Shown: positions 1-64,000 of the stretch, piece by piece | Position numbering within the stretch: the stretch's first letter is position 1 | Layout: the number at the start of each line of letters is the position of its first letter | Assembly: GCF_947488715.1 (NCBI RefSeq) | Contig: NZ_CANLAG010000001.1 | Span: forward strand, 620,001-684,000 | DNA: 64,000 nucleotides | Source: an uncultured Tateyamaria sp. | GTDB taxonomy: Bacteria; Pseudomonadota; Alphaproteobacteria; Rhodobacterales; Rhodobacteraceae | Direction of reading: 5' to 3' | The notes under the pieces: model-generated | Told to the model about the DNA's origin: nothing | The model's database searches: none | Seen by the model: only the letters and a program-made list of their open reading frames with translations | Translations under genes and position numbers: made by a program

Positions 1-2
1 CC

Positions 3-1376
3 ACATTGGGCGACCACCTGCGCGAGGTCGGCGTCACCAGCACGCTGGTCGGCAAGACCCACATGCGCCCCGACGAAGAAGGCATGAAACGCCTTGGCAT
101 TGATCCCGAAAGCACCATAGGCGCGCTGGTCAGCGAATGTGGTTTCGAGGTCTTCGTGCGGGACGACGGCACCAATGCGGCCACCGACAAGAACCGGCAT
201 GCCGAAGACTACGAACGTTACCTGCGCGCACACGGGATGGGCGGCGACACCCCGTGGGAGGAATGGGCCAACACCGCAATTGGCCCGGACGGCACAAAGA
301 AATCAGGCTGGTTTCTGGAAAACGCACCCTTGCCCGCGCGCGTTCCCAAAGAGCACTCGGAAACCGCATGGCTGACCACACGCGGGATCGAATTCATCGA
401 AAGCCAGGGGGACAAGCCCTGGCTGTGCCACCTCAGCTATATCAAACCGCACTGGCCCTATCTGGCCCCCGCGCCCTACAACGACATGTACACGCGCGAT
501 GATCTGCCACCCGTGAACCGCCGGCCGCAGGAACACAGCCACCCGCTTTTGCAAGCCTGGACGCAGACGCGCATCTGCAAGAGCTTCTCCCGCGAAGATG
601 TTCGCGAGATCGTGGCACCTGTCTACATGGGGCTGATCAAGGAACTCGACGACAACATGGGCCGGTTGTTTGGCCACCTCGAACAGAGCGGGCGGATGGA
701 CGACACCATGGTCGTGTTCTGCTCGGATCACGGCGACAACATGGGGGATCACTGGATGGGCGAAAAGGACCTGTTCTACGATTGCTCCGCCCGAATCCCG
801 CTGATCGTGTATGACCCCCGGACCCAGGCAGACAGCACGCGCGGCACATCATGTGACAAGCTGGTCGAGGGGATCGACCTGGCGCCTACATTTCATCAAC
901 TTATGGGCGGCGAGGCCAAGCCCCATGTGATGGAAGGGCGCTCGCTTGAACCGCTCTTGCACGGTCAGGATGCGCCGTGGCGCGACTATTGCATCTCGGA
1001 ATACGACTATTCCACCCGCGACGCCCGCCAGGACGTGAATGTCGATGAAAGCGATGCGCGCCTCGTCATGGTTTTCGACGGTCGTTGGAAATACGTGCAT
1101 GTCGAACTGATGCGCCCGATGCTGTTTGACCTCGAAACCGACCCGGACGAATTGCACGACCTGGGCGACAGCCCCGACCACCAGGATCAGATCGCGCGCA
1201 TGCGGGACCTGCATTTCGAATGGGCGCGCAAGCACCACTCGCGGATCACCCGCAGCCCCCAGATCATCGAACGCATGGCCGCGGGCAAGGAACCGCCCGG
1301 CATCTACATCGCCTATTGGGACCGCGAAGAGGCCGAGGCAAACGGGTTGGTATCACCGCCACATCTGGACGCCTGA
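3..1376 (+). CDS. sulfatase / phosphonate monoester hydrolase family, 5' truncated
   Basis: Alkaline-phosphatase-superfamily hydrolase that would cleave sulfate or phosphonate esters with a formylglycine nucleophile. The frame is open from base 3 and the first residues (TLGDHLREVG, then GKTHMRPD) sit in mid-domain, so the N-terminal third with the C-x-P-x-R formylglycine motif lies outside the window. What remains shows the second metal-binding block (SDHGDNMGDH) and the C-terminal EYDYS...GRWKYVH region usual in choline-sulfatase and phosphonate-monoesterase relatives. It ends in TGA at 1374-1376. The next gene faces it, so it belongs to an operon to the left. The substrate cannot be told. 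The TTG at 6 is not a believable start. Confidence 0.85.
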   Translation, partial: TLGDHLREVGVTSTLVGKTHMRPDEEGMKRLGIDPESTIGALVSECGFEVFVRDDGTNAATDKNRHAEDYERYLRAHGMGGDTPWEEWANTAIGPDGTKKSGWFLENAPLPARVPKEHSETAWLTTRGIEFIESQGDKPWLCHLSYIKPHWPYLAPAPYNDMYTRDDLPPVNRRPQEHSHPLLQAWTQTRICKSFSREDVREIVAPVYMGLIKELDDNMGRLFGHLEQSGRMDDTMVVFCSDHGDNMGDHWMGEKDLFYDCSARIPLIVYDPRTQADSTRGTSCDKLVEGIDLAPTFHQLMGGEAKPHVMEGRSLEPLLHGQDAPWRDYCISEYDYSTRDARQDVNVDESDARLVMVFDGRWKYVHVELMRPMLFDLETDPDELHDLGDSPDHQDQIARMRDLHFEWARKHHSRITRSPQIIERMAAGKEPPGIYIAYWDREEAEANGLVSPPHLDA

Positions 1377-1404
1377 GACCCAACCCAGTCTAGGCCGACA
1401 CTGC

Positions 1405-1788
1405 CTATTTGAAGTGCGCGGCCTGACCGGACAGAGAGACTGAAAGGCTCACGCTGCCTTCGTTGATCAGCCACTTGCGGATCTCATAGTCTCGCGCGCC
1501 CGAAAGGTGCATGGGATCATTGATGGCTAGCACGTGGGCGGTTTCAAAATCTGGCGCGCGATAGATCATCATGCCTTCCGCGTCCATCGCTATCCCGGTC
1601 TTATCCGAAATCGGCCCGGCCAGGAACAACACGCCCTCAGCCTCCAGCTTCTTTTGATAGGCCAAGTGATCGGGCAACGACTCTTTGACCAGCGAAATAT
1701 CGTTTGGCGTGCTTTTGATCACATACAGCTCCAGCGCAAGCGCGCCGCGCGCCTTGGCCTCTGCCTTGTACTTGTCCCAGTCTGGCAC
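1405..1788 (-). CDS. YciI family protein
   Basis: Small ferredoxin-like alpha/beta-barrel protein of the YciI/YCII family, about 127 residues. The core has LAYQKKLEAEGVLFLAGP followed by GMMIYRAPDFETA, the usual family layout in which a His/Asp pair lines a putative active site. Biochemistry is unknown for most members. The open frame reaches a TTG at 1812, but I prefer the GTG at 1788 because GGGAGGA lies about eight bases before it; the TTG has no such site and forms part of a TTGACA that could be a -35 element. The gene is convergent with the sulfatase and divergent from the nitroreductase operon. Confidence 0.75.
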   Translation of the reverse strand: MPDWDKYKAEAKARGALALELYVIKSTPNDISLVKESLPDHLAYQKKLEAEGVLFLAGPISDKTGIAMDAEGMMIYRAPDFETAHVLAINDPMHLSGARDYEIRKWLINEGSVSLSVSLSGQAAHFK

Positions 1789-1862
1789 GTGGATGTCCTC
1801 CCTCTTTGTCAACGCGATGCTATCGGCAACGTAAAACCCTTCAAGTTAAAAAATCGATTTTA

Positions 1863-1890
1863 TTGGACAACGCGCAAAAATACCGATTAT
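1863..1890 (+). promoter_or_regulatory. putative promoter of the nitroreductase-TRAP operon
   Basis: TTGGAC at 1863-1868 and GATTAT at 1885-1890 with a 16-base spacer lie in a locally AT-rich stretch, 30 bases before the proposed TTG start of the operon's first gene. Assigned by eye only. Confidence 0.35.
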
Positions 1891-1919
1891 CTCCCAAAAG
1901 AAAGACGGGGGGACACGGC

Positions 1920-2573
1920 TTGAGTTCGCATTTGGAGCAGCTCCGGCAATCCGCGCAGGATGATGTGCGTGGGCTGCGGGGCAAGATTGATCGTCTGTCG
2001 GATGATCAGATTGATCTTATCCTGACCGGGGCGCGGTCGCACTATGCCTGGACGGATCGGCCCGTCGCCGATGATATGTTGCGCGACATCTTCGACATCA
2101 TGCGCATGGGCCCAACCAGCATGAACACCTGCCCGGCGCGGCTGATCTTTGTCCGCTCCACCGAGGCCAAGGAACGTCTCGCGAAATCCCTCAAACCCGC
2201 GAATGTGCCAAAGGTCATGGGCGCTCCGGTCACCGCGGTCATCGCGCATGATCTGGGATTCTGGACCCATCTGCCCCGCCTGTTCCCGCACGAGGATCGC
2301 CGCCCGATGTTCGAGGGCAAACCAGCGCATATCGAGGCCACGGCCTTTCGCAACGCCACGCTTCAGGGGGCGTATTTCATGGTCGCCGCCCGTGCGCTCG
2401 GGCTGGATGTCGGTGCGATCTCGGGCTTTGACAACGCGGTTGTGGATGCTGAGTTCTTTGAGGGCACAACGCTCAAATCGAACTTCCTGTGCAATGTCGG
2501 CTACGCGGATGAAACCGCGCTGTTCCAACGCTTGCCCCGGTTCGACTTTGACGACGTGTGCGAAATCATCTGA
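1920..2573 (+). CDS. RutE-like nitroreductase family protein
   Basis: FMN-dependent oxidoreductase of the nitroreductase fold, closest in pattern to RutE/HadB malonic semialdehyde reductases: MGPTSMNTCPAR near the N-terminus, APVTAVIAHD, the LPRLFPHED segment, and SGFDNAVVDAEFF...LKSNFLCNVGY near the C-terminus. RutE reduces malonic semialdehyde to 3-hydroxypropionate, but the substrate here is not known. I chose the TTG at 1920 because GGGGGA lies 7-12 bases upstream; the longer frame from 1806 would add 38 low-complexity residues. The protein is 217 residues, slightly longer than RutE. It is the first gene of a six-to-seven gene operon with OsmC, TRAP, dioxygenase and LeuA-like genes. Confidence 0.8.
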   Translation: MSSHLEQLRQSAQDDVRGLRGKIDRLSDDQIDLILTGARSHYAWTDRPVADDMLRDIFDIMRMGPTSMNTCPARLIFVRSTEAKERLAKSLKPANVPKVMGAPVTAVIAHDLGFWTHLPRLFPHEDRRPMFEGKPAHIEATAFRNATLQGAYFMVAARALGLDVGAISGFDNAVVDAEFFEGTTLKSNFLCNVGYADETALFQRLPRFDFDDVCEII

Positions 2574-2588
2574 CACAGGAGCCCGGCA

Positions 2589-3047
2589 ATGACCGTCAAG
2601 ATGAAGACTTCCGTGACCCTCACCGCCCGCGCTGAATGTCCCTCGCATTCGTTGTCACAGGTCGCGGTGCGCGATCTGGTGCAGATGATCGACGAACCCA
2701 CGGCGCGGGGCGGCACGAACAAGGGGTTCACCCCGACCGACACCGCCCTGAGCGCCCTGATCGGCTGCACCAACGTGATCGGCCACAAATGCGCGGCGAA
2801 ACTTGGCGTGGACATCGGCCACCTGAACATTTCGGCCACCTGCCGCTTCAACCGCCTCGGCGTGACCCTGAGCGACGAAATCGACGTCCCCTTCGAAGAG
2901 ATCGACCTGGTCGTCATCTCGGACGGGACCGCCACACAAGATGAACTGAACGCAGTCGCGGCCGACGTCGCGAAATACTGCCCGCTGGCCAAGCTCTTTC
3001 GCGGCGCCGGCACCGTCATAAACGAAGACTGGCAAAAAGCCGGCTAA
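2589..3047 (+). CDS. OsmC/Ohr family protein
   Basis: OsmC-like protein of 152 residues. OsmC/Ohr proteins reduce organic hydroperoxides with two cysteines; here they appear as LIGCTNVIGHKCA (about residues 57-67) and AKYCPLAKLF (about residues 130-140). The second copy in the YCPLAK context is the common OsmC form. The ATG follows CAGGAG and starts 15 bases after the nitroreductase stop, so the two are translated from one message. It could protect the cell from peroxides or thiol-reactive intermediates of the pathway encoded downstream, but that role is inferred from position only. Confidence 0.85.
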   Translation: MTVKMKTSVTLTARAECPSHSLSQVAVRDLVQMIDEPTARGGTNKGFTPTDTALSALIGCTNVIGHKCAAKLGVDIGHLNISATCRFNRLGVTLSDEIDVPFEEIDLVVISDGTATQDELNAVAADVAKYCPLAKLFRGAGTVINEDWQKAG

Positions 3048-3069
3048 CAACCAACTTGGGAGGAAAGAC

Positions 3070-4161
3070 ATGAAACTGACACGGCGTCTGGCCCTAGCAA
3101 CCGGGCTTGCACTGGGATTGGGAGGCGCGCTTGGCAGCGCGGCAACCGCTCAGGAAACAATCAATCTGACCGCCATCGACGGCTATCCGGCGCGGGCAAT
3201 GTGGGTTCAGGAATTTTCGAATTTCTTTATCCCGCGCGTGAATGAAGAGCTGGCAAAGACCGGCGCGTACCAGATCAACTGGATGGAAGCCTACGGCGGC
3301 CAAATCGTGAAACCACGCGGCGTTCTCGAGGGGATCAAGCTGGGGCTGGGTGACATCGGCATTGTCACCACCATCTTCCACAACTCGGCGCTGCCCTCGC
3401 AGGGCATTTCCGCCGTGACCCCCTTTGTGGCCGCAGACGCCCGTGTCGTGGCGCAGGCCGTCGACGAAATTGCGCGTGAATTCCCGCAAATGAGCGCGGA
3501 ACTGGCCGCTGAAAATCAGGTCTACCTCGCCACTGGCGTTGTGCTGGACACCTACCAGATGTTCTCGAAAACGCCGATCAATTCGCTGGCGGACATCGAG
3601 GGTCTCAAAGTGGCCGGTGCCGGGTACAACCTGCGCTATCTCGAGGGTATTCCGGGTGCCGCAGGCGTGCGCGGCGGTCTGCCCAACTTCTACAACATGC
3701 TGCAAACCGGTGTTGTCGACGCGGCGATGCTCTGGCCCGAAGCGGCCAAGACCTTCAAGATCGCAGAGGTCGCGCCCTACATGCTGCGCGCCGATCTGGG
3801 TGCTGTGAACTCCAAGACGGTCACCGTGAATGCCGACGTGTGGGAAGGTCTGCCGCAGGACGTAAAGGATGTCTTGCAAGCCGTGGCGATTGAATATCGC
3901 GACCACGTTGCAGGCGTCGCCATGGACCGCGCCACCGCATCGCGCGAGGCCTATGTCGCAGGCGGCGGCACGATTGTCGAACTGAGCCCCGAGGCGCGTC
4001 AGGCCTGGGCCGACGCCATGCCGAACATCGCGGTTGAATGGGCCAAAGAGATCGACGTCGCCGGTGGTCCCGGCTCTGCGATGCTGGCCGCCTACATGGG
4101 CAAGTTGAAAGCGGCGGGCATGACCCCGTTGCGCGACTGGTCTGCCGAAGCCACCAACTAG
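3070..4161 (+). CDS. TRAP transporter substrate-binding protein (DctP type)
   Basis: Periplasmic solute receptor of a tripartite TRAP transporter, 363 residues, with a signal peptide (MKLTRRLALATG, cleavage near ATAQE). A strong GGGAGGAAA ribosome site precedes the ATG. The fold is recognisable from GIVTTIFHNSALPSQG, SLADIEGLKVAGAG and the FYNMLQTGVVDAA hinge region. In most DctP proteins an Arg in the K-I-R position clamps the substrate carboxylate; here that position reads KVAGAG, so ligand recognition is probably unusual. It is followed directly by its two membrane partners. The substrate is likely the compound degraded by the downstream dioxygenase operon. Confidence 0.9.
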   Translation: MKLTRRLALATGLALGLGGALGSAATAQETINLTAIDGYPARAMWVQEFSNFFIPRVNEELAKTGAYQINWMEAYGGQIVKPRGVLEGIKLGLGDIGIVTTIFHNSALPSQGISAVTPFVAADARVVAQAVDEIAREFPQMSAELAAENQVYLATGVVLDTYQMFSKTPINSLADIEGLKVAGAGYNLRYLEGIPGAAGVRGGLPNFYNMLQTGVVDAAMLWPEAAKTFKIAEVAPYMLRADLGAVNSKTVTVNADVWEGLPQDVKDVLQAVAIEYRDHVAGVAMDRATASREAYVAGGGTIVELSPEARQAWADAMPNIAVEWAKEIDVAGGPGSAMLAAYMGKLKAAGMTPLRDWSAEATN

Positions 4162-4176
4162 GCACGGCAGGAAAAC

Positions 4177-4794
4177 ATGATGGCCTCCGTGCTGCACAAA
4201 ATCCGGTCTTTCACCGAGACCGTTGCAATCATCGCCAACGTCAGCGGGGCCTTTGTCCTGCTGGCGCTGGTGGTCATCATGAATATGGACGTCATTGCGC
4301 GGGGCGTGTTTCATGCCCCGTTTCGCGGTGTGGTCGAGCTGGTGATCTTTGCCCTCGTCCTCATCGTCTTTTTGCAACTGCCCGATGTGGTCCGCACCGG
4401 CAGGCTGACCCGCTCGGACGGGTTTCCCAGCCTGATGCGCGCCAGGACGCCGCGTCTCGGCGAGGGTCTGGAACGCATCATTCACGCGGTGTCTTGCGGT
4501 TTCATGTTCATGATCGTCTGGACGGTCTGGCCCGAGTTCACCGAGGCCTTCGAGAGTTGCCACTTCTTCACGCCGCCCGAATTTGGCGCACAGCCCACCG
4601 GCGCGTTCTGGCCTGATTTCAAGGCGGCGCTGGCGCGGTGCGACTACTTTGGCACGCCGGGCATTATGACTGTGCCATGGTGGCCCGCACGTCTGGCCAT
4701 CGTCTTTGGCTGCGTGATGGCGGGCCTGCTCTTTTTCTTCAAGGCCGCGTTGGGTGATCCCCAGCCGATCTCCGATGAACACAGCGAGGTCTAG
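4177..4794 (+). CDS. TRAP transporter small permease (DctQ)
   Basis: Small integral membrane subunit of the TRAP transporter, 205 residues, starting 15 bases after the receptor gene. Hydrophobic helices are visible near residues 20-40 (LLALVVIMNMDVIARGVF), 45-65 and 105-120, and at the C-terminus. The N-D-hydrophobic-A-R-G-x-F segment is the DctQ hallmark. A hydrophilic stretch with three cysteines (about residues 128-168) lies between the last two helices, longer than in the simplest DctQ proteins. It pairs with the receptor upstream and the large permease downstream. Confidence 0.88.
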   Translation: MMASVLHKIRSFTETVAIIANVSGAFVLLALVVIMNMDVIARGVFHAPFRGVVELVIFALVLIVFLQLPDVVRTGRLTRSDGFPSLMRARTPRLGEGLERIIHAVSCGFMFMIVWTVWPEFTEAFESCHFFTPPEFGAQPTGAFWPDFKAALARCDYFGTPGIMTVPWWPARLAIVFGCVMAGLLFFFKAALGDPQPISDEHSEV

Positions 4795-4797
4795 GCC

Positions 4798-6108
4798 ATG
4801 AGCCCGGTTGAAATCGGCATGTTGTCCGTGCTGGCGATTGTCACGCTGGTCTATCTGGGGCTCTACATCCCCGTGGCGCTGGGCCTTGTGTCCTTTGTGA
4901 CCATCTGGATCATCTCGGGCAAATCCATCCTCGCCTTCAATTTTCTCAAGATCGCGGTGGGTGACGGGGTCACGGAATACGAATTTGCCACGATCCCACT
5001 GTTCACCCTCATGGGCTTGCTTGTGTCCAAGGCGGGATTGGGCCGCGACATCTACGAAGTGATGAACTCCGCCTTTCGGCGCGTGTTGGCAGGGGTCGGC
5101 ATGGCCACCGTGGGGGCCAATGCGGTCTTTGCCGCGATCACCGGTTCGTCCATCGCGTCGGCCTCGGTCTTTACCAAGATCTCGGTGCCCGAGATGCTGC
5201 GGTTCAACTACAACAAACGCTTTGCCGTGGGCGTTGTGGCGGGGTCGTCCGTTTTGGGCATGATCATCCCGCCCTCTGCGATGTTGATCATCTACTCCTT
5301 CGTGGCCGAACAATCGGTGGGCCACATGTTCCTCGCGGGCATCATTCCCGGCCTGATCCTGACCGCTGCCTATATCGTGGCCATCTACGCCATGGCGCGG
5401 CTTTGGCCGTCGTACATCGGGTCAGACATTGCCGTCGACGACAGCGCGGGCCTGAGCACGTCGGAAATGATCTCCAAGGCGTGGCCGGTTGTTGTCCTCA
5501 TCATTCTGGTGCTGGGCGGCATCTACACCGGCTGGCTCACCCCGGTCGAGGCGGGGGCCGCCGGTGCCTCGCTGGCGCTTATCGTCGCGCTGGTGCGGCG
5601 CTCTATCAACTGGTCCGGGTTCTGGTCCACTCTGGTCGAAACCGGGCACATCACGGCCGCGATCCTGCTGCTGATCACCATGGCCTCCTTCTACAGTCGG
5701 ATGCTCGGCTTTGCGGGCCTGCCAAACGAACTCAACGCCGTGCTCAACGCGTGGGAGCTGTCCTTCTTCCAGATCATGCTGATCTACGTTCTGCTGATGC
5801 TGGTCCTCGGCACCCTGCTGGACACCGCCTCGATCATCCTGATCGTGGTCCCGCTCTTTATCACACTGATCGAGGAAATGGGGCTCAGCCTGATCTGGTT
5901 CGGCATCGTCACCGTCATCGGCGCAGAGATCGGATTGCTGACGCCGCCGCTCGGGATTTCCTGCTTTGTGATCAAAAGCACGCTCAACCGGCGCGACATC
6001 AGCCTCAAGGACGTCTTTCTGGGCGCGCTTCCCTTTGCGGCCATCATGCTCTGTGTGCTCATCCTGCTGATCCGCTATCCGGTTCTCTCCACCGCCCTGC
6101 TTAACTAG
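4798..6108 (+). CDS. TRAP transporter large permease (DctM)
   Basis: Large, multi-helix permease subunit of the TRAP system, 436 residues, which carries the sodium-coupled elevator transport step. DctM signatures include the GSSIASASVFTKISVPEM block, MIIPPSAMLIIYSFVAEQS, and LLTPPLGISCFVIKS near the end. It starts three bases after the small permease stop, so the subunits are translationally coupled. With the receptor at 3070 and the small permease at 4177 it makes a complete transporter. Confidence 0.93.
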   Translation: MSPVEIGMLSVLAIVTLVYLGLYIPVALGLVSFVTIWIISGKSILAFNFLKIAVGDGVTEYEFATIPLFTLMGLLVSKAGLGRDIYEVMNSAFRRVLAGVGMATVGANAVFAAITGSSIASASVFTKISVPEMLRFNYNKRFAVGVVAGSSVLGMIIPPSAMLIIYSFVAEQSVGHMFLAGIIPGLILTAAYIVAIYAMARLWPSYIGSDIAVDDSAGLSTSEMISKAWPVVVLIILVLGGIYTGWLTPVEAGAAGASLALIVALVRRSINWSGFWSTLVETGHITAAILLLITMASFYSRMLGFAGLPNELNAVLNAWELSFFQIMLIYVLLMLVLGTLLDTASIILIVVPLFITLIEEMGLSLIWFGIVTVIGAEIGLLTPPLGISCFVIKSTLNRRDISLKDVFLGALPFAAIMLCVLILLIRYPVLSTALLN

Positions 6109-6119
6109 GAGCCGACGCT

Positions 6120-7007
6120 ATGAAAGACGTATCCATCGACACGATCACGCAGGCCTTTCTGGATTACTGCGGCCCCGACACCGACCCGCGCACGCTGTTT
6201 GTGCTGCGCAAGATGGTCGAACACATGCACGCCTTTGCCAAGGAAACCGAACTGACGCACGCCGAATGGATGCGCGGTCTCAAGTTTCTCACCGATGCCG
6301 GGCAAATCTCCGACGATGAGCGCAACGAGTTTGTCCTGATCTCGGACGTCACCGGCATGTCGTCGCTGGTGGACATGCTGGGCTCGCGCCACGAGGGGAC
6401 CTCTTCGAGCGTTCTCGGCCCGTTTCACTCAGTCGGCGCACCGCATCTGCCCGTCGGGGGTGACCTCAAGAAAGACAACGAGGGCGCAACCGTTCTCGTC
6501 GAGGGCGTGGTCAAAGGCACCGACGGCCATCAGATCGAAGGCGCTGTGATCGAGCTTTGGCAGACGGCGGAAAACGGCCTCTACTACAGTCAGGACACGG
6601 GGCAGGGCGACTTCAACCTGTGCTGTTCAATGACCACCGGGACCGACGGGCGCTATGCCATGACCACGGTCAAACCCGCACCCTACAAAGTACCCGACGA
6701 CGGCCCGGTGGGCGAGTTGTTCCGCGCTACAGGCCGCGAACCCTGGCGCCCATCGCACCTGCATTTCATCGTGCAGGCCGAGGGCTATCGCGCATTGGTC
6801 ACCGAGGTGTTCGCCAATGGCGACCCCTATCTGGACCAGGACGCGGTGTTCGGCGTCCGCGAGGACCTGATCATGGACTACATCGAGTGCAGCGACCTGG
6901 ACGCACTGCCGGATGACCTCCAGATCGGCCGAAACGCCACCGTTCCCTATTACAAAGTCAATTTCGATTTCGTGCTGGCGCCCGAGGCGGCGCAGACACC
7001 GACCTGA
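6120..7007 (+). CDS. intradiol ring-cleavage dioxygenase (hydroxyquinol/catechol 1,2-dioxygenase family)
   Basis: Fe(III) dioxygenase of 295 residues that would open a catecholic ring between its hydroxyls. The four iron ligands are present: Tyr155/156 (GLYYSQD), Tyr189 (APYKVPDDGPVG), His213 and His215 (PSHLHF). An N-terminal helical domain (residues 1-95) of the dimerisation type precedes the catalytic beta-sandwich. Length and sequence favour the hydroxyquinol 1,2-dioxygenase subgroup, which makes maleylacetate, but no maleylacetate reductase is nearby. It sits between the TRAP permease (11-base gap) and the LeuA-like gene (11-base gap), so it is co-transcribed with both. Cytoplasmic. Confidence 0.88.
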   Translation: MKDVSIDTITQAFLDYCGPDTDPRTLFVLRKMVEHMHAFAKETELTHAEWMRGLKFLTDAGQISDDERNEFVLISDVTGMSSLVDMLGSRHEGTSSSVLGPFHSVGAPHLPVGGDLKKDNEGATVLVEGVVKGTDGHQIEGAVIELWQTAENGLYYSQDTGQGDFNLCCSMTTGTDGRYAMTTVKPAPYKVPDDGPVGELFRATGREPWRPSHLHFIVQAEGYRALVTEVFANGDPYLDQDAVFGVREDLIMDYIECSDLDALPDDLQIGRNATVPYYKVNFDFVLAPEAAQTPT

Positions 7008-7018
7008 AAGGAAAAAAC

Positions 7019-8230
7019 ATGCGTGAAACACATCTGGAAGACGGCAAATGGTGGGTCAGCCCGTACAATTTCGAGGCCGATGTACGCGGTGAACTGAACC
7101 TCCCCAAAAAGGTCGAGATCCACGATGCCACCCTGCGCGACGGCGAACAGACGCCGGGCGTGGTCTTTTCGGTCGACGACAAGATCGAGATCGCGACCAA
7201 GCTGAACGAGCTGGGTGTCGACCGGATCGAGGCAGGCATGCCCGCTGTCTCCCCGCAGGACCAACAGGCGATCACCGAAATCTCCAAACTTGGCCTCGAT
7301 TCCAAGATCTTCACCTTCGCACGCGCGATGATGAAAGACATCGACATGGCGCTGGAATGTGGCGCGGATGGTGTCGTGATCGAGGTCCCGATTGGCTACC
7401 CGAAACTGGTCACGCAATTTGGCTGGACCTGGAAAGACGTCGCCGAAAAAACCGCGCCGGTCATCAACTACGCACGCGAGAATGGCCTGCACGCGCTGTT
7501 CTTTCCCTATGACACGACCCGCGCGCGCAAAAGCGATCTGACCAACCTGTGCAACTACATCATGGACAACGCGCCGCCCGACAGCATCGGCATCGTGGAT
7601 ACCATGGGCTGCGCGACGCCAGAGGCGATCAAACATATGGTGCGTTGGGTCAATGACATGACCGGCCTGCCTATCGAAATTCACACCCACAACGACTTTG
7701 GCATGGGCGTCGCCACCGAACTGGCCGCCGTGACCGCAGGCGCGGTCTGCGTGCACAGCTGTGCCAACGGTCTGGGCGAACGCACCGGCAATGCCGCCCT
7801 CGAAGAACTGATGATGGGGCTGCACCTGCTCTACGGCTATGACACCAACTACAAGCTGGAAAAGATCCCCGAACTGGCCGCGATGATCTCCGAGAAATCC
7901 AACATCCCGATCGCCCGCAACAAGCCGGTGCTGGGCCACGGCAATTTCATCCGCGAGTCTGGTATCGGCATCAACTACGTGATGAATGACCCGCTGGTCA
8001 TGTTCGCCACCCACCCCGCGTTGACCGGCAAAACAGGCGAGGTCGTGCTGGGCAAAAAGTCCGGCAAGGCGTCGATCATCTACAAGATGGGAGAGCTAGG
8101 CCTGGGCGAATTGGAGGACGACAAGATCGCCGCAATCCTGGACGAAGTGAAAACAACCGGGATTGCCAAACGGGACGTACTGACAGATGAGGAGTTCGTG
8201 AATATCGTGTCGGCAGTCAAGACCGGCTGA
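7019..8230 (+). CDS. LeuA-like DRE-TIM metallolyase (isopropylmalate/homocitrate synthase family)
   Basis: TIM-barrel enzyme of 403 residues that condenses acetyl-CoA or cleaves/condenses 2-oxo acids. Seen are DATLRDGEQ (about 37-45), the metal-binding HTHND (about 221-225), and GLGERTGNAALEE. After the barrel comes a short subdomain with GHGNFIRESG and LGKKSGKASI. The C-terminal allosteric domain that gives leucine feedback in true LeuA is missing, which is typical of homocitrate, citramalate or catabolic members. The gene lies in an operon with an intradiol dioxygenase, TRAP transporter and GntR regulator, not with leucine genes, so a catabolic role is likely. I cannot name the substrate. 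Confidence 0.8.
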   Translation: MRETHLEDGKWWVSPYNFEADVRGELNLPKKVEIHDATLRDGEQTPGVVFSVDDKIEIATKLNELGVDRIEAGMPAVSPQDQQAITEISKLGLDSKIFTFARAMMKDIDMALECGADGVVIEVPIGYPKLVTQFGWTWKDVAEKTAPVINYARENGLHALFFPYDTTRARKSDLTNLCNYIMDNAPPDSIGIVDTMGCATPEAIKHMVRWVNDMTGLPIEIHTHNDFGMGVATELAAVTAGAVCVHSCANGLGERTGNAALEELMMGLHLLYGYDTNYKLEKIPELAAMISEKSNIPIARNKPVLGHGNFIRESGIGINYVMNDPLVMFATHPALTGKTGEVVLGKKSGKASIIYKMGELGLGELEDDKIAAILDEVKTTGIAKRDVLTDEEFVNIVSAVKTG

Positions 8231-8245
8231 TCGGTAAGGAACAGC

Positions 8246-8914
8246 ATGTACCTTGGAACTGACCCCAAGAACCAAACGCTAGAAAACTCGGCCACCCGTG
8301 TGGCCTACAACCGGTTGCGGCGGATGATCGTGACCGGGGCACTGGCGCCTGGGGTCAAACTCAAGATCGACAATCTCAAAGACGTGCTTGAGCTCGGTGC
8401 CTCTCCGATCCGAGAGGCGCTGAGCCTGCTGACATCCGATCAACTCGTGGTCCGCCTCGATCAACGCGGCTTCAGAACCGCCGAGACCAGTCGCGAGAAC
8501 TTCGAGGAAATCCTCGAATTGCGCTGCACCCTCGAAGGCAAGGCCCTGCGTCAGAGCATGGAAAACGCCTCCGACGATCACAACGAGGCCCTGATCCTCG
8601 CGCACCACAGAATGACGCGCGCCGAGCGGTCGGACCATGAGAACTTCGAACGCCACCACAAAGATTTCCACATGGCGCTGATCAGCAATTGCGGCTCGCC
8701 ATTGCTGATGCGCTTTTGTGACCAACTCTATGATCTGAACATCCGCTACCGCTACATCGCGGGCGCCTCATCGAACTATGATGGCCGCAGTGTCGACGCG
8801 GAACACCAGCACATCCTCGACGCCGTCCTCGGCGGCGATGCCCAAAGCGCCGAAGAGCAACTGGTCGCCCACTACCGCGTCACCGGGTCCTTCCTGTCAA
8901 AACGCTTCGCCTAG
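8246..8914 (+). CDS. GntR family regulator with FCD ligand domain
   Basis: Transcription factor of 222 residues. A winged helix (about 15-75: AYNRLRRMIVTGALAPG, SPIREALSLLTSDQLV) is followed by a helical FCD ligand-binding domain (ELRCTLEGKALRQS, FHMALISNCGSP, EHQHILDAVLGGD). FCD regulators usually sense organic-acid intermediates through a metal held by an Asp and three His residues; D/H candidates are present in these motifs. It begins 15 bases after the LeuA-like gene and closes the operon, so it most likely represses its own operon and is released by the substrate or an intermediate. Confidence 0.87.
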   Translation: MYLGTDPKNQTLENSATRVAYNRLRRMIVTGALAPGVKLKIDNLKDVLELGASPIREALSLLTSDQLVVRLDQRGFRTAETSRENFEEILELRCTLEGKALRQSMENASDDHNEALILAHHRMTRAERSDHENFERHHKDFHMALISNCGSPLLMRFCDQLYDLNIRYRYIAGASSNYDGRSVDAEHQHILDAVLGGDAQSAEEQLVAHYRVTGSFLSKRFA

Positions 8915-8996
8915 GCCGCCCACTTGCGGCACCAAAGAACCGAACGGGATCAATTGCCGGGCCAATCCCAGCCCCGTGACCCCACCCAAGCGGCGA

Positions 8997-9944
8997 TCAC
9001 AGGTCCCAACGAAACCCCGTCGCCTCTTCGGACACGTCCCACAGCTTGGACATGACCGCCTTGTCATAGGCGTGGGGGTTCAGCGTCCCCTTGCCAACCG
9101 GACCACCCGTTTGCATCATCCCCGTAGGACCATAAAGCGCCCGCTGTTCCAGTCCGTCCTCGGTCGCACACATGACTTCGGGATAGGCACCCTTTGCCGC
9201 CGTTTGAACCATCGGCGTCTTGCTCATCAACCACCAGGTCAACCGCGTCACCAACCCGCCACTGGTGCTGATCAGCGATGTCGCCGATGCACCGGGGTGA
9301 CACACATAGACCTGAACCTGCCTGCCCGCCGCTGCGACACGGTCTTGCAATTCATAGGCAAACATCATCTGCGCCAGCTTGCTCTGGCTGTAGACCGCGT
9401 TGGCGCTATAGTTCTTGTCCCAATTCATGTCGCCAAACTGGATCGTCTTGATCCCCATGTTATAGCCAAGGCTGGCGACAACGACGATGCGGCCCTTGCT
9501 GGCCTCGATCCGGTCAAACAGCATCCCGCACAGCACGAAATGACCATAGTGGTTTGTGCCAAGCTGGCTCTCGAACCCATCAACGGTCAACGTTTGTGTC
9601 GGCACCTGCGCGATTGCGGCGTTGCAGATCACCGCGTCAATCTGCGGAATGGTTTGTCTGACCTCCTCTGCGGCGGCCCGGACGCTGGCCAGATCGGACA
9701 GGTCCATGCGGACAAAATGCACGTCGGCATCTGCACCAAACTCTTCTTTCAGTGCCGCAACCGCGACGGCGGATTTCTCTGCACTGCGGTTCAGCATCAC
9801 CACCTTCGCGCCCTTCGACAAAAAGGTGCGCGCGGCCTGAAACCCCGTGCCCGCGTTGGCGCCCGTGATCACATAGGTTTTGCCTGCGCGTGACCCCAGC
9901 CGCTCTGGTGTCCAGCCTTTCGGTCCAAATGTCGTATCTGCCAT
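8997..9944 (-). CDS. short-chain dehydrogenase/reductase
   Basis: NAD(P)-dependent SDR of 315 residues, of the long protochlorophyllide-reductase-like/retinol-dehydrogenase-like type. The cofactor motif reads TGANAGTG (about 28-35) instead of the usual TGANSGIG, the NNAG block reads NAAIA, and the catalytic pair is YSQSK. The middle section (CHPGASATSL) and the AYPEVMCATEDG stretch are normal for this subgroup. It is divergent from the AraC regulator at 10111, with 166 bases between the starts, and is probably its target. Substrate unknown. Confidence 0.85.
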   Translation of the reverse strand: MADTTFGPKGWTPERLGSRAGKTYVITGANAGTGFQAARTFLSKGAKVVMLNRSAEKSAVAVAALKEEFGADADVHFVRMDLSDLASVRAAAEEVRQTIPQIDAVICNAAIAQVPTQTLTVDGFESQLGTNHYGHFVLCGMLFDRIEASKGRIVVVASLGYNMGIKTIQFGDMNWDKNYSANAVYSQSKLAQMMFAYELQDRVAAAGRQVQVYVCHPGASATSLISTSGGLVTRLTWWLMSKTPMVQTAAKGAYPEVMCATEDGLEQRALYGPTGMMQTGGPVGKGTLNPHAYDKAVMSKLWDVSEEATGFRWDL

Positions 9945-10110
9945 TGCACCTGTCCTTCACTCGCGCGCGTTGCCGCCGCGCCATTGATCGCATCCTGCAT
10001 TTGTAAATAGTTCTCACCAAACGCCGGAAATAGCCGAATTCATCGCAAATACTTGCCTGATTGTATCAGCCGTGTTGCCGCGACTGGGTGCGCGGCCCTA
10101 GACTGGGCGT

Positions 10111-11004
10111 ATGATCAAAGACCGTATCAAACAGCTTATCCAGGACCGCACCGTGCATGACGGTTTGACCGAAACCGGGATAGCAGGGGTGCGGCTGTTT
10201 CGGGCGACCCAAGCGATCCCTTGCGTTCCGGCGGTGTATGAACCCAGCGTCGTGGCCATCGTCTGCGGCTCCAAAGAGGCGGTGCTGGACGGTCACCGGT
10301 ACATCTACGACAACAGCCACTACCTGTGTTGCCCGATGTCGATGCCTGTCAAAGCCGGGACACCCGCCGCCTCCGTCTCCAATCCCCTCTACGGGGTGTT
10401 CATCTCGCTCAACCAGCGTGTGATGACCGAACTCGTGTTGGAGATGGAAAATGTCGGTGGCGCCATGGGGCCGGAAAAGGACGCCTTGCGCGCGCAGGGC
10501 ATCAGGCTGGCAGAGTGGGACGCAGCGTTCGCGGATGCGCTGCTGCGGTTGTTGCAGCTTGGGGCAAATCCAACAGACACGGCGGTTCTTGGCGACGCGC
10601 GGCTGCGCGAGCTGTACTACGCGATCCTGCAGGGCGGGGCGGGTCCATTTGCGCGGCGCGCCTTTGGCGCTGGCAACGCCATAGCGCGGTCCATTGCGCA
10701 TGTGTCGTCCCATCTGGATGCGCCGATTTCGATTGATGACATGGCGACCCGCGCAGGCATGAGCCGCGCCGCTTTTCATCGCAAGTTCAAGCAGGTCACG
10801 ACAATGGCCCCGATCCAATTCGTCAAATCAATGCGCCTCAACAACGCCGCCATGAAGATGGCAGGCGGCATGACCGTGAACGAGGCCGCCATCGGCGTGG
10901 GATACGCCAGCCCCTCCCAATTCAGCCGCGAATTCAAACGCATGTACGGCCAGTCGCCACGACAATGGAGCGACGGACACCGCGTCGTGATTGAGGGCGT
11001 GTGA
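10111..11004 (+). CDS. AraC family transcriptional regulator (AraC_N type)
   Basis: Regulator of 297 residues. Residues 1-170 form the AraC N-terminal type domain (VPAVYEPSVVAIVCGSKEAV, YLCCPMSMPVKAGTP), and residues 190-290 contain two helix-turn-helix motifs (SIDDMATRAGMSRAAFHRKF and VNEAAIGVGYASPSQFSREF). Members of this type commonly sit next to, and activate, an SDR or aldo/keto reductase gene, as here with the SDR on the other strand. The intergenic 9945-10110 should hold both promoters; I could not pick out a clear operator. Confidence 0.88.
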   Translation: MIKDRIKQLIQDRTVHDGLTETGIAGVRLFRATQAIPCVPAVYEPSVVAIVCGSKEAVLDGHRYIYDNSHYLCCPMSMPVKAGTPAASVSNPLYGVFISLNQRVMTELVLEMENVGGAMGPEKDALRAQGIRLAEWDAAFADALLRLLQLGANPTDTAVLGDARLRELYYAILQGGAGPFARRAFGAGNAIARSIAHVSSHLDAPISIDDMATRAGMSRAAFHRKFKQVTTMAPIQFVKSMRLNNAAMKMAGGMTVNEAAIGVGYASPSQFSREFKRMYGQSPRQWSDGHRVVIEGV

Positions 11005-11122
11005 GCGCATGACGCTCTGACGTGCGATAGTCGCCGCGTCATGCAAACTTCATCCCGCTGTAAGACCGGTGTCATGTGCAGACCATCAGATGCGCCAACA
11101 TGCATCCGATACGGGGAAAACC

Positions 11123-12346
11123 ATGATCATCCGCAATCTCACTTTCACGGCCGCCATTATTGCCGGCGGGCCGCTCTTGGCGGACGGGCACCTGTCCGAG
11201 CCAAACGTCGAATACGGCAGCCGCCCGTTCTATCTGATCGACCAGATGGACGACAGCCCGCTCAAGGAAAAGCTGCTCTCGTGTTCTGCGCAGACGCCGG
11301 AACGGTCGCTGTTCTCCATCGGGCACCGTGGTGCGCCGCTGATGTTCCCCGAGCATACGGTGGAAAGCAACGTCGCCGCCGCGCGGCAGGGCGCGGGTAT
11401 TCTGGAGTGTGACGTGACATTTACCGCCGATCAGGCGTTGGTGTGCCGTCACGCGCAAAATGACCTGCACACGACGACCAATATCGTCGTCTCGGACCTG
11501 GCAGACAAATGCGTGACCGGCTTCACGCCTGCGTCGGGCGACGCGGGTGCTGTGGCCGAGTGCCGTACCTCTGAGTTGACACTCGCCGAGTTCCGCACCC
11601 TGACGCCCAAGATGGACGCGGCCAACAAGGCGGCCACAACTGCGGAGGCATATCTTGATGGCACCGCGGGCTGGCGCACCGATCTGTTCGCGGACAACAC
11701 CACGTTGATGACCCACGCGGAATCGATCGAGGTGTTCCGCGCCCTTGGCGCCAAGTTCACACCCGAACTGAAATCGCCCTCGGTCGACATGCCCTTCAAC
11801 GGCTTCAGCCAACAAGACTATGCGCAAAAGCTGGTGGACGAATACAAGGCGGCGGGCGTGCCTGCGTCCGACGTTTGGCTCCAGTCGTTCAATCTGGACG
11901 ATGTGCTTTACTGGGTCGAGAACGAGCCGGAGTTCGGCAAACAGGCGGTTTACCTCGACGACAGCTATGATGTCGAAGGGTTCGACGCCAACGATCCGAC
12001 CACCTATCCCGACACCATGGACAGCCTCTACGCACGCGGCGTCCGTTATATCGCACCGCCGATGTGGATGCTTGTCACTCTGGATGGCGACCAGATTGTC
12101 CCGTCCGCCTACGCCAAGGAAGCCAAGGCCGCCGGTCTGAAAATCATCACCTGGACGCTGGAACGCTCGGGGCCGCTGAAAACGGGTGGTGGCTGGTACT
12201 TCCAGTCGACGGCCGATGTCATTGACAACGATGGCGACTATTACGAGGTGCTGCACGTGCTGGCACAAGACGTCGGCATCGAAGGCATCTTCTCGGATTG
12301 GCCCGCGACCGTGACCTACTATGCGAACTGCTTTGGCTTGAACTGA
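11123..12346 (+). CDS. glpQ-like: exported glycerophosphodiester phosphodiesterase
   Basis: Periplasmic GDPD-family enzyme of 407 residues that would release glycerol 3-phosphate from glycerophosphodiesters. The N-terminus is a short signal peptide ([21 protein letters not shown]). Catalytic elements are [23 protein letters not shown] and CRHAQNDL, with a later FTPELKSP. The ATG at 11123 follows GGGGAAAA; the longer frame from 11069 is not needed. The length and the insertion between the first and second halves resemble large bacterial GDPDs. It stands alone, 118 bases after the AraC gene, and ends before a strong hairpin. A glycerol transporter lies 25 kb away. Confidence 0.85.
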
Positions 12347-12360
12347 GCTGGGCAAATGTC

Positions 12361-12386
12361 CCGGCGCGCCCATGTTGGCGCGCCGG
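12361..12386. terminator. bidirectional hairpin between convergent genes
   Basis: A perfect 10-bp stem (CCGGCGCGCC / GGCGCGCCGG) with a six-base loop lies 15 bases after the phosphodiesterase stop and 30 bases past the MAPEG gene stop on the other strand. There is no T-run, so it may act as a weak terminator or as an mRNA 3'-end stabiliser. Confidence 0.55.
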
Positions 12387-12415
12387 TCAAGGTCGCAAAG
12401 TTGCCGACGACCCGC

Positions 12416-12814
12416 CTAGACCGTTGCCATCGTCAGCAGCAGATAGGCCAGAACCATCGATCCCATCGAGCCGCCGACAAAGCCAAGGATGCGCAGGAAC
12501 GGAATCCCGGTGTAATACAGCACCATGAACGCCGCGCGGCCTGCAATGATGATCAGCGTCACCCATTCAGCGGTTGCACCCGTCAGGCCCGTCATCTGCC
12601 CTGCGATCAAGAGCGGGACAATGTAGGCGGCGGATTCAACCTGATTCTGATAGGCACGCTGGATGCGCAACCCAAGCGGCGACTTCTGCACAGCGGGGCG
12701 ATTGGACGAAAACCCAAAGCCAAAGCCCTGGGTGGCGTAGGTGTACATGATCTCCAGACCAACGGCCAAAAGCGTGATGATGGCAAAGGAGACAAGAGCG
12801 GTTGTGAATGTCAT
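12416..12814 (-). CDS. MAPEG family membrane protein
   Basis: Small four-helix integral membrane protein of 132 residues. MAPEG proteins include microsomal glutathione transferases. Visible are a first helix (ALVSFAIITLLAVGLEIMY), the family motif region RIQRAYQNQVESAAYIVPLL, then two helices with AAFMVLYYTGIPFLRILGF and a C-terminal helix. I use the ATG at 12814; a TTG at 12826 in the same frame sits directly on the AAGGA sequence that serves as ribosome site. It is the last gene of the leftward operon behind the TetR gene. A detoxification role fits the dehalogenase neighbours but is inferred. Confidence 0.8.
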   Translation of the reverse strand: MTFTTALVSFAIITLLAVGLEIMYTYATQGFGFGFSSNRPAVQKSPLGLRIQRAYQNQVESAAYIVPLLIAGQMTGLTGATAEWVTLIIIAGRAAFMVLYYTGIPFLRILGFVGGSMGSMVLAYLLLTMATV

Positions 12815-12868
12815 TATGTGTTCCAATCCTTGAGGGGTAGGGCGGCAGAGGACCTGCCGCTGCTCGTT

Positions 12869-13840
12869 TCACTGCGCGGCAAGCGCGTTCAGCCAGTCGG
12901 CGCTGATACGTCCGATGGCCACGGGCTGGTCCTCCTGCGCAAAGTGCAGGCCCGCCCCGCCGTAACGGATGTCGATGTTGCTGAAATGCGCCCCGATCCA
13001 ATGGGCGACCTGAGGCGGGATCAGGACACCGGGATCGAAGTAGATCAACAGCTTGGGCGTCTCGGAGGTTGTCAGCCACGCATTGTTGGCCTCGAACACC
13101 GCAACATTGCGCGCAGGCGCACCGCCAATCGGCAGCTCATTCGGCCACATCAGCAACGGCTTGCGATCCGCCTCATTCAGGAACGGCGCGCGGTAGGTGT
13201 CCATTTCCTCCGCACGCAAGGGGCGCAACACCGATGTTGGCAAAATCTGTTCGATGAACACGTTCTGCTTGATCAACAACTCCGGCCCTGCCTCTGCATC
13301 ACGAAAGGCCCGGAACGTGTCGGCAAAAGGGCCAAACGCGCTGATGTCGTCCATCGGAAAGACAGGGGCCACCAGGGCCTCCATAAAGATCACGGCCTTG
13401 ATGCGGTCCGGGTTCTCGCGCGCCCAGGTCAGCCCCAGAACCGATCCCCAATCGTGGATCACAAGCGTCACGTCAGACAGCTCAAGCGCATCCATGAACC
13501 CGTCGATGTAAGCGTAGTGGTCCTGAAAGGTGTAGCCGAGGTCCGGCTTGTCCGATTGGCCAAAGCCAATCAGGTCGGGCGCAATGACCTGACCCTGATC
13601 CTCCAGAAACGGCATCACGTTGCGCCACAGGTAAGAGGATGTCGGCTGCCCATGCAAAAAGACAATCGGATCCCCGGACCCGGCCGTCAGATAGTGCATT
13701 TGCGATCCGTTGACCGTGACAAATTCCGAGGCCTGCGGCGCTTTGATGGCGATGCGGGGGTCCAGGTCAGAACCGCCCTGCGCAAGCATTGATGTTGTCC
13801 AAAGCACCATGACGGCGCAGAACGCATAGAGATGTTTCAT
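12869..13840 (-). CDS. exported haloalkane dehalogenase-like alpha/beta hydrolase
   Basis: Alpha/beta hydrolase of 323 residues close to the HLD-II group (LinB, DhaA, Renilla luciferase). It has the nucleophile elbow HDWGS (Asp130, with halide-binding Trp131), catalytic acid Glu154 (FMEAL) and catalytic His299 (LHFAQED). The oxyanion/halide loop reads HGQPTSSYLW, with Gln65 where LinB and DhaA have the halide-binding Asn. An N-terminal signal peptide (residues 1-20, ending SMLAQ) suggests a periplasmic enzyme, unlike LinB's core sequence. Second-to-last gene of the TetR-flanked operon, 24 bases after the SDR gene. Halide release is likely but not certain; a luciferase- or esterase-like activity is possible. 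Confidence 0.82.
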   Translation of the reverse strand: MKHLYAFCAVMVLWTTSMLAQGGSDLDPRIAIKAPQASEFVTVNGSQMHYLTAGSGDPIVFLHGQPTSSYLWRNVMPFLEDQGQVIAPDLIGFGQSDKPDLGYTFQDHYAYIDGFMDALELSDVTLVIHDWGSVLGLTWARENPDRIKAVIFMEALVAPVFPMDDISAFGPFADTFRAFRDAEAGPELLIKQNVFIEQILPTSVLRPLRAEEMDTYRAPFLNEADRKPLLMWPNELPIGGAPARNVAVFEANNAWLTTSETPKLLIYFDPGVLIPPQVAHWIGAHFSNIDIRYGGAGLHFAQEDQPVAIGRISADWLNALAAQ

Positions 13841-13863
13841 TGGGTTTTCCTTTCAGACCGTCG

Positions 13864-14700
13864 TCAAACACGCGGCTTTACTTTGAGGGTGTCGGGGGCC
13901 GCCTTGTTCATCAGCATGCCCCACATGCCGGCACTCATCCCGCGGGTCAGTACACGCCGCCCCATCCAATCCATGACGCGGTTGAGGGTGCCGGGAATGA
14001 CGATGGGTTTGTTCTGCATCACGCCCTGCAGGGCGGCGCGCACGACGGGCCGGGTCTTCATCGGCGGCATGGGCATCGTCTTGAGATCGATGTCCGTTCT
14101 GTCCGTAAAGGCGGGCGTTTTCGTGGGCCCCGGCACCAGAACCGTGGAATGAATGCCCGTGCCTTGCAGCTCGCTGTTCAGCGCCGCGCCCAGGTTCATC
14201 ACATAGGCCTTGGCCCCGGCATAGTTCGCCAGCAACGGCGTCGCCTGAAGGCTGGCAGTCGAGGACACAAAGATCAGACCCGCCGTCTTGCGCTTTTCCA
14301 TGAAGAGGGTGCCGAACCCATGCGCCATGTCCAGATGCGACGCCGCATTCAGGCGCTGCATCGCCTGCAAATCGGGCAAGGGGATGCGCAGCAATGCGCC
14401 CATGTGATCGGCACCGGCGTTGGACACGATCAGGCCCAGATCAATGTCTGCAATGGCTGTTTTCAGCGGGGCCAGAAACCCCGGATCGCTCAGATCCAGC
14501 GCGATGGTGCGTGTCTGGATGCCCGACCGTTTGGACAGGCTGGCCGCCACACCATCAAGCGCATCCTGACAGCGCGACACGAGCACAAGGTTCATGCCCA
14601 TATCCGCCAGTTGATCCGCAAATTCGCGCCCAATGCCTGATGTGGCCCCGGTGACCATGGCCCAGGGGCCAAAACGGGAAAGGAATGCTGTCTTGTTCAT
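13864..14700 (-). CDS. short-chain dehydrogenase/reductase
   Basis: SDR of 278 residues. Cofactor motif TGATSGIG (about 18-25), SNAGAD in place of NNAG, the catalytic Ser in FVSSTASLQ, and YAGAK as the catalytic Tyr-Lys pair. The C-terminal tail (VLTRGMSAGMWGMLMN) is like the DltE/YqjQ-type short-chain dehydrogenases. It lies between the SRPBCC gene and the dehalogenase-like gene with short gaps (12 and 23 bases), so all are co-transcribed. It could oxidise the alcohol that a dehalogenase releases, but this link is only positional. Confidence 0.85.
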   Translation of the reverse strand: MNKTAFLSRFGPWAMVTGATSGIGREFADQLADMGMNLVLVSRCQDALDGVAASLSKRSGIQTRTIALDLSDPGFLAPLKTAIADIDLGLIVSNAGADHMGALLRIPLPDLQAMQRLNAASHLDMAHGFGTLFMEKRKTAGLIFVSSTASLQATPLLANYAGAKAYVMNLGAALNSELQGTGIHSTVLVPGPTKTPAFTDRTDIDLKTMPMPPMKTRPVVRAALQGVMQNKPIVIPGTLNRVMDWMGRRVLTRGMSAGMWGMLMNKAAPDTLKVKPRV

Positions 14701-14712
14701 ATCACCACCCCC

Positions 14713-15321
14713 TCAGGACACAGCCACAAAGCCGCCGCCGTAGCGGTCGACAAGGTTCTGCAACCCCGGCTTCATGTAACGGTTCACAAGCCGTGGCACG
14801 CCGACCTGACCCATAAGGCCCTTGCGCCAGTACTGCCGCCACACCAGCAGGCTCTTGCCGCCCTGCACCGGTTCGACTGTGAAAACGCCCAGATGATCCG
14901 AGATGGGGACAAGGACGTTCGAGCGGTCCTTGTTGATCGAATAGGCATAGGCGTCGCGACCATTGTCATAGGGAATGTCCTCGGTCAGCAGATCCCCCTC
15001 GAACTCGCATTGGCGGGTCAAGAGCGGCGCAAAGCTGCGGTTGGTTGATGTCGGCTCCAGCACATAGGCGCGTGCGATGCCGGGGAACCATTCGTTGAGC
15101 CGGATGTGAGAGCCGACCAATTCCCAGACCGACGACGGGGCTGCGTCCAGTTGCAGGGCAAAGGTCTGGTCCAATGCGGCACTGGTGACGGTGTCGACCC
15201 GGAAATTTCCAATGGTGCGTTGGTCATGCGGGAATCTGCTGCCAAGCGCGAACGCCTGCCCTGCGATGGATGCGGCAAGGGCGGCACCGCTCCCCATCAA
15301 AATGTCTCTGCGTGTGATCAT
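14713..15321 (-). CDS. exported SRPBCC (START-like) lipid/ligand-binding protein
   Basis: Protein of 202 residues with an N-terminal MITRRDILMGSGAALAAS export signal; the R-R near the start followed by a mild hydrophobic stretch looks Tat-like. The mature part begins with a beta strand-helix pattern typical of polyketide cyclase/SRPBCC proteins (AAPSSVWELVGSHIRLNEW, then GDLLTEDIPYDNGR and LLVWRQYWRKG). These proteins bind hydrophobic ligands or act as cyclases/dehydratases. It is exported to the same compartment as the dehalogenase-like enzyme in its operon. Exact role unknown. Confidence 0.75.
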   Translation of the reverse strand: MITRRDILMGSGAALAASIAGQAFALGSRFPHDQRTIGNFRVDTVTSAALDQTFALQLDAAPSSVWELVGSHIRLNEWFPGIARAYVLEPTSTNRSFAPLLTRQCEFEGDLLTEDIPYDNGRDAYAYSINKDRSNVLVPISDHLGVFTVEPVQGGKSLLVWRQYWRKGLMGQVGVPRLVNRYMKPGLQNLVDRYGGGFVAVS

Positions 15322-15324
15322 GGG

Positions 15325-15675
15325 TTATGTCCTTTTCTGGAGGTTTCGGGGGGCTTGGTCGGCCGTCAGAAAATCGCCGCGCGCTTCGGTGAACGACGTC
15401 GCCGCGTCATTGCGAAAGGCCGTCGCGCCGTCCGGCAGCCAGTCGTTGTCCATTTCCTTTGCAACGGCATTCGGGGCCGAAATGAACCGGCCCTCGTGAT
15501 GAATCAGATCGACGAACACGTCGGCCTTGTAGGCAGATGCCAGCTCTGCCGCCGTCTGCGTGTCGCTGCCCAGGATCGACACCACATAGAGCGGCGAGGG
15601 CCCGTTTTGCGCCAGTGCTGGCATGGCAAAGCTGGCGACAAGGACGGGGACGGCAATGGAATAGACAAGTTGCAT
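15325..15675 (-). CDS. small exported protein of unknown function
   Basis: Protein of 116 residues with a clear signal peptide (QLVYSIAVPVLVASFAMPALAQ) and a mature domain of about 94 residues that I do not recognise; it contains YKADVFVDLIHHEGRF and AVAKEMDNDW. The ATG at 15675 follows AGGAG, so I exclude the 14 upstream residues. Its stop is four bases before the SRPBCC start, which makes the two likely partners. First protein-coding gene of normal size in the TetR-controlled leftward operon. Confidence 0.65.
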   Translation of the reverse strand: MQLVYSIAVPVLVASFAMPALAQNGPSPLYVVSILGSDTQTAAELASAYKADVFVDLIHHEGRFISAPNAVAKEMDNDWLPDGATAFRNDAATSFTEARGDFLTADQAPRNLQKRT

Positions 15676-15777
15676 GAGGACGCTCCTGTTGGGTGTGCGT
15701 TGGCACAGCGGTGCCATGCGCCGGCACGGGGACCGACGGCGTTGGTTTCGAATTTTTCAGGTGTCAGGTCGTGGCGG

Positions 15778-15876
15778 TCAGATGCCCTTGATACGTCCGC
15801 TTGTGCCGCCCAACGCGTGGGCCAACGTCGCCAATGCCCTGAGACCCAGAGGGTCGACGGTGGTCATGTCATTCAA
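15778..15876 (-). CDS. possible 32-residue leader or small protein
   Basis: A short frame starting at TTG (15874-15876) with a near-consensus AAGGAGG six bases upstream, ending in TGA at 15778-15780. The peptide begins MNDMTTVDPLGLRALATLAH and ends GRIKGI; no signal peptide or membrane segment is evident. It lies directly downstream of the palindromic TetR operator at 15892-15905 and about 100 bases before the exported protein at 15675, so it would be the first translated frame of the operon. The ribosome site is the best evidence; coding status is otherwise unproven. Confidence 0.4.
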   Translation of the reverse strand: MNDMTTVDPLGLRALATLAHALGGTSGRIKGI

Positions 15877-15891
15877 TGGCTTCCTCCTTAT

Positions 15892-15905
15892 ACCAACCGG
15901 TTGGT
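15892..15905. promoter_or_regulatory. TetR operator copy 1 (14-bp palindrome)
   Basis: A perfect palindrome, ACCAACCGGTTGGT, lies just 3' of the tetR stop and immediately before the leftward operon. The same sequence with one change occurs at 16531-16544 before tetR. The A-A-C-C-G-G-T-T core is a classical TetR/AcrR operator form. It would let the regulator control the dehalogenase operon. Confidence 0.7.
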
Positions 15906-15924
15906 TATTTTCCGGCCAAAATTT

Positions 15925-16518
15925 TTACCCGATGAGATACCGCCGCGCGCGATCCGCTCCATCAAGTATCGCCTGGGGGCTTTTGGTGAGCTTTGACGTC
16001 ACCAGCGTTGCATTCATGTTGTCCTGCAAATCTGTGGCAAGCTGTGCCGCTGGCAGGTCATGCACCAGCTTGCCCGACGCGGCGAGGTCCTCGACAATCC
16101 GGGCGTAATAACCTTCAAAGACCGCAAAGGCCTTGTTGACGGCTTCACGCACGCCGTCACTGCTCACGGCCAACTCCACGCCGATATTAACAAACGGGCA
16201 GCCCCGCATCCGCCCATCCGCCTCATAGAGCGATTTGTGGCTTTGGTAGATGCGTTGATAAATCGACTGAAGACGCTCCAGAGGATCAGAAAACGCCTCA
16301 AAACTCTCCTTGAAAACCCAGCCCTCCGTGCGTTCAAGCGCACGGCCCACAGCCGCGATGGCAATGGCCTCCTTGGAGCGGTAGTGCTGGTATACCGTGG
16401 CCTTGTTCATGCCCGCGGCATCGCTCAGGGCATTCATGTTCGTGGCATGATAGCTCGACGTCCAGAACAACTCGATTGCCGCGTCCAGGATCTGGGTTTT
16501 GGTCTCTTGCGTGGTCAT
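15925..16518 (-). CDS. TetR/AcrR family repressor
   Basis: Regulator of 197 residues. The N-terminal HTH spans about residues 8-55 (TQILDAAIELFWTSSYHATNMNALSDAAGMNKATVYQHYRSKEAI contains the recognition helix), followed by a TetR_C helical ligand domain. Several cysteine-free helices and RMRGCPFVNIGVELAVSS are typical of the subgroup near YcdC/LfrR-like repressors. It lies between two copies of a palindrome, at 15892 and 16531, so autoregulation plus control of the leftward operon is likely. The right-hand copy is in the divergent gap before the fluoroacetate-dehalogenase-like gene, which may also be controlled. Confidence 0.88.
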   Translation of the reverse strand: MTTQETKTQILDAAIELFWTSSYHATNMNALSDAAGMNKATVYQHYRSKEAIAIAAVGRALERTEGWVFKESFEAFSDPLERLQSIYQRIYQSHKSLYEADGRMRGCPFVNIGVELAVSSDGVREAVNKAFAVFEGYYARIVEDLAASGKLVHDLPAAQLATDLQDNMNATLVTSKLTKSPQAILDGADRARRYLIG

Positions 16519-16530
16519 GCGAGACCAATA

Positions 16531-16544
16531 ACCAACCGGTTAGT
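16531..16544. promoter_or_regulatory. TetR operator copy 2
   Basis: ACCAACCGGTTAGT lies 13 bases upstream of the tetR start codon and differs by one base from the perfect palindrome at 15892. The position fits autorepression of tetR and possibly control of the rightward transcript. Confidence 0.7.
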
Positions 16545-16739
16545 CTGAGTCCAGCTTTCCCTTGATCACCTGTCTGTGAGCGCTCAACGCCGCCACCGCG
16601 CCTGTCCTTCGGTCGCTTGACCGCCCAAGCACGCTCCCCAAACTGCCACAGCATTTTCGCCGAAATCATTGCTCAGTTTTTCCGGACAGTGCTCGATGAA
16701 AATCCGGCTAGACTGCGGCAAACAAATCCCGAGGTCGCG

Positions 16740-17642
16740 ATGTTCGAAGGTTTTAGAGAAGAGGTCGTACAGGGCGACGGCGTGGACATATTCGTCCGTC
16801 ACGCCGGGCCACGCGACGCGCCGGGGCTGATGTTGCTGCATGGCTATCCGCAGACGTCCGCGATGTGGCACCGCGTGGCGCCGCGGCTCACCGCGAATTA
16901 CCATGTCATCTGTCCCGACCTGCGTGGTTACGGTCGCTCGGGCAAACCGGACACCGACGCGGATCACACGCCCTATTCCAAACGCGTCATGGCCCGCGAC
17001 ATGATCCACGTCATGGGCCATTTTGGACATCGCCGGTTTTTTCTGGGCGCGCATGATCGTGGCGCGCGTGTGGCGCACCGGTTGGCGCTGGATTTCGAGG
17101 ACCGTGTGAACGCGATGGTGCTCTTGGACATTGCCCCCACCCGCGAGATGTACCGCGACGCGGGAACAGCCTTCGCCACGGCCTACTGGCACTGGTATTT
17201 CTTGATCCAGGCGCACCCGCTGCCGGAACAGATCATCGGCACTGACCCCCAATCGTTCTGGAAACTGAAATGCCTCAATCAGGCCAAGGGCGGCAATCCA
17301 TTCGCGGCGGATGCGCTGGCGGAATATCTGGACGCCTTCAGCACCAAGGCCGCCATCCACGCCTCCTGCGAGGATTACCGCGCTGCGGCCACCATAGACA
17401 TCCAGCACGACGATGAAGACTGCGGCCGCAAATTTGCGACGCCCACGCGGGTCTTTTGGGCCAAGCGTGGTGCAATTGCGGCCTGCTTTGACGCGCTGGC
17501 CCTGTGGCGCGAACGCGCGGCCCATGTGGACGGCGAGATGCTGGATGCCACGCATTACATGGCCGAAGAAATCCCCCAGGACATCGCCACCCGGATGGCG
17601 GATTTCTTTGCCCTGCACACCGCAACAGAGGCCAAAGCATGA
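16740..17642 (+). CDS. fluoroacetate/haloacetate dehalogenase-like hydrolase
   Basis: Alpha/beta hydrolase of 300 residues with the full residue set of fluoroacetate dehalogenase: nucleophile Asp106 in HDRGARVAHR, carboxylate-binding Arg107 and Arg110, catalytic acid Asp130 (LLDIAPT), halide-pocket His151 and Trp152 (YWHWYF), Tyr213 and catalytic His272 (ATHYMAEE). Enzymes of this family turn haloacetate into glycolate by attack on carbon; a few members act on other small 2-haloacids. I use the ATG at 16740 because the 41 extra upstream residues are not conserved. The stop overlaps the LeuC-like start (ATGA). Cytoplasmic. Activity is predicted, not shown. Confidence 0.85.
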   Translation: MFEGFREEVVQGDGVDIFVRHAGPRDAPGLMLLHGYPQTSAMWHRVAPRLTANYHVICPDLRGYGRSGKPDTDADHTPYSKRVMARDMIHVMGHFGHRRFFLGAHDRGARVAHRLALDFEDRVNAMVLLDIAPTREMYRDAGTAFATAYWHWYFLIQAHPLPEQIIGTDPQSFWKLKCLNQAKGGNPFAADALAEYLDAFSTKAAIHASCEDYRAAATIDIQHDDEDCGRKFATPTRVFWAKRGAIAACFDALALWRERAAHVDGEMLDATHYMAEEIPQDIATRMADFFALHTATEAKA

Positions 17643-19014
17643 GCCGCACGCTCTATGACAAGCTGGTCGATGCCCACAAGGTCTGCGATCTGCCCGACGG
17701 CGACATGCTGGTCTATGTCGATTTCCACATCATGAACGAATACACCAGCCCACAGGCGTTCTCCGGCCTCGACCACAAGGGCCTCAAGGTCTGGCGTCCC
17801 CAGGCGCACCTGTCCGTGGTCGACCACGTGAACGCCACACGCCAGCGCGACCCGCATGATGCGGCGTCCAAGCTCCTTATCGACAATCTCGAGGCCAACT
17901 GCCGCAAGCACGGCATCGCTTTTTACGGGTTGGGCGACCCGCGCCAAGGCATTGAACACGTCGTCGTGCCGGAACAGGGGCTCGTGGCACCGGGGATGCT
18001 CATCGTATGCGGCGACAGCCACACGACCACCTACGGCGCGTTCGGGGCCTTGGGGTTCGGCATCGGCACCTCCGAGGTCGAACACGTTCTGGCGACGCAA
18101 ACGCTCCGCTACAAACGGCTCAGGACCATGCGGGTCAATGTCGAAGGTGCTTTGGCACCGGGCGTAACGGCCAAGGACATCATCATGCAAGTTGTCCAAG
18201 TCGTTGGCGCAGGCGGTGCCAACGGGTTTGCCGTGGAATTCACCGGCAACACCATCTTTGCGCAGTCCATGGCGGGCCGGATGACCATCTGCAACATGGC
18301 TGTCGAACTGGGCGCGCGGGCAGCCCTGATTGCCGCCGACCAGACCGCTTTAACGCCGCCTCGACCGGGCTGCGCTACGACGCAGAAACCTGGGCCTCGG
18401 ACGCGGGCGCCACCTATGACGCGACCTATGACATCGACGCCGCCACAATCGCACCGCTGGTCAGTTGGGGGACAAGCCCGGATCAATCGGTTGCCATCGA
18501 CGGCACCGTGCCCGACACCAGCACCGCCACCACACCCAAGGCGCAACAGGCCCTCGCACGCGCGCTGGACTACATGGGGCTGGAACCCGGCCAGCCGGTC
18601 ACCGACATCCGCATCGACAGCGCCTTTATCGGGTCATGCACCAACAGCCGTATCGAGGATCTTCGCGCCGCGGCGTCTGTAATCCGGGGCCGCACCGTCG
18701 CCCCCGGCGTGAACGCGATTGTCGTGCCCGGATCGGCCATGACGAGACTTCAGGCCGAAGCCGAAGGTCTGGATACCATTTTCACAGAGGCCGGTTTTGA
18801 CTGGCGACCAGAGAGCGGCTGTTCGATGTGTCTGGCCATGAACGACGACATCGCCATGGACGGCGAGCGCGTCGCCTCGTCGACCAACCGCAACTTTGAG
18901 GGACGTCAGGGGCGCGGGGCGCGCACCCATCTGATGAGCCCCGCCATGGTCGCCGCCGCCGCCCTGTCCGGGCATCTGGCTGACGTGCGCGATTTCGAGA
19001 AAGGGACCGACTGA
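17639..19014 (+). pseudogene. LeuC-like hydro-lyase large subunit with a one-base frameshift
   Basis: Aconitase-family large subunit (3-isopropylmalate dehydratase type) that needs a 4Fe-4S cluster. The first part (frame of 17639) runs through [20 protein letters not shown] to IAADQTA near 18348. The rest continues one frame back with [10 protein letters not shown] and reaches the cluster cysteines in GSCTNSR and CSMCLAMN. Adding one T to the TTT at 18349-18351 joins both parts into 458 residues, the normal length. The reading VDFHIMNEYTSPQAF differs from biosynthetic LeuC (usually DRHLVHEV), so this is probably a catabolic paralogue. Whether it is a real lesion or a base-calling error cannot be decided here. 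Confidence 0.8.
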
Positions 19015-19619
19015 TGCCCAGAACGCTGAATGGCCTTGCCGCCGCACTCCCGCTCGCCAATGTCGACACCGACGTGATCATGCCCAAACGGTTTCTGGTG
19101 ACCATCACCCGCGAGGGCCTCGCCGATGGGGCGCTGGCCGATCTGAGGTTCGACGAGACGGGCAAAAAACACCCGGATTTCGTGCTGAACAAACCCCCGT
19201 GGAACAACGCATCGATCCTGATCGTGGGTGACAACTTTGGCTGCGGGTCCAGCCGTGAACACGCCGTATGGGGGCTGATGCAATACGGTGTCCACGCGAT
19301 CATCGGGACCAGCTTTGCGGGCATCTTCTTTGACAATGCGCGCAAGAACGGGCTGGCCCTGCCCATCATCACAGCGGACATCCGCGACCGGTTGCTTGCA
19401 CTGGCGGACCATCCCGACGGGCTGCACATCACCATCGACATCACGGCGCGGCAATTGTCCCACGGCAACGAGACGCTGGATTTCACAATGGATGATGCAA
19501 CCCGCGCCGCTTTGTTGGAAGATCGCGATGACACGCTGGACAGCCTGAAACACGCCGACGCGATCCGCCAATTCGAGGCGGGTCTGACCGAAACCATGCG
19601 TGTGACCGTGGCGCAATAG
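19014..19619 (+). CDS. LeuD-like hydro-lyase small subunit
   Basis: Small (swivel) subunit of a 3-isopropylmalate-dehydratase-type enzyme, 201 residues. It has NVDTDVIMPKRFL near the N-terminus and the substrate-loop block GDNFGCGSSREHAVW (about 73-87). Its ATG overlaps the stop of the LeuC-like gene by one base, so the subunits are coupled. With the large-subunit lesion, this gene could only work if the frameshift is an artefact or another LeuC complements it. The pair probably hydrates or isomerises an unsaturated or hydroxy diacid; leucine synthesis is unlikely given the dehalogenase and LysR neighbours. Confidence 0.85.
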   Translation: MPRTLNGLAAALPLANVDTDVIMPKRFLVTITREGLADGALADLRFDETGKKHPDFVLNKPPWNNASILIVGDNFGCGSSREHAVWGLMQYGVHAIIGTSFAGIFFDNARKNGLALPIITADIRDRLLALADHPDGLHITIDITARQLSHGNETLDFTMDDATRAALLEDRDDTLDSLKHADAIRQFEAGLTETMRVTVAQ

Positions 19620-19638
19620 TCCGGCAAACGGGGGCAAT

Positions 19639-20553
19639 TTGGAACTCAGACAGCTAGAGTGTTTCGTCGCGGTCGCCGAGGAATTGCACTTCCGCAAGGC
19701 AAGCGAACGGCTGGGGCTTAGCTCCTCCGCCCTGTCGGATCGGATCACCGCGCTCGAAACCGAACTTGGCGCGCCCCTGTTGTTCCGAACCACGCGACAG
19801 GTCAGCCTGACACAGGCGGGTGCCGAATTGCTGCGCGATGCGAAAAAGATCCTGTCAGACGTCGAAACGTCGGTCGCATCTGTCCGCCACATGTCTGCAA
19901 CCGATCTCCGGACGTTGCGGATCAGCGGCGTGGACGAAGCGATCTCAATGCTCTTGCCTCAGGCCCTGGCCAGGTTCCGCGCGCGGCACCTCAATGTACA
20001 CGCGCAAATCCTCGAAATATCCGGCTCCGATTTCCATGCCCAACAGCTTGCCAGCTATCATACGGACATCGCCTTCATTCGCACGCCCTCCCAAGAGGAT
20101 TTCGTCACCAGCCGCCTTCTCTACAGTCAAAGCGTGGTGGTGGTGACGTCGGAAAACCATCCGCTCGCCACCAGACACCACCTCGGCCCCGCCGATTTGC
20201 TGGACGAGCCCATTGTCGGCTATCCAAAACACGCGCGCCCGATCCTGCACGAAATGCTGTGGCAGGGGTTCCGCGCGCTGGGCCGGCAGCCCAACATCGT
20301 GTGCGAAGTGATCGACAAATCCACGTTGCTGCAATTTGTCCTGCACGGGCTTGGCATCGCACTGGCCCCGGCTTGGGTCCAAACCATCGCACCGCGCGGC
20401 CTGTCGTTTGTGCCGTTTGATCACAGCCAGAATGGGATCGACCTTTATGTCGCCTATCGCAAGACCGGCAACAGCGCATTGATCGCAGAGTTCGTGGACG
20501 CCGTAACCGCCGTCGCCAGCCAAAACGCCCGCGAAAATGAAAATTCCGGCTAG
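19639..20553 (+). CDS. LysR family regulator
   Basis: Regulator of 304 residues starting at TTG (19639), which gives MELRQLECFVAVAEELHF, the standard LysR N-terminus; there is no in-frame ATG nearby. Residues 1-60 are the winged HTH (ASERLGLSSSALSDRITALE), and the rest is the two-subdomain periplasmic-binding-like ligand domain (ISGVDEAISMLLPQALARF and EPIVGYPKHARPI). It follows leuD by 19 bases on the same strand, an unusual co-directional position for a LysR gene, so it may be transcribed with the dehalogenase/hydro-lyase operon it controls. Confidence 0.85.
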   Translation: MELRQLECFVAVAEELHFRKASERLGLSSSALSDRITALETELGAPLLFRTTRQVSLTQAGAELLRDAKKILSDVETSVASVRHMSATDLRTLRISGVDEAISMLLPQALARFRARHLNVHAQILEISGSDFHAQQLASYHTDIAFIRTPSQEDFVTSRLLYSQSVVVVTSENHPLATRHHLGPADLLDEPIVGYPKHARPILHEMLWQGFRALGRQPNIVCEVIDKSTLLQFVLHGLGIALAPAWVQTIAPRGLSFVPFDHSQNGIDLYVAYRKTGNSALIAEFVDAVTAVASQNARENENSG

Positions 20554-20672
20554 GGTCTGCGCGCGCTATGTGGCCCGCCCCGAAACCCTTAGCCAAAAGT
20601 TACCGTGCGGTTTCAAATATGAACGCCCGTCAGGTGTTAACGGGGTATGAACGCAAGTCCCGGACCAAAACC

Positions 20673-20697
20673 GTGCAGTTTGGCGGCAAAACTGCAC
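20673..20697. terminator. hairpin after lysR
   Basis: A 9-bp stem (GTGCAGTTT / AAACTGCAC) with a seven-base loop, about 120 bases after the lysR stop. It is followed only by AATTTG, so it is not a strong intrinsic terminator on the plus strand. Read on the other strand it is preceded by A/T-rich bases. Confidence 0.4.
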
Positions 20698-20728
20698 AAT
20701 TTGCTCAAAATCGCTAAATCCAGCCGTC

Positions 20729-20774
20729 TCAGGCGGGTGGGAAACGTACAAATGTCGCCTGAAACTGTACGTTT
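20729..20774. other. interleaved inverted repeats with pseudoknot geometry
   Basis: TCAGGCG (20729-20735) is complementary to CGCCTGA (20756-20762), and AAACGTACA (20742-20750) is complementary to TGTACGTTT (20766-20774). The two helices interlock in the order a-b-a'-b', which is the layout of an H-type pseudoknot with short loops. Both pairings are perfect. I could not compute whether they are better than chance. Confidence 0.4.
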
Positions 20775-20844
20775 TGCCCGATCTGAACCACCGTACGGTG
20801 CATTAACGCCGGGGGGTTCCCAAGGCGTCCATCCCCTGCCAAAC

Positions 20845-21315
20845 TCACCGAAACGGATACATCCACACCTTGTAGTCAGCGACCAGAATATGCGCCCGAT
20901 TGATCTCTTCCTGCGTCATTTTCTTGACCACCTCTTCCAGCGAAATGGCCGCGTCCGGGTCGCCGCCGATGGCGGACAGCGTGTACCACATATAGGCGCG
21001 CACAAGGTCCGGGGCGGGCATGCCGCGCCCAACCTCATAGTACCATCCGACACCGCTCTGCGCGCCGGGATGCCCCTTCATGGACGACCGCAAATACCAT
21101 TCGAACGCCCGCTCGTCGTCGCGCTCGACCCCAAGGCCAAGGGCGTACATCACGCCGATCAGTTCCTCGGCATCCGCATTGCCCGACCGCGCCGCGGGCC
21201 ACAGCGCCTCATAGGCCGCCTCATAGGCACCAGCCTCCATCAAATCGCGGGCTTCCTCGATTTCGGCAAAGGCAGGAAAGCCAAGAAAACAAAGGGCTAT
21301 GGCAAGTTTGCGCAT
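20845..21315 (-). CDS. Sel1-repeat exported protein
   Basis: Protein of 156 residues with a signal peptide (RKLAIALCFLGFPAFAEI) and Sel1-like tetratricopeptide repeats: AEELIGVMYALGLGVERDDERAFEWYLRS is split here as GVMYALGLGV and AFEWYLRSSMKGHPGAQ, followed by GWYYEVGRGMPAPDLVRAYMW-type repeats. Sel1 proteins are periplasmic or envelope scaffolds. The ATG at 21315 follows AGGAG; longer upstream frame is not needed. Its 5' end overlaps the beginning of the divergent di-haem peroxidase gene by about 17 bases if that gene starts at 21299. Confidence 0.8.
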   Translation of the reverse strand: MRKLAIALCFLGFPAFAEIEEARDLMEAGAYEAAYEALWPAARSGNADAEELIGVMYALGLGVERDDERAFEWYLRSSMKGHPGAQSGVGWYYEVGRGMPAPDLVRAYMWYTLSAIGGDPDAAISLEEVVKKMTQEEINRAHILVADYKVWMYPFR

Positions 21316-22626
21316 GTCATTCTCCTCGCTGCATCCCCGGCCTTTGCCCAAGGGCTCCCGCAGCCTTTGACGTCGGATGATTTCATCACCGTGGATCCGG
21401 CGCAAGCCAAACTGGGGCAGTTGCTGTTCTATGATCGCATCCTGTCGGGCAACCGCAATATCGCCTGTTCGACCTGTCACCACCCCGATCTTGGCACCGC
21501 TGATGGTCTGAGCCTGGGCATCGGCGAAGGGGGCGAAGGTCTGGGCCCGCACCGCACCGCTGGCGTGGGCGATGACCGTATCCGCAAGCGCATCCCGCGC
21601 AACGCGCCGGGCCTGTGGAATCTGGGAGCGCGCGACCTGCACACGATGTTCCACGATGGCCGCCTCAGCGTGGCGGACACCTACGAGAACGGCTTCAATT
21701 CCCCGGCCGAGGAGTGGCTGCCCGAAGGTCTGGATAACCTATTGGCCGCACAGGCTATTTTTCCACTGGTGGCCCAGTTTGAGATGGCCGGAAATCCCAA
21801 GGAAAACGAGGTCGCAGGCGCGGTGCACAACCGCATAGATTACGCTTGGCCGATCCTGACTGACCGGGTGCGCCACATCCCCGCCTATGCCGAAGGGTTC
21901 GCAGGCGCCTTCCCCCATATCGACACCGCCACCGACATCACCATCGCCGATATTGCCAACGCGCTCAGCGCGTTCATGATCTGGGAATGGACCAGTTTCG
22001 ACAGCCCGTTTGATGCCCATCTGGCCGGACATCCCAGCGCCCTGACCGAAGCCGAGAAACAGGGCATGGCGCTGTTCTATGGCAAGGCAGATTGCGCAAG
22101 CTGTCACGCCGGTCCGCTGATGACCGATCAGAAGTTTCACGCGCTTGGCCTGCCGCCGTTTGGACCGGGCCGCACGCGCCGTTTTGACCCCATGGTGCGC
22201 GATGTCGGTCGGATGGGCGAAAGCGATGCGCTCGAGGACGCCTATGCCTTCAAAACGCCCATGCTGCGCAATGTGGCCCTGACCGCACCCTACGGTCACA
22301 ACGGGGCCTATCCGACGCTCGAAGGGATTGTGCGCCACCACCTTGCGCCGCTGGACATGCTGGATGCCTGGACGCGCGACATGGCCAACCTGCCGGACGT
22401 GCCGTGGCTCTCTGGCATTGACTTCATGGTTTGGCAGGACCGTCTCGAAATGGCGCGCCTGCGCGCGGCAGTGCCGATGACGAACATCCAGATGTCAGAT
22501 GCGGAAGTCACTCAGATCGTTGCGTTTTTAGGGGCTTTGACGGGCGAAACAGCGCGCGATGGCCCTCTGGGCATCCCCGCATCCGTGCCCAGCGGATTGC
22601 CCGTTGATGGCCGCATCACGCCTTGA
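21299..22626 (+). CDS. di-haem cytochrome c peroxidase-like protein (start codon disrupted)
   Basis: Periplasmic di-haem peroxidase of the CcpA/MauG superfamily, about 442 residues. Haem c sites are CSTCHH and CASCHAG. Conserved blocks include LGQLLFYDRILSGN, RNAPGLWNLG, KTPMLRNVALTAPYGHNG and LEGIVRHH. The frame includes a signal peptide core VILLAASPAFAQG, but no ATG, GTG or TTG lies in this frame near it. ATG at 21299-21301 is in the next frame; adding one G after it gives MGKFAHVILLAASPAFA, a good signal peptide. I take 21299 as the intended start, with a missing base. The long in-frame extension to 20647 is antisense to Sel1 and not coding. Confidence 0.75.
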
Positions 22627-22692
22627 AACGGGCCCGCCAACGGGGGCCGGGCGCATGCGATATGTCTTGACTCAAACCGGTGATCCGATTTT

Positions 22693-22706
22693 GTTGACGT
22701 ATCAAC
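22693..22706. promoter_or_regulatory. possible operator upstream of tctC
   Basis: Inverted half sites GTTGA and TCAAC with a four-base spacer lie 44 bases before the tctC start, near TTGACT/TTGACG elements at 22668 and 22694. The spacing fits a small dimeric repressor, but no regulator gene is adjacent. Confidence 0.3.
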
Positions 22707-22749
22707 TAATTGCTCTGGCGACACGTCGTCGGGTCTGGGAGGACAAGCG

Positions 22750-23700
22750 ATGAAGGATATTTTCAAAACACTGTTGGGTGCGGCGGCCGTGGCTTTGGCG
22801 GCGACAACGACGCTGGCTGCGGACTGGACACCGCCGGGCCCGATCAAGCTGATGATTGCGTTTCGTGCCGGTGGCGGCGCGGACACACAGGCCCGCCTGA
22901 TCGCCGAAGAGTTGGAGAAACGGCACGGTTGGAAAATCATTCCCGAACAGGTCACCGGCAAGGGCGGGTTGAACCTCGCCGCCGTGCTCAAGGACGCGCC
23001 TGCGGATGGCACCGTGATCGGCATGGCTGTGACCGAGACGTTTGGCTACAACATGGCTGCGGCGGACGCGGGCATGAAGCCTGGCGATTTCACCGGTATC
23101 ACCACCACAGCCGGGTTTCAGATGGGCGTGGTGTCGCTCAGCTCCAAGGGGTGGACGACCATCGGTGACGCCGTGGCCGCAGCCAAGGGCGGTGAGGCGT
23201 TGCGCTTTGGCGCGATGAGCCCACGACTGGCCGACCTGGCCTATCTCCTGGGCAAGGCCCAGGGTGTCACGTTCAACATCGTCGAAGTGCGCGGTGGCAA
23301 GGCGGTGATGGACGGCGTGAACGCGGGTGATCTCGACCTTGGTTTTATGGCCGGTATCCAGTCCAAAGGCGTCGCAGCAGGTGATCTGGTCAACCTCGCA
23401 TCGGCACTGTCCGTACCACTGAACCAGACGCCGGATGCGCCCACATTTGCGGACCTCGGCGTCGATTTCAACTCGGATGGCCAGTTCCTGTTTGCCGGTC
23501 CCGCCGGTATGTCCGCCGAGGCACAGGCCGCCATGTCCGCCGCTATTGCCGAGATCATTTCGGACCCCGACACCGGAGCGGGCGCGTTGATTGCCAAGGC
23601 ATTTGGCGGACCCTTGATCGTGTCCGGTGCGGCGTTGCAGGCGCAATTGGCCGCCGATTTCGATGCGTCTGGTGCGCTTTTGGCGGCGGCGTCAGAATAG
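22750..23700 (+). CDS. tctC: tripartite tricarboxylate transporter receptor (TctC)
   Basis: Periplasmic solute receptor of a TTT transporter, 316 residues, with signal peptide (DIFKTLLGAAAVALAATTTLA) and the TctC family ligand loops: PIKLMIAFRAGGGADTQAR and KGGLNLAAVLKDAPADG, which bind the carboxylate through backbone amides. GGGAGGA precedes the ATG. Tct systems import citrate or other di-/tricarboxylates using the sodium gradient. Membrane partners follow in the order B, A. Substrate cannot be read from sequence. Confidence 0.9.
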   Translation: MKDIFKTLLGAAAVALAATTTLAADWTPPGPIKLMIAFRAGGGADTQARLIAEELEKRHGWKIIPEQVTGKGGLNLAAVLKDAPADGTVIGMAVTETFGYNMAAADAGMKPGDFTGITTTAGFQMGVVSLSSKGWTTIGDAVAAAKGGEALRFGAMSPRLADLAYLLGKAQGVTFNIVEVRGGKAVMDGVNAGDLDLGFMAGIQSKGVAAGDLVNLASALSVPLNQTPDAPTFADLGVDFNSDGQFLFAGPAGMSAEAQAAMSAAIAEIISDPDTGAGALIAKAFGGPLIVSGAALQAQLAADFDASGALLAAASE

Positions 23701-23760
23701 GCTAGGGTGATCCGGACCGCATCCAGCTACGCGGCCCGGATCCAAGCACAAAGGCAACAG

Positions 23761-24324
23761 ATGTCCCGCACCGGAACAAGAGCGCTCGGCCTGATTTGCG
23801 CCAGTTTCGCAGTGCTGTGCATCACGGTCTGGATCCCGCTTGATACCGATACCGGGCTGATCGAAAAGGTCCGCCGCCGGGTCGAGATCGGCGATGCGCT
23901 TGCGCCGACCGTGGCGGCGGTCTTTGTCCTGATGGGTGGGCTGTTGTTGGCGTTGGCACCGGGTCCAACAGAGGCTGAGGATCGCGCGCCTTGGCGCGGC
24001 ACCCTTGGGTTTGGCGTGGCCATGCTGGCGATGATTGTTGCCGGGTTTGCGGTGATGCTGGTGGCCGGTCCTATGGCGCTTGCCTTGGCTGACACTGTGC
24101 AGGGGAGCGCGCGCGAATACCGGCTGTTGCGGGCGGATACGCCCTGGAAATACATCGGTTTCGTGCTAGGCGGCGTGATCGCCATCAGCGGCCCCATCTG
24201 CCTGGCGGAACGCGCCGTGACGATCCGTGCGCTGTTGATCGGCGCAGGTGCCGTGGCGGGGATGATTGCCCTGTTTGATCTGCCCTTTGACGATCTGCTG
24301 TTGCCGCCCAACGGGGACTACTGA
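23761..24324 (+). CDS. tctB: tripartite tricarboxylate transporter small permease (TctB)
   Basis: Small four-helix membrane subunit of 187 residues. Helices are visible at residues 5-25, 48-68 (VAAVFVLMGGLLLALAPG), 80-110 and 140-180. I chose the ATG at 23761; a GTG at 23707 in frame would add 18 residues that are not hydrophobic. The stop overlaps the tctA start by one base (TGATG), so the two membrane subunits are coupled. Confidence 0.8.
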   Translation: MSRTGTRALGLICASFAVLCITVWIPLDTDTGLIEKVRRRVEIGDALAPTVAAVFVLMGGLLLALAPGPTEAEDRAPWRGTLGFGVAMLAMIVAGFAVMLVAGPMALALADTVQGSAREYRLLRADTPWKYIGFVLGGVIAISGPICLAERAVTIRALLIGAGAVAGMIALFDLPFDDLLLPPNGDY

Positions 24325-25907
24325 TGGACGCGCTGGGATATGTCTGGCTGGGCATTCTGGCCGTGTTTCAGGGACCCGAAGCCTTTGCTCTGTTAGGGGT
24401 TGGCGTGTCTGTCACGCTGGTCATGGTCTGTGCCGGGTTCCTGCTGGGCATTGTCGCCGGTGCCACGCCGGGTTTGGGCGGGCCGATTGCCATGGCGATT
24501 TCCCTGCCGATCCTGATCTCGGCCTTTGGCTTTACCCCTGATGCGCTGTTGCCGGTGATGGGCTTTCTCATCGGGATTATGAAAGGGGCCACAATTGGCG
24601 GCGCGGTACCCGCGATCCTGTTCAACACACCCGGCACGCCCGACAGTTACATGACCACGCTGGACGGCTATCCCATGGCGATGAAGGGACAGGCCCGACG
24701 CGCCCTGCGCATTGCGCACCTGTCTTCGGCCTCGGGCGACACGTTCTCGGACATCGTGCTGATCCTCTGTGCGCCCTTCCTTGCGTTGATGGTCGAGGCC
24801 TATCTCGACCTGCCGGAAAAGACGGCCCTGCTGATTCTGTCGCTGTCGTTCATCGCGGCGGTTGTGGGCGGATCACCGGGCAAGGGGCTGATCAGCGCGG
24901 GCCTTGGTCTGCTGGCCGTCTACGTTGGTACGGGCGAGGATTTCTATCCGCGCTTGTCCATGGGCACCCAGACTTTGAACCGGGGTTTCCCGATTGCCGC
25001 AGCGGTGTTGGGCGTGTTGATCCTGGGCACCGTGTTTCACCAAATGGCGCAGGGCCACGCCGACCGCCTGCGCCCCTCAGGTGACGCGAAAACGCCGGAT
25101 CAGGACGCCGACAGAGCGTTGTCCTGGCCCGAGGTTCGGGCACTGATGCCCACGATCCTGCGGTCCTCTGTGATTGGGACGGTGATTGGCGCGCTGCCGG
25201 GCATTGGGTCCACGCTGGCGGCCACCATCGGTTACACATCGGCCAAGGCGCGACATGACCGCCACAGCCCGCCGGATGCCACCGCGTTTGGCACAGGCGC
25301 GCCGCGCGGGATTGCCGCGACCGAGGCGGCAAATTCGTCCGTGTCAGGGGCCAACCTGATCCCGGTGCTGTCGCTTGGTATTCCGGGCAACACGGCGGCG
25401 GTGTTCCTGATCCTGGCCGCCGAGAGCATTGGCGGTTTCAACCCCGGACCTTCGGTGTTTCGGTTCACCACGGATCAGGTGAACCCGGAACTGGTGATCG
25501 CCTTTGGCCTCTTTACCTGCATGTTCGTCGCCAACCTGATGAACTGGACCGTGGGTGGTGTGTTCATGCGGTCGATGGGCTTTCTGGCCCGCGTGCCGCG
25601 CCACCGGTTGCTGCCGGTGGTTCTGGTGCTGACCCTGACCGCCATCTACGTGCAGGAAACCCGGATGGAGGCCGTCTGGTTCACGCTTGGCTTTGGCGTG
25701 CTGGGGTTTGGCATGCGGCTGGTGGGGATGTCGCCACTGCCCTTTGTGATTGCCTTTATCCTCGGTGCCAAACTCGAGGACAGCGCGCGGCAATCGTTTT
25801 CGGCCACCGGTGGTGACCCGTGGTTCCTGTTCACCAGCCCGGTGGCTGCGGTGTTCATGGCGCTGTCGGTTCTGGTAGTCGTCCTGGGCGCGCGGCGGCG
25901 ACCCTAG
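24324..25907 (+). CDS. tctA: tripartite tricarboxylate transporter large permease (TctA)
   Basis: Large membrane subunit of 527 residues with about 12 helices. Family signatures are GATPGLGGPIAMAISLPI near the N-terminus, the MKGATIGGAVPAILFNTPGTPDS motif region (residues about 80-105), and VSGANLIPVLSLGIPGN in the second half. With TctB and TctC it completes the transporter. Its last three bases share the CTAG palindrome with the stop of the convergent caiD gene. Confidence 0.93.
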   Translation: MDALGYVWLGILAVFQGPEAFALLGVGVSVTLVMVCAGFLLGIVAGATPGLGGPIAMAISLPILISAFGFTPDALLPVMGFLIGIMKGATIGGAVPAILFNTPGTPDSYMTTLDGYPMAMKGQARRALRIAHLSSASGDTFSDIVLILCAPFLALMVEAYLDLPEKTALLILSLSFIAAVVGGSPGKGLISAGLGLLAVYVGTGEDFYPRLSMGTQTLNRGFPIAAAVLGVLILGTVFHQMAQGHADRLRPSGDAKTPDQDADRALSWPEVRALMPTILRSSVIGTVIGALPGIGSTLAATIGYTSAKARHDRHSPPDATAFGTGAPRGIAATEAANSSVSGANLIPVLSLGIPGNTAAVFLILAAESIGGFNPGPSVFRFTTDQVNPELVIAFGLFTCMFVANLMNWTVGGVFMRSMGFLARVPRHRLLPVVLVLTLTAIYVQETRMEAVWFTLGFGVLGFGMRLVGMSPLPFVIAFILGAKLEDSARQSFSATGGDPWFLFTSPVAAVFMALSVLVVVLGARRRP

Positions 25908-26689
25908 CGCCCTTTCCAGACGGGGTCGCGTTTCTCGGCAAAGGCGCGCGCGCCCTCCAGTTGATCCTCGGAGCGATAGAGTTTCTCGACAGAGGGCAAC
26001 TGGCTCTTGGTGATACGGTTCATTGTGTCCTGAAACTTGGCATCCTCTGCGTCGCGCACGATCTCCTTGATCGCGGCATAGACCAGCGGCGGCCCCGAGG
26101 CGAGCAGCCGCGCCAGTTCCCACGCCCGGTCCATAAGTGTCCCCGCGGGGACAACCTCGTTCACCAGCCCCCAGCGATGCGCTTCTTCGGCGTCAAACCA
26201 GCGCCCGGTCAACAGCAGCTCCATCGCGATGTGATACGGGATCCGCTTGGGCAGCTTGACCGACGCCGCATCCGCCACCGTCCCGGACCGGATCTCGGGC
26301 AGGGCGAATTGCGCGTGATCCGCGGCCAGGATCATGTCCGCACTCAGCGCCAGTTCCAGCCCACCGCCACAGGCAATACCGTTCACCGCCGCAATGACGG
26401 GTTTGTTCATGGCCCGCATTTCTTGCAAACCGCCAAAGCCGCCGACGCCGTAGTCCCCGTCAACTGCATCCCCGTCGGCTGCGGCCTTGAGATCCCAACC
26501 GGGGCAAAAGAACTTTTCCCCCGCACCCGTGATGATCGCCACGCGCAACGCGGGGTCATCGCGAAAGGCCAGGAATGTCTCGCCCATGACCCGCGATGTG
26601 GCGAGGTCGATCGCATTGGCCTTGGGCCGGTCCAGCGTCACCTCGAGGATTGCGCCATCGCGCCGTGTCTTGATCGGAGTGTCGGTCAT
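25904..26689 (-). CDS. caiD: crotonobetainyl-CoA hydratase (CaiD)-like enoyl-CoA hydratase
   Basis: Enoyl-CoA hydratase/isomerase of 261 residues, the same length as E. coli CaiD and with the same signature stretches (TLDRPKANAID, RVAIITGAGEKFF, GWDLKAAA, FAEKRDPVWKGR). CaiD hydrates crotonobetainyl-CoA to carnitinyl-CoA. The oxyanion hole blocks (GWDLKAAADG, NGIACGGGLELAL) are present. Its start overlaps the acyl-CoA ligase stop by four bases (ATGA), so the two are one transcript. Compared with E. coli the catalytic region ALPEIRSGTVADAAS differs in the residues after the Glu, so the substrate may not be exactly carnitine. Confidence 0.8.
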   Translation of the reverse strand: MTDTPIKTRRDGAILEVTLDRPKANAIDLATSRVMGETFLAFRDDPALRVAIITGAGEKFFCPGWDLKAAADGDAVDGDYGVGGFGGLQEMRAMNKPVIAAVNGIACGGGLELALSADMILAADHAQFALPEIRSGTVADAASVKLPKRIPYHIAMELLLTGRWFDAEEAHRWGLVNEVVPAGTLMDRAWELARLLASGPPLVYAAIKEIVRDAEDAKFQDTMNRITKSQLPSVEKLYRSEDQLEGARAFAEKRDPVWKGR

Positions 26690-28767
26690 GTCGTCGGTGC
26701 CTCTTGGGTCAGTGGGTCGTGGTCCGTATCGGTGGCGTCATCCGCGCGTGCCATGCGGATCAGCGCGTCAACCGCCACCGCGCGGTGCGGTGTGCAGATC
26801 AGCGGATTGATCTCAACTTCGCTGACGGTCAGACGCTGCGCAAGCACGTAGTCCTGCACCGCCAGAACCGTGTCTGTAATGGCCGTCATATCCGCAGCAG
26901 GTTGGCCGCGATAGCCGCGCAGCAACGGGGCGCATGCCAACTGTTCAAGGGCCTGCGCAATGTCGGATGCCGTGGCCGGGCACAGCAGCGAAACCGTGTC
27001 CTTCAGAACTTCGGTCAACACACCGCCCGCGCCCAGCGTCAGCACATAGCCATGTGCCGGGTCGCGCGTGACACCGATCAGTAGCTCGGCCACGCCGTCT
27101 GTGATCATCTCTTCGATCAAAACGGTTCGGGTCCCAATCTCGGTCGCGACACGCGCGGCATCCGCCCGTGTGACGCCCAAGCGCACGGCCCCGGCTTCGG
27201 TCTTGTGGGCAAGGCCCGTCCCTTTGATCGCAAAGGGTGGTGAGAGTGCCGCCACTGCGGCGTCAACGGTGTGCGGCGTTGCAGTTCTATGCGCCGGGAC
27301 GATGACACCGTGCGCGGCCAGCGCGGCCTTAGCTGACGCCTCTGACAGGGTTTCCGTAGCTGGGCCAGAGCCGGGCAGGGCCACCGCTTGCTCATGCGGC
27401 GCACCAACCTGTCGTGCGGCATCCAGCGCGGCCAAGGCTTCGGCCAACCCAAAGAACGGCACAACACCACCTGCCATCAGTGTCTCTGCTGTGTCACGCG
27501 GCATCAACTCGGGCAGGGTGGAGACAACGCCAAAGGGCCGCTCAGTTGCACGCCGCACGTTCAGCGCGGCATCGGTGGCACAGGACCAATCGCTAGCATC
27601 CGTCACTGGGTAGTCGACAATGGACAGCGTCATATCGATCTGCGCACCCGTCATCCCCAGCCACGCACGCGTCATCGCATCCGTGTCGCGCCAGACATAG
27701 GTGTGGTAGTCCAACGGGTTGCTCAACGCCACCATAGGCCCAAGGGCCGCACGCAATTGCTTGGTCTGCGTCTGGTCCAGGGCCGGAAAGGTCAGCCCGT
27801 GATCCAGCGCCATATCCGCAATCAGGCTCGCCTCACCACCCGAACAACTGATCGATGCAATGCGCCCGCCAGCCAACGGCCCCGTCACGTGCAACAGCTT
27901 CAGCGTCTCCAACAGCTCCGGCAAACTGCGCACGCGGGGTATGCCCAGCCGGTCGAGAAACGCTTGCGCCCCGGCATCACTGCCTGCCAGTGATGCGGTA
28001 TGCGACACCGTCGCGGCACGGGCCTGATCGGATGCGCCCACCTTGATCGCCACCAGGGGCACGCCCTTCTCATGGGCACGCGCGGCCAAGGCCTCCCACT
28101 GGCGCACATCGCCAAAGCCCTCGATATGCAGGCCTATGGCTGTCACGCGCGGGTCGTCCAGCAGTGCGGTCGCAATCTGCGCCTGTGACGTCTGCGCCAT
28201 GTTCCCGCAGGTGACGGCATAGGCCACAGGCAACGCCCGTTGCTGCATGGTCAGGTTGATCGTGATGTTCGAACTTTGCGTCAGGAGCGCGACGCCCCGC
28301 TCAACCGGCACGCACCCATGCTGGTCCGGCCACAACAGCGCACCGTCCAGCGCGTTGATAAACCCGTAGCAATTGGGGCCAAGGATCGGCATCGCCCCCG
28401 CTGCCGCAACCAACGCCGCCTGCATATCTACGCCTGCGGCATCTTCGGCCTCAGCCTCCGCAAACCCTGAGGCAAAGCACACAGCCCCCCCAGCGCCCAT
28501 GCCTGCCAACGCCCGCACGACGTCGACACTCGCCACGCGGTTCACCCCAACAAAGGTCGCATCCGGCGGCGCGGGCAAATCCGCAACCGACGGATAGGCA
28601 CCTAGCCCGGCCACCATCGCAGCACGCGGATGCACTGGCCAAATGGGGCCATCAAACCCAAACGACACCAATTGCTGCACCACCTGCGTGCACCAGGCAC
28701 CACCGCCAACAACCGCCACGGATCTGGGCCGCATCAGACGCATCACATCCCGCACTTCGTCCGTCAT
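26686..28767 (-). CDS. ADP-forming acyl-CoA synthetase (acetate-CoA ligase family)
   Basis: Large NDP-forming acyl-CoA ligase of 693 residues. Residues 1-130 are the CoA-binding Rossmann domain (SVAVVGGGAWCTQVVQQL), then the succinyl-CoA-ligase-like middle domain (VALLTQSSNITINL, TCGNMAQTSQ), and the C-terminal ATP-grasp domain from about residue 480 (PPFAIKGTGLAHKTEAGAV, VLIEEMITDGVAELLIG). Such enzymes activate organic acids with ATP. I place the start at 28767 (GAAAGGAAGCC before ATG), discarding 65 upstream residues. It probably makes the CoA thioester used by CaiD and the acyl-CoA dehydrogenase beside it. Confidence 0.87.
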   Translation of the reverse strand: MTDEVRDVMRLMRPRSVAVVGGGAWCTQVVQQLVSFGFDGPIWPVHPRAAMVAGLGAYPSVADLPAPPDATFVGVNRVASVDVVRALAGMGAGGAVCFASGFAEAEAEDAAGVDMQAALVAAAGAMPILGPNCYGFINALDGALLWPDQHGCVPVERGVALLTQSSNITINLTMQQRALPVAYAVTCGNMAQTSQAQIATALLDDPRVTAIGLHIEGFGDVRQWEALAARAHEKGVPLVAIKVGASDQARAATVSHTASLAGSDAGAQAFLDRLGIPRVRSLPELLETLKLLHVTGPLAGGRIASISCSGGEASLIADMALDHGLTFPALDQTQTKQLRAALGPMVALSNPLDYHTYVWRDTDAMTRAWLGMTGAQIDMTLSIVDYPVTDASDWSCATDAALNVRRATERPFGVVSTLPELMPRDTAETLMAGGVVPFFGLAEALAALDAARQVGAPHEQAVALPGSGPATETLSEASAKAALAAHGVIVPAHRTATPHTVDAAVAALSPPFAIKGTGLAHKTEAGAVRLGVTRADAARVATEIGTRTVLIEEMITDGVAELLIGVTRDPAHGYVLTLGAGGVLTEVLKDTVSLLCPATASDIAQALEQLACAPLLRGYRGQPAADMTAITDTVLAVQDYVLAQRLTVSEVEINPLICTPHRAVAVDALIRMARADDATDTDHDPLTQEAPTT

Positions 28768-28799
28768 GGCTTCCTTTCGCTCCAAATACCTCGGGGAGC

Positions 28800-28820
28800 G
28801 CGAGGGGCAGCGCCCCTCGC
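28800..28820. terminator. hairpin between acyl-CoA dehydrogenase and acyl-CoA ligase genes
   Basis: A perfect 9-bp stem (GCGAGGGGC / GCCCCTCGC) with a three-base loop, inside the leftward operon. It probably tunes or stabilises mRNA between the two genes rather than ending transcription. Confidence 0.5.
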
Positions 28821-28855
28821 TCCTGTCGGATGGGCCTTGCCCATTCGATCCAAAT

Positions 28856-30016
28856 TCATGCGCCCAAGGGCCGCAAAAGATCGCGGCTGATGATGTGCCG
28901 CTGGATCTCGCTGGTCCCGTCCCAGATGCGTTCCACCCGCGCATCCCGCCAGAACCGCTCAATGGGAAAGTCGTCCATCAACCCCATCCCGCCATAGATC
29001 TGCAAGGTCGCATCCGTGACCCGCGCCAGCGCCTCCGATGCATAAAGCTTGGCGGACGCAATCTCCCGGTTCGCGGGCAGCCCTTCGTCCAGCCGCCAGG
29101 CCGCCGCCAACGTCAACCAGTCGGCTGCGTCGATCTCGGTGATCATGTCGGCGATCTGAAATCCCACACCCTGAAACTTGCCGATGGGTTGGCCAAACTG
29201 CTGGCGCTCGGCTGCATAGTGTAGCGCATAGTCGAAACACCGCCGCGCACGACCGACGGAAAAGGCCGCAACCGTCAGTCGCGTCGCATAGAGCCACTCG
29301 TTCATCACCGCAAAACCGCCATCGACCTCACCCAGAACCTGCGCATCGGGCAGACGGCAATTGTCGAAATAAAGGATGCAGTTCTTGTACCCCTTGTGGC
29401 TGACCGAGGTGTAGCCATCGCGCACCTCGAACCCCGGCATGCCCCGGTCGACAAGGAATGTGGTGATCCGCTTTTTGGGCCCCTTGGGTGTCTCGTCCAC
29501 GCCGGTGGCGATGAACACGATAAAGAAATCCGCGTGCTCCGCGCCCGAGATAAAATGCTTGGACCCGTTGATCACCCAATCGCCGCCGTCGCGCACGGCT
29601 GTGCATTTCATACCGCGCACATCCGACCCGGCATCGGGCTCCGTCATCGCAAGCGCATCCATCCGTTCACCGCGCACCGCAGGCAGCAGATAGCGCGCGC
29701 GCTGTTCCGGGTTGCAGGCCATGAGGATGTTTTGCGGCCTGCCAAAGAAATGCGTCAGCGCCATGGACCCGCGGCCCAGTTCACGCTCAACCAGCGTGAA
29801 ATCCACGTGGCTCAGGCCTGCGCCGCCGACCTCCTCGGGGAAGTTGCAGGCGTAAAACCCCAGGTCGATCACCTTGCGCTTGATCTCTTCACCCAGCTCG
29901 TGCGGCACGTGGCCTGTGCGCTCGACTTCGGCCTCGTGGGGATAGATTTCCTTTTCCACGAAACTGCGCACGGTCGAGACAATCATCTCTTGTTCCTGGG
30001 TCAGGCCAAACTGCAT
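28856..30016 (-). CDS. acyl-CoA dehydrogenase
   Basis: FAD acyl-CoA dehydrogenase of 386 residues with N-terminal helical, beta and C-terminal helical domains. Seen are MTEPDAGSDVRGMK (substrate/FAD loop), FISGAEHADFFIVF, YAAERQQFGQPIGKFQ and the FAD-binding IYGGMGLMDDFPIERFWRDAR. The catalytic Glu region after the second motif is at IWDGTSEIQR. A ribosome site (AAGGA) precedes ATG 30016. It is the first gene of the leftward operon with the ligase and CaiD; a role like CaiA (crotonobetainyl-CoA/gamma-butyrobetainyl-CoA redox) is plausible but not proven. Confidence 0.88.
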   Translation of the reverse strand: MQFGLTQEQEMIVSTVRSFVEKEIYPHEAEVERTGHVPHELGEEIKRKVIDLGFYACNFPEEVGGAGLSHVDFTLVERELGRGSMALTHFFGRPQNILMACNPEQRARYLLPAVRGERMDALAMTEPDAGSDVRGMKCTAVRDGGDWVINGSKHFISGAEHADFFIVFIATGVDETPKGPKKRITTFLVDRGMPGFEVRDGYTSVSHKGYKNCILYFDNCRLPDAQVLGEVDGGFAVMNEWLYATRLTVAAFSVGRARRCFDYALHYAAERQQFGQPIGKFQGVGFQIADMITEIDAADWLTLAAAWRLDEGLPANREIASAKLYASEALARVTDATLQIYGGMGLMDDFPIERFWRDARVERIWDGTSEIQRHIISRDLLRPLGA

Positions 30017-30099
30017 GTCCTTGGCATCCTTTCAAACGACGGTCACAAGGATCAAAGCGCAGCTTGCGCAGCTCTGGCATGCAGAGTTAGACATAAATC

Positions 30100-31044
30100 A
30101 TGCAGATTTCGTCAAATATTTGGCACGACATCCGTCACATTGACGTGCTGCTCTTTGACCAATTCTCAAATCACTGTCTGGCCAACACGGTTGAACCCCT
30201 GCGCGCGGCCAATGCTTTGGCGGGGCGGGATCTGTACCAGTGGCAGTTCTGCACGCTGGATGGCGCGCCGGTGGCCAGCTCGAGCGGGATGCAAGTCGCG
30301 CCGCACGTATCCTTGGCAGATGCGACGGGTGACACCCTGTGCGTGATGCCGTCTTACGGTATCCGGGCGCTGGACCAGTGGACGGTGGTGCGCGCCCTGC
30401 GGCGGGTTGCAGACCGTTACGGCGTGATTGCCGGATTTGACACCGGGCCGTGGTTGCTGGCGCGTGCGGGTCTGCTTGATGGCCGCCGGGCCACGATCCA
30501 CTGGGATGAGCTGACGGCCTTTGCCGAGGCGTTTCCCGACATCGACGTGCAAAGAGAGCGGTTCGTGTTGGATGGCCCGCGCATCACCTGTTCGGGTGCG
30601 ATGGCAGCTTTTGATCTGGTGACCCATCTGATCGGCATGGCGCATGGGCCGTTGTTGGCCACAGACGTCGCGCATTTGTTCATGTCCACCGACAGGACAC
30701 CGGCACAGGGCCCAGCCGTGGGCCGACCCGGTCGGATGGTGGCGCGCGCACTGAATGTGATGCAGGCGCATCTGGAACAGCCCGTGTCCATTCCCGACAT
30801 CGCCCGGCGCATAGGATGCACCCAAAAGACATTGGAAAGCCGGATGCGCGAGGCGATGCAGGCCACCCCGCAAGCGGTCTATCACCGGTTGCGGTTGAAC
30901 CGCGCCTATCAGTTGGTGATCGAGACCGATCAGCCGGTGTCCGAAATCGCGGGGCGCTGTGGGTATGACAACGCCAGTGCGATGACACGCGCCTTTCGGA
31001 CTGCGTTTCATGCAACGCCGACCCAAGTGCGCCGCCGCCAGTAG
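30100..31044 (+). CDS. GlxA-type regulator (DJ-1/PfpI domain plus AraC HTH)
   Basis: Regulator of 314 residues. Residues 1-190 form a DJ-1/PfpI-like (class I glutamine amidotransferase) domain, without an obvious nucleophile Cys at the usual elbow (CVMPSYGIRALDQ). Residues 215-314 are an AraC HTH (PVSIPDIARRIGCTQKTLESRM, PVSEIAGRCGYDNASAMTRAF). This architecture is that of GbdR, CdhR and related activators of quaternary-amine catabolism. It is divergent from the acyl-CoA dehydrogenase/CaiD operon and upstream of the DadA-TRAP operon, so it could drive either. The ATG at 30100 has no clear ribosome site. Confidence 0.85.
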   Translation: MQISSNIWHDIRHIDVLLFDQFSNHCLANTVEPLRAANALAGRDLYQWQFCTLDGAPVASSSGMQVAPHVSLADATGDTLCVMPSYGIRALDQWTVVRALRRVADRYGVIAGFDTGPWLLARAGLLDGRRATIHWDELTAFAEAFPDIDVQRERFVLDGPRITCSGAMAAFDLVTHLIGMAHGPLLATDVAHLFMSTDRTPAQGPAVGRPGRMVARALNVMQAHLEQPVSIPDIARRIGCTQKTLESRMREAMQATPQAVYHRLRLNRAYQLVIETDQPVSEIAGRCGYDNASAMTRAFRTAFHATPTQVRRRQ

Positions 31045-31127
31045 GTGCTGCGAAACGCCTTGTGCCGCGCGCCGGTCTGGGGTGTTGTGCGGCACAGGGC
31101 AAACCAACACGTCGCATGGGGGGCGGT

Positions 31128-32399
31128 ATGCGTATCATCGTTGCAGGGGCCGGGATCGTCGGCGTGTCCTGCGCCATATGGCTCCAACGGGCTGGGCATG
31201 ACGTCACCATCGTGGACCGGGCGGGCCCGGCGAGCGGCACCAGCCACGGCAATGCGGGTGTGCTGGCGGCGGGCGCAGTCCTGCCGGTGACAACGCCCGG
31301 TTTGATGCGGCGCGCACCGGGCATGCTGCTGAACCGGGACGCGCCGCTGTTTTTGCGCTGGTCCTACGTGCCCCGACTGATGCCGTTCCTGATGCGTTAC
31401 CTGCCCCATGCCACCGACGCGCATGTCGACCGCTACGGGGCGGCGATGTCCATGCTGTTGCATGACACGCTGGACCAGCATCGCGCGCTGGCCCGCGACA
31501 CACCCGCCGCGCGGTTCATCAGCGAAGAGGATTATTGCTTTGGCTATGCCACCCGCGCCGCCTACGATGCGGATGCGTATGGTTGGGGCAAGCGCAAGGC
31601 GCTGGGATATGAATTCTCTGTTATTTCGGGGGCGACGCACGGGCGGGATGACCCGGTGTTCGGCACCGCCTTTGACACGGTTGTGCGTTGTCACAACCAT
31701 GGGCGCATCTCTGATCCGGGGGCCTATGTGCAGGCACTGGCCGATCACTTTGTCGCCGAGGGCGGGCAGTTGCACCTGACCGAGATCACCGACGTGAACG
31801 TCACGGCCGAAGGGGCCATCGACGCGCTGGTCACGCGTGACGGAGAGATGCGCGCAGACCGTATCGTCTTTGCGATGGGACCATGGTCCAAGGCCATTGC
31901 ACACAAGCTGGGCATCAAGGTGCCGTTCGAAAGCGAGCGCGGCTATCATATCGAGCTGTTGAACCCGTCGCGGATGCCGCGTTTTCCGATGATGGTGGCC
32001 AGCGGCAAATTCGTGCTCACCCCGATGGAGGGTCGGCTGCGTGCCGCAGGGGTGATCGAGTTCGGCGGGCTGGACAACGGCCCGAGCCGCGCGCCCTTTG
32101 CCTTGCTGCGGCGGCAGGTTGCGTCGCTCTTGCCGGACGTGACCCATGACGGGATTGTCGAGTGGATGGGCCACCGGCCCGCCCCGGCCGACAGCTTGCC
32201 GCTGATCGGTGCCAATGATCCGGGCGGCCGCAGCTATTCTGCCTTTGGACATCAGCACGTTGGCTTGACAGGTGGTCCCAAAACGGGTCGGATCATCGCG
32301 GATCTGATCGACGGAAAACAGCCGAACGCAGATTTGGCGCCTTTTGATCCGATGAAATTTGCCGCGCGCACTGCTCGGCCTTCAGGGAGAATGACATGA
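31128..32399 (+). CDS. FAD-dependent D-amino-acid dehydrogenase-like oxidoreductase (DadA family)
   Basis: FAD oxidoreductase of 423 residues in the DAO/DadA superfamily. Rossmann motif GAGIVGVSCAIWLQRAG (about 6-22), then RAGPASGTSHGNAG, and a C-terminal FAD block GLTGGPKTGRIIADL. It oxidises amines, typically D-amino acids, to 2-oxo acids or demethylates N-methyl amines. GGGGGGCGG precedes the ATG at 31128; the longer frame from 31062 is rejected. Its last bases overlap the TRAP receptor start (ATGA), so it is coupled to uptake of its substrate. Confidence 0.87.
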   Translation: MRIIVAGAGIVGVSCAIWLQRAGHDVTIVDRAGPASGTSHGNAGVLAAGAVLPVTTPGLMRRAPGMLLNRDAPLFLRWSYVPRLMPFLMRYLPHATDAHVDRYGAAMSMLLHDTLDQHRALARDTPAARFISEEDYCFGYATRAAYDADAYGWGKRKALGYEFSVISGATHGRDDPVFGTAFDTVVRCHNHGRISDPGAYVQALADHFVAEGGQLHLTEITDVNVTAEGAIDALVTRDGEMRADRIVFAMGPWSKAIAHKLGIKVPFESERGYHIELLNPSRMPRFPMMVASGKFVLTPMEGRLRAAGVIEFGGLDNGPSRAPFALLRRQVASLLPDVTHDGIVEWMGHRPAPADSLPLIGANDPGGRSYSAFGHQHVGLTGGPKTGRIIADLIDGKQPNADLAPFDPMKFAARTARPSGRMT

Positions 32400-33376
32400 A
32401 GACGATTTTCAAAACAGCCTGTGTTGCGGCCATTGGCATGACCGGTGCCGCCTGGGCCGATGGGCATGCGCAGTCCTGGGACATGCCTATGGCCTATGCG
32501 GCCACGAACTTTCATTCCGAGCACGGCGTGATCTTTGCCGACAAGGTGCGTGAGTACACCGGCGGTGCCATCGACATCACGGTCCATCCGGGTGGTTCGC
32601 TGTTCGGCGGTGGTGACATCAAGCGTGCGATCCAGACCGGTCAGGTGCCGATCGGTGAACGGTTTATGTCCGCCCACGCAAATGAAGCGCCCCTGCTGGG
32701 TTGGGACAACCTGCCGTTTATTGCGACAACCTATGAGGACAACGCCAAACTGTGGGAGGCCGCGCGCGACACAGTCAATGCACAGCTTGCCGACCTGAAC
32801 CTCGTGGCGCTCTATACCTGCCCATGGCCGGGGCAGGGGTTCTACTTCAACAACGAAGTGGGATCGTCCTCTGACACGCAGGGCATCAAGTTCCGCTCGT
32901 ACAACTCGGCCACTGCGACCTTTGCCGAAGAGCTGGGCATGATCCCCGTCCAGATCGAAGCGGCGGAACTGAGCCAGGCGCTGGCCACAGGCGTGGCGTC
33001 GGCGTTCATCTCGTCGGGCTCTACCGGCTATGACCGCAAGGTTTGGGAACACTTGAGCCACTACTACAAGGTCAACGCATGGCTGCCGCGCAACTACGTG
33101 ATGGTCAACACCCAAGCGTGGGAAGGTCTGGACGCAGAGGTGCAAGCGGGCATTCAGAAGGCTGCGGATGAGACAGCGGCGAGCTGTGCGGCCAAGTCGG
33201 CGGAACTGGCGAACTTCTATTTCGACGAACTGGCCAAGAACGGCATGAGCGTCGAAGATGCAGGCCCCGATTTCCTGGCCGAGCTGGAAGCGATTGGCGC
33301 CAAGATGACCGCCGAGTGGCTGGAAACCGCAGGTGCGGATGGTCAGGCGATCCTTGACGCCTACAAGGCCAACTGA
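32396..33376 (+). CDS. TRAP transporter substrate-binding protein (DctP type)
   Basis: Periplasmic receptor of the second TRAP system, 326 residues, with signal peptide (KTIFKTACVAAIGMTGAAWAD). Family blocks include HPGGSLFGGGDIKRAIQTG and the substrate Arg in QGIKFRSYN. The receptor is the first product after the oxidase and is separated from the permeases by a strong terminator. The substrate is probably an amino acid or amine for the DadA-like and racemase enzymes of the operon. Confidence 0.9.
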   Translation: MKTIFKTACVAAIGMTGAAWADGHAQSWDMPMAYAATNFHSEHGVIFADKVREYTGGAIDITVHPGGSLFGGGDIKRAIQTGQVPIGERFMSAHANEAPLLGWDNLPFIATTYEDNAKLWEAARDTVNAQLADLNLVALYTCPWPGQGFYFNNEVGSSSDTQGIKFRSYNSATATFAEELGMIPVQIEAAELSQALATGVASAFISSGSTGYDRKVWEHLSHYYKVNAWLPRNYVMVNTQAWEGLDAEVQAGIQKAADETAASCAAKSAELANFYFDELAKNGMSVEDAGPDFLAELEAIGAKMTAEWLETAGADGQAILDAYKAN

Positions 33377-33384
33377 GTGACACA

Positions 33385-33424
33385 AGGTCGGCGTCGCCCC
33401 ATTGCGACGCCGACCTACGTTTTT
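33385..33424 (+). terminator. rho-independent terminator or attenuator inside the TRAP operon
   Basis: A perfect 13-bp stem (AGGTCGGCGTCGC / GCGACGCCGACCT, 33385-33397 and 33404-33416) with a six-base loop is followed closely by TTTTT (33420-33424). It lies between the receptor stop and the small permease start, so partial read-through would make more receptor than permease. Confidence 0.85.
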
Positions 33425-33443
33425 CCAACATCGGGAATTTGCC

Positions 33444-34157
33444 ATGCGTGACTGGTCACCGGTCATGGGTCTGCCGCTTTGGGTCTGGCTCTTTGTCCTT
33501 CCATCCCTGTTTGCGGTGATCTGCCTGTTTGCCGGTCCCCGGATCGAGCGTATCCTGCGCCCGTTTTGGCGGCTGTTGGATGGTGTTTATCTGGCCAGCG
33601 GGGTGATGGCGGCGGTGTTCATGGTCACCATTCTGGGGTTGATCGTGGCGGGTATGATTGCGCGCTGGATCAGCGTGGCCTTGCCCGGCACCACCGAGTT
33701 CGCGGGCTACGCAATGGCGGCCACGTCCTTTTTCGCGCTGTGCCACGCCATGACGCGCGGGGCGCATATCCGGGTGTCGATCATCCTGAACGCCAATGAT
33801 TTTCTGAAACGCTGGCTCGATGTGTTTGCGGTCTTTGCCGCGGCGGTCATCGCCACCTATTTCGCCCGCTACGCCATCAAGGCGAACGTATTTTCCGAGA
33901 TGCTGAACGACCGGACGCAAGGGCAAGACCAGATTCCCGAGTGGGTCGTGACCCTGTTCAGCCTGCCCAGCCACGCGGTCAGCCAGTGGGGCACCGTCTG
34001 GGCCGAACGGTCGAGCGAGCTGGTCTATACCCCCGTCTGGATCCCGCAACTGGCCATGTCCGTGGGCACCGTCCTGTTGGCCATCGCCCTGTGGGACACC
34101 CTGTTCCGGATGCTGATCACCGGCGTGAACCCAATCGTATCGGAGACGGTGGAATGA
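33444..34157 (+). CDS. TRAP transporter small permease (DctQ)
   Basis: Small membrane subunit of 237 residues, larger than many DctQ proteins because of a hydrophilic stretch of about 45 residues (Q-D-Q-I-P-E-W... to W-I-P) before the last helix. Four hydrophobic segments are seen (LWVWLFVLPSLFAVICLFAG, GVMAAVFMVTILGLIVAGM, YAMAATSFFALCHAM, FAVFAAAVIATYF). The ATG at 33444 follows GGGAATTTGCC; the earlier in-frame start at 33402 lies in the terminator. Its stop overlaps the large permease start by four bases. Confidence 0.87.
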   Translation: MRDWSPVMGLPLWVWLFVLPSLFAVICLFAGPRIERILRPFWRLLDGVYLASGVMAAVFMVTILGLIVAGMIARWISVALPGTTEFAGYAMAATSFFALCHAMTRGAHIRVSIILNANDFLKRWLDVFAVFAAAVIATYFARYAIKANVFSEMLNDRTQGQDQIPEWVVTLFSLPSHAVSQWGTVWAERSSELVYTPVWIPQLAMSVGTVLLAIALWDTLFRMLITGVNPIVSETVE

Positions 34158-35455
34158 CCGAAGCCTACGCCACGATTGTCTTTCTCTTTGTCCTGTTCAC
34201 CCTGCTGGGGTCGTCCGTTTGGATCGGTCTGGCCCTGATGGGCGTCGCCTGGGTGGGGATGGAGTTGTTTACCACCCGCCCCGCAGGCGACGCGATGATC
34301 ACCACAATCTGGACGGGGTCGAGCAGTTGGACGCTGACCGCGCTGCCGCTCTTTATCTGGATGGGCGAGATCCTGTACCGGACCCGATTATCGCAGGACA
34401 TGTTCCGCGGCCTGGCCCCGTGGATGCGGTTCCTCCCCGGTGGCCTGCTGCACACCAACATTGCGGGCTGCACCATCTTTGCCGCCGTGTCGGGGTCGTC
34501 GGCGGCCACGCTCACCACGGTGGGCAAGATGTCGATCCCCGAACTGCGCAAGCGCGGATACCCCGAATACATGATCGTTGGCACGCTGGCGGGCGCGGCC
34601 ACGCTGGGCCTGATGATCCCGCCGTCGCTGACGCTGATCGTCTATGGCGTGTCGATCAACGAGAGCATCATCAAGCTGTTCATGGCGGGCATCATTCCGG
34701 GCCTCGTGCTGGCGGGCCTGTTCATGTCCTACATCATCGCATGGCACTATTTCCGGCCTGCACAGCGCCCGGCCCCCGAACCGGGGATGAGCGTGGGCGA
34801 GATGTTCTCCGAAAGCCGGTTCCTGATCCCTGTGCTGATGCTGGTCTTTGCCGTGATCGGGTCGATGTATTTCGGCTGGGCCACCGCGACCGAGGCGGCG
34901 GCGGTGGGTGTGATCGGCTCGCTTGTGCTGGCTGCGTTCCAGCGGTCGCTCACGGCGTCGGCCCTTTTCGAAAGCCTGATGGGGGCCACGCGCACATCCG
35001 CCATGATCGCGCTCATCCTGATGGGGGCCGCGTTCCTGTCGCTGTCCATGGGCTTCACCGGGCTGCCCCGCGCGCTGGCCGCGTGGATCGACCAGATGAA
35101 CCTGTCGCCCATTACGCTCATTGCGGCGCTGACGGTGTTCTATGTGATCCTCGGCATGTTCCTCGACGGGATCTCGTCGGTGGTGCTGACCATGGCGATT
35201 GTCGAACCGATGATCCGTCAGGCGGGCATCGACGTAATCTGGTTCGGCATCTTCATCGTCGTGGTGGTCGAGATGGCGCAGGTCACACCGCCCATCGGTT
35301 TCAACCTCTTTGTGCTGCAAGGCATGACGCGGCATGACATCGGCTATATCTCCAAAACCGCGATCCCGATGGTGGGGCTGATGCTGTTGATGGTGGTGAT
35401 CCTCGTGGCGTTTCCGGGGCTGGCCACGTGGCTGCCGGACAACATCCGGCAATAG
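34154..35455 (+). CDS. TRAP transporter large permease (DctM)
   Basis: Multi-helix permease subunit, 433 residues, with DctM signatures: SGSSAATLTTVGKMSIPELRK is present as AAVSGSSAATLTTVGKMS, plus LMIPPSLTLIVYGVSINES and VTPPIGFNLFVLQGM. Start chosen at 34154 (GTGGAATGA overlap with dctQ), rather than the longer frame from 33941. Together with genes at 32396 and 33444 it forms a complete TRAP system. Confidence 0.93.
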   Translation: MTEAYATIVFLFVLFTLLGSSVWIGLALMGVAWVGMELFTTRPAGDAMITTIWTGSSSWTLTALPLFIWMGEILYRTRLSQDMFRGLAPWMRFLPGGLLHTNIAGCTIFAAVSGSSAATLTTVGKMSIPELRKRGYPEYMIVGTLAGAATLGLMIPPSLTLIVYGVSINESIIKLFMAGIIPGLVLAGLFMSYIIAWHYFRPAQRPAPEPGMSVGEMFSESRFLIPVLMLVFAVIGSMYFGWATATEAAAVGVIGSLVLAAFQRSLTASALFESLMGATRTSAMIALILMGAAFLSLSMGFTGLPRALAAWIDQMNLSPITLIAALTVFYVILGMFLDGISSVVLTMAIVEPMIRQAGIDVIWFGIFIVVVVEMAQVTPPIGFNLFVLQGMTRHDIGYISKTAIPMVGLMLLMVVILVAFPGLATWLPDNIRQ

Positions 35456-35457
35456 CC

Positions 35458-36147
35458 ATGGCACCGTCTGTCACTGTCCTGCAACTCGACACCGATTTCC
35501 CAAGGGTGCCGGGCGATGTGGGCAGTGCCGAGACCTACATCGATCCAATCGAGGTGCTGCGCATCCCAAGCGCCACGGTCGCGCATGTGGTCAGCGGCGC
35601 GCCGCAGGATATCGACATTGCCCCGTTCGAAGCGGCCCTGCGCGCAGCCTCGGGCGAGGTGATCGTGACCTCTTGCGGGTTCCTGTCCTATTGGCAGGCG
35701 CACCTTGCCGCGCTGGCCGACCGTCCGGTCATTGCCTCGTCGCTGGTGGCACTGGACCGCATCGCCCGAACCCATGCACCGGACGAGGTGATGATCGTCA
35801 CCTTCGACGCAGGCAGCCTTGGCGCGCCGCATCTGGGTCGCCACGGCGCGTTTGCGGCCAGCATCGTAGGTCTGTACCCGGACATGCACCTGCGGCAGGT
35901 GATCGGGCAGAACCTGCCGCATCTGGATCAGGACCGCGCCGCCCGTGAAATGCGCACCTTGATCGCGGACCACATCCGCCCTGTGCATCGCTGCATCGTG
36001 CTCGAATGCACCAACCTGCCGCCCTACAAACCCGCGATCCGTGACGTGACGCCTGTGCCGGTGATCGACATCCTGACGGAGATCGAAGCGGCCCGCCCCG
36101 GCACCGTCAAACCCGCCTTTCTGAGCCCCACTGAGGTGCAGCCATGA
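35458..36147 (+). CDS. Asp/Glu/hydantoin racemase-superfamily protein
   Basis: Protein of 229 residues with the two-cysteine pattern of cofactor-independent racemases and arylmalonate decarboxylase-like enzymes: first Cys in VTSCGFLSYW (about 74) and second in VLECTNLPPY (about 184). It may racemise a hydantoin, aspartate or other amino acid, producing the D- or L-form for the oxidase upstream. Start at 35458 gives MAPSVTVLQLDTDF; the earlier frame start is inside dctM. Its stop overlaps the next gene by four bases. Confidence 0.72.
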   Translation: MAPSVTVLQLDTDFPRVPGDVGSAETYIDPIEVLRIPSATVAHVVSGAPQDIDIAPFEAALRAASGEVIVTSCGFLSYWQAHLAALADRPVIASSLVALDRIARTHAPDEVMIVTFDAGSLGAPHLGRHGAFAASIVGLYPDMHLRQVIGQNLPHLDQDRAAREMRTLIADHIRPVHRCIVLECTNLPPYKPAIRDVTPVPVIDILTEIEAARPGTVKPAFLSPTEVQP

Positions 36148-37133
36148 CCGACACGCCTTTTGCCGCCGCACGTGCCACAGATGCCAAGACGATCCCTGTG
36201 ATCGACATATCCACCCTCATGGCGGGGGAGGGGATGGATGCGGTCGCCGATGCCATATACGCCGCCGCGACGGATCACGGGTTTTTCTATGTCTCGGGCC
36301 ACGGGATTGCGCAAACGGTTATCGACCGCGCCTTTTCCGCCGCCGCACAGTTCTTTGCTTTGGACACCGAGGCCAAGGCGTCTGTCGCCGTCGACACACA
36401 CCAACGCGGGTGGATGGCGCAGGGTATGTCGCGGCTGGATGGGGCGGACACCCACGACCTCAAGGAGGTGTTCTTTTGGGCTGCTGAGGTGGCAGAGGAT
36501 GATCCCGACTGGCGTGCGGGCAAGCCGATGGTTGCACCCAACCAGTGGCCGGATGCGGCCTGTCCTGAGCTTTGGCGCGGCCTTGCCCCCTATCACGCGG
36601 CGGTCTGCCATGTGGGGCGTCGCCTGATGTCCGCCATCGCGGTCAGCCTTGGGCAACCCGCTGATCAGTTCGACGCCGCCTACGCCAAGCCGCTGGCGCG
36701 GGGGCAGGCGGTGTACTATCCGCCCTCGACCCAGGCCGACGAGGCCGCGCGGCGCTATGGTGTCGCGCCGCACACGGATTTCGGGGTCCTGACCCTGCTG
36801 TTGCAGGACGCTAGCGGCGGTTTGCAGGTGCGCGCGCGGTCTGGTGATTGGATCGAAGCGCCGCCCATTGACGGCACGCTGGTGTGCAACATCGGTGACT
36901 TGCTGGCGCGGTGGAGCAATGACCGGTTCAATTCGACCCTGCACCGCGTGATCAACCGCACCGCTGGCGCGCGCTATTCGATCCCGGTGTTCTTTGACCC
37001 GCATACGGACACGGTGGTTGACCCTGCGGACCTTGGCGTGGACCGTGCGGCCTGTCGTTACGCCCCCGTCACCGTGGGCGCGCATATCGCGTCACGCAAC
37101 CGCAAGAGTTTCGCCCAGTACAAGGACGGGTGA
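36144..37133 (+). CDS. 2-oxoglutarate/Fe(II) oxygenase (isopenicillin N synthase family)
   Basis: Non-haem iron oxygenase of 329 residues in the IPNS/plant-hormone oxygenase group. The 2-His-1-carboxylate iron triad is PHTDFG (His-x-Asp) and STLHRVINR (second His), and the 2-oxoglutarate Arg is in ARYSIPVFFDP. The N-terminal domain has DHGFFYVSGHGI, typical of the family. It hydroxylates or oxidises a small molecule using 2-oxoglutarate and O2. Last gene of the 31-37 kb operon, so it probably acts on the imported amine/acid. Confidence 0.85.
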   Translation: MTDTPFAAARATDAKTIPVIDISTLMAGEGMDAVADAIYAAATDHGFFYVSGHGIAQTVIDRAFSAAAQFFALDTEAKASVAVDTHQRGWMAQGMSRLDGADTHDLKEVFFWAAEVAEDDPDWRAGKPMVAPNQWPDAACPELWRGLAPYHAAVCHVGRRLMSAIAVSLGQPADQFDAAYAKPLARGQAVYYPPSTQADEAARRYGVAPHTDFGVLTLLLQDASGGLQVRARSGDWIEAPPIDGTLVCNIGDLLARWSNDRFNSTLHRVINRTAGARYSIPVFFDPHTDTVVDPADLGVDRAACRYAPVTVGAHIASRNRKSFAQYKDG

Positions 37134-37298
37134 AACAGGCGTCCCGGCATGTCCAGATTTGGCAAAGTCCCGCCGGATCGCAGCGCGGAATATGGCGCGA
37201 CACCTGAGTGGTGACCAAAGCGCTTTTGGTGGCTTTCTGGCGCGAGAGCGATTTTAAAATACTGTAAATAAACAATAAAAAACTACTAATAATTTAGT

Positions 37299-37328
37299 TT
37301 GACAGCGCCGAAATTTTGCGACTATCGT
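37299..37328 (+). promoter_or_regulatory. promoter of the glycerol ABC operon
   Basis: A consensus -35 TTGACA (37299-37304) and a -10-like TATCGT (37323-37328) with an 18-base spacer lie in the AT-rich 5' region 52 bases before the glpV start. The preceding 150 bases (37140-37298) contain no gene and are AT-rich, as expected for regulatory DNA. Confidence 0.65.
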
Positions 37329-37379
37329 TATGTCAGTCGGCGAAATCCGGCTCACAAACACATTTTGGGAGGATACAAG

Positions 37380-39113
37380 ATGCGCAAGTATCTACTCTCC
37401 GCGACTGCAGCGATTGCTGTCATCGCGGGGCACGGGACTGCTTTGGCTGATGCCGCGGCAGCTCAGAAATGGATTGACCAGGAATTCCAGCCATCCACGC
37501 TCAGCAAGGCCGAGCAGATGTCGGAAATGGAGTGGTTCATTGGCGCCGCGGAGCCCTATGCGGGCATGGAAATCAACGTCCTGTCCGAGGGCATTCCGAC
37601 CCACGGTTACGAATCCGAAGTGCTGACAAAAGCGTTCGAGGAAATCACCGGGATCAAGGTCAACCACCAGATCCTCGGCGAAGGCGAAGTTGTGCAGGCT
37701 GTGCAGACACAGATGCAGACCCAGCGGAACCTCTATGACGGCTACGTCAACGACTCCGACCTGATCGGCACGCACTCGCGGCTGCAACTGGCCTACAACC
37801 TGACCGAACAGATGGGCGGTGACTGGGCGGCGACAACCTCGCCGACGCTGGACCTTGATGACTTCATGGGTATCCAGTTCACCACCGGTCCGGACGGCAA
37901 CCTGTACCAATTGCCCGACCAGCAGTTCGCGAACCTTTACTGGTTCCGCAAGGACTGGTTCGACGACGCGGACAACAAGGCCGCATTCAAAGCCAAGTAC
38001 GGCTATGATCTGGGTGTGCCGGTCAACTGGTCCGCCTATGAGGACATCGCTGATTTCTTCTCGAACGACGTGAAGGAAATCGACGGCGTGGCGATCTATG
38101 GCCACATGGACTATGGCAAGCGCGCGCCCGACCTGGGCTGGCGTATGACTGATGCGTGGCTGTCGATGGCAGGCACCGGGTCCAAGGGCGAGCCGAACGG
38201 CGTGCCGATCGACGAATGGGGCATCCGCATGGAAGCCGGTTCGTGCAACCCTGCCGGTGCGTCGGTGACGCGCGGTGGCGCGGCGAACGGCCCTGCGGCG
38301 GTCTATGCGATCCGCAAGTGGGACGAATGGCTGCGCAACTATGCTCCTCCGGGTGCGGCGTCCTATGACTTCTACCAATCGCTGCCCGCACTGGCGCAAG
38401 GAAACGTGGCCCAGCAGATCTTCTGGTACACCGCCTTTACCGCCGACATGGTCAAGCCCAAGTCCGAAGGCAACAACACTGTCGACGACGCTGGCAACCC
38501 GCTGTGGCGGATGGCACCCAGCCCGCACGGCCCCTACTGGGAAAAAGGTCAGAAGGTTGGCTATCAGGACGTTGGGTCCTGGACTTTCCTCAAGTCCACC
38601 CCGTCGGACCGCGCACAGGCCGCGTGGCTCTATGCCCAGTTCGTGACGTCCAAGACGGTCGACGTGAAGAAGTCCCATGTGGGTCTGACCTTCACACGCG
38701 ACAGCTCGGTCAACCATGCGTCCTTTACCGAACGCGCGCCCAAACTGGGTGGTCTGGTCGAATTCTACCGCTCGCCTGATCGCGTGGCATGGTCGCCCAC
38801 CGGCATCAACGTGCCTGACTATCCCAAGCTGGCCCAGATCTGGTGGCAGCAGATTGGTGACGTGAACTCCGGTGCGTTTACACCGCAGCAAGCGATGGAC
38901 CGTCTGGCCGAAGAAATGGACATCACCATGGCTCGGATGCAGCAAGCTGATGAGGCGGCAGGTGTCTATGGTGGCTGTGGTCCACGTCTGAACGACGAAC
39001 AGGACGCGGAATACTGGTTCGCCAATGGCGGCGCCAAGCCCAAGCTCGACAACGAGAAGCCGCAAGGCGAGACCGTGAACTATGACGAGCTGGTTGCCCG
39101 CTGGCAGAACTAA
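37380..39113 (+). CDS. glpV: glycerol ABC transporter substrate-binding protein (GlpV type)
   Basis: Periplasmic receptor of 577 residues with signal peptide (KYLLSATAAIAVIAGHGTALA). It belongs to the large extracellular binding proteins of the family 1 type found with two ATPase genes and two permease genes, the arrangement of the GlpVSTPQ glycerol system of Rhizobium. Features are TKAFEEITGIKVNHQILGEG near the N-terminus and WTFLKSTPSDRAQAAWLYAQ in the C-terminal lobe. Strong GGGAGGA before the ATG. A terminator-like hairpin follows, favouring excess receptor. Glycerol as substrate is inferred from gene order. Confidence 0.82.
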   Translation: MRKYLLSATAAIAVIAGHGTALADAAAAQKWIDQEFQPSTLSKAEQMSEMEWFIGAAEPYAGMEINVLSEGIPTHGYESEVLTKAFEEITGIKVNHQILGEGEVVQAVQTQMQTQRNLYDGYVNDSDLIGTHSRLQLAYNLTEQMGGDWAATTSPTLDLDDFMGIQFTTGPDGNLYQLPDQQFANLYWFRKDWFDDADNKAAFKAKYGYDLGVPVNWSAYEDIADFFSNDVKEIDGVAIYGHMDYGKRAPDLGWRMTDAWLSMAGTGSKGEPNGVPIDEWGIRMEAGSCNPAGASVTRGGAANGPAAVYAIRKWDEWLRNYAPPGAASYDFYQSLPALAQGNVAQQIFWYTAFTADMVKPKSEGNNTVDDAGNPLWRMAPSPHGPYWEKGQKVGYQDVGSWTFLKSTPSDRAQAAWLYAQFVTSKTVDVKKSHVGLTFTRDSSVNHASFTERAPKLGGLVEFYRSPDRVAWSPTGINVPDYPKLAQIWWQQIGDVNSGAFTPQQAMDRLAEEMDITMARMQQADEAAGVYGGCGPRLNDEQDAEYWFANGGAKPKLDNEKPQGETVNYDELVARWQN

Positions 39114-39158
39114 ACCTCCCCGTGGGTCCGCCTGGTGAGTGCAGGCGGGCCGACATCA

Positions 39159-39189
39159 GGCCGGGGTTCCCAACAGCCCCGGCCGTTTT
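39159..39189 (+). terminator. terminator/attenuator after glpV
   Basis: Stem GGCCGGGG / CCCCGGCC (39159-39166 and 39177-39184) with a 10-base loop, then TTTT (39186-39189). It lies between glpV and the first ATPase and would let most transcripts stop after the receptor gene. Confidence 0.65.
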
Positions 39190-39206
39190 GAAACAGGTAC
39201 ACCCCC

Positions 39207-40271
39207 ATGACAATCGAGCTGAAACAGGCCAGCAAGGTGACGCGTGGCATCACGCACATCAAACCGACCTCGCTGGTGCTGGAGACCGGACATTTTAACG
39301 TGCTGCTGGGACAGACCGGATCGGGCAAGACGTCCCTGATCAAGCTGATGGCGGGCCTTGACCCGCTGGCGGCCGGAGAGATCTGGATGGACGGCCAGAA
39401 CGTGTCGAAACTGTCCACGCAGAAACGCAACATCAGCCTCGTGCACCAGTTCTTTGTGAACTACCCGCAGATGACGGTGTACGACAATATTGCCTCCCCC
39501 CTGCGGGTTGCAGGCATGGCGAAATCGGAAATTCAGGGCCGCGTCGAAGAGGCGGCGGACATCCTGCAACTGCGGCCCATGCTGCACCGTCGCCCGCATG
39601 AGCTGTCGGGTGGTCAGCAGCAACGCTGCGCCCTTGCGCGCGCCATTGCCAAGGAAAGCCGCGCGGTGTTCCTGGACGAACCGCTGGCCAACCTTGATTA
39701 CAAGCTGCGCGAAGAGTTGCGCGAGCAATTGCCCGAACTGTTTGCCGGTCGCGGCGCGGTGGTGGTCTATGCGACGTCCGAACCCGAAGAGGCGTTGCTG
39801 CTGGGCGGCAGCACGGCGTTGATGGAGGACGGCAACGTCACCCAGTTCGGCACGACTGCTGCGATCTACCGCAAACCCGAAAGTCTGACGGCGGCGCGCG
39901 TGTTCTCGGACCCGCCGATCAACGCGGCACGGGTCACCAAGTCGGGCCAGACCGCGACGCTGGACACTGGGGTCAGCTGGTCCATGTCGGGTGCTGCCGC
40001 AGACCTGCCTGACGGGTCTTACACATTGGCCATTCGACCGCACCACGTGACACCTGTCCCCGCGGGGACAGATCAGGTGGCGGTCTCTGGAACCGTGCTG
40101 GTCACGGAGCTGTCGGGCTCGGAATCCAGTGCGCATTTTCAGATGGGCGCGGACGGTTGGGTGTCGCTGGCGCATGGGGTGCATCCCTATGAGGTTGGCG
40201 AGACGCATGATTTCTACATGGATGCCAGCCAGGCCTTTTATTTCTCGCAAGATGGGAGGCTCGTGGCATGA
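39207..40271 (+). CDS. glpS: glycerol ABC transporter ATPase (GlpS type)
   Basis: ABC ATPase of 354 residues with Walker A GQTGSGKTS (about 36-44), signature LSGGQQQR (about 133-140), Walker B AVFLDEPLANLD and a CUT1-type C-terminal regulatory extension (IRPHHVTPVPAGT). It forms a heterodimer with the next ATPase, whose signature is degenerate, so this subunit supplies the canonical LSGGQ to the one competent site. Powers import through the permeases at 41433 and 42445. Confidence 0.85.
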   Translation: MTIELKQASKVTRGITHIKPTSLVLETGHFNVLLGQTGSGKTSLIKLMAGLDPLAAGEIWMDGQNVSKLSTQKRNISLVHQFFVNYPQMTVYDNIASPLRVAGMAKSEIQGRVEEAADILQLRPMLHRRPHELSGGQQQRCALARAIAKESRAVFLDEPLANLDYKLREELREQLPELFAGRGAVVVYATSEPEEALLLGGSTALMEDGNVTQFGTTAAIYRKPESLTAARVFSDPPINAARVTKSGQTATLDTGVSWSMSGAAADLPDGSYTLAIRPHHVTPVPAGTDQVAVSGTVLVTELSGSESSAHFQMGADGWVSLAHGVHPYEVGETHDFYMDASQAFYFSQDGRLVA

Positions 40272-40289
40272 ACACGGTTTCGCAACATT

Positions 40290-40310
40290 GGTGCGCCGCA
40301 AAGGCGCACC
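40290..40310. terminator. intergenic hairpin between the two ATPase genes
   Basis: 8-bp perfect stem (GGTGCGCC / GGCGCACC) with a five-base loop, 18 bases after the glpS stop. No U-run follows. It may affect relative expression of the two ATPases. Confidence 0.5.
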
Positions 40311-40362
40311 CTAAGGCACAGTGCCGGGCGCGCATTCATGCGCACCGCACAGGGGGCGTGTA

Positions 40363-41436
40363 ATGGCCAAGATCACACTTTCGAACCTGCGTCATTCGTA
40401 TATGCCTAACCCATCCGGGCCCGGCGACTATGCGCTCAAGGAAATCAACCTCGATTGGCGCGATGGCGGTGCCTATGCGCTGCTGGGGCCGTCGGGCTGT
40501 GGCAAGTCCACGCTGCTCAACATCATCTCGGGGCTGTTGGTCCCGTCCGAGGGGCGCATCCTGTTTGACGACAAGGATGTCACCGATCTGCCGCCAAACC
40601 AGCGCAACATTGCGCAGGTGTTCCAGTTTCCCGTCATCTACGACACGATGACGGTGCGGGACAATCTGGCATTCCCCCTGCGCAACCGGGGCGTGGACGA
40701 GGCGCGCATTGCCGCGCGGGTGTCCGAGATTGCCAGGATGCTCGAGGTCGAAAACATGCTCGATATCAAGGCGTCGCACCTGTCGCCGGACAACAAGCAA
40801 AAGATTTCGATGGGGCGTGGGCTGGTGCGCGACGATGTGAATGTCGTCATGTTCGACGAACCCCTGACCGTGATCGATCCGCATCTGAAGTGGAAGCTGC
40901 GGTCCAAGCTGAAAGAACTGCACCAGCGGGTGAAGGCCACGATGATCTACGTGACCCATGACCAGACCGAGGCGTTGACCTTTGCCGATCAGGTGGTGGT
41001 CATGCAGGACGGTGAAGTGGTCCAGATCGGCACGCCGGTCGAGTTGTTTGAGCGTCCGCAGCACACATTTGTCGGCCATTTCATCGGGTCCCCCGGCATG
41101 AACGTGTTGCCCGTCCAAGAGCGTGCCGGCGGCGCGATGTTCCAAGGCGAGCAGATCGTGTTGGAGGGTGAGACAATTGGCGAAGGCGGGTTGACGCAAG
41201 TGGGCATCCGTCCGGAATTTGTGTCGCTGGCGGAGACCGGACTGCCCGCGCGGGTGCAGAAGGTGTCGGACGTCGGTCGCCATGCCGTTGTCGAGGCGAT
41301 GGTCGGTGACACGGCGGTCAAGGCGATTGTCGAGGGTGCTGTGCCTGAACAAGGTGCGGCGGTGCATCTGGCATTCCGCCCGGATCAGACACGGCTTTAT
41401 CGCGACGGGTGGATTTCTACGGAGGCACGGGCATGA
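40363..41436 (+). CDS. glpT: glycerol ABC transporter ATPase with degenerate signature (GlpT type)
   Basis: ABC ATPase of 357 residues with an intact Walker A (GPSGCGKST, about 41-49) and Walker B (VVMFDEPLT), but the ABC signature reads LSPDNKQKI where LSGGQ is expected, and the D-loop reads VIDPH. Thus one of the two ATP sites of the heterodimer would be non-hydrolysing. The C-terminal OB-type extension (IRPEFVSLAETG) is present. Start at ATG 40363 after GGGGG; the upstream frame from 40321 is not needed. Coupled to the permease by an ATGA overlap. Confidence 0.85.
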   Translation: MAKITLSNLRHSYMPNPSGPGDYALKEINLDWRDGGAYALLGPSGCGKSTLLNIISGLLVPSEGRILFDDKDVTDLPPNQRNIAQVFQFPVIYDTMTVRDNLAFPLRNRGVDEARIAARVSEIARMLEVENMLDIKASHLSPDNKQKISMGRGLVRDDVNVVMFDEPLTVIDPHLKWKLRSKLKELHQRVKATMIYVTHDQTEALTFADQVVVMQDGEVVQIGTPVELFERPQHTFVGHFIGSPGMNVLPVQERAGGAMFQGEQIVLEGETIGEGGLTQVGIRPEFVSLAETGLPARVQKVSDVGRHAVVEAMVGDTAVKAIVEGAVPEQGAAVHLAFRPDQTRLYRDGWISTEARA

Positions 41437-42296
41437 AGACCGAAAACCAAAAGGCTTGGCTGTTTGTGCTGCCAGTGCTGGCTCTGGTGGCGTTCAACGC
41501 GCTGGTGCCGATTATGACGGTGGTGAACTATTCCGTGCAGGAGACGTTTGGCAACAACGTGTTCTTCTGGCAGGGCCTCGACTGGTTCGAGCAAATCCTG
41601 CGTTCGGACCGGTTTCAGGCCGCATTGGGACGGCAGTTCCTGTTCACCTTTCTGATCCTGATCATCGAGGTGCCGCTCGGCATCATCATTGCCCTGTCGA
41701 TGCCGCGCAAGGGCATGTGGGTGCCGGTCTGTCTGGTGCTGATGGCGTTGCCGATGCTGATCCCGTGGAACGTGGTCGGCGCGATGTGGAACATCTTTAC
41801 CCTGCCCAAGATTGGATTGGTGGGCTATTTCCTGAACGACGTGTTGGGCATTGCCTATGACATGACGCAGAACCCCTTTGCGGCCTGGGTCACGATCATT
41901 GTGATGGATGTCTGGCACTGGACGTCGCTGGTGGTGCTGCTGAGCTATGCGGGCCTCGTGTCGATCCCGGATGCCTATTACCAGGCGGCCAAGATTGACG
42001 GGGCATCCCCCTGGAAAGTGTTCCGCTACATCCAACTGCCCAAGATGAAGACCGTTCTGACCATCGCGATCCTGCTGCGGTTCATGGACAGCTTCAACAT
42101 CTATACGGAGCCGTTTGTTTTGACCGGTGGCGGGCCTGGCAACTCGACGACGCTCTTGTCGATTGATCTGGTAAAGATTGCCCTGGGGCAGTTCGACCTT
42201 GGCCCGGCGGCGGCGATGTCGCTGATCTACTTTGCCATCACGCTGTTGGTGTCGTGGCTGTTCTATACCCTTATGACGAAGGATGACGCGCAATGA
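41433..42296 (+). CDS. glpP: glycerol ABC transporter permease 1 (GlpP type)
   Basis: Six-helix CUT1-type permease, 287 residues. The first helix (AWLFVLPVLALVAFNALVPI) is followed by a periplasmic loop with SVQETFGNNVFFW, and the ATPase-coupling EAA loop is YYQAAKIDGASPWKVFRYI. Translation starts at 41433 within the stop of the ATPase gene. It works with the permease at 42445. Confidence 0.88.
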   Translation: MKTENQKAWLFVLPVLALVAFNALVPIMTVVNYSVQETFGNNVFFWQGLDWFEQILRSDRFQAALGRQFLFTFLILIIEVPLGIIIALSMPRKGMWVPVCLVLMALPMLIPWNVVGAMWNIFTLPKIGLVGYFLNDVLGIAYDMTQNPFAAWVTIIVMDVWHWTSLVVLLSYAGLVSIPDAYYQAAKIDGASPWKVFRYIQLPKMKTVLTIAILLRFMDSFNIYTEPFVLTGGGPGNSTTLLSIDLVKIALGQFDLGPAAAMSLIYFAITLLVSWLFYTLMTKDDAQ

Positions 42297-42319
42297 TGAC
42301 CTTTGACATGTGTGTCGTG

Positions 42320-42400
42320 CCCGGCGGCGGAACCGCCGGGCAGCCCCCGACCGCCCCCACGGGCGGGGGCTATGCCCCCACCCTCGGTCGGGGGCTGCCC
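42320..42400. repeat. large inverted-repeat element between permease genes
   Basis: Three nested/adjacent stems: an 8-bp stem (42320-42327 with 42333-42340), a 16-bp perfect stem GGGCAGCCCCCGACCG / CGGTCGGGGGCTGCCC (42338-42353 with 42385-42400), and an inner 6-bp GGGGGC/GCCCCC stem (42365-42370 with 42374-42379). The first and second share bases 42338-42340, so they partly exclude each other. It lies in a 148-base gap between permease genes that are normally adjacent. See findings. Confidence 0.7.
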
Positions 42401-42444
42401 TTTGCTCTTCTTGAATGTCTGGTCGGCGCGGAAGGTATTGACCA

Positions 42445-43242
42445 ATGAGAAAACGCTCCCTCATCCCGATCCTCTATATCGCGTTCCTGATGCTGCCGAT
42501 CTACTGGCTGGTTGCGATGTCGTTCAAAACCACAAACGAGATCCTCGCGGGCTTTAGCCTGTTTCCCCAGACCTTCACGCTGGAGAACTACCGGGTCATC
42601 TTTACCGACCCAAGCTGGTATTGGGGCTATATCAACTCGATCATCTATGTGTCGTTGAACACGGTGATCTCTGTCTGTGTGGCGCTGCCTGCGGCCTATG
42701 CGTTCTCGCGATACCGGTTCCTGGGCGACAAGCAGCTGTTCTTCTGGCTGCTGACCAACCGGATGGCACCCGCAGCGGTGTTCGCCTTGCCGTTCTTTCA
42801 GCTTTATTCGTCCGTCGGCCTGTTCGACACGCATCTGGCGGTGGCGTTGGCGCATTGTCTGTTCAACATCCCGCTGGCGGTCTGGATCCTCGAAGGGTTC
42901 ATGGGTGGCGTGCCCAAAGAGCTGGACGAGACGGCCTATGTGGACGGCTATTCGTTCCCGCGCTTTTTCGTCACCATCTTCCTGCCGACGATCAAGGCGG
43001 GGATCGGGGTGGCGGCGTTCTTTTGCTTTATGTTCTCGTGGGTGGAACTGCTGCTGGCCAAGACGCTGACGGCGGTGGCCGCGAAACCCATCGCCGCGAC
43101 CATGACCAAAACGGCATCCTCTGCCGGATACGAATTGGGCCTGTTGGCGGCGGCGGGGACGTTGACCATCATTCCGGGCGCCATCGTGATCTATTTTGTC
43201 CGTAACTACATTGCCAAGGGCTTTGCCCTGGGGAGGGTCTGA
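42445..43242 (+). CDS. glpQ: glycerol ABC transporter permease 2 (GlpQ type)
   Basis: Second CUT1-type permease, 265 residues, starting with RKRSLIPILYIAFLMLPIY and carrying the EAA loop ELDETAYVDGYSFPRFFVTIFL. It pairs with the permease at 41433 in the membrane. Its last base shares TGATG with the DUF2160 gene. The name follows the Rhizobium system; it is not the glycerophosphodiesterase glpQ. Confidence 0.85.
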   Translation: MRKRSLIPILYIAFLMLPIYWLVAMSFKTTNEILAGFSLFPQTFTLENYRVIFTDPSWYWGYINSIIYVSLNTVISVCVALPAAYAFSRYRFLGDKQLFFWLLTNRMAPAAVFALPFFQLYSSVGLFDTHLAVALAHCLFNIPLAVWILEGFMGGVPKELDETAYVDGYSFPRFFVTIFLPTIKAGIGVAAFFCFMFSWVELLLAKTLTAVAAKPIAATMTKTASSAGYELGLLAAAGTLTIIPGAIVIYFVRNYIAKGFALGRV

Positions 43243-43640
43243 TGAGACGTCTGGCATATCTTGCGGCCATCGCGCCGGGTGCGGCGCTGGCACAGGGCTG
43301 GGGCAACGTCGCCCAGCAAACCGAGGAAAAGGGGTTTTCGTGGACCGATCCGCTGTGGCCCAGTTTCTGGATGGCGTGGACGCCTGTAACCTTTGCACTG
43401 TTCTGCGGGATCTTTGGGGCGATTGCGATCATCGCGGCGCTGGAAATCACCAAGTACCGCGATGGAATTGAACGCACGGGCGTGTTTGGCCTGACCACAA
43501 CACTGGGCGATCGCCTGTTCATCACTCTTTTGGGAAGCGCCTATATTTTCCTCGCGTGGCTTGGTTTCGTGGGGCAACCCTTGTGGGCGCCCTTGGGGCT
43601 GTCGGTCGTTTGGGGCATCTTCTGTTTCTGGAAAGTGTGA
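43242..43640 (+). CDS. DUF2160 family membrane protein
   Basis: Small protein of 132 residues with an N-terminal signal-anchor (RRLAYLAAIAPGAALAQG), then WPSFWMAWTPVTFALFCGIFG and two further helices (TLGDRLFITLLGSAYIFLAWL, PLWAPLGLSVVWGIF). DUF2160 genes are regular last members of glycerol ABC transporter operons in alphaproteobacteria, which supports the identity of the operon. Function unknown; probably an accessory membrane subunit. Confidence 0.8.
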   Translation: MRRLAYLAAIAPGAALAQGWGNVAQQTEEKGFSWTDPLWPSFWMAWTPVTFALFCGIFGAIAIIAALEITKYRDGIERTGVFGLTTTLGDRLFITLLGSAYIFLAWLGFVGQPLWAPLGLSVVWGIFCFWKV

Positions 43641-43666
43641 AAAACGTTTTGAAAAACTAAAAACTT

Positions 43667-43703
43667 CGTATTTACTCACGATGCACAAAAAGTGAGCGAT
43701 ACG
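43667..43703. promoter_or_regulatory. possible BlaI-type operator/promoter
   Basis: Inverted half sites CGTAT-nnn-CTCAC (43667-43679) and GTGAG-nn-ATACG (43692-43703) are separated by 12 bases and lie 17 bases before the blaI-like start. They fit autorepression by the BlaI/CopY-type regulator. The region 43641-43666 is A/T-rich. Confidence 0.5.
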
Positions 43704-43719
43704 TGCTGGATGGTACCGT

Positions 43720-44115
43720 ATGAGAAAAAAGAAAAGTAACGAGCTGCTGACCGAGGTCGAACTGGAGTTCATGAACGAACTCTGGGCCTTGGGAGAAGGC
43801 ACGGTGCGCGACGTACTGGACCGTCTGCCCGAAGGGCGCGATCTGGCCTATACGTCTGCGGCCACCATCCTGCGCATCCTTGAGCAAAAGGAATTCGTGA
43901 CCAGCCGCAAAGACGGCAAGAGCCACGTGTTCATCCCGTCGCTGGGCAAGGATGCCTATCAAACCCGTTCACTGAAAGATCTGTCCATGAAGTTGTTTGA
44001 CGACACGCCTGTGTCTTTGGTTGCGCGCCTCGTCAACGACGATGAACTGACAGACGAAGCATTGGGGACAATCCGGGCATTAGTGGATCGGAGGTTGAAA
44101 AATGATACCGGGTGA
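43720..44115 (+). CDS. BlaI/MecI/CopY family regulator
   Basis: Winged-helix repressor of 131 residues: LTEVELEFMNELWALGEGTVRDVLD and YTSAATILRILEQKEFV are the recognition helices. BlaI repressors are inactivated when a membrane protease of the BlaR1/M56 family cuts them. The partner gene overlaps by 14 bases. A cleavable helix in the C-terminal part (LVNDDELTDEALGTI) is likely the processing region. Confidence 0.85.
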   Translation: MRKKKSNELLTEVELEFMNELWALGEGTVRDVLDRLPEGRDLAYTSAATILRILEQKEFVTSRKDGKSHVFIPSLGKDAYQTRSLKDLSMKLFDDTPVSLVARLVNDDELTDEALGTIRALVDRRLKNDTG

Positions 44116-45247
44116 TGCCTTTCTGGATGCGTTCATCAATGCCAATATCCTCATTATCGTTGCGTTTTTCTTGTGGCGGGGCATTCGCTGGGGCCTGACC
44201 CGACTGGGTCTGAAACACAGCTACGTCACGCAGCTCAAGCTGCTGAACACCGTTTTCGTCGCAATCATTTTTTCGCCGTTCCTGATCCTCGCGTTTACGA
44301 CGCTTCAGTCGAGCGGCTACGCCAAGAGCGTGAATGTGAACCTGTCGGATATGGTGGTCGCCTACTATCTGAATGGCGGGTTCGAGATGCCCGCGACCGA
44401 ATTCGAGCGACTGGTCAACCTGCGCGACACGTTTCTGAACAACGTCGTCAATGCCGCCGGTTGGGTGGCCTGGACCGTGATCGCGGTGTTTTTCCTTAGC
44501 CTTGCGCTGGGCATTTTGCGTCTGTGCTACTCCATGGCCTGCCTCTACCGGATTGTGTCGGCGGGCTATGCCTGGCGGCAGTTTGGCCGGGTGCGGCTGC
44601 GTCTGTCGGACCGCACATTGGTGCCGTTTTCGACGCGGGGTCTGTTGTTCTATTACGTGGTGGTGCCGTCGCACATGCTGGGCCAGCGTCAGGAGCTCAA
44701 AGTATCGCTGGCGCATGAGTTCCAGCATTTGCGGCAGGGCGATATCGAGTGGGAGATCCTGCTGGAGGCGCTCAAGCCGGTATTCTTTCTCAACCCTGCC
44801 TATCACGCGTGGAAGCGTCAGGTGGAACATCTGCGCGAATTGAGCTGTGATGCCGAGGTGTTGCGCCGTGGTCGGATCGACGTGCGGGCCTATTGCGATA
44901 CGCTGCTGTCGGTGTGCCAGCAGACTTTGCGCCGGGACCGTATGTTCGTGGTTGCGGTTCCCAAGGTGACGCTGGTGACGGCGGACCGGACGGCAATGCA
45001 TGACACGCAGACCAGTTTCCTGCACCAGCGGATCACATCGCTGCTTGATCTCCGCCACATGCGGCGGCCCCGTTTGTTGTACCTTGCGACGCTCTTGCCG
45101 CTTGTGGCCTGCGTCATGCTGACGGCGATTGCCATTCAGCGGCCCGGCGATTGGAGCCAGGACCGTTTGATGCTGTCCACGGTTGTAAACCTTGAGCGAC
45201 TGGACGAGATCAACCGTCTGTCGACCTTTGGCCGCATCCGCAACTGA
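44102..45247 (+). CDS. M56 (BlaR1-type) membrane metalloprotease
   Basis: Membrane zinc protease of 381 residues. Helices appear at residues 10-28, 45-65 and 120-145; the cytoplasmic/interfacial zinc motif is HEFQHLRQGD with a downstream HLRELSCDAEV giving the third ligand. A fourth helix is at the C-terminus (LYLATLLPLVACVMLTAIAI). Unlike BlaR1, no penicillin-binding sensor domain follows, so the stimulus is unknown. It very likely cleaves the BlaI-like repressor encoded just upstream. Confidence 0.85.
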   Translation: MIPGDAFLDAFINANILIIVAFFLWRGIRWGLTRLGLKHSYVTQLKLLNTVFVAIIFSPFLILAFTTLQSSGYAKSVNVNLSDMVVAYYLNGGFEMPATEFERLVNLRDTFLNNVVNAAGWVAWTVIAVFFLSLALGILRLCYSMACLYRIVSAGYAWRQFGRVRLRLSDRTLVPFSTRGLLFYYVVVPSHMLGQRQELKVSLAHEFQHLRQGDIEWEILLEALKPVFFLNPAYHAWKRQVEHLRELSCDAEVLRRGRIDVRAYCDTLLSVCQQTLRRDRMFVVAVPKVTLVTADRTAMHDTQTSFLHQRITSLLDLRHMRRPRLLYLATLLPLVACVMLTAIAIQRPGDWSQDRLMLSTVVNLERLDEINRLSTFGRIRN

Positions 45248-45251
45248 GTGT

Positions 45252-46100
45252 TCAGGCATCTGCCGGCGCGATCCGCGCTGACAGCCATGAGGCAAAGCTT
45301 TGGGTTGCGTCGGATGTGCGTTGCAACGCTAGAAAGTACTTTTCTGCTGCATCGATTGAGGTCTCGTGGACCTGCTGCACCTTGCCGGTTGCAAGGGCGG
45401 ACCCCGCCACCACCGAACTGACCAGTGCCGCGCCACTGCCATTGGCCGCGAGGTTGAGGGCGAGGCCGTAGGAATCCACGAAATAGGCGGGCTGTGGCGC
45501 GGTTTGTCCGGTGGTCTGGTGCCATGCGGCCCATCCATGCGACGTGCCCACCGTTTCGATCAGGGGCATCGTGTCGAGCGGGCCACTGTCGCGCGCCACC
45601 GCGATCAGCCTGTCCGGCCCAAGTGCCTGCGCGCCTTTGCCCACCTGTTTGTCTGACCCGAACCGGATTTCGACATCGGCCCGCGCCACTGCAAATTCGT
45701 CCGGCCAGATCGTGCTGACAAACCGTATCGTGACATCGGGGTGACGTGCGTGAAAGTCCGGCAGACCCGGCGAAATCACCCATTCGATGATGCTGAGCGA
45801 TGCGGCCACGGTGATATGCGCGCTGTTGCGTGCGTGGGCGTAGGGGGCGGTCGCCACGCGCAGGCCGTCCAGCGCAGTTTCAACCTGCGGCAACAGTTTG
45901 CGCCCCTCATCGGTCAGCGTCAGCCCGCGGGCATGCCGGGTGAACAGCCGCACGCCCAACCGATCCTCTAGCGCGCGGATTTGCTGGCTGACGGCGGATT
46001 GGGTCAATCCAATCTCGTGGGCCGCAGCGGTGGAACTGAGCGTGCGGGCCGCCGCCTCGAACGAGCGGAACCAGTTGAGTGGGGGCAGGGATTTGGACAT
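45252..46100 (-). CDS. LysR family regulator (GcvA type)
   Basis: Regulator of 282 residues. The start at 46100 gives MSKSLPPLNWFRSFEAAART, typical of the GcvA/TrpI-like branch; the HTH is EIGLTQSAVSQQIRALEDRLG. The ligand domain includes HITVAASLSIIEWVISPGL and DGVDVEIRFG-type strands (here RADVEIRFGSD). Divergent from the DUF1185 operon at 46210 with a T-rich operator between, so it most likely controls that operon. Confidence 0.87.
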   Translation of the reverse strand: MSKSLPPLNWFRSFEAAARTLSSTAAAHEIGLTQSAVSQQIRALEDRLGVRLFTRHARGLTLTDEGRKLLPQVETALDGLRVATAPYAHARNSAHITVAASLSIIEWVISPGLPDFHARHPDVTIRFVSTIWPDEFAVARADVEIRFGSDKQVGKGAQALGPDRLIAVARDSGPLDTMPLIETVGTSHGWAAWHQTTGQTAPQPAYFVDSYGLALNLAANGSGAALVSSVVAGSALATGKVQQVHETSIDAAEKYFLALQRTSDATQSFASWLSARIAPADA

Positions 46101-46112
46101 GTGCAAGCAACC

Positions 46113-46129
46113 TATCAGTAACACTAATA
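46113..46129. promoter_or_regulatory. LysR-type operator in the divergent gap
   Basis: Imperfect palindrome TATCAG-TAACA-CTAATA matches the T-N11-A layout of LysR boxes and lies between the divergent starts, 13 bases from the lysR start. Only one mismatch between half sites. Confidence 0.45.
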
Positions 46130-46209
46130 CCTAAGGCGCAGATTCTTTCGTTTGTCAAAAAACACGGCGCGGCGGATCAATTGGACGACACTTGCAGACG
46201 AGGCGCGCC

Positions 46210-46809
46210 GTGACACCAGACATTCGGAAAATCGTAACATATGACGAAGAGGTGCTGATCGAAGGGTTCCGCGCAGCCAGCGTTCCGTGGCGTATGTTTG
46301 CCGTGGCTGCGGTTGTGCGCAACCCGTGGGCGGGCCGCTATGTGGAGGACCTCAAGCCCGAGATCCAGGCCTATGGCCCGGTGTTGGGTGAGATGCTGAC
46401 TGACAGGATGATCGCCCTGACGGGCGGCGGTGACGCCATCGAGGCCTATGGCAAGGCGGCGGTTGTTGGTCTGGACGGCGAGGTCGAACATGCCTCGGGG
46501 CTCATCCACACCTTGCGGTTCGGCAATCATTTTCGCGAGGCGGTGGGGGCGAAGTCGTATCTGTCTTTTACCAACACGCGCGGGCCCGCGAATGCGCCCA
46601 TCATGGTGCCGCTGATGGACAAGAACGATGCCGGGCGGCGGTCGCATTACCTGACCATTCAGTTTGCCATCCCGGACGCGCCGCGTGCGGATGAGATTGT
46701 CGTCGTTTTGGGGGCGGCGACAACGGGGCGGCCACATCACCGCATTGGCGACCGGTATCAGGACCTGAAGGATTTGGGACATGACGTGGACAACCCGGCC
46801 GCGGTCTGA
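46210..46809 (+). CDS. amino acid synthesis family protein (DUF1185)
   Basis: Protein of 199 residues of the DUF1185 type (annotated as amino acid synthesis family). Conserved pieces are IRKIVTYDEEVLIEG, RNPWAGRYVEDLKPEI, GKAAVVGLDGEVEHASGL, SYLSFTNTRGPANAP and PMMD-like KNDAGRRSHYLTIQ, ending with GATTGRPHHRIGDRYQD. A GTG at 46210 follows GAGG and is preferred to the TTG at 46192. Function of the family is unproven; members are seen with hydantoin- or amide-related catabolic genes. First gene of the operon. Confidence 0.7.
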   Translation: MTPDIRKIVTYDEEVLIEGFRAASVPWRMFAVAAVVRNPWAGRYVEDLKPEIQAYGPVLGEMLTDRMIALTGGGDAIEAYGKAAVVGLDGEVEHASGLIHTLRFGNHFREAVGAKSYLSFTNTRGPANAPIMVPLMDKNDAGRRSHYLTIQFAIPDAPRADEIVVVLGAATTGRPHHRIGDRYQDLKDLGHDVDNPAAV

Positions 46810-47560
46810 GGTCTCTGGCCTGCCTGCGGTCGTCGCGGGGCAGGGGGTGGATGTGCTGATGCTGCACGGTGTGGGGCTGTGTGCAGATGCCTGGGCCCCG
46901 CAGATCGATGTGCTGGCGCGGCATGGCTACGGGGTGATGGCGACAGATATGCCGGGCCATGGGGGATCGGACGCAGCACCCGGTGCGGATTTGTCGGACT
47001 ATGTCCGCCCTCTTGCCGCGGCATTGGAGGGCCCTGTGGTTGTCATCGGGCACTCGATGGGCGCGATGATTGCGCTGGCGTTGGCCGAGGCCGCCCCGGA
47101 CAAGGTTGTGGGCGTTGTGGCCATGAATGCCATTTTTCAGCGCTCGCCAGAGGCTGCGGCAGCAGTACAGGCGCGCGCATCTGCATTGGACGGTGCATCC
47201 TTGCCCGATCCCGAGCCGACCTTGCACCGTTGGTTCGGTGAGGCGGACACACCTGCACGCAGGGCCTGTGACGCCTGGCTGCGCGCAGTGCATCCTGCGG
47301 CTTACAAATCTGCCTACACGACCTTTGCCAGCGAGGATGGCCCGTCACCTGAACTTTTGGCGGCTTTGGATTGCCCCGCGCTGTTCGTGACCGGCGCGGA
47401 GGAGCCCAATTCGACCCCCGCCATGTCCGAGGCCATGGCGCGCCACGCGCCCAAAGGCAGCGCGATGGTGATCGACGGGGCGGCGCATATGTTGCCCATG
47501 ACCCATCACACTGTGATCAGCGACATCTTGTGCGGGTTCGCAGCGCGGTGCCTGCCATGA
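46781..47560 (+). CDS. alpha/beta hydrolase
   Basis: Hydrolase of 259 residues. HGVGLCADAW gives the oxyanion loop, GHSMGAM is the nucleophile elbow with Ser about 99, and the catalytic His is in IDGAAHMLPM (about 239). The Asp is probably in VTGAEEPNSTP. It overlaps the DUF1185 gene by 29 bases and the flavin reductase by four, so all are one transcript. Likely an esterase or C-C hydrolase acting on a ring-opened or lactone intermediate. Confidence 0.83.
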   Translation: MTWTTRPRSEVSGLPAVVAGQGVDVLMLHGVGLCADAWAPQIDVLARHGYGVMATDMPGHGGSDAAPGADLSDYVRPLAAALEGPVVVIGHSMGAMIALALAEAAPDKVVGVVAMNAIFQRSPEAAAAVQARASALDGASLPDPEPTLHRWFGEADTPARRACDAWLRAVHPAAYKSAYTTFASEDGPSPELLAALDCPALFVTGAEEPNSTPAMSEAMARHAPKGSAMVIDGAAHMLPMTHHTVISDILCGFAARCLP

Positions 47561-48459
47561 ACCCGCTTGCGTTGCGTGATGCCTTTGGGCGCTTCATGAC
47601 GGGTGTGACCGTGATCACGGCCCGTGACGCCAGCGGCGCGCCTGTGGGGTTCACGGCCAATTCCTTTACCTCTGTGTCATTGGACCCGCCGCTGTTGCTG
47701 GTCTGTCCGGGGCGGTTTTTGTCGACTTTTGCAGCGTTTGAGGCCTGCACCCACTTTGCCGTCAACGTGTTGGCAGAGGGGCAAGAGGACGTGTCGAACA
47801 CCTTTGCCGGGTACAAGGGTGACCGGTTTGCCAAGGTGCCGCATCATTTCGGAGCGCACGAACTGCCGTTGATCGACGGCGCGGTAGCGCAGTTTTGTTG
47901 CAAGACCTACCAGGTCGTGCCGGCAGGTGATCACGTCGTTCTCATGGGGGAGATCACGGATGTGTCCCACACGGATGCTGCGGGTCTGGGATATGTGGGC
48001 GGGCGGTATTTCAGCCTGGGCCTTGAGCGGGAGACCGGCGCGGGCGCGGCCACGGTTCTAGGTGCCATTGTTGAAGTGGACGGTCACGTCCTGATGGAGC
48101 AGGCCGAGACCGGGATGCGCCCGGTGCAAGTGGCGGGCACCCCGACGGGTGCACAGCGCGACCATATCACTGCGGCGCTCAAGACACGTGGTTTGCGCGT
48201 GCAGATCAATCAGGTCTATTCCGCGTTTTCCGACGACGAAGCCGGGGTGCGTCACACCTACTATCTGGCCCATGCGCCCCATATGGACGCCGCGCCCGCC
48301 GGCATGTGCCTTGTCCCGTTTTCAGCCTTGCCCGCACAGGCATTTTCGACCCCTGCGATTGGTCACATGATGACCCGTTTTGCCCGCGAGGCGCAGTCCC
48401 GCAACTTTTCCCTCTACCTCGGTGATGCCGAGGGCGGCGAAATTCACGCCTTGTCATAA
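47557..48459 (+). CDS. flavin reductase with C-terminal extension
   Basis: Flavin:NAD(P)H reductase-domain protein, 300 residues. Residues 1-160 are the FMN-binding split barrel (ALRDAFGRFMTGVTVITARD, VGFTANSFTSVSLDPPLLL, FAVNVLAEGQEDVS). The rest (about 165-300) contains VLGAIVEVDGHVLMEQ and may be a Nudix-like domain, which would hydrolyse or sense a nucleotide-diphosphate. It would supply reduced flavin to the luciferase-like monooxygenase encoded next (12-base gap). Confidence 0.8.
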   Translation: MNPLALRDAFGRFMTGVTVITARDASGAPVGFTANSFTSVSLDPPLLLVCPGRFLSTFAAFEACTHFAVNVLAEGQEDVSNTFAGYKGDRFAKVPHHFGAHELPLIDGAVAQFCCKTYQVVPAGDHVVLMGEITDVSHTDAAGLGYVGGRYFSLGLERETGAGAATVLGAIVEVDGHVLMEQAETGMRPVQVAGTPTGAQRDHITAALKTRGLRVQINQVYSAFSDDEAGVRHTYYLAHAPHMDAAPAGMCLVPFSALPAQAFSTPAIGHMMTRFAREAQSRNFSLYLGDAEGGEIHALS

Positions 48460-48471
48460 AGGACCCAGACC

Positions 48472-49506
48472 ATGGACTTTTCCCTTTTTGCCCATATGGA
48501 ACGTCTGACACCGGATCAGCCGCATGACGTTCTCTATGACGAGTTTGTCAGCCTGGTTCAGATGGCTGACGATGGTGGGATGCGCGCGGTCTGGACGGGC
48601 GAACATCACGGGATGGAGTTCACGATTGCGCCCAACCCGTTCCTGTCGCTGGTCGATCTGGCCCACCGGACCAAGAATTTGCGTCTGGGTACGGGGACTG
48701 TGGTGGCGCCGTTCTGGCATCCGATCAAGCTGGCCGGTGAGGCGGCCGCGGCCGATCAGATGACGCGCGGACGGATTGAGCTGGGCATCGCGCGGGGGGC
48801 CTATGCGTTTGAATATGAACGCCTGATGCCCGGCATGGATGCCTGGGAGGCGGGGCAAAGGATGCGGGAAAGCACGCCGCTCTTGCCGCAGCTGTGGGCC
48901 GGGGACTGCGCGCATGAGGGTGATTTCTATGCGTTTCCATCGACCACTTCGGCGCCCAAACCGGTTCAGCAGGACGGCCCGCCGATCTGGATCGCGGCGC
49001 GTGATCCCAACAGCCATGCCTTTGGCGTGCACAACGGGTTCAACATTCAGGTGACGCCGCTGTGGCAGGGTATGGAAGAGATCGAAACGCTGATGGGGCG
49101 GTTCAATGATGCCTGCGACAGCTATGATGGGCCGCGCCCCAAGGTGATGCTGTTGCACCATACTTATGTGGGCAAGGATGCGGATGACGTGGCGCAGGGT
49201 GTGCGCGACCTGCAACGCTATTACAACTATTTCGGGGCCTGGTTTTTGAACAAGCGGCCCGTGTCGCAGGGCATTATCCAGCGCATCACGGACGATGAGA
49301 TTGCGGCCAACCAGATGTATTCGGCGGACAACATTGCGCGCGACCTGACCATCGGCACGACCCAGCAGGTGATTGACCGGATCAAGCGGTACGAGGACCT
49401 CGGATACGATGAATTCTCGTTCTGGATCGACAGTGGTATGAGCGTGGAGCGCAAGCGGGCCTCGCTGGCCCGGTTCATCGACGACGTCATGCCCAAGTTT
49501 CAGTGA
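48472..49506 (+). CDS. luciferase-like (LLM) flavin-dependent monooxygenase
   Basis: FMN monooxygenase of 344 residues with the TIM-barrel luciferase-like fold. Seen are WTGEHHGMEFTIAPNPF, LRLGTGTVVAPFWHP (flavin phosphate-binding area), RGRIELGIARGAYAFEY and HNGFNIQVTPLW. Two-component enzymes of this kind use FMNH2 from a separate reductase, which is encoded immediately upstream. The substrate is unknown. Co-transcribed with reductase, hydrolase and dehydrogenase. Confidence 0.86.
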   Translation: MDFSLFAHMERLTPDQPHDVLYDEFVSLVQMADDGGMRAVWTGEHHGMEFTIAPNPFLSLVDLAHRTKNLRLGTGTVVAPFWHPIKLAGEAAAADQMTRGRIELGIARGAYAFEYERLMPGMDAWEAGQRMRESTPLLPQLWAGDCAHEGDFYAFPSTTSAPKPVQQDGPPIWIAARDPNSHAFGVHNGFNIQVTPLWQGMEEIETLMGRFNDACDSYDGPRPKVMLLHHTYVGKDADDVAQGVRDLQRYYNYFGAWFLNKRPVSQGIIQRITDDEIAANQMYSADNIARDLTIGTTQQVIDRIKRYEDLGYDEFSFWIDSGMSVERKRASLARFIDDVMPKFQ

Positions 49507-49514
49507 GGACACCC

Positions 49515-50993
49515 ATGGGACAATTACCGCACTATCCGCTGTTCATTGGTGGCGCTTGGGTCGAGGGATCGGACGGGCAAGTGATGGCGACATCCAACCC
49601 GGCAACCGGTGCCGATTGGGCCACCTTTGCCTGCGCGAGCGCGGCGGACGTCGACAGGGCCGTGCAGGCGGCAGCATCTGCGCTGGAGGATCCGGTCTGG
49701 CGCGACATGACGCAGACGGCGCGGGGCAAGCTGTTGTACCGTCTGGCCGAGCTGGTTGAACGCGACGCGCGCCATCTGGGCGAGATTGAGACGACAGACA
49801 GCGGCAAACTGCTGGCGGAAACGGCTGCGCAGACGGGATATGTCGGGGACTACTACCGGTATTATGCCGGGCTGGCGGACAAGATCGAAGGGTCCGTGTT
49901 GCCCATCGACAAACCCGACATGCACGTGTTCACCCGGCGCGCCCCTATCGGCGTTGTGGCGGCCATTGTGCCGTGGAACGCGCAGATGTTCCTGACCGCG
50001 ACCAAACTGGGACCGGCGCTTGCGGCGGGCTGTACCGTGGTGCTGAAAGCGTCAGAGGCCGCGCCTGCGCCAATGTTGGAATTTGCCAAGTTGATCGAAG
50101 AGGCGGGGTTCCCCCCCGGCGTCGTGTCGGTCATCACGGGTGATGCTGAAAACTGTGCGGTGCCGCTGACACGTCACCCGCGCGTGGACCGCATCGCATT
50201 CACCGGTGGGCCGGGTACGGCGCGCCACGTGGTGCGCAATTCGGCGGAGAACTTCGCGGTCACGACGCTGGAGCTGGGGGGCAAGTCGCCCATTCTGGTG
50301 TTTGACGACGCAGACCTTGAGGGGGCGGCAAACGGGCTGATCGCGGGCAACTTTGGTGCCTCGGGCCAAAGCTGTGTTGCGGGGTCGCGGGGGCTGGTGC
50401 ATCGGTCGATCCTGGAACCTCTGGCCGCGTTGATCGAGACCAAGGCCAAGGGGATTGTCGTGGGCGACCCGCTGGATGCGCTAACCCATGTCGGGCCGTT
50501 GTGTACCACAGGCCAGATCGCGACCATCGAGGACACGCTGACACGCGCCACGGCACAAGGCGCGCGCATTCGGTTTGGTGGTGCACCGCTGGAGCGTCCT
50601 GGCAACTATATGGCTCCGACGCTGGTGGAATGTGCGGGGCCTGACACGCAGACGCTCAAGGTTGAAATGTTTGGCCCGGTCATGTCGCTGTTGCCCTTCG
50701 ATACGGAGGAAGAAGCCATCGCGCTGGCCAATGACAGCGACTTTGGATTGGGATCGGGCGTTTTCACTCAAAACCTTGCCCGCGCGCACCGGGTTTCGGG
50801 GCGCTTGCGGTCCGGCATCTGTTGGGTGAACACCTACCGGGCCATTTCACCCATCGCGCCGTTTGGTGGGTTCAACCAGTCCGGCTATGGCCGCGAGGCC
50901 GGTATTGAGGCGGTTTTGGACTATACCCGGACCCAGACCACATGGATCAACACCTCTGAGGCGCCCATGGCAAATCCGTTTGTTATGCGCTGA
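49515..50993 (+). CDS. NAD(P)-dependent aldehyde dehydrogenase
   Basis: Aldehyde dehydrogenase of 492 residues. Cofactor block VPWNAQMFLTATKLGPAL, catalytic Glu in TLELGGKSP (about 255) and catalytic Cys in SGQSCVAGSRG (about 287); later CWVNTYRAISPIAPFGG. ATG at 49515 follows GTGAGGACACC. It ends the operon and would oxidise an aldehyde produced by the monooxygenase/hydrolase steps. Confidence 0.9.
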   Translation: MGQLPHYPLFIGGAWVEGSDGQVMATSNPATGADWATFACASAADVDRAVQAAASALEDPVWRDMTQTARGKLLYRLAELVERDARHLGEIETTDSGKLLAETAAQTGYVGDYYRYYAGLADKIEGSVLPIDKPDMHVFTRRAPIGVVAAIVPWNAQMFLTATKLGPALAAGCTVVLKASEAAPAPMLEFAKLIEEAGFPPGVVSVITGDAENCAVPLTRHPRVDRIAFTGGPGTARHVVRNSAENFAVTTLELGGKSPILVFDDADLEGAANGLIAGNFGASGQSCVAGSRGLVHRSILEPLAALIETKAKGIVVGDPLDALTHVGPLCTTGQIATIEDTLTRATAQGARIRFGGAPLERPGNYMAPTLVECAGPDTQTLKVEMFGPVMSLLPFDTEEEAIALANDSDFGLGSGVFTQNLARAHRVSGRLRSGICWVNTYRAISPIAPFGGFNQSGYGREAGIEAVLDYTRTQTTWINTSEAPMANPFVMR

Positions 50994-51061
50994 TTGGTTG
51001 ACCTGTCTTTTCCTTGCGCCATTTCTCCGCGATAGAGGGGGAAGGCAAGGAAGAGGCACAT

Positions 51062-51460
51062 ATGCGAGCTTTGATCCTCGAGGACGACTTTGATCTGGTT
51101 GCGGCATGGCGCGTGTGTTTGGATGAGGTTGGTATCGAAACCGTGCACGTCCACAGCGCGCTGGAGGGTTGGGCGTTGTTGGGGCAGGATGCGTTTGACA
51201 TCGTGGTCGCCGACATCTTTATCCGAAGCGAAGAGGGCCACCCGACCATTGACGGCGGCATCCTGTTGCTGGGCAAAATCCGGGCGCAAATCCCGAGAGC
51301 CAATCGCCCCAAGACAATCGCAGTGTCTGGGTTCATGCCCAGCAAGTTTTCCGGTGTCGACCCGCTTGTCACCGTCAAGAACATGGATGTGGACAGCATC
51401 ATGCGCAAACCGTTCTTTCCCGAAGACCTCAGGGCCGAGGTTCAGCGTCTGTTGCAGTGA
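51062..51460 (+). CDS. single-domain response regulator
   Basis: REC-only protein of 132 residues. Acidic pocket EDDFDL, phosphorylation Asp in VVADIFIRS (about 45), then Ser in AVSGFMP and Lys in IMRKPFFP. It carries an insertion (EEGHPTIDGG) after the phospho-Asp. AAGGAAGAGG precedes the ATG. It lies 94 bases before the bacteriophytochrome and is probably one of its phosphotransfer partners. Confidence 0.85.
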   Translation: MRALILEDDFDLVAAWRVCLDEVGIETVHVHSALEGWALLGQDAFDIVVADIFIRSEEGHPTIDGGILLLGKIRAQIPRANRPKTIAVSGFMPSKFSGVDPLVTVKNMDVDSIMRKPFFPEDLRAEVQRLLQ

Positions 51461-51553
51461 CAGTGCGATGCAGGCGATGATTTGACACAGGCTGATATCA
51501 CGCGCAGGTTGTGGTATTGACTGATTTTTCTTGCCACTGGGTGTTGTTCTGTC

Positions 51554-54085
51554 GTGACCCTATCCCCCGAAGAATTGCAGCGCGCGCTGGATCAATGCAG
51601 CGCTGATCCGATCCACATTCCGGGACATGTCCAGGATTTTGGCGTTTTGGTTGCGATAGATCGCATCTGCACGCAGATCACCAGCATCAGCGAGAATTGC
51701 ATGGACCTGTTTGGTCGTGCAGGCACCGAGATTGTGGGCCAATCCCCGGACATCCTGTTCACCGAGCAGCAATTGCACAGCTTTCGAAACGTGTTGAGCC
51801 ACAGCACGATCAAGACCCAGCGTGAGGTGTTGCCGCCCAAAGTGGTGCGGGGCCGGTCCTGCCACATGTCCATTCACATGGCGAGTGATCAGGCGATTGT
51901 AGAAATCGTTCCCGAGCCTTTGCAGGGGCATGATCATGGTCTCGCGCTCAGCCAGGCACAGACGTTCCTTTCCACGCCAATCAATGATGGCGACCTTGTA
52001 CAGTTCTTTCATGGCGCGACAGAGCGGCTGCGGGCGCTTTCGGGTTTTGACCGGGTCAAATTCTATCAGTTCCTTCCCGACGGTGCCGGAGAGGTCGTGG
52101 CCGAGGCGCGTCATGCAGATGTGGATACGTTCCTGGGATTGCGGTTCCCCGCCAGTGACATTCCGCAGATTGCGCGCACCCTCTATGCCCAGACGCCTGT
52201 GCGCGTCATTCACGATGTTCAGGGTTCGGACAGCCAGATGATCGGTCTGCCGGGGGCCGGGCCGTTGGATATGTCGCTGGCCGTTTTGCGGGGTAAAGAT
52301 GCGGTGCATCGGCAGTACCTCGAGAACATGGGAGTGGCCGCGACGCTGACAGTGCCGGTTGTGGTTGATGGGGTGCTGTGGGGCTTGTTCGCCGCACATC
52401 ACATGACGCTCAAAACCGTGGACCCCAACGTGCTGGTGGCGGCGGAACTGGCGGGCAAGGTGATCAGCCTGCGGGTGCAGCATGTCCTTGAGAGCCGTCG
52501 CAAACAGGCCCACACCACCTGTTTCGGCATCGCAAACCGGTTGTTCGTTGTCGATGACAGCAAGCTGGCCGTCGATCAATATTGGACCGCAGTCAAAGAC
52601 GAATTGGCCGCGATGGTGGGCTGCGACGGTGTTGTGATGATGCTGGGGCAGCAGGTGATGTCACAGGGTGATGTGCCGCCCATGGATGCCTGCCGGGCCA
52701 TACCGGATCTGTTTGCGACAGCGGTCGACACCATCGTCAGCCTCAACACGTTGCCCACCGCGCGCCCGGACGTCGACTGGGGCGATACGGCGGGTGTTCT
52801 GGCGCTGCGTGTTGCGCGGCAGCGGGATGTGACGCTTGCCTTTTGCCGGAACCTTGTCGAACGGTCCGTGCGCTGGGCGGGTCAGCCCGAAAAGGAGATA
52901 ACGGTGCAGGACGGCGTGCCGCGATTGTCACCGCGCGCCTCGTTTTCCACCTATATCGAAAGCACGCGTGAACAGTCCAAGGAGTGGACGGCCGTCGATA
53001 TCGAGATCGTGCGCGCGCTCTATGATGCGCTGTATCAGGTGTTGGAAACCCAGGACGAGATGCGGGACAACCGGCACCGTATGGGCCTGATGGTGCATGA
53101 ACTGAACCACCGGGTGCGCAACATTCTCGCGTTGGTTCAATCGCTGTCGTCACAGTCACGCCAGGGCAGCACATCTATTGACGGATACGCCGCTTCGCTC
53201 GAAAGCCGCATTGTAGCACTTGCGGGGGCGCACAATCTGATGACGCGCGCCGACATGCGCGGTGTGTTGTTGTCAGAGCTGGTGCTGCTGGAGTTGCGGC
53301 CATTTGCGGGCGAATTGGGCCGGATCACAGTCGAGGGGCCGGATACGGTGCTGAGGCCGGATGCCGCGTCTGTTTTTGCCTTGGTGATCCATGAACTGAC
53401 TTCGAACGCCGTCAAATATGGGGCGCTGTCGACCGCGACAGGGCGGTTGATGGTCACATGGCGCGTTACCGAGGACACGCTGGACCTGCTGTGGGTGGAA
53501 AGCGGTGGACCGCCGGTTGCAGACCCCACGCGGTCGGGGGTGGGCAGGACCATCGTCGAAGAAAGCCTGCGCTATGAGTTCGGTGGCACGTCGTCGTTGC
53601 AATTCCTGCCCGCCGGGGTTGAGGCCCGATTTACTGTGCCGACGGACATTGTTGTGGATGTAGATATCGTTCCGCGCCCGTCCAAAGGCGGTGCCGTGAC
53701 CGATGGCAAAGTGGGTCAAGCGGTGCCGCGTGGTCGTGCTCTGGTTGTTGAGGACAATTTTGTTGTGTCGATGCAATCCACGGCCATGATGCACGATCTG
53801 GGCTTTGTCCAAGTGGACGCGGCGGCCAGTGTTTCCGACGCCTTGCAGGCATTGGATGCGCAAGAGTATGACTTTTGTTTGCTGGACATGAATTTGCAGG
53901 GCGCGTTGTGTACACCCATAGCTATGCGTTTGAAAAAAGACGGAATTCCGTTTGTTTTCGCAACCGGCTATGGCAGCGATGCGTTCCATCTGGTCCAGGG
54001 TATTTCCGCCCCATGGGTTGTGAAACCCATTGAGACAGAGGTGCTGCGCGCCATTCTGGATACCGGTGTCAAACCTATGAACTGA
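51554..54085 (+). CDS. bphP: bacteriophytochrome hybrid kinase (PAS-GAF-PHY-HWE kinase-REC)
   Basis: Red/far-red light sensor of 843 residues. The biliverdin-attachment Cys15 is in DQCSADPIHIPG. GAF domain has FPASDIP and LFAAHHMT, the PHY tongue has PRASF, so chromophore binding and photochemistry look intact. The kinase is of the HWE type: HELNHRVRN with His515, then LVIHELTSNAVKYGAL and LLWVESGG. A receiver (about 735-843: ALVVEDN, LLDMNLQG, GYGSDAF) closes the protein. Starts with GTG at 51554. Light signalling output probably goes to the stand-alone receivers around it. Confidence 0.9.
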   Translation: MTLSPEELQRALDQCSADPIHIPGHVQDFGVLVAIDRICTQITSISENCMDLFGRAGTEIVGQSPDILFTEQQLHSFRNVLSHSTIKTQREVLPPKVVRGRSCHMSIHMASDQAIVEIVPEPLQGHDHGLALSQAQTFLSTPINDGDLVQFFHGATERLRALSGFDRVKFYQFLPDGAGEVVAEARHADVDTFLGLRFPASDIPQIARTLYAQTPVRVIHDVQGSDSQMIGLPGAGPLDMSLAVLRGKDAVHRQYLENMGVAATLTVPVVVDGVLWGLFAAHHMTLKTVDPNVLVAAELAGKVISLRVQHVLESRRKQAHTTCFGIANRLFVVDDSKLAVDQYWTAVKDELAAMVGCDGVVMMLGQQVMSQGDVPPMDACRAIPDLFATAVDTIVSLNTLPTARPDVDWGDTAGVLALRVARQRDVTLAFCRNLVERSVRWAGQPEKEITVQDGVPRLSPRASFSTYIESTREQSKEWTAVDIEIVRALYDALYQVLETQDEMRDNRHRMGLMVHELNHRVRNILALVQSLSSQSRQGSTSIDGYAASLESRIVALAGAHNLMTRADMRGVLLSELVLLELRPFAGELGRITVEGPDTVLRPDAASVFALVIHELTSNAVKYGALSTATGRLMVTWRVTEDTLDLLWVESGGPPVADPTRSGVGRTIVEESLRYEFGGTSSLQFLPAGVEARFTVPTDIVVDVDIVPRPSKGGAVTDGKVGQAVPRGRALVVEDNFVVSMQSTAMMHDLGFVQVDAAASVSDALQALDAQEYDFCLLDMNLQGALCTPIAMRLKKDGIPFVFATGYGSDAFHLVQGISAPWVVKPIETEVLRAILDTGVKPMN

Positions 54086-54093
54086 CCGCGTTT

Positions 54094-54110
54094 GTGGCAT
54101 GTTTTGCCAC
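54094..54110. terminator. short hairpin after the bacteriophytochrome gene
   Basis: 6-bp stem GTGGCA/TGCCAC with a five-base T-rich loop, nine bases after the phytochrome stop. No T-run follows. Weak evidence for termination. Confidence 0.3.
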
Positions 54111-54189
54111 GGGCTGACACATGGATACGGTTTGACTTTTCCCGAATCCATGTCAATTTGCTATCGTATAGGTTGTAGAGGTTGATCCC

Positions 54190-54603
54190 ATGTCAGGTAG
54201 GAAAATCGTACTGGTTGACGATGACGAGGCTTATCTTGCGGCGCTTGCTGGCGAGCTGCGTGGCGATGCCAGTGTCCATACCTTTGGTCGCGTTGTGGAT
54301 TGTCTGGAGTTTCTGAAACAGAAGGGCGAGGAGGTTGACATCATCTGTGTCGATTTGTTCATGCCGGATGTTCAGGGCGTGGATTGGCAGCTAAGCGGGT
54401 TGTCGACGATCAAACAGATCAGGGAAATCTACCACGAAGACGCGCCAGTGATTGGCGTCTTGAGCGGTATGGATGCGGTTGTCCATATTCACACCTGTCT
54501 CAAGAATGGGGCTGATTGGTTCATCGAAAAACGGTTCGACGTGAAGTCTGTGGCCGATCAGTTGTTGGAAAAACCACTGCAACCCACAGCCGTAAACGCC
54601 TAG
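54190..54603 (+). CDS. single-domain response regulator
   Basis: REC-only protein of 137 residues. Pocket VDDDEAY, phospho-acceptor in CVDLFMPDVQG (Asp about 55), Ser in GVLSGMD and a Lys in IEKRFDV. No output domain. Three bases before the next gene, so coupled to the small kinase-like protein. It could be the receiver or phosphate sink for it. Confidence 0.83.
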   Translation: MSGRKIVLVDDDEAYLAALAGELRGDASVHTFGRVVDCLEFLKQKGEEVDIICVDLFMPDVQGVDWQLSGLSTIKQIREIYHEDAPVIGVLSGMDAVVHIHTCLKNGADWFIEKRFDVKSVADQLLEKPLQPTAVNA

Positions 54604-54606
54604 CAC

Positions 54607-55224
54607 GTGGCCATTCGCGACGTCGCCGACCGGCTGGCACATGACACCACGGCCCTGTGCCGCAACATCGCTATCCTGACCGATATTCTGATCGAAGATG
54701 CGGATGACCCGGCGCGCGTTGCGGATGTCGGCGCGCAATTGCGGGCCAAGTCAGCCTTGCTGTTTTCATTGGTGCGCATGGGGCGGCGTGTGACGCAGGT
54801 TGCTTTGCACGCGGGAGATCCAGAACCGGTTGACCTGGAAAAGACGGTGACACAGGCGATCCTGCGCAATGCGGGACGTCTGGGGGGGCTTGGCAACCGG
54901 GTTGAGGGCACGGGCACCGCGACCGTGGATATGCCGATGTTGGACCTGGCGTTGGATGCTGCACTGGAGAATGTCGGCGATCATGGTCCGGGGGGTGGGA
55001 CGCTTTGTGTGCGAATCCGGGATGGTGCGATTGACTTGTTGGCCCCAGCGGACCGTCCGGCGACGGAAGAAGATTTTGCGGCCTTTTCCGGGCGTGACCG
55101 CAAGGGGTTTGGTGGTTTGGGGCTGTGGCTGGCGCGCGAGGTGATGCAGCGTCAGGGTGGGCAGGCCGTGCCACTTGATATCGACGCCACGACATTTGCA
55201 ATTTCGTTGCAATTCAAGGCGTAA
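54607..55224 (+). CDS. small histidine-kinase-like or phosphotransferase-like protein
   Basis: Protein of 205 residues starting with GTG. A short helical N-terminal part (RLAHDTTALCRNIAILTDIL) has a His that could accept phosphate, then a reduced HATPase-like domain with LALDAALENVGDHGPGG in the N-box position and FGGLGLWLAREVMQRQGG as G-box. There is no sensor or transmembrane region and the ATP-binding residues look partly lost. It resembles ChpT-like His phosphotransferases or a very short kinase; identity is uncertain. Flanked by receivers on both sides. Confidence 0.6.
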   Translation: MAIRDVADRLAHDTTALCRNIAILTDILIEDADDPARVADVGAQLRAKSALLFSLVRMGRRVTQVALHAGDPEPVDLEKTVTQAILRNAGRLGGLGNRVEGTGTATVDMPMLDLALDAALENVGDHGPGGGTLCVRIRDGAIDLLAPADRPATEEDFAAFSGRDRKGFGGLGLWLAREVMQRQGGQAVPLDIDATTFAISLQFKA

Positions 55225-55241
55225 GTGGCCACATCGGTCGG

Positions 55242-55622
55242 ATGACCTCCGCACCGATTTCCCCAAGTCAGTTCCATGTGGCCTGTATCGATGATGATGC
55301 GTTGGAGCATGATCTGCTTGCGCGACTTGTGCGTCGGGAAACGCATATTGCGCTGCGACCCTATTTCGATGTCGCAGAGGCAGCACAGGCGCTGGCGCGA
55401 TCCCCTGTGGATTTGATCCTCTTGGACGCGCGTATTCCGCCTGACAACGATCCGGTGGCCTCGGTTGCATTGCTACGGTCTCACGGCATCCTGACGCGCA
55501 TCATCGTGATGTCGTCGGTGCTCGATCCGGCGCGGGCGGGTGACGAAGCGGACGTTGTGTATATGGAAAAGGACCAGATCACGCGGGCATTCTTGGTGGA
55601 GTCGCTGTCTGGGGCTTCCTAG
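55242..55622 (+). CDS. single-domain response regulator
   Basis: REC-only protein of 126 residues with pocket CIDDDALEHD, phospho-Asp in LLLDARIPPDND-type motif (LILLDARIP), Ser in IVMSSVLD and Lys in VYMEKDQ. Its stop shares a CTAG palindrome with the stop of the convergent receiver gene at 55619. Likely part of the same relay as the bacteriophytochrome. Confidence 0.82.
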   Translation: MTSAPISPSQFHVACIDDDALEHDLLARLVRRETHIALRPYFDVAEAAQALARSPVDLILLDARIPPDNDPVASVALLRSHGILTRIIVMSSVLDPARAGDEADVVYMEKDQITRAFLVESLSGAS

Positions 55623-56056
55623 CTGCGATTGGGCAGGGCGGCAGAGTTCAGCCAGAACAACGCAATGGCCCGTACAAATTCCTGTAGCTCGGACATGGAA
55701 TTGGGTTTGACCATATGAGCGTTGGCACCGGCGGCGTAGGCCTGCCGAATTTCACGCACCGAGTCTGAAGTGGAAAACATAATGATCGGCAGGTGGCGCG
55801 TGAGGGTCGAACTGCGCAGCGCCTGAAGCGTTTCGAAACCGTTCACACGCGGCATATTGATGTCGAGCAGCACAAGATCTGGCAGGTCGGAAAATTCCTG
55901 AACTGCGAGCAGATGATCTACGGCTTTGGCGCCGTCGGCCAAGTGCCTGAGTTGGATGCTGCCATCATATTTGGAAAACGCGCGCCGAATGGCAAAGACG
56001 TCTTCGTCATCATCGTCGACAATGATGACATTTCCTCCGGTCGCGATTGTATCCAC
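55619..56056 (-). CDS. single-domain response regulator (Rcp1-like)
   Basis: REC-only protein of 145 residues with pocket IVDDDDEDVFAI, phospho-Asp in VLLDINMPRVNGFE, Thr/Ser in MFSTSDS and Lys in MVKPNS. The -DDDED- pattern and length are those of the Rcp1-type partners of phytochrome-like kinases. Its GTG start overlaps the TAG stop of the fusion kinase by one base, so it is its direct partner. Confidence 0.86.
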   Translation of the reverse strand: MDTIATGGNVIIVDDDDEDVFAIRRAFSKYDGSIQLRHLADGAKAVDHLLAVQEFSDLPDLVLLDINMPRVNGFETLQALRSSTLTRHLPIIMFSTSDSVREIRQAYAAGANAHMVKPNSMSELQEFVRAIALFWLNSAALPNRS

Positions 56057-59000
56057 TATTGGCCTTCGGTCGGAATTCGGATTTCGATGCGGGTTTGACT
56101 ACCTTTGGTGCTCTCGGCGGTCAACGTCCAGTTGTGCCGCTCGCAAATCGTGCGACAGATCGCCAACCCGATGCCGGTGCCTTGTGCCTCGGATTTGGAC
56201 ACCAGCCGGACAAACGGGTCAAAGATGCGTTCCGCCTCGCTTTTGTCGAAACCGATGCCATTGTCGGTAAAGCCGAGGACAACGCGGTCTTCGTTCTGGG
56301 TCACGGACACGTTGATGACCGGTTTGCGTTGGGGTGAGCGGTATTTGAGCGCGTTCGAGATGATGTTCGAGAACACGATGTGCACGAGGTTTTCGTCACA
56401 CCGGACTGTTGGCAACGTGTCCACGCTGACCTCTGCGCCGGTTTCTTCGATCATGTGGCGGTAGTCGTCCAGCACCTTGTCTATGAGGCGGCCCAGGCGG
56501 ACGTCCTGCGGGGCAAAGTCGCCTTGGGCGGCGCTGGAAAACTGCAGCAGGTTTTTGACCAGGCTGCTCATCCGCTCGGCTGACGACGTCATCACGTCCA
56601 CATAGAACCGCCCGTCTTCATCAAGCGACGTGCTGTAGTCTTCGGTCAGCAGATCGCCATACTGCCGGATTTTGCGCAGCGGTTCTTGCAGGTCATGCGA
56701 CGCGGCATAGGCGAATTGGGCCAGACCATCGTTAAGCTGTTCAAGCTCCGAGTTCTTGTCCTTGAGCGCGGCAAGCGCGGTGTTGCGTGCGGACACGTCA
56801 TAGACCACCCAAAGGCGGCGGAACCCACCATCCGCCAGCGTATCGTCAATCCCTGCAAGTTCGACGTCGATCATGGCCCCGTTCTTGCACAGCAGGCGCA
56901 TTGGTTCGATTGGGCCGCGGGCTTTCACCTCTGCGCTGGTGGGCATGTCGGCAGGTTCGGACGTGCGCGGCAGGAACACCTCGCTCATTGCGCGTTCGAT
57001 CAGCTCGGCGCGAGTGTATCCGCCGGTATTGGCGAGCAGATCGTTCGCGTCCTCGATGCAGCCCTGCGCATCCGTGGTCAGCATCATGGCGGGTGTATGC
57101 TGGTAGATCTCGCGGTAGAGGCCGCGTTGTTGCACAAGCGAGTCGTTCAGCCGCTCGATCTCTGCACCCTGACGTTTGATCGTTGTGATGTCGGTGGAAA
57201 TCACCAACAGATGTCGCCCACCGGTGTGTCTGTCTGAAAACGGGATCTTGTCCGTGCGGCTCCAGCCGTGGGGGCCGTCCTTGGGGGTGTATTCCTCGAC
57301 AATACCGATCAGCGGTTTGCCACCGTTGATCACCTCAAGGTCGTCCTTGTGATACTTGGCAGCCATATCCGGAAACAGGTCGTACGTGCTGGCCCCGGTG
57401 GCCTTTTCGATGCTGACGCCCATGGACGCAGCCGCTGTCGCATTCAGCCAAATGATCCTGTTTTCGTCGTCCTTGAACCAGACGCGCGCAGGCAGGTTGT
57501 CGATCGTCAGCTTCAGTTGTTCGCTGGTGCTTTCCATCGCCTGAATGGCGCGGCTTCTGTCCCAGATATATCCCGCCCAGCGGATCGTGATGCGGGCCAG
57601 CGCCAGTTCCAGTTCGGTAAAGTCGCGGTCGTTGCGATGGGAGGGCACGGCCAAAGCCACCCGCCCGATGACCGAATTCTTGGCGATGATCGGGCCCACG
57701 ATGGCGCGGGAGGCACCCAGATCCTTGAGCAGTGCGTTTTGCTGGTTTCTGGCGCGTGAATTGGTGCGGCGGATGCCGACAGTTTCCGAATTCACCGCAT
57801 CGCCGGACACAATGGCGTCGAGGCAGTCATACGCGCTTTTGGGAACAACACCCGGAAGGCTGACCGAAGGCAGATCAAGCGGTTTGGGCGTCTCGCCTGG
57901 CGCGCCGATGGTCACCAACAGTTGCGTCGCACCAAGGTAGGATTGCACGATTTCAAAGAGTTGTTCGACGCGCGCCAGTTCGTTCTGCGCCACGTCGGAT
58001 TCTGTCTGGCCGGTTGGCTGGTCTGAGCGGTCGACCTCGAGGACTTCTTCGAGGGCCATGATGTATTCGTTGTCCGAGGTCATGTCCCGGCCGGTCATCT
58101 GGAACCCGAAAATGCTGTCCTGCTCATCCGACAGCGCGCGCAGCATCGTGTCAAAGAAACGCTCGGCGCCATTGGTATCGCGGTACTTGAACACCACGCG
58201 GCGGAACGCGCCGGGCGCAATTTCCTCAACCGCTTCGCTGATCTTTTTGTGGACGTCATGAGACAGCAGCGTGTTGAAATCGCTGCCCAGAATTTCCGGC
58301 ACACTGCTGTCGCATACATCGGCAAAGGTCTTGTTACAGAAGGTGACGGTGCCGTCGGATTTGTCCCAACGCACAATCATCTGCCCGATGTCCTTGAGCA
58401 CGTCGTCGTGCAACTGTTCCATCTCGGCAATGCGGGTGCGCGCACGGCTGAGTGCGTCGATGTCGATCATGGTGATGACAACACCCGTGCGCTGTTCGAC
58501 GTCCGAAACATAGGGCAGGGCGCGCATGAGGTACGCACGATTGTTGGACACGATTTCGCGGTCGATGGTCTTGGCCGTGTCCTGCACCTCGCGAACGATT
58601 TCCTGCACATCCACCGTCGAGAACCGCGCCGTAACATGCGCAAAGGGACGCCCGACGTCCTGCGCAATCAGGTTGAACGTGTGTGCCGCCGCAGGGGTGA
58701 ACCGGCGGACCTGCAAATCGGGATCGAGGAAAATCGTGCCGATGTCCGTGCTCTTGAGCAGGTGATCCATATCCGAGGTGAGTTCGCTCAACTCTTCGAT
58801 CTTGCGCTCGTGTTCAGAGCTGACGGTATACAGTTCTTCGTTGACCGAGTGCAGTTCCTCGTTTGTGGACTGCAATTCCTCGTTCGCAGACATCAGTTCT
58901 TCGTTTGTGGCCTGCAACTCTTCGTTGGATGTCTCCATCTCTTCGATGGTGGCCTGCAGGCTTTCCTCGGTCGATCCGAGCATTTGTTCCAGTTCGGACA

Positions 59001-60966
59001 CGCGGGAGGCATAGGACGTCAGCAGGTCGCCATCCGTGTCTGCCGCCTCCAGCAGCGTGATATCCGTTTCCACGCGCCCCGACTGTTCCAGCGAGACAAT
59101 GGCAAAAGGGCCACCGTCTTGTTCGCCGGTGTCCAGCGGGCGGAGCAGCAGCCGTACATCGACCGAAACGCCGTCGTCTTCGGCGAGGGTCGCGTTGCGG
59201 GCGTGTTCAACCATAATGCCGTGCCGAAAGCGGTCGATCATCGGCGCGACAAAGGGTTTGAGTTCATCGCGCAGCAGTTCGGTCAGCACATTGCTGAACC
59301 CGCCTGTATTGAACCGCAGGTGTTTGCGTGCATCGCCAAAGATGTGGATCAGTTGGCCGCTTTGGTCGATCAAGAACCCGGCCGGTCCATAGATGCCAAG
59401 AAGGTGGTGCAACGCGTTGTTGATTGCACCGGCCTTGAGGTCGTTGGCCACGCGCGCTTGGCTGGGTTTTTGCGGGATTTTCCGTGTTGCGGCCAACGCC
59501 AGCCCGGTTTCGGAGGGGAGGCGGTGTGAATTCAACAACCGGGTGGATTCCATCAGGCGCACGTCACGGGTCTTGCGGAAGATCCGCCAGCGCTGGGAAA
59601 TTTGGGTAAATTCCCGCTGCAATTTGCCGGTGGTTTCGCTGGGGCCCAAGAACAGATACCCGTCCTTGTTCAGCGAAAAGTGGAACAAGGCGAGCAGTTT
59701 TTGCTGCGCTTCCTCGGTCAGATAGATCATCACGTTGCGGCAACTGACCAAATCCATCCGCGTAAAGGGCGGGTCGCGCAACAAGTCATGGGGGCTGAAG
59801 ACAACGGCCCGGCGCAGGGTCTGGCGCACCTGGTGGTATTCGCCCGTTCTCTCAAAATACCGCTCGATCAGGCTCTCATCGAGGGCGGCCAGCGTCTCGC
59901 TTGAAAAGATACCGGCGGAGGCCGCAGAGAGGGACCGTTTGTGAATGTCCGTGGCAAGGATCTTGAGGTTGAACACCTTGTCATTCGAGCGGGCGTATTC
60001 GGCGACGAGAATGGCCAGCGAATAGGCTTCTTCGCCGCTGGCGCATCCCGGCACCCACATGCGGATCTGGCGCTGTGGCGACATTTCCTTGCAGAGTTCG
60101 GGGATGGCGTCGCGGGCCAGCAGATCGAATGCAGCCTTGTCCCGAAAGAACGACGTCACTTCGATCAGCAAGTCGTTGTAGAGGGTTTCCAATTCGTCAG
60201 GGTCTTGCAGCAGCGACCGGTAGTATTCGCGCACATCCGCGTGCCCTGACAGGTCCTTGCGGCGGTTCAGACGCCGAGCCACCGTCTCGATCTTGTAAAA
60301 GTTGAAGTTGGTGCCAAAGCGGTCCTGCATCAAACCCAGAATGTCGAAGACCGGGTCGCCGGTCATTTCACGGTAGACGTGGCCCCCTTCACCGAATTCG
60401 CCGGCGATGTAGCGCTGGATGAGGTCTGGCAGGTCTTCGGGCGCCGCGGACCCGTCTTCGAGCTTGGCCGACTGAACCGCGCGCGGCATGCTGTCGAATT
60501 TCGCGGTCTCGGGGGTTTGGGCAAACACGCGCCCGCCTCGGGATTTGATCTCGCGGGCGCCGCGCACGCCGTCGCTGCCGGAGCCGGAGAGAATGACCGC
60601 GACCGCTTCGTCGCCATATTCCTCGGCAATGGAGGTAAAGAAATCATCGATCGGCAGGCGGATCACGTCTTCGGTTTCTTCGGGTGCCACGACAAATTTG
60701 CCGTCGGATACAGTCAGAACCTGGCGTGGGCGGTTCAGGTAGATCGTGTTCGGTTCGATGACCATGCCGTCTTCGACACGGTGAATGGGCATCGAGGAAT
60801 GACGTGCCAGCAATTCGTCCATGAGCGACCGAAAATCCGGCGACAGGTGTTGGATCACGACATAGGCGAATCCCTTGTCGACCGGGGCGTGATCAAAAAA
60901 CAGCTCGCACGGGCCCAACCCCCCGGCACTGGCGCCGATTGCAACGATGGTTTTTGGTTCGGACAT
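56056..60966 (-). CDS. CheB-CheR-PAS-histidine kinase fusion protein
   Basis: Single protein of 1636 residues. Order: CheB methylesterase (1-190; Ser13 in GASAGG, His40 in IQHLSPD, Asp132 in SGSDG), CheR methyltransferase (about 205-480; [14 protein letters not shown] near 309), a long heptad coiled coil (about 660-730) rich in repeated NEEL units, several PAS domains, a GAF-like domain, further PAS domains, then HisKA ([10 protein letters not shown], His about 1423) and HATPase ([25 protein letters not shown]). Fusions of this kind link methylation-type chemistry to two-component signalling. Cytoplasmic. Coupled by overlap to the receiver at 55619. Confidence 0.9.
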
Positions 60967-61425
60967 GGGGATGAGTTCTATTTCTGGTGCGATGTTGCTG
61001 GTGCAATGGAGTTAGTGCGCCGAAGACGCGTTTCTACTTAACGTAGCATGTTCGGGAGGCGGAAATACACAACTTTAAACATATGTTGGCGCTGCAAAAT
61101 GCCCGTATCGGGGGCGTCGATGATATGTGGTTCCAAGGTTGCGATGTTTCGCCGGAAAGCGCTTGTTTCGCCATTGCGAGTATCGGATTCCATAGGGCGT
61201 ATAGCCCTCACCTTGAGATGCCCGCGCGCCTTGCAAGTACAGTTTGCACACTTCGGCAGCGTCAGAGGGTGATGTAGAGCAAATGGCGGAGCATTAGGCG
61301 ACGAAACATAAAGCTCTGTCTTTGCATTCGAAGCCGGGCACACCGTCGTTTCAAAAGGCATCTTTTGCCTGTTCACTGGAAAACGATCCAGATGATTTTA
61401 CGGCGTCAGGTGTAAGAGAAAAGAG
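60967..61425. other. 459-base region without a recognised gene
   Basis: It separates the divergent CheB-CheR kinase and tRNA-Gln. It has mixed base composition, a possible small frame on the minus strand (61038-61376) with no ribosome site and no family pattern, and no clear RNA structure that I can name. The promoter of the fusion kinase must lie at its left end. I call nothing else here. Confidence 0.4.
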
Positions 61426-61500
61426 TGGCTGGGGTGGTAGGATTCGAACCTACGGTACACTGTACCAAAAACAGTTGCCTTACCACTTGGCTACACCCCA
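61426..61500 (-). tRNA. tRNA-Gln (anticodon TTG)
   Basis: A 75-base cloverleaf reading TGGGGTG... with acceptor stem pairing to CACCCCA, discriminator G and encoded CCA (61426-61428). Anticodon loop TT-TTG-GT at 61464-61470 gives Gln (CAA). T-loop GGTTCGAATCC is present. Standard, no intron. Confidence 0.96.
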
Positions 61501-61563
61501 ACGTGACGCGCTAATTAGTCTGCTCGGCAGATACGCGCAAGCCCTTTTGGATCAAAATCATTA

Positions 61564-62886
61564 TCATTCCTTTGGCGCGTCTTCGGTCAACAGATCGGGG
61601 TTTTCGTCGTCACTGCGCTCGGCTTGGACCAACCGGTCGAGTGCGACCTTGGATGTGTCTTCGACCTCTGATGCGGGCAGGGGTGTCACGGGGGCTATAT
61701 TGGCCGCACGCGGCACGTCTTGCGTCATTGCGGCTGCAGGTGTGCCGCCGATCATCTGGATGCGGTAGGTTGTGTCCGGAACTTCGATGCCTTCGGCCTC
61801 GATGGCGTTCTTGACCAGTCGCAGTGCCTCGCCCTTGGCGCGCACCAGGGATGTCGCGCGTTGGTCAATCCAGCCGGTTACCGTCAGAATCACCGCGCCG
61901 TCACCGATGCGGTCGATCCATGTCATCGGCGCAGGCTCGGACAAGACAAAGTCCAGACCTGCCACCACGTTTTCGGCGATATGCGTGACTGCGGCCAGGT
62001 CAGCATCTGATGCGACGCCGATCTGAAAATCGAACCGGCGTTCATGGTGGGTCGAATAGTTGACGATGCGGCTTTTGAAGACAGTCGCGTTCGGGATGCG
62101 GATGTGGTTGCCGTCAAAACTCAGCAAGATTGTGGCCCTGCTGGTGAGGCGGATGACGTTGCCGATGTCCCCTTCGATTTCGACGGTGTCGTTGGGACGG
62201 AAGGGCTGGCGAATCGACAGCATGATGGACGCGATAAAGTTCTCAACGGTGTCGCGCACCGCAAAACCGATGGCCAAGCCCACAATCCCCGCCGCCCCGA
62301 GGATCGTACCCAGCAAGGCAGTGGCCCCCAAAATGTCCAGCGCGATGACCAAGCCGCTGACGAAAAAGACCATGCGCACAATCTGGCGATAGATGTTGGC
62401 GATAAAGGCGTTAGGCGCGATCCGGTCCCAGGGGTAGGACATCCGCGCAATCAGAAGACCTGCCACCAGCACCAGCGCAAACACCGCCAGAGCCACGGCC
62501 GCCAATGGCAGTAAGGCGATGCCCTGCGCGATGCGGGTCTGGAACCGCTCGACCGCCGGGTTCAGGCGGGCGACAACATCGGTTGTTTCGGTGACGTTGT
62601 TTTCAATGGCCACCACACCTTCGACGCGGCCAACCAGATCGTTCAGCCGCGTTGCTGTGGTGGTGTCGACGGTCGTTCCGCGCAATGTCACGATGCCGGA
62701 GGACACCGATACGGTCACGCCATCGAACCCCTCCAGCTCGGACAGGATATCGCGGATGCGGTTGGCAATTGCTGCATCCTGCGGGGCGCTGTCAGCAACA
62801 GCGATGGTCCCCTGCGGTTGTTCCTGAGTTTGTGCTGCAATTGGCATCGCCAAGAGGCACAGAACGAGTAGTAGGCGGCGTATCAT
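61564..62886 (-). CDS. MscS-type mechanosensitive channel with BON domain
   Basis: Inner-membrane channel protein of 440 residues with signal peptide (IRRLLLVLCLLAMPIAAQ), an N-terminal BON domain (about 40-105: GVTVSVSSGIVTLRGTTVD), two/three helices, and the MscS pore/beta domain (AAGIVGLAIGFAVRDTVENFIA, RQPFRPNDTVEIEG, TRATILLSFDGNHIRIPN). Releases solutes on osmotic down-shock. Start at ATG 62886; the longer frame is in the neighbouring gene. Its start overlaps the oxidoreductase stop by four bases. Confidence 0.88.
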   Translation of the reverse strand: MIRRLLLVLCLLAMPIAAQTQEQPQGTIAVADSAPQDAAIANRIRDILSELEGFDGVTVSVSSGIVTLRGTTVDTTTATRLNDLVGRVEGVVAIENNVTETTDVVARLNPAVERFQTRIAQGIALLPLAAVALAVFALVLVAGLLIARMSYPWDRIAPNAFIANIYRQIVRMVFFVSGLVIALDILGATALLGTILGAAGIVGLAIGFAVRDTVENFIASIMLSIRQPFRPNDTVEIEGDIGNVIRLTSRATILLSFDGNHIRIPNATVFKSRIVNYSTHHERRFDFQIGVASDADLAAVTHIAENVVAGLDFVLSEPAPMTWIDRIGDGAVILTVTGWIDQRATSLVRAKGEALRLVKNAIEAEGIEVPDTTYRIQMIGGTPAAAMTQDVPRAANIAPVTPLPASEVEDTSKVALDRLVQAERSDDENPDLLTEDAPKE

Positions 62887-63875
62887 CTTCGCACATCCAC
62901 CAAGATCGCACCTGCTCGCCCGCCCTGTTCCACGGCCACGTGGGCCTCTGCCGTATCCGCCAGTCCGTAAACACGTGCGACGGGACATGTCAGGGCCCCA
63001 TCAGCCAAGGCAGCGTGCAGGCGCGCGATGGCTTTTTGCCTCGCTTTGGGTGGCAAAAGATAGATCAGGAGAATGTCGATCGTCACCGCCTTGAAGAGCA
63101 GGGGACCGAACGGCATCGAGGGCTGCATATCCTTGGCAGAGCCGTAGACCGAAATGGTGCCATTTGGCGCAATCACGGCGGCATCTGTGTCAATGTTGAT
63201 GCCCAGTTCAACTTCGACGATGTGATCTACGGGTTGGCTGTTGTTCTGTTGCAAAATCGCCTGCGCCAGTTCGGCGTCGCCGTAGTCGATGACTGCATCT
63301 GCGCCAGCGGCCCGCGCGGCATCCACACCGGCGCCGCGCGCCGTGGCGATCACGTGGGCGCCGCCCCACTTGGCCAATTGCACGGCCAACAGGCCAACTG
63401 TGCCTGCGCCCCCCTGAACCAATACTGTTTTGCCTTTTACATCCCCCTGACCGAAAACGGCCTCTGCCGCTGTCAGTCCGGGAATGCCCAGAATCGCACC
63501 GGTTTCGAATGTGACCCCATCCGGCAAAGGCACAGCCTGTTCTGACGGGACAACGATGTGGGTCGCTGCGGTGCCTTGGGGCCTTTGCCATTGCCCATTC
63601 CAGATCCAGACCCGTTGGCCCACCCGGTCGCTGTCTGTCTGATCGCCGACAGCCACGATTGTCCCTGCGCCGTCACTGTGCGGTATGATCTGGTCAAAGG
63701 GCGGTTTGGTGACACCCGGTCGTGTCCCACCGCGCGCTTTGACGTCGGACGGGTTCACGCCTGAGATGGCCAGCTCCACAAGAACCTCGCCCGGTCCCGG
63801 CGCAGGTGTGGGCAGATCGACCAAGGCCAGAACGTCGCTGGCAGCACCGAAAGTGGAATAGGTAATGGCGCGCAT
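62883..63875 (-). CDS. MDR oxidoreductase (quinone oxidoreductase-like)
   Basis: Medium-chain dehydrogenase/reductase of 330 residues, zinc-independent type. N-terminal GroES fold (GEVLVELAISGVNPSDVKARGG, PHSDGAGTIVAVG) and Rossmann motif VQGGAGTVGLLAVQLA (about 155-170). No structural-zinc cysteine cluster is seen, so a NADPH:quinone or enone reductase is likely. Start at ATG 63875; ends in an overlap with the channel gene. Divergent from the gene starting at 63972. Confidence 0.86.
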   Translation of the reverse strand: MRAITYSTFGAASDVLALVDLPTPAPGPGEVLVELAISGVNPSDVKARGGTRPGVTKPPFDQIIPHSDGAGTIVAVGDQTDSDRVGQRVWIWNGQWQRPQGTAATHIVVPSEQAVPLPDGVTFETGAILGIPGLTAAEAVFGQGDVKGKTVLVQGGAGTVGLLAVQLAKWGGAHVIATARGAGVDAARAAGADAVIDYGDAELAQAILQQNNSQPVDHIVEVELGINIDTDAAVIAPNGTISVYGSAKDMQPSMPFGPLLFKAVTIDILLIYLLPPKARQKAIARLHAALADGALTCPVARVYGLADTAEAHVAVEQGGRAGAILVDVRR

Positions 63876-63971
63876 GGCACTGGTCCGATGATTGTGGTTT
63901 CCTGTCCACAGACTAGCCACCCACCCCGGAAAGGCCAGACCTGACCGCACCCTATGGAAAGAGACACTGAC

Positions 63972-64000
63972 ATGACCCGTCGCGCGCTGATCCCCGAAAA
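63972..64000 (+). CDS. first codons of a gene cut by the window edge
   Basis: ATG at 63972 with GGAAAGAG upstream opens a frame MTRRALIPE that runs off the window. It is divergent from the oxidoreductase, with 96 bases between. Too short to identify. Confidence 0.5.

Follow-up and report, generated by a model that had tools for sequence, protein, structure and literature searches.

The window, a stretch of 64,000 nucleotides from an uncultured Tateyamaria sp., carries a TetR-type repressor gene (tetR) that has a matching palindrome on each side. It is likely that this TetR is an autorepressor that acts on its own promoter through one operator and on the downstream left operon through the other, and that the operon on its right is separate. 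The arrangement resembles a common self-regulated gene and the small operon that belongs to it, not a network responding to pollutants, because a related bacterium keeps both sites without dehalogenase-like neighbours. The features concerned are the following.

12416-12814, minus strand: MAPEG membrane protein, the last gene assigned to the left operon
12869-13840, minus strand: haloalkane-dehalogenase-like (HLD-like) alpha/beta hydrolase; HGQP replaces HGNP, and a signal peptide seems present (by eye)
13864-14700, minus strand: short-chain dehydrogenase (SDR); best NCBIfam match mycolate reductase, below cut-off
14713-15321, minus strand: SRPBCC / Polyketide_cyc2 protein with a Tat-like leader (by eye)
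15325-15675, minus strand: small protein of 116 aa, apparently with a signal peptide (by eye); unmatched in Pfam and NCBIfam
15778-15876, minus strand: 32-codon reading frame with a TTG start, a probable SRPBCC gene remnant, with a good Shine-Dalgarno sequence behind O2
15892-15905: O2, probable operator, perfect ACCAACCGGTTGGT, 19 nt 3' of the tetR stop
15925-16518, minus strand: TetR repressor gene, 197 aa, TetR_N plus TetR_C_13 (LmrA-YxaF-like C-terminal domain), above Pfam gathering scores
16531-16544: O1, probable operator, one-change ACCAACCGGTTAGT, 12 nt 5' of the tetR ATG; probable autoregulatory site
16740-17642, plus strand: fluoroacetate-dehalogenase-like hydrolase, first gene of a divergent, probably independent operon
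17639-19014, plus strand: leuC-like gene, split by a reading-frame change near 18340-18360
19014-19619, plus strand: leuD-like gene
19639-20553, plus strand: LysR regulator, which also accompanies hydrolase-leuCD in the related genome G240

The TetR protein combines an N-terminal helix-turn-helix (PF00440, 54.6 bits against a cut-off of 24) with the C-terminal ligand domain TetR_C_13 (PF16925, 51.1 bits against a cut-off of 27). The first-pass annotation had described a palindrome that is perfect 3' of tetR and has one change 5' of it, and both copies are present as O2 and O1. The next reading frame has a Shine-Dalgarno-like AAGGAGG directly behind O2. O1 is located in a 221-bp divergent intergenic region, 195 nt from the start of the right-hand hydrolase. 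A promoter scan of 15700-16800 found no sigma-70-like promoter, so the position of O1 and O2 relative to -35 and -10 elements cannot be fixed. The genome-wide search that had been suggested for the palindrome showed that exact matches to the pattern ACCAACCGGTTNGT occur at these two tetR sites only in the whole 4.13-Mb genome. From the window's base composition, the genome would be expected to hold 0.017 perfect sites and 0.73 sites with one mismatch. In the window, O1 and O2 are the sole sites with at most one mismatch; with up to three mismatches there are 9 sites compared to 2.94 expected, and no shuffle reached 9. The whole genome has 4 sites with at most one mismatch, of which the two besides O1 and O2 are both within long open frames, and 36 sites with at most two mismatches compared to 21 for the reversed control. 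When 14 of the 34 sites away from tetR, including both one-mismatch sites, were viewed for a wider regulon, 13 turned out to lie within open frames 100 or more codons long, which is a weak test in GC-rich DNA; the site at L106 is inside none of the three reading frames viewed.

Support for O1 and O2 comes from position and conservation, not from motif frequency. There is no enrichment of the motif in the family, as the pattern is present in 32 of 394 genomes compared to 37 of 394 for the reversed control, which was counted by hand. The perfect palindrome is found in 13 of the 394 genomes, our own among them. The 12 perfect copies in other family genomes comprise 2 before TetR_C_13 regulator genes (L020 and L033, 11 nt before the start), 1 before paaG-paaI and 9 within long open frames. 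The copy before paaG-paaI (perfect ACCAACCGGTTGGT, L018 1501-1514) is a probable PaaR-type operator. At 18 other family loci with the pattern, no protein similar to the window TetR was found within about 1.5 kb, a search which a distant TetR could escape and in which G237 yielded no locus.

The closest relative of the TetR is that of Cognatishimia maritima (L003), which is 89% identical (one locus, from a single scan of genome contigs). Both sites are present at its tetR at the identical distances of 12 and 19 nt, and the upstream one is the same asymmetric O1 variant. O2 is perfectly conserved in the two species, along with much of the surrounding sequence. The DNA farther upstream of O1 is poorly conserved, and the gene present there in C. 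maritima differs from that in the window and is OtnK-like (by eye). The whole C. maritima genome has 3 sites with at most one mismatch: the two tetR sites and a third within a long open frame. The close tetR loci behind this comparison are two, those of our genome and C. maritima. Among the 20 genomes of the genus, tetR was found at E <= 1e-12 in our own genome only; the family sample of 394 gave our own and one 31%-identical match at E <= 1e-15, and all TetRs among the 30 matches listed from 225 plasmid records are below 30% identity.

A class-wide search at E <= 1e-13 was positive for 21 of 385 genomes, including our own. The best match apart from our own locus is in G921, which belongs to another family; its TetR is 38% identical over nearly the full length, with the recognition helix NKATLYQHY compared to NKATVYQHY in the window. 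There, ACCAACTAGGCGGT, identical at 10 of 14 letters, is located 12 nt before the tetR ATG, and ACCAACCAGTCGGT, identical at 12 of 14, follows the tetR stop at a distance of 58 nt. No convincing same-strand gene follows the downstream site. Palindromes of the searched types were found within about 1.5 kb at 3 of the 22 class TetR places (L080 to L101), namely, L080 (the G921 locus), L092, where it is close to where tetR should end, and L098; the other 19 have no such palindrome. Apart from that at L080, the TetRs at these places are at most 31% identical. The TetR at L098 is 26% identical, and ACCGACCAGTCGGT (1440-1453) lies about 40 nt ahead of where its gene should begin. A palindrome beside the regulator's own gene is thus conserved with the protein in C. 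maritima and, in a degenerate form, in G921. O1 and O2 are very probably TetR's own operators, as they are the only exact matches in the genome and C. maritima and G921 keep the sites.

In the mechanism that we propose, a TetR dimer would bind to both palindromes. O1, located over or beside the tetR promoter, would mediate autorepression, and O2, between tetR and the next gene, would block transcription into the downstream same-strand operon. A ligand, probably hydrophobic, would release TetR from the operators. O2 could alternatively act as a mere block to read-through from tetR. The divergent hydrolase-leuCD-LysR operon would stand apart as a unit of its own, probably controlled by the LysR that it encodes.

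As had been claimed, the left copy of the palindrome precedes an operon with an exported haloalkane-dehalogenase-like enzyme. The genes after O2 are on the same strand as tetR, in the order SRPBCC remnant, small exported protein, SRPBCC, SDR, HLD-like and MAPEG, with the last two presumably forming the end of the operon, which is a likely target of TetR. The 3' end of the 32-codon frame matches the C terminus of the C. maritima SRPBCC protein (DNA score reached in 0 of 500 shuffles, protein score in 0 of 2000), and its 5' end gave no significant match to that gene (267 of 500 shuffles). C. maritima has an intact first SRPBCC gene, and at L003 6216-6665 the start of the small exported protein is joined to the last third of the SDR, an apparent deletion. 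It seems that different parts of a single ancestral operon have disappeared in the window and in C. maritima, and the left operon is variable and partly eroded. In the window, the genes for SRPBCC, SDR, HLD and MAPEG all have open frames. Among 292 genomes of the order, the SRPBCC protein was found in our own genome only; it has matches in three Vibrio records, one of which (12.5 kb) gave no tetR, SDR or HLD match. Two other plasmid regions that we inspected do not enter into the evidence.

The HLD-like protein scores 381.6 bits with the NCBIfam haloalkane dehalogenase model PRK03592 (cut-off of 241). Assigned by motif, the Asp nucleophile, Trp, Glu and His of the catalytic pentad are present (HDWG, FMEAL and GLHFAQED). 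At the position of the halide-stabilizing Asn, the window has Gln (HGQP), compared to HGNP in 10 of 10 congener copies. According to the accessible text of PMC10619424, the halide is stabilized in HLD-II enzymes by two residues, an Asn and a Trp. As Gln replaces this Asn, the dehalogenase activity of the window protein seems in doubt. An HLD of this type is present in 10 of the 20 genomes of the genus, including our own. Several of the congener copies have Tat-like leaders (by eye). In 6 of the 10 congener HLD loci, which come from 9 genomes, the HLD gene has a MAPEG gene right behind it (L062, L065, L066, L067, L068 and L070). The best site has 4 mismatches at every one of the 10 loci, so the pair of HLD and MAPEG genes is found independently of the window tetR. 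The HLD of C. maritima, 44% identical, is on the contig that carries tetR, at a distance of about 14 kb, and the best site around this HLD also has 4 mismatches.

The best PDB match of the right-hand hydrolase is Alr0039 (3qyj, E 1.5e-88), and it aligns over its full length with fluoroacetate dehalogenase structures (9c9f, E 2.7e-83; 3r3u, E 4.4e-70). It keeps the motifs HDRGAR, WHW, EDYRAA and THYM, in which HDRGAR, HW, EDYR and H are presumably the fluoroacetate dehalogenase active-site motifs. Its family is present in 19 of the 20 genomes of the genus (E <= 1e-40), and we compared the six loci with the closest copies (L071 to L076, 45 to 68% identical). In G240, the hydrolase (68%), leuC, leuD and LysR are found in the same order as in the window and divergent from TRAP-transporter-like genes (by eye); there is no tetR in 11 kb, and within the 600 bp around the hydrolase start no site has fewer than 6 mismatches. 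The leuC homologue of G240 is a single frame of 459 aa. The frame change at 18340-18360 means that the leuC-like gene of the window is either broken or carries a sequence error. At the hydrolases of four other congeners the best nearby site has 4 to 6 mismatches, and ACCNACCGGTNGGT is present in 0 of the 6 loci. A LysR gene adjoins the hydrolase in 4 of the 6 (L071 to L074) and is absent beside those of L075 and L076; the LysR proteins of L072 to L074 are 35 to 37% identical to that of the window. Leu-type sequences (leuC- or leuD-like) are present in 3 of the 6 (L071, L072 and L073). LysR is the likely regulator of the hydrolase-leuCD unit. In G589 (L075 5291-11349), an HLD-MAPEG pair and a 45%-identical hydrolase are located about 4.3 kb apart on one strand, with no tetR or site. 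The block common to the window and G240 upstream of the hydrolase (16656-16684) is weak, as 8 of 500 shuffles reached its score, and is given no weight here. O1 appears to go with tetR and not with the hydrolase, because C. maritima keeps O1 with a different gene upstream and the G240 hydrolase unit is without tetR and site.

That the palindromes are chance or coding by-products is hardly credible. The lack of enrichment in the family (with its hand-counted control) and the location of 9 of the 12 perfect copies within long open frames fit such an origin, but both sites in the window are outside genes and paired at one tetR, and their position is conserved in two species and also, with degenerate letters, beside a TetR that is 38% identical. 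It is also unlikely that O1 and O2 serve autoregulation only, with the left operon as decaying cargo and O2 as a relic. The first gene shrunk to a probable 32-codon remnant, the loss of most of the next genes in C. maritima through a different deletion and the second G921 site without a clear gene after it all agree with this, whereas the perfect conservation of O2 with much of its flanking sequence in both species and the SRPBCC, SDR, HLD and MAPEG genes that are still open frames argue against it.

The first-pass annotation had gone further and proposed that one TetR coordinates the left operon through O2 and the right operon through O1 in response to organohalides, which we consider quite improbable. 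O1 is indeed within the divergent intergenic region, each operon has an alpha/beta hydrolase of the dehalogenase type, the right-hand one retains its motifs, and the proximity of both types in G589 may be added as a weak point. However, C. maritima and, as weaker evidence, G921 keep O1 without an adjacent hydrolase, the G240 hydrolase unit lacks TetR and site and travels with LysR, the other congener hydrolases have no better site than 4 to 6 mismatches, 195 nt separate O1 from the hydrolase start, and the 10 congener HLD loci and the C. maritima HLD have no site with fewer than 4 mismatches. In the relatives, the operator was not kept together with both operons. On this gene-order comparison, common control of both operons was rejected. 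An organohalide-response regulon is likewise unsupported, as the window HLD-like protein is without the conserved halide-binding Asn. Of the notion that TetR is flanked by matching operators, the operators themselves hold as very probable; the assignment of the right one to the hydrolase does not. It is very doubtful as well that, in this strain alone, a mobile TetR cassette between two dehalogenase-type units represses both (HLD-like/MAPEG through O2 and hydrolase/leuCD through O1) in response to one halogenated metabolite. In the titles and abstract openings of the papers listed by our literature searches, we found no report of a TetR controlling both dehalogenase types, and the accessible part of PMC6100074 yielded nothing on regulation.

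For the preferred autorepressor with its own left operon, there are known parallels. By its letters, the palindrome is of the operator type that has been described for PaaR and TTHB023. PaaR of Burkholderia cenocepacia is a TetR repressor with the operator ACCGACCGGTCGGT, according to the text available from PMC2770484; this is a 14-bp palindrome like that of the window, and two symmetric positions differ. Unlike PaaR, the window tetR has no paa genes beside it, as a scan of 10 proteins, TetR and its nine neighbours, gave no paa enzyme. In the available part of PMC7022988, the Thermus thermophilus TetR TTHB023 has TTTACCGACCGGTTGG (-153) and CCTACCGACCGGTCGG (-7) before its own gene, so it also has two sites near its own gene, but both are upstream and its other targets are fatty-acid genes. 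The window TetR further shares the TetR_C_13 and TetR_C_13_2 domain models, above the Pfam cut-off, with LmrA/YxaF-type TetRs of Bacillus, and the YxaF structure 1sgm is among its PDB sequence matches; this likeness is one of protein domains, and the neighbouring genes differ. A Methylocystis plasmid (L117 4225-5504) has a parallel architecture, with a TetR_C_13 gene followed by the palindrome ACCAGAACGCGTGTTCTGGT (4857-4876) and an SRPBCC gene, but the TetR is just 21% identical and the palindrome is another one. In Rhodococcus, the TetR-type repressor DhaR is linked to the haloalkane dehalogenase gene dhaA, in an operon and a host other than those of the window.

The window thus provides a well-anchored TetR-operator pair of the PaaR/TTHB023 type, in which the 12-nt spacing is the same down to 38% protein identity, and this pair is useful for assigning operators to TetR_C_13 regulators. 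Adjacency does not imply co-regulation here, because both hydrolase units and the tetR cassette each occur alone in relatives.
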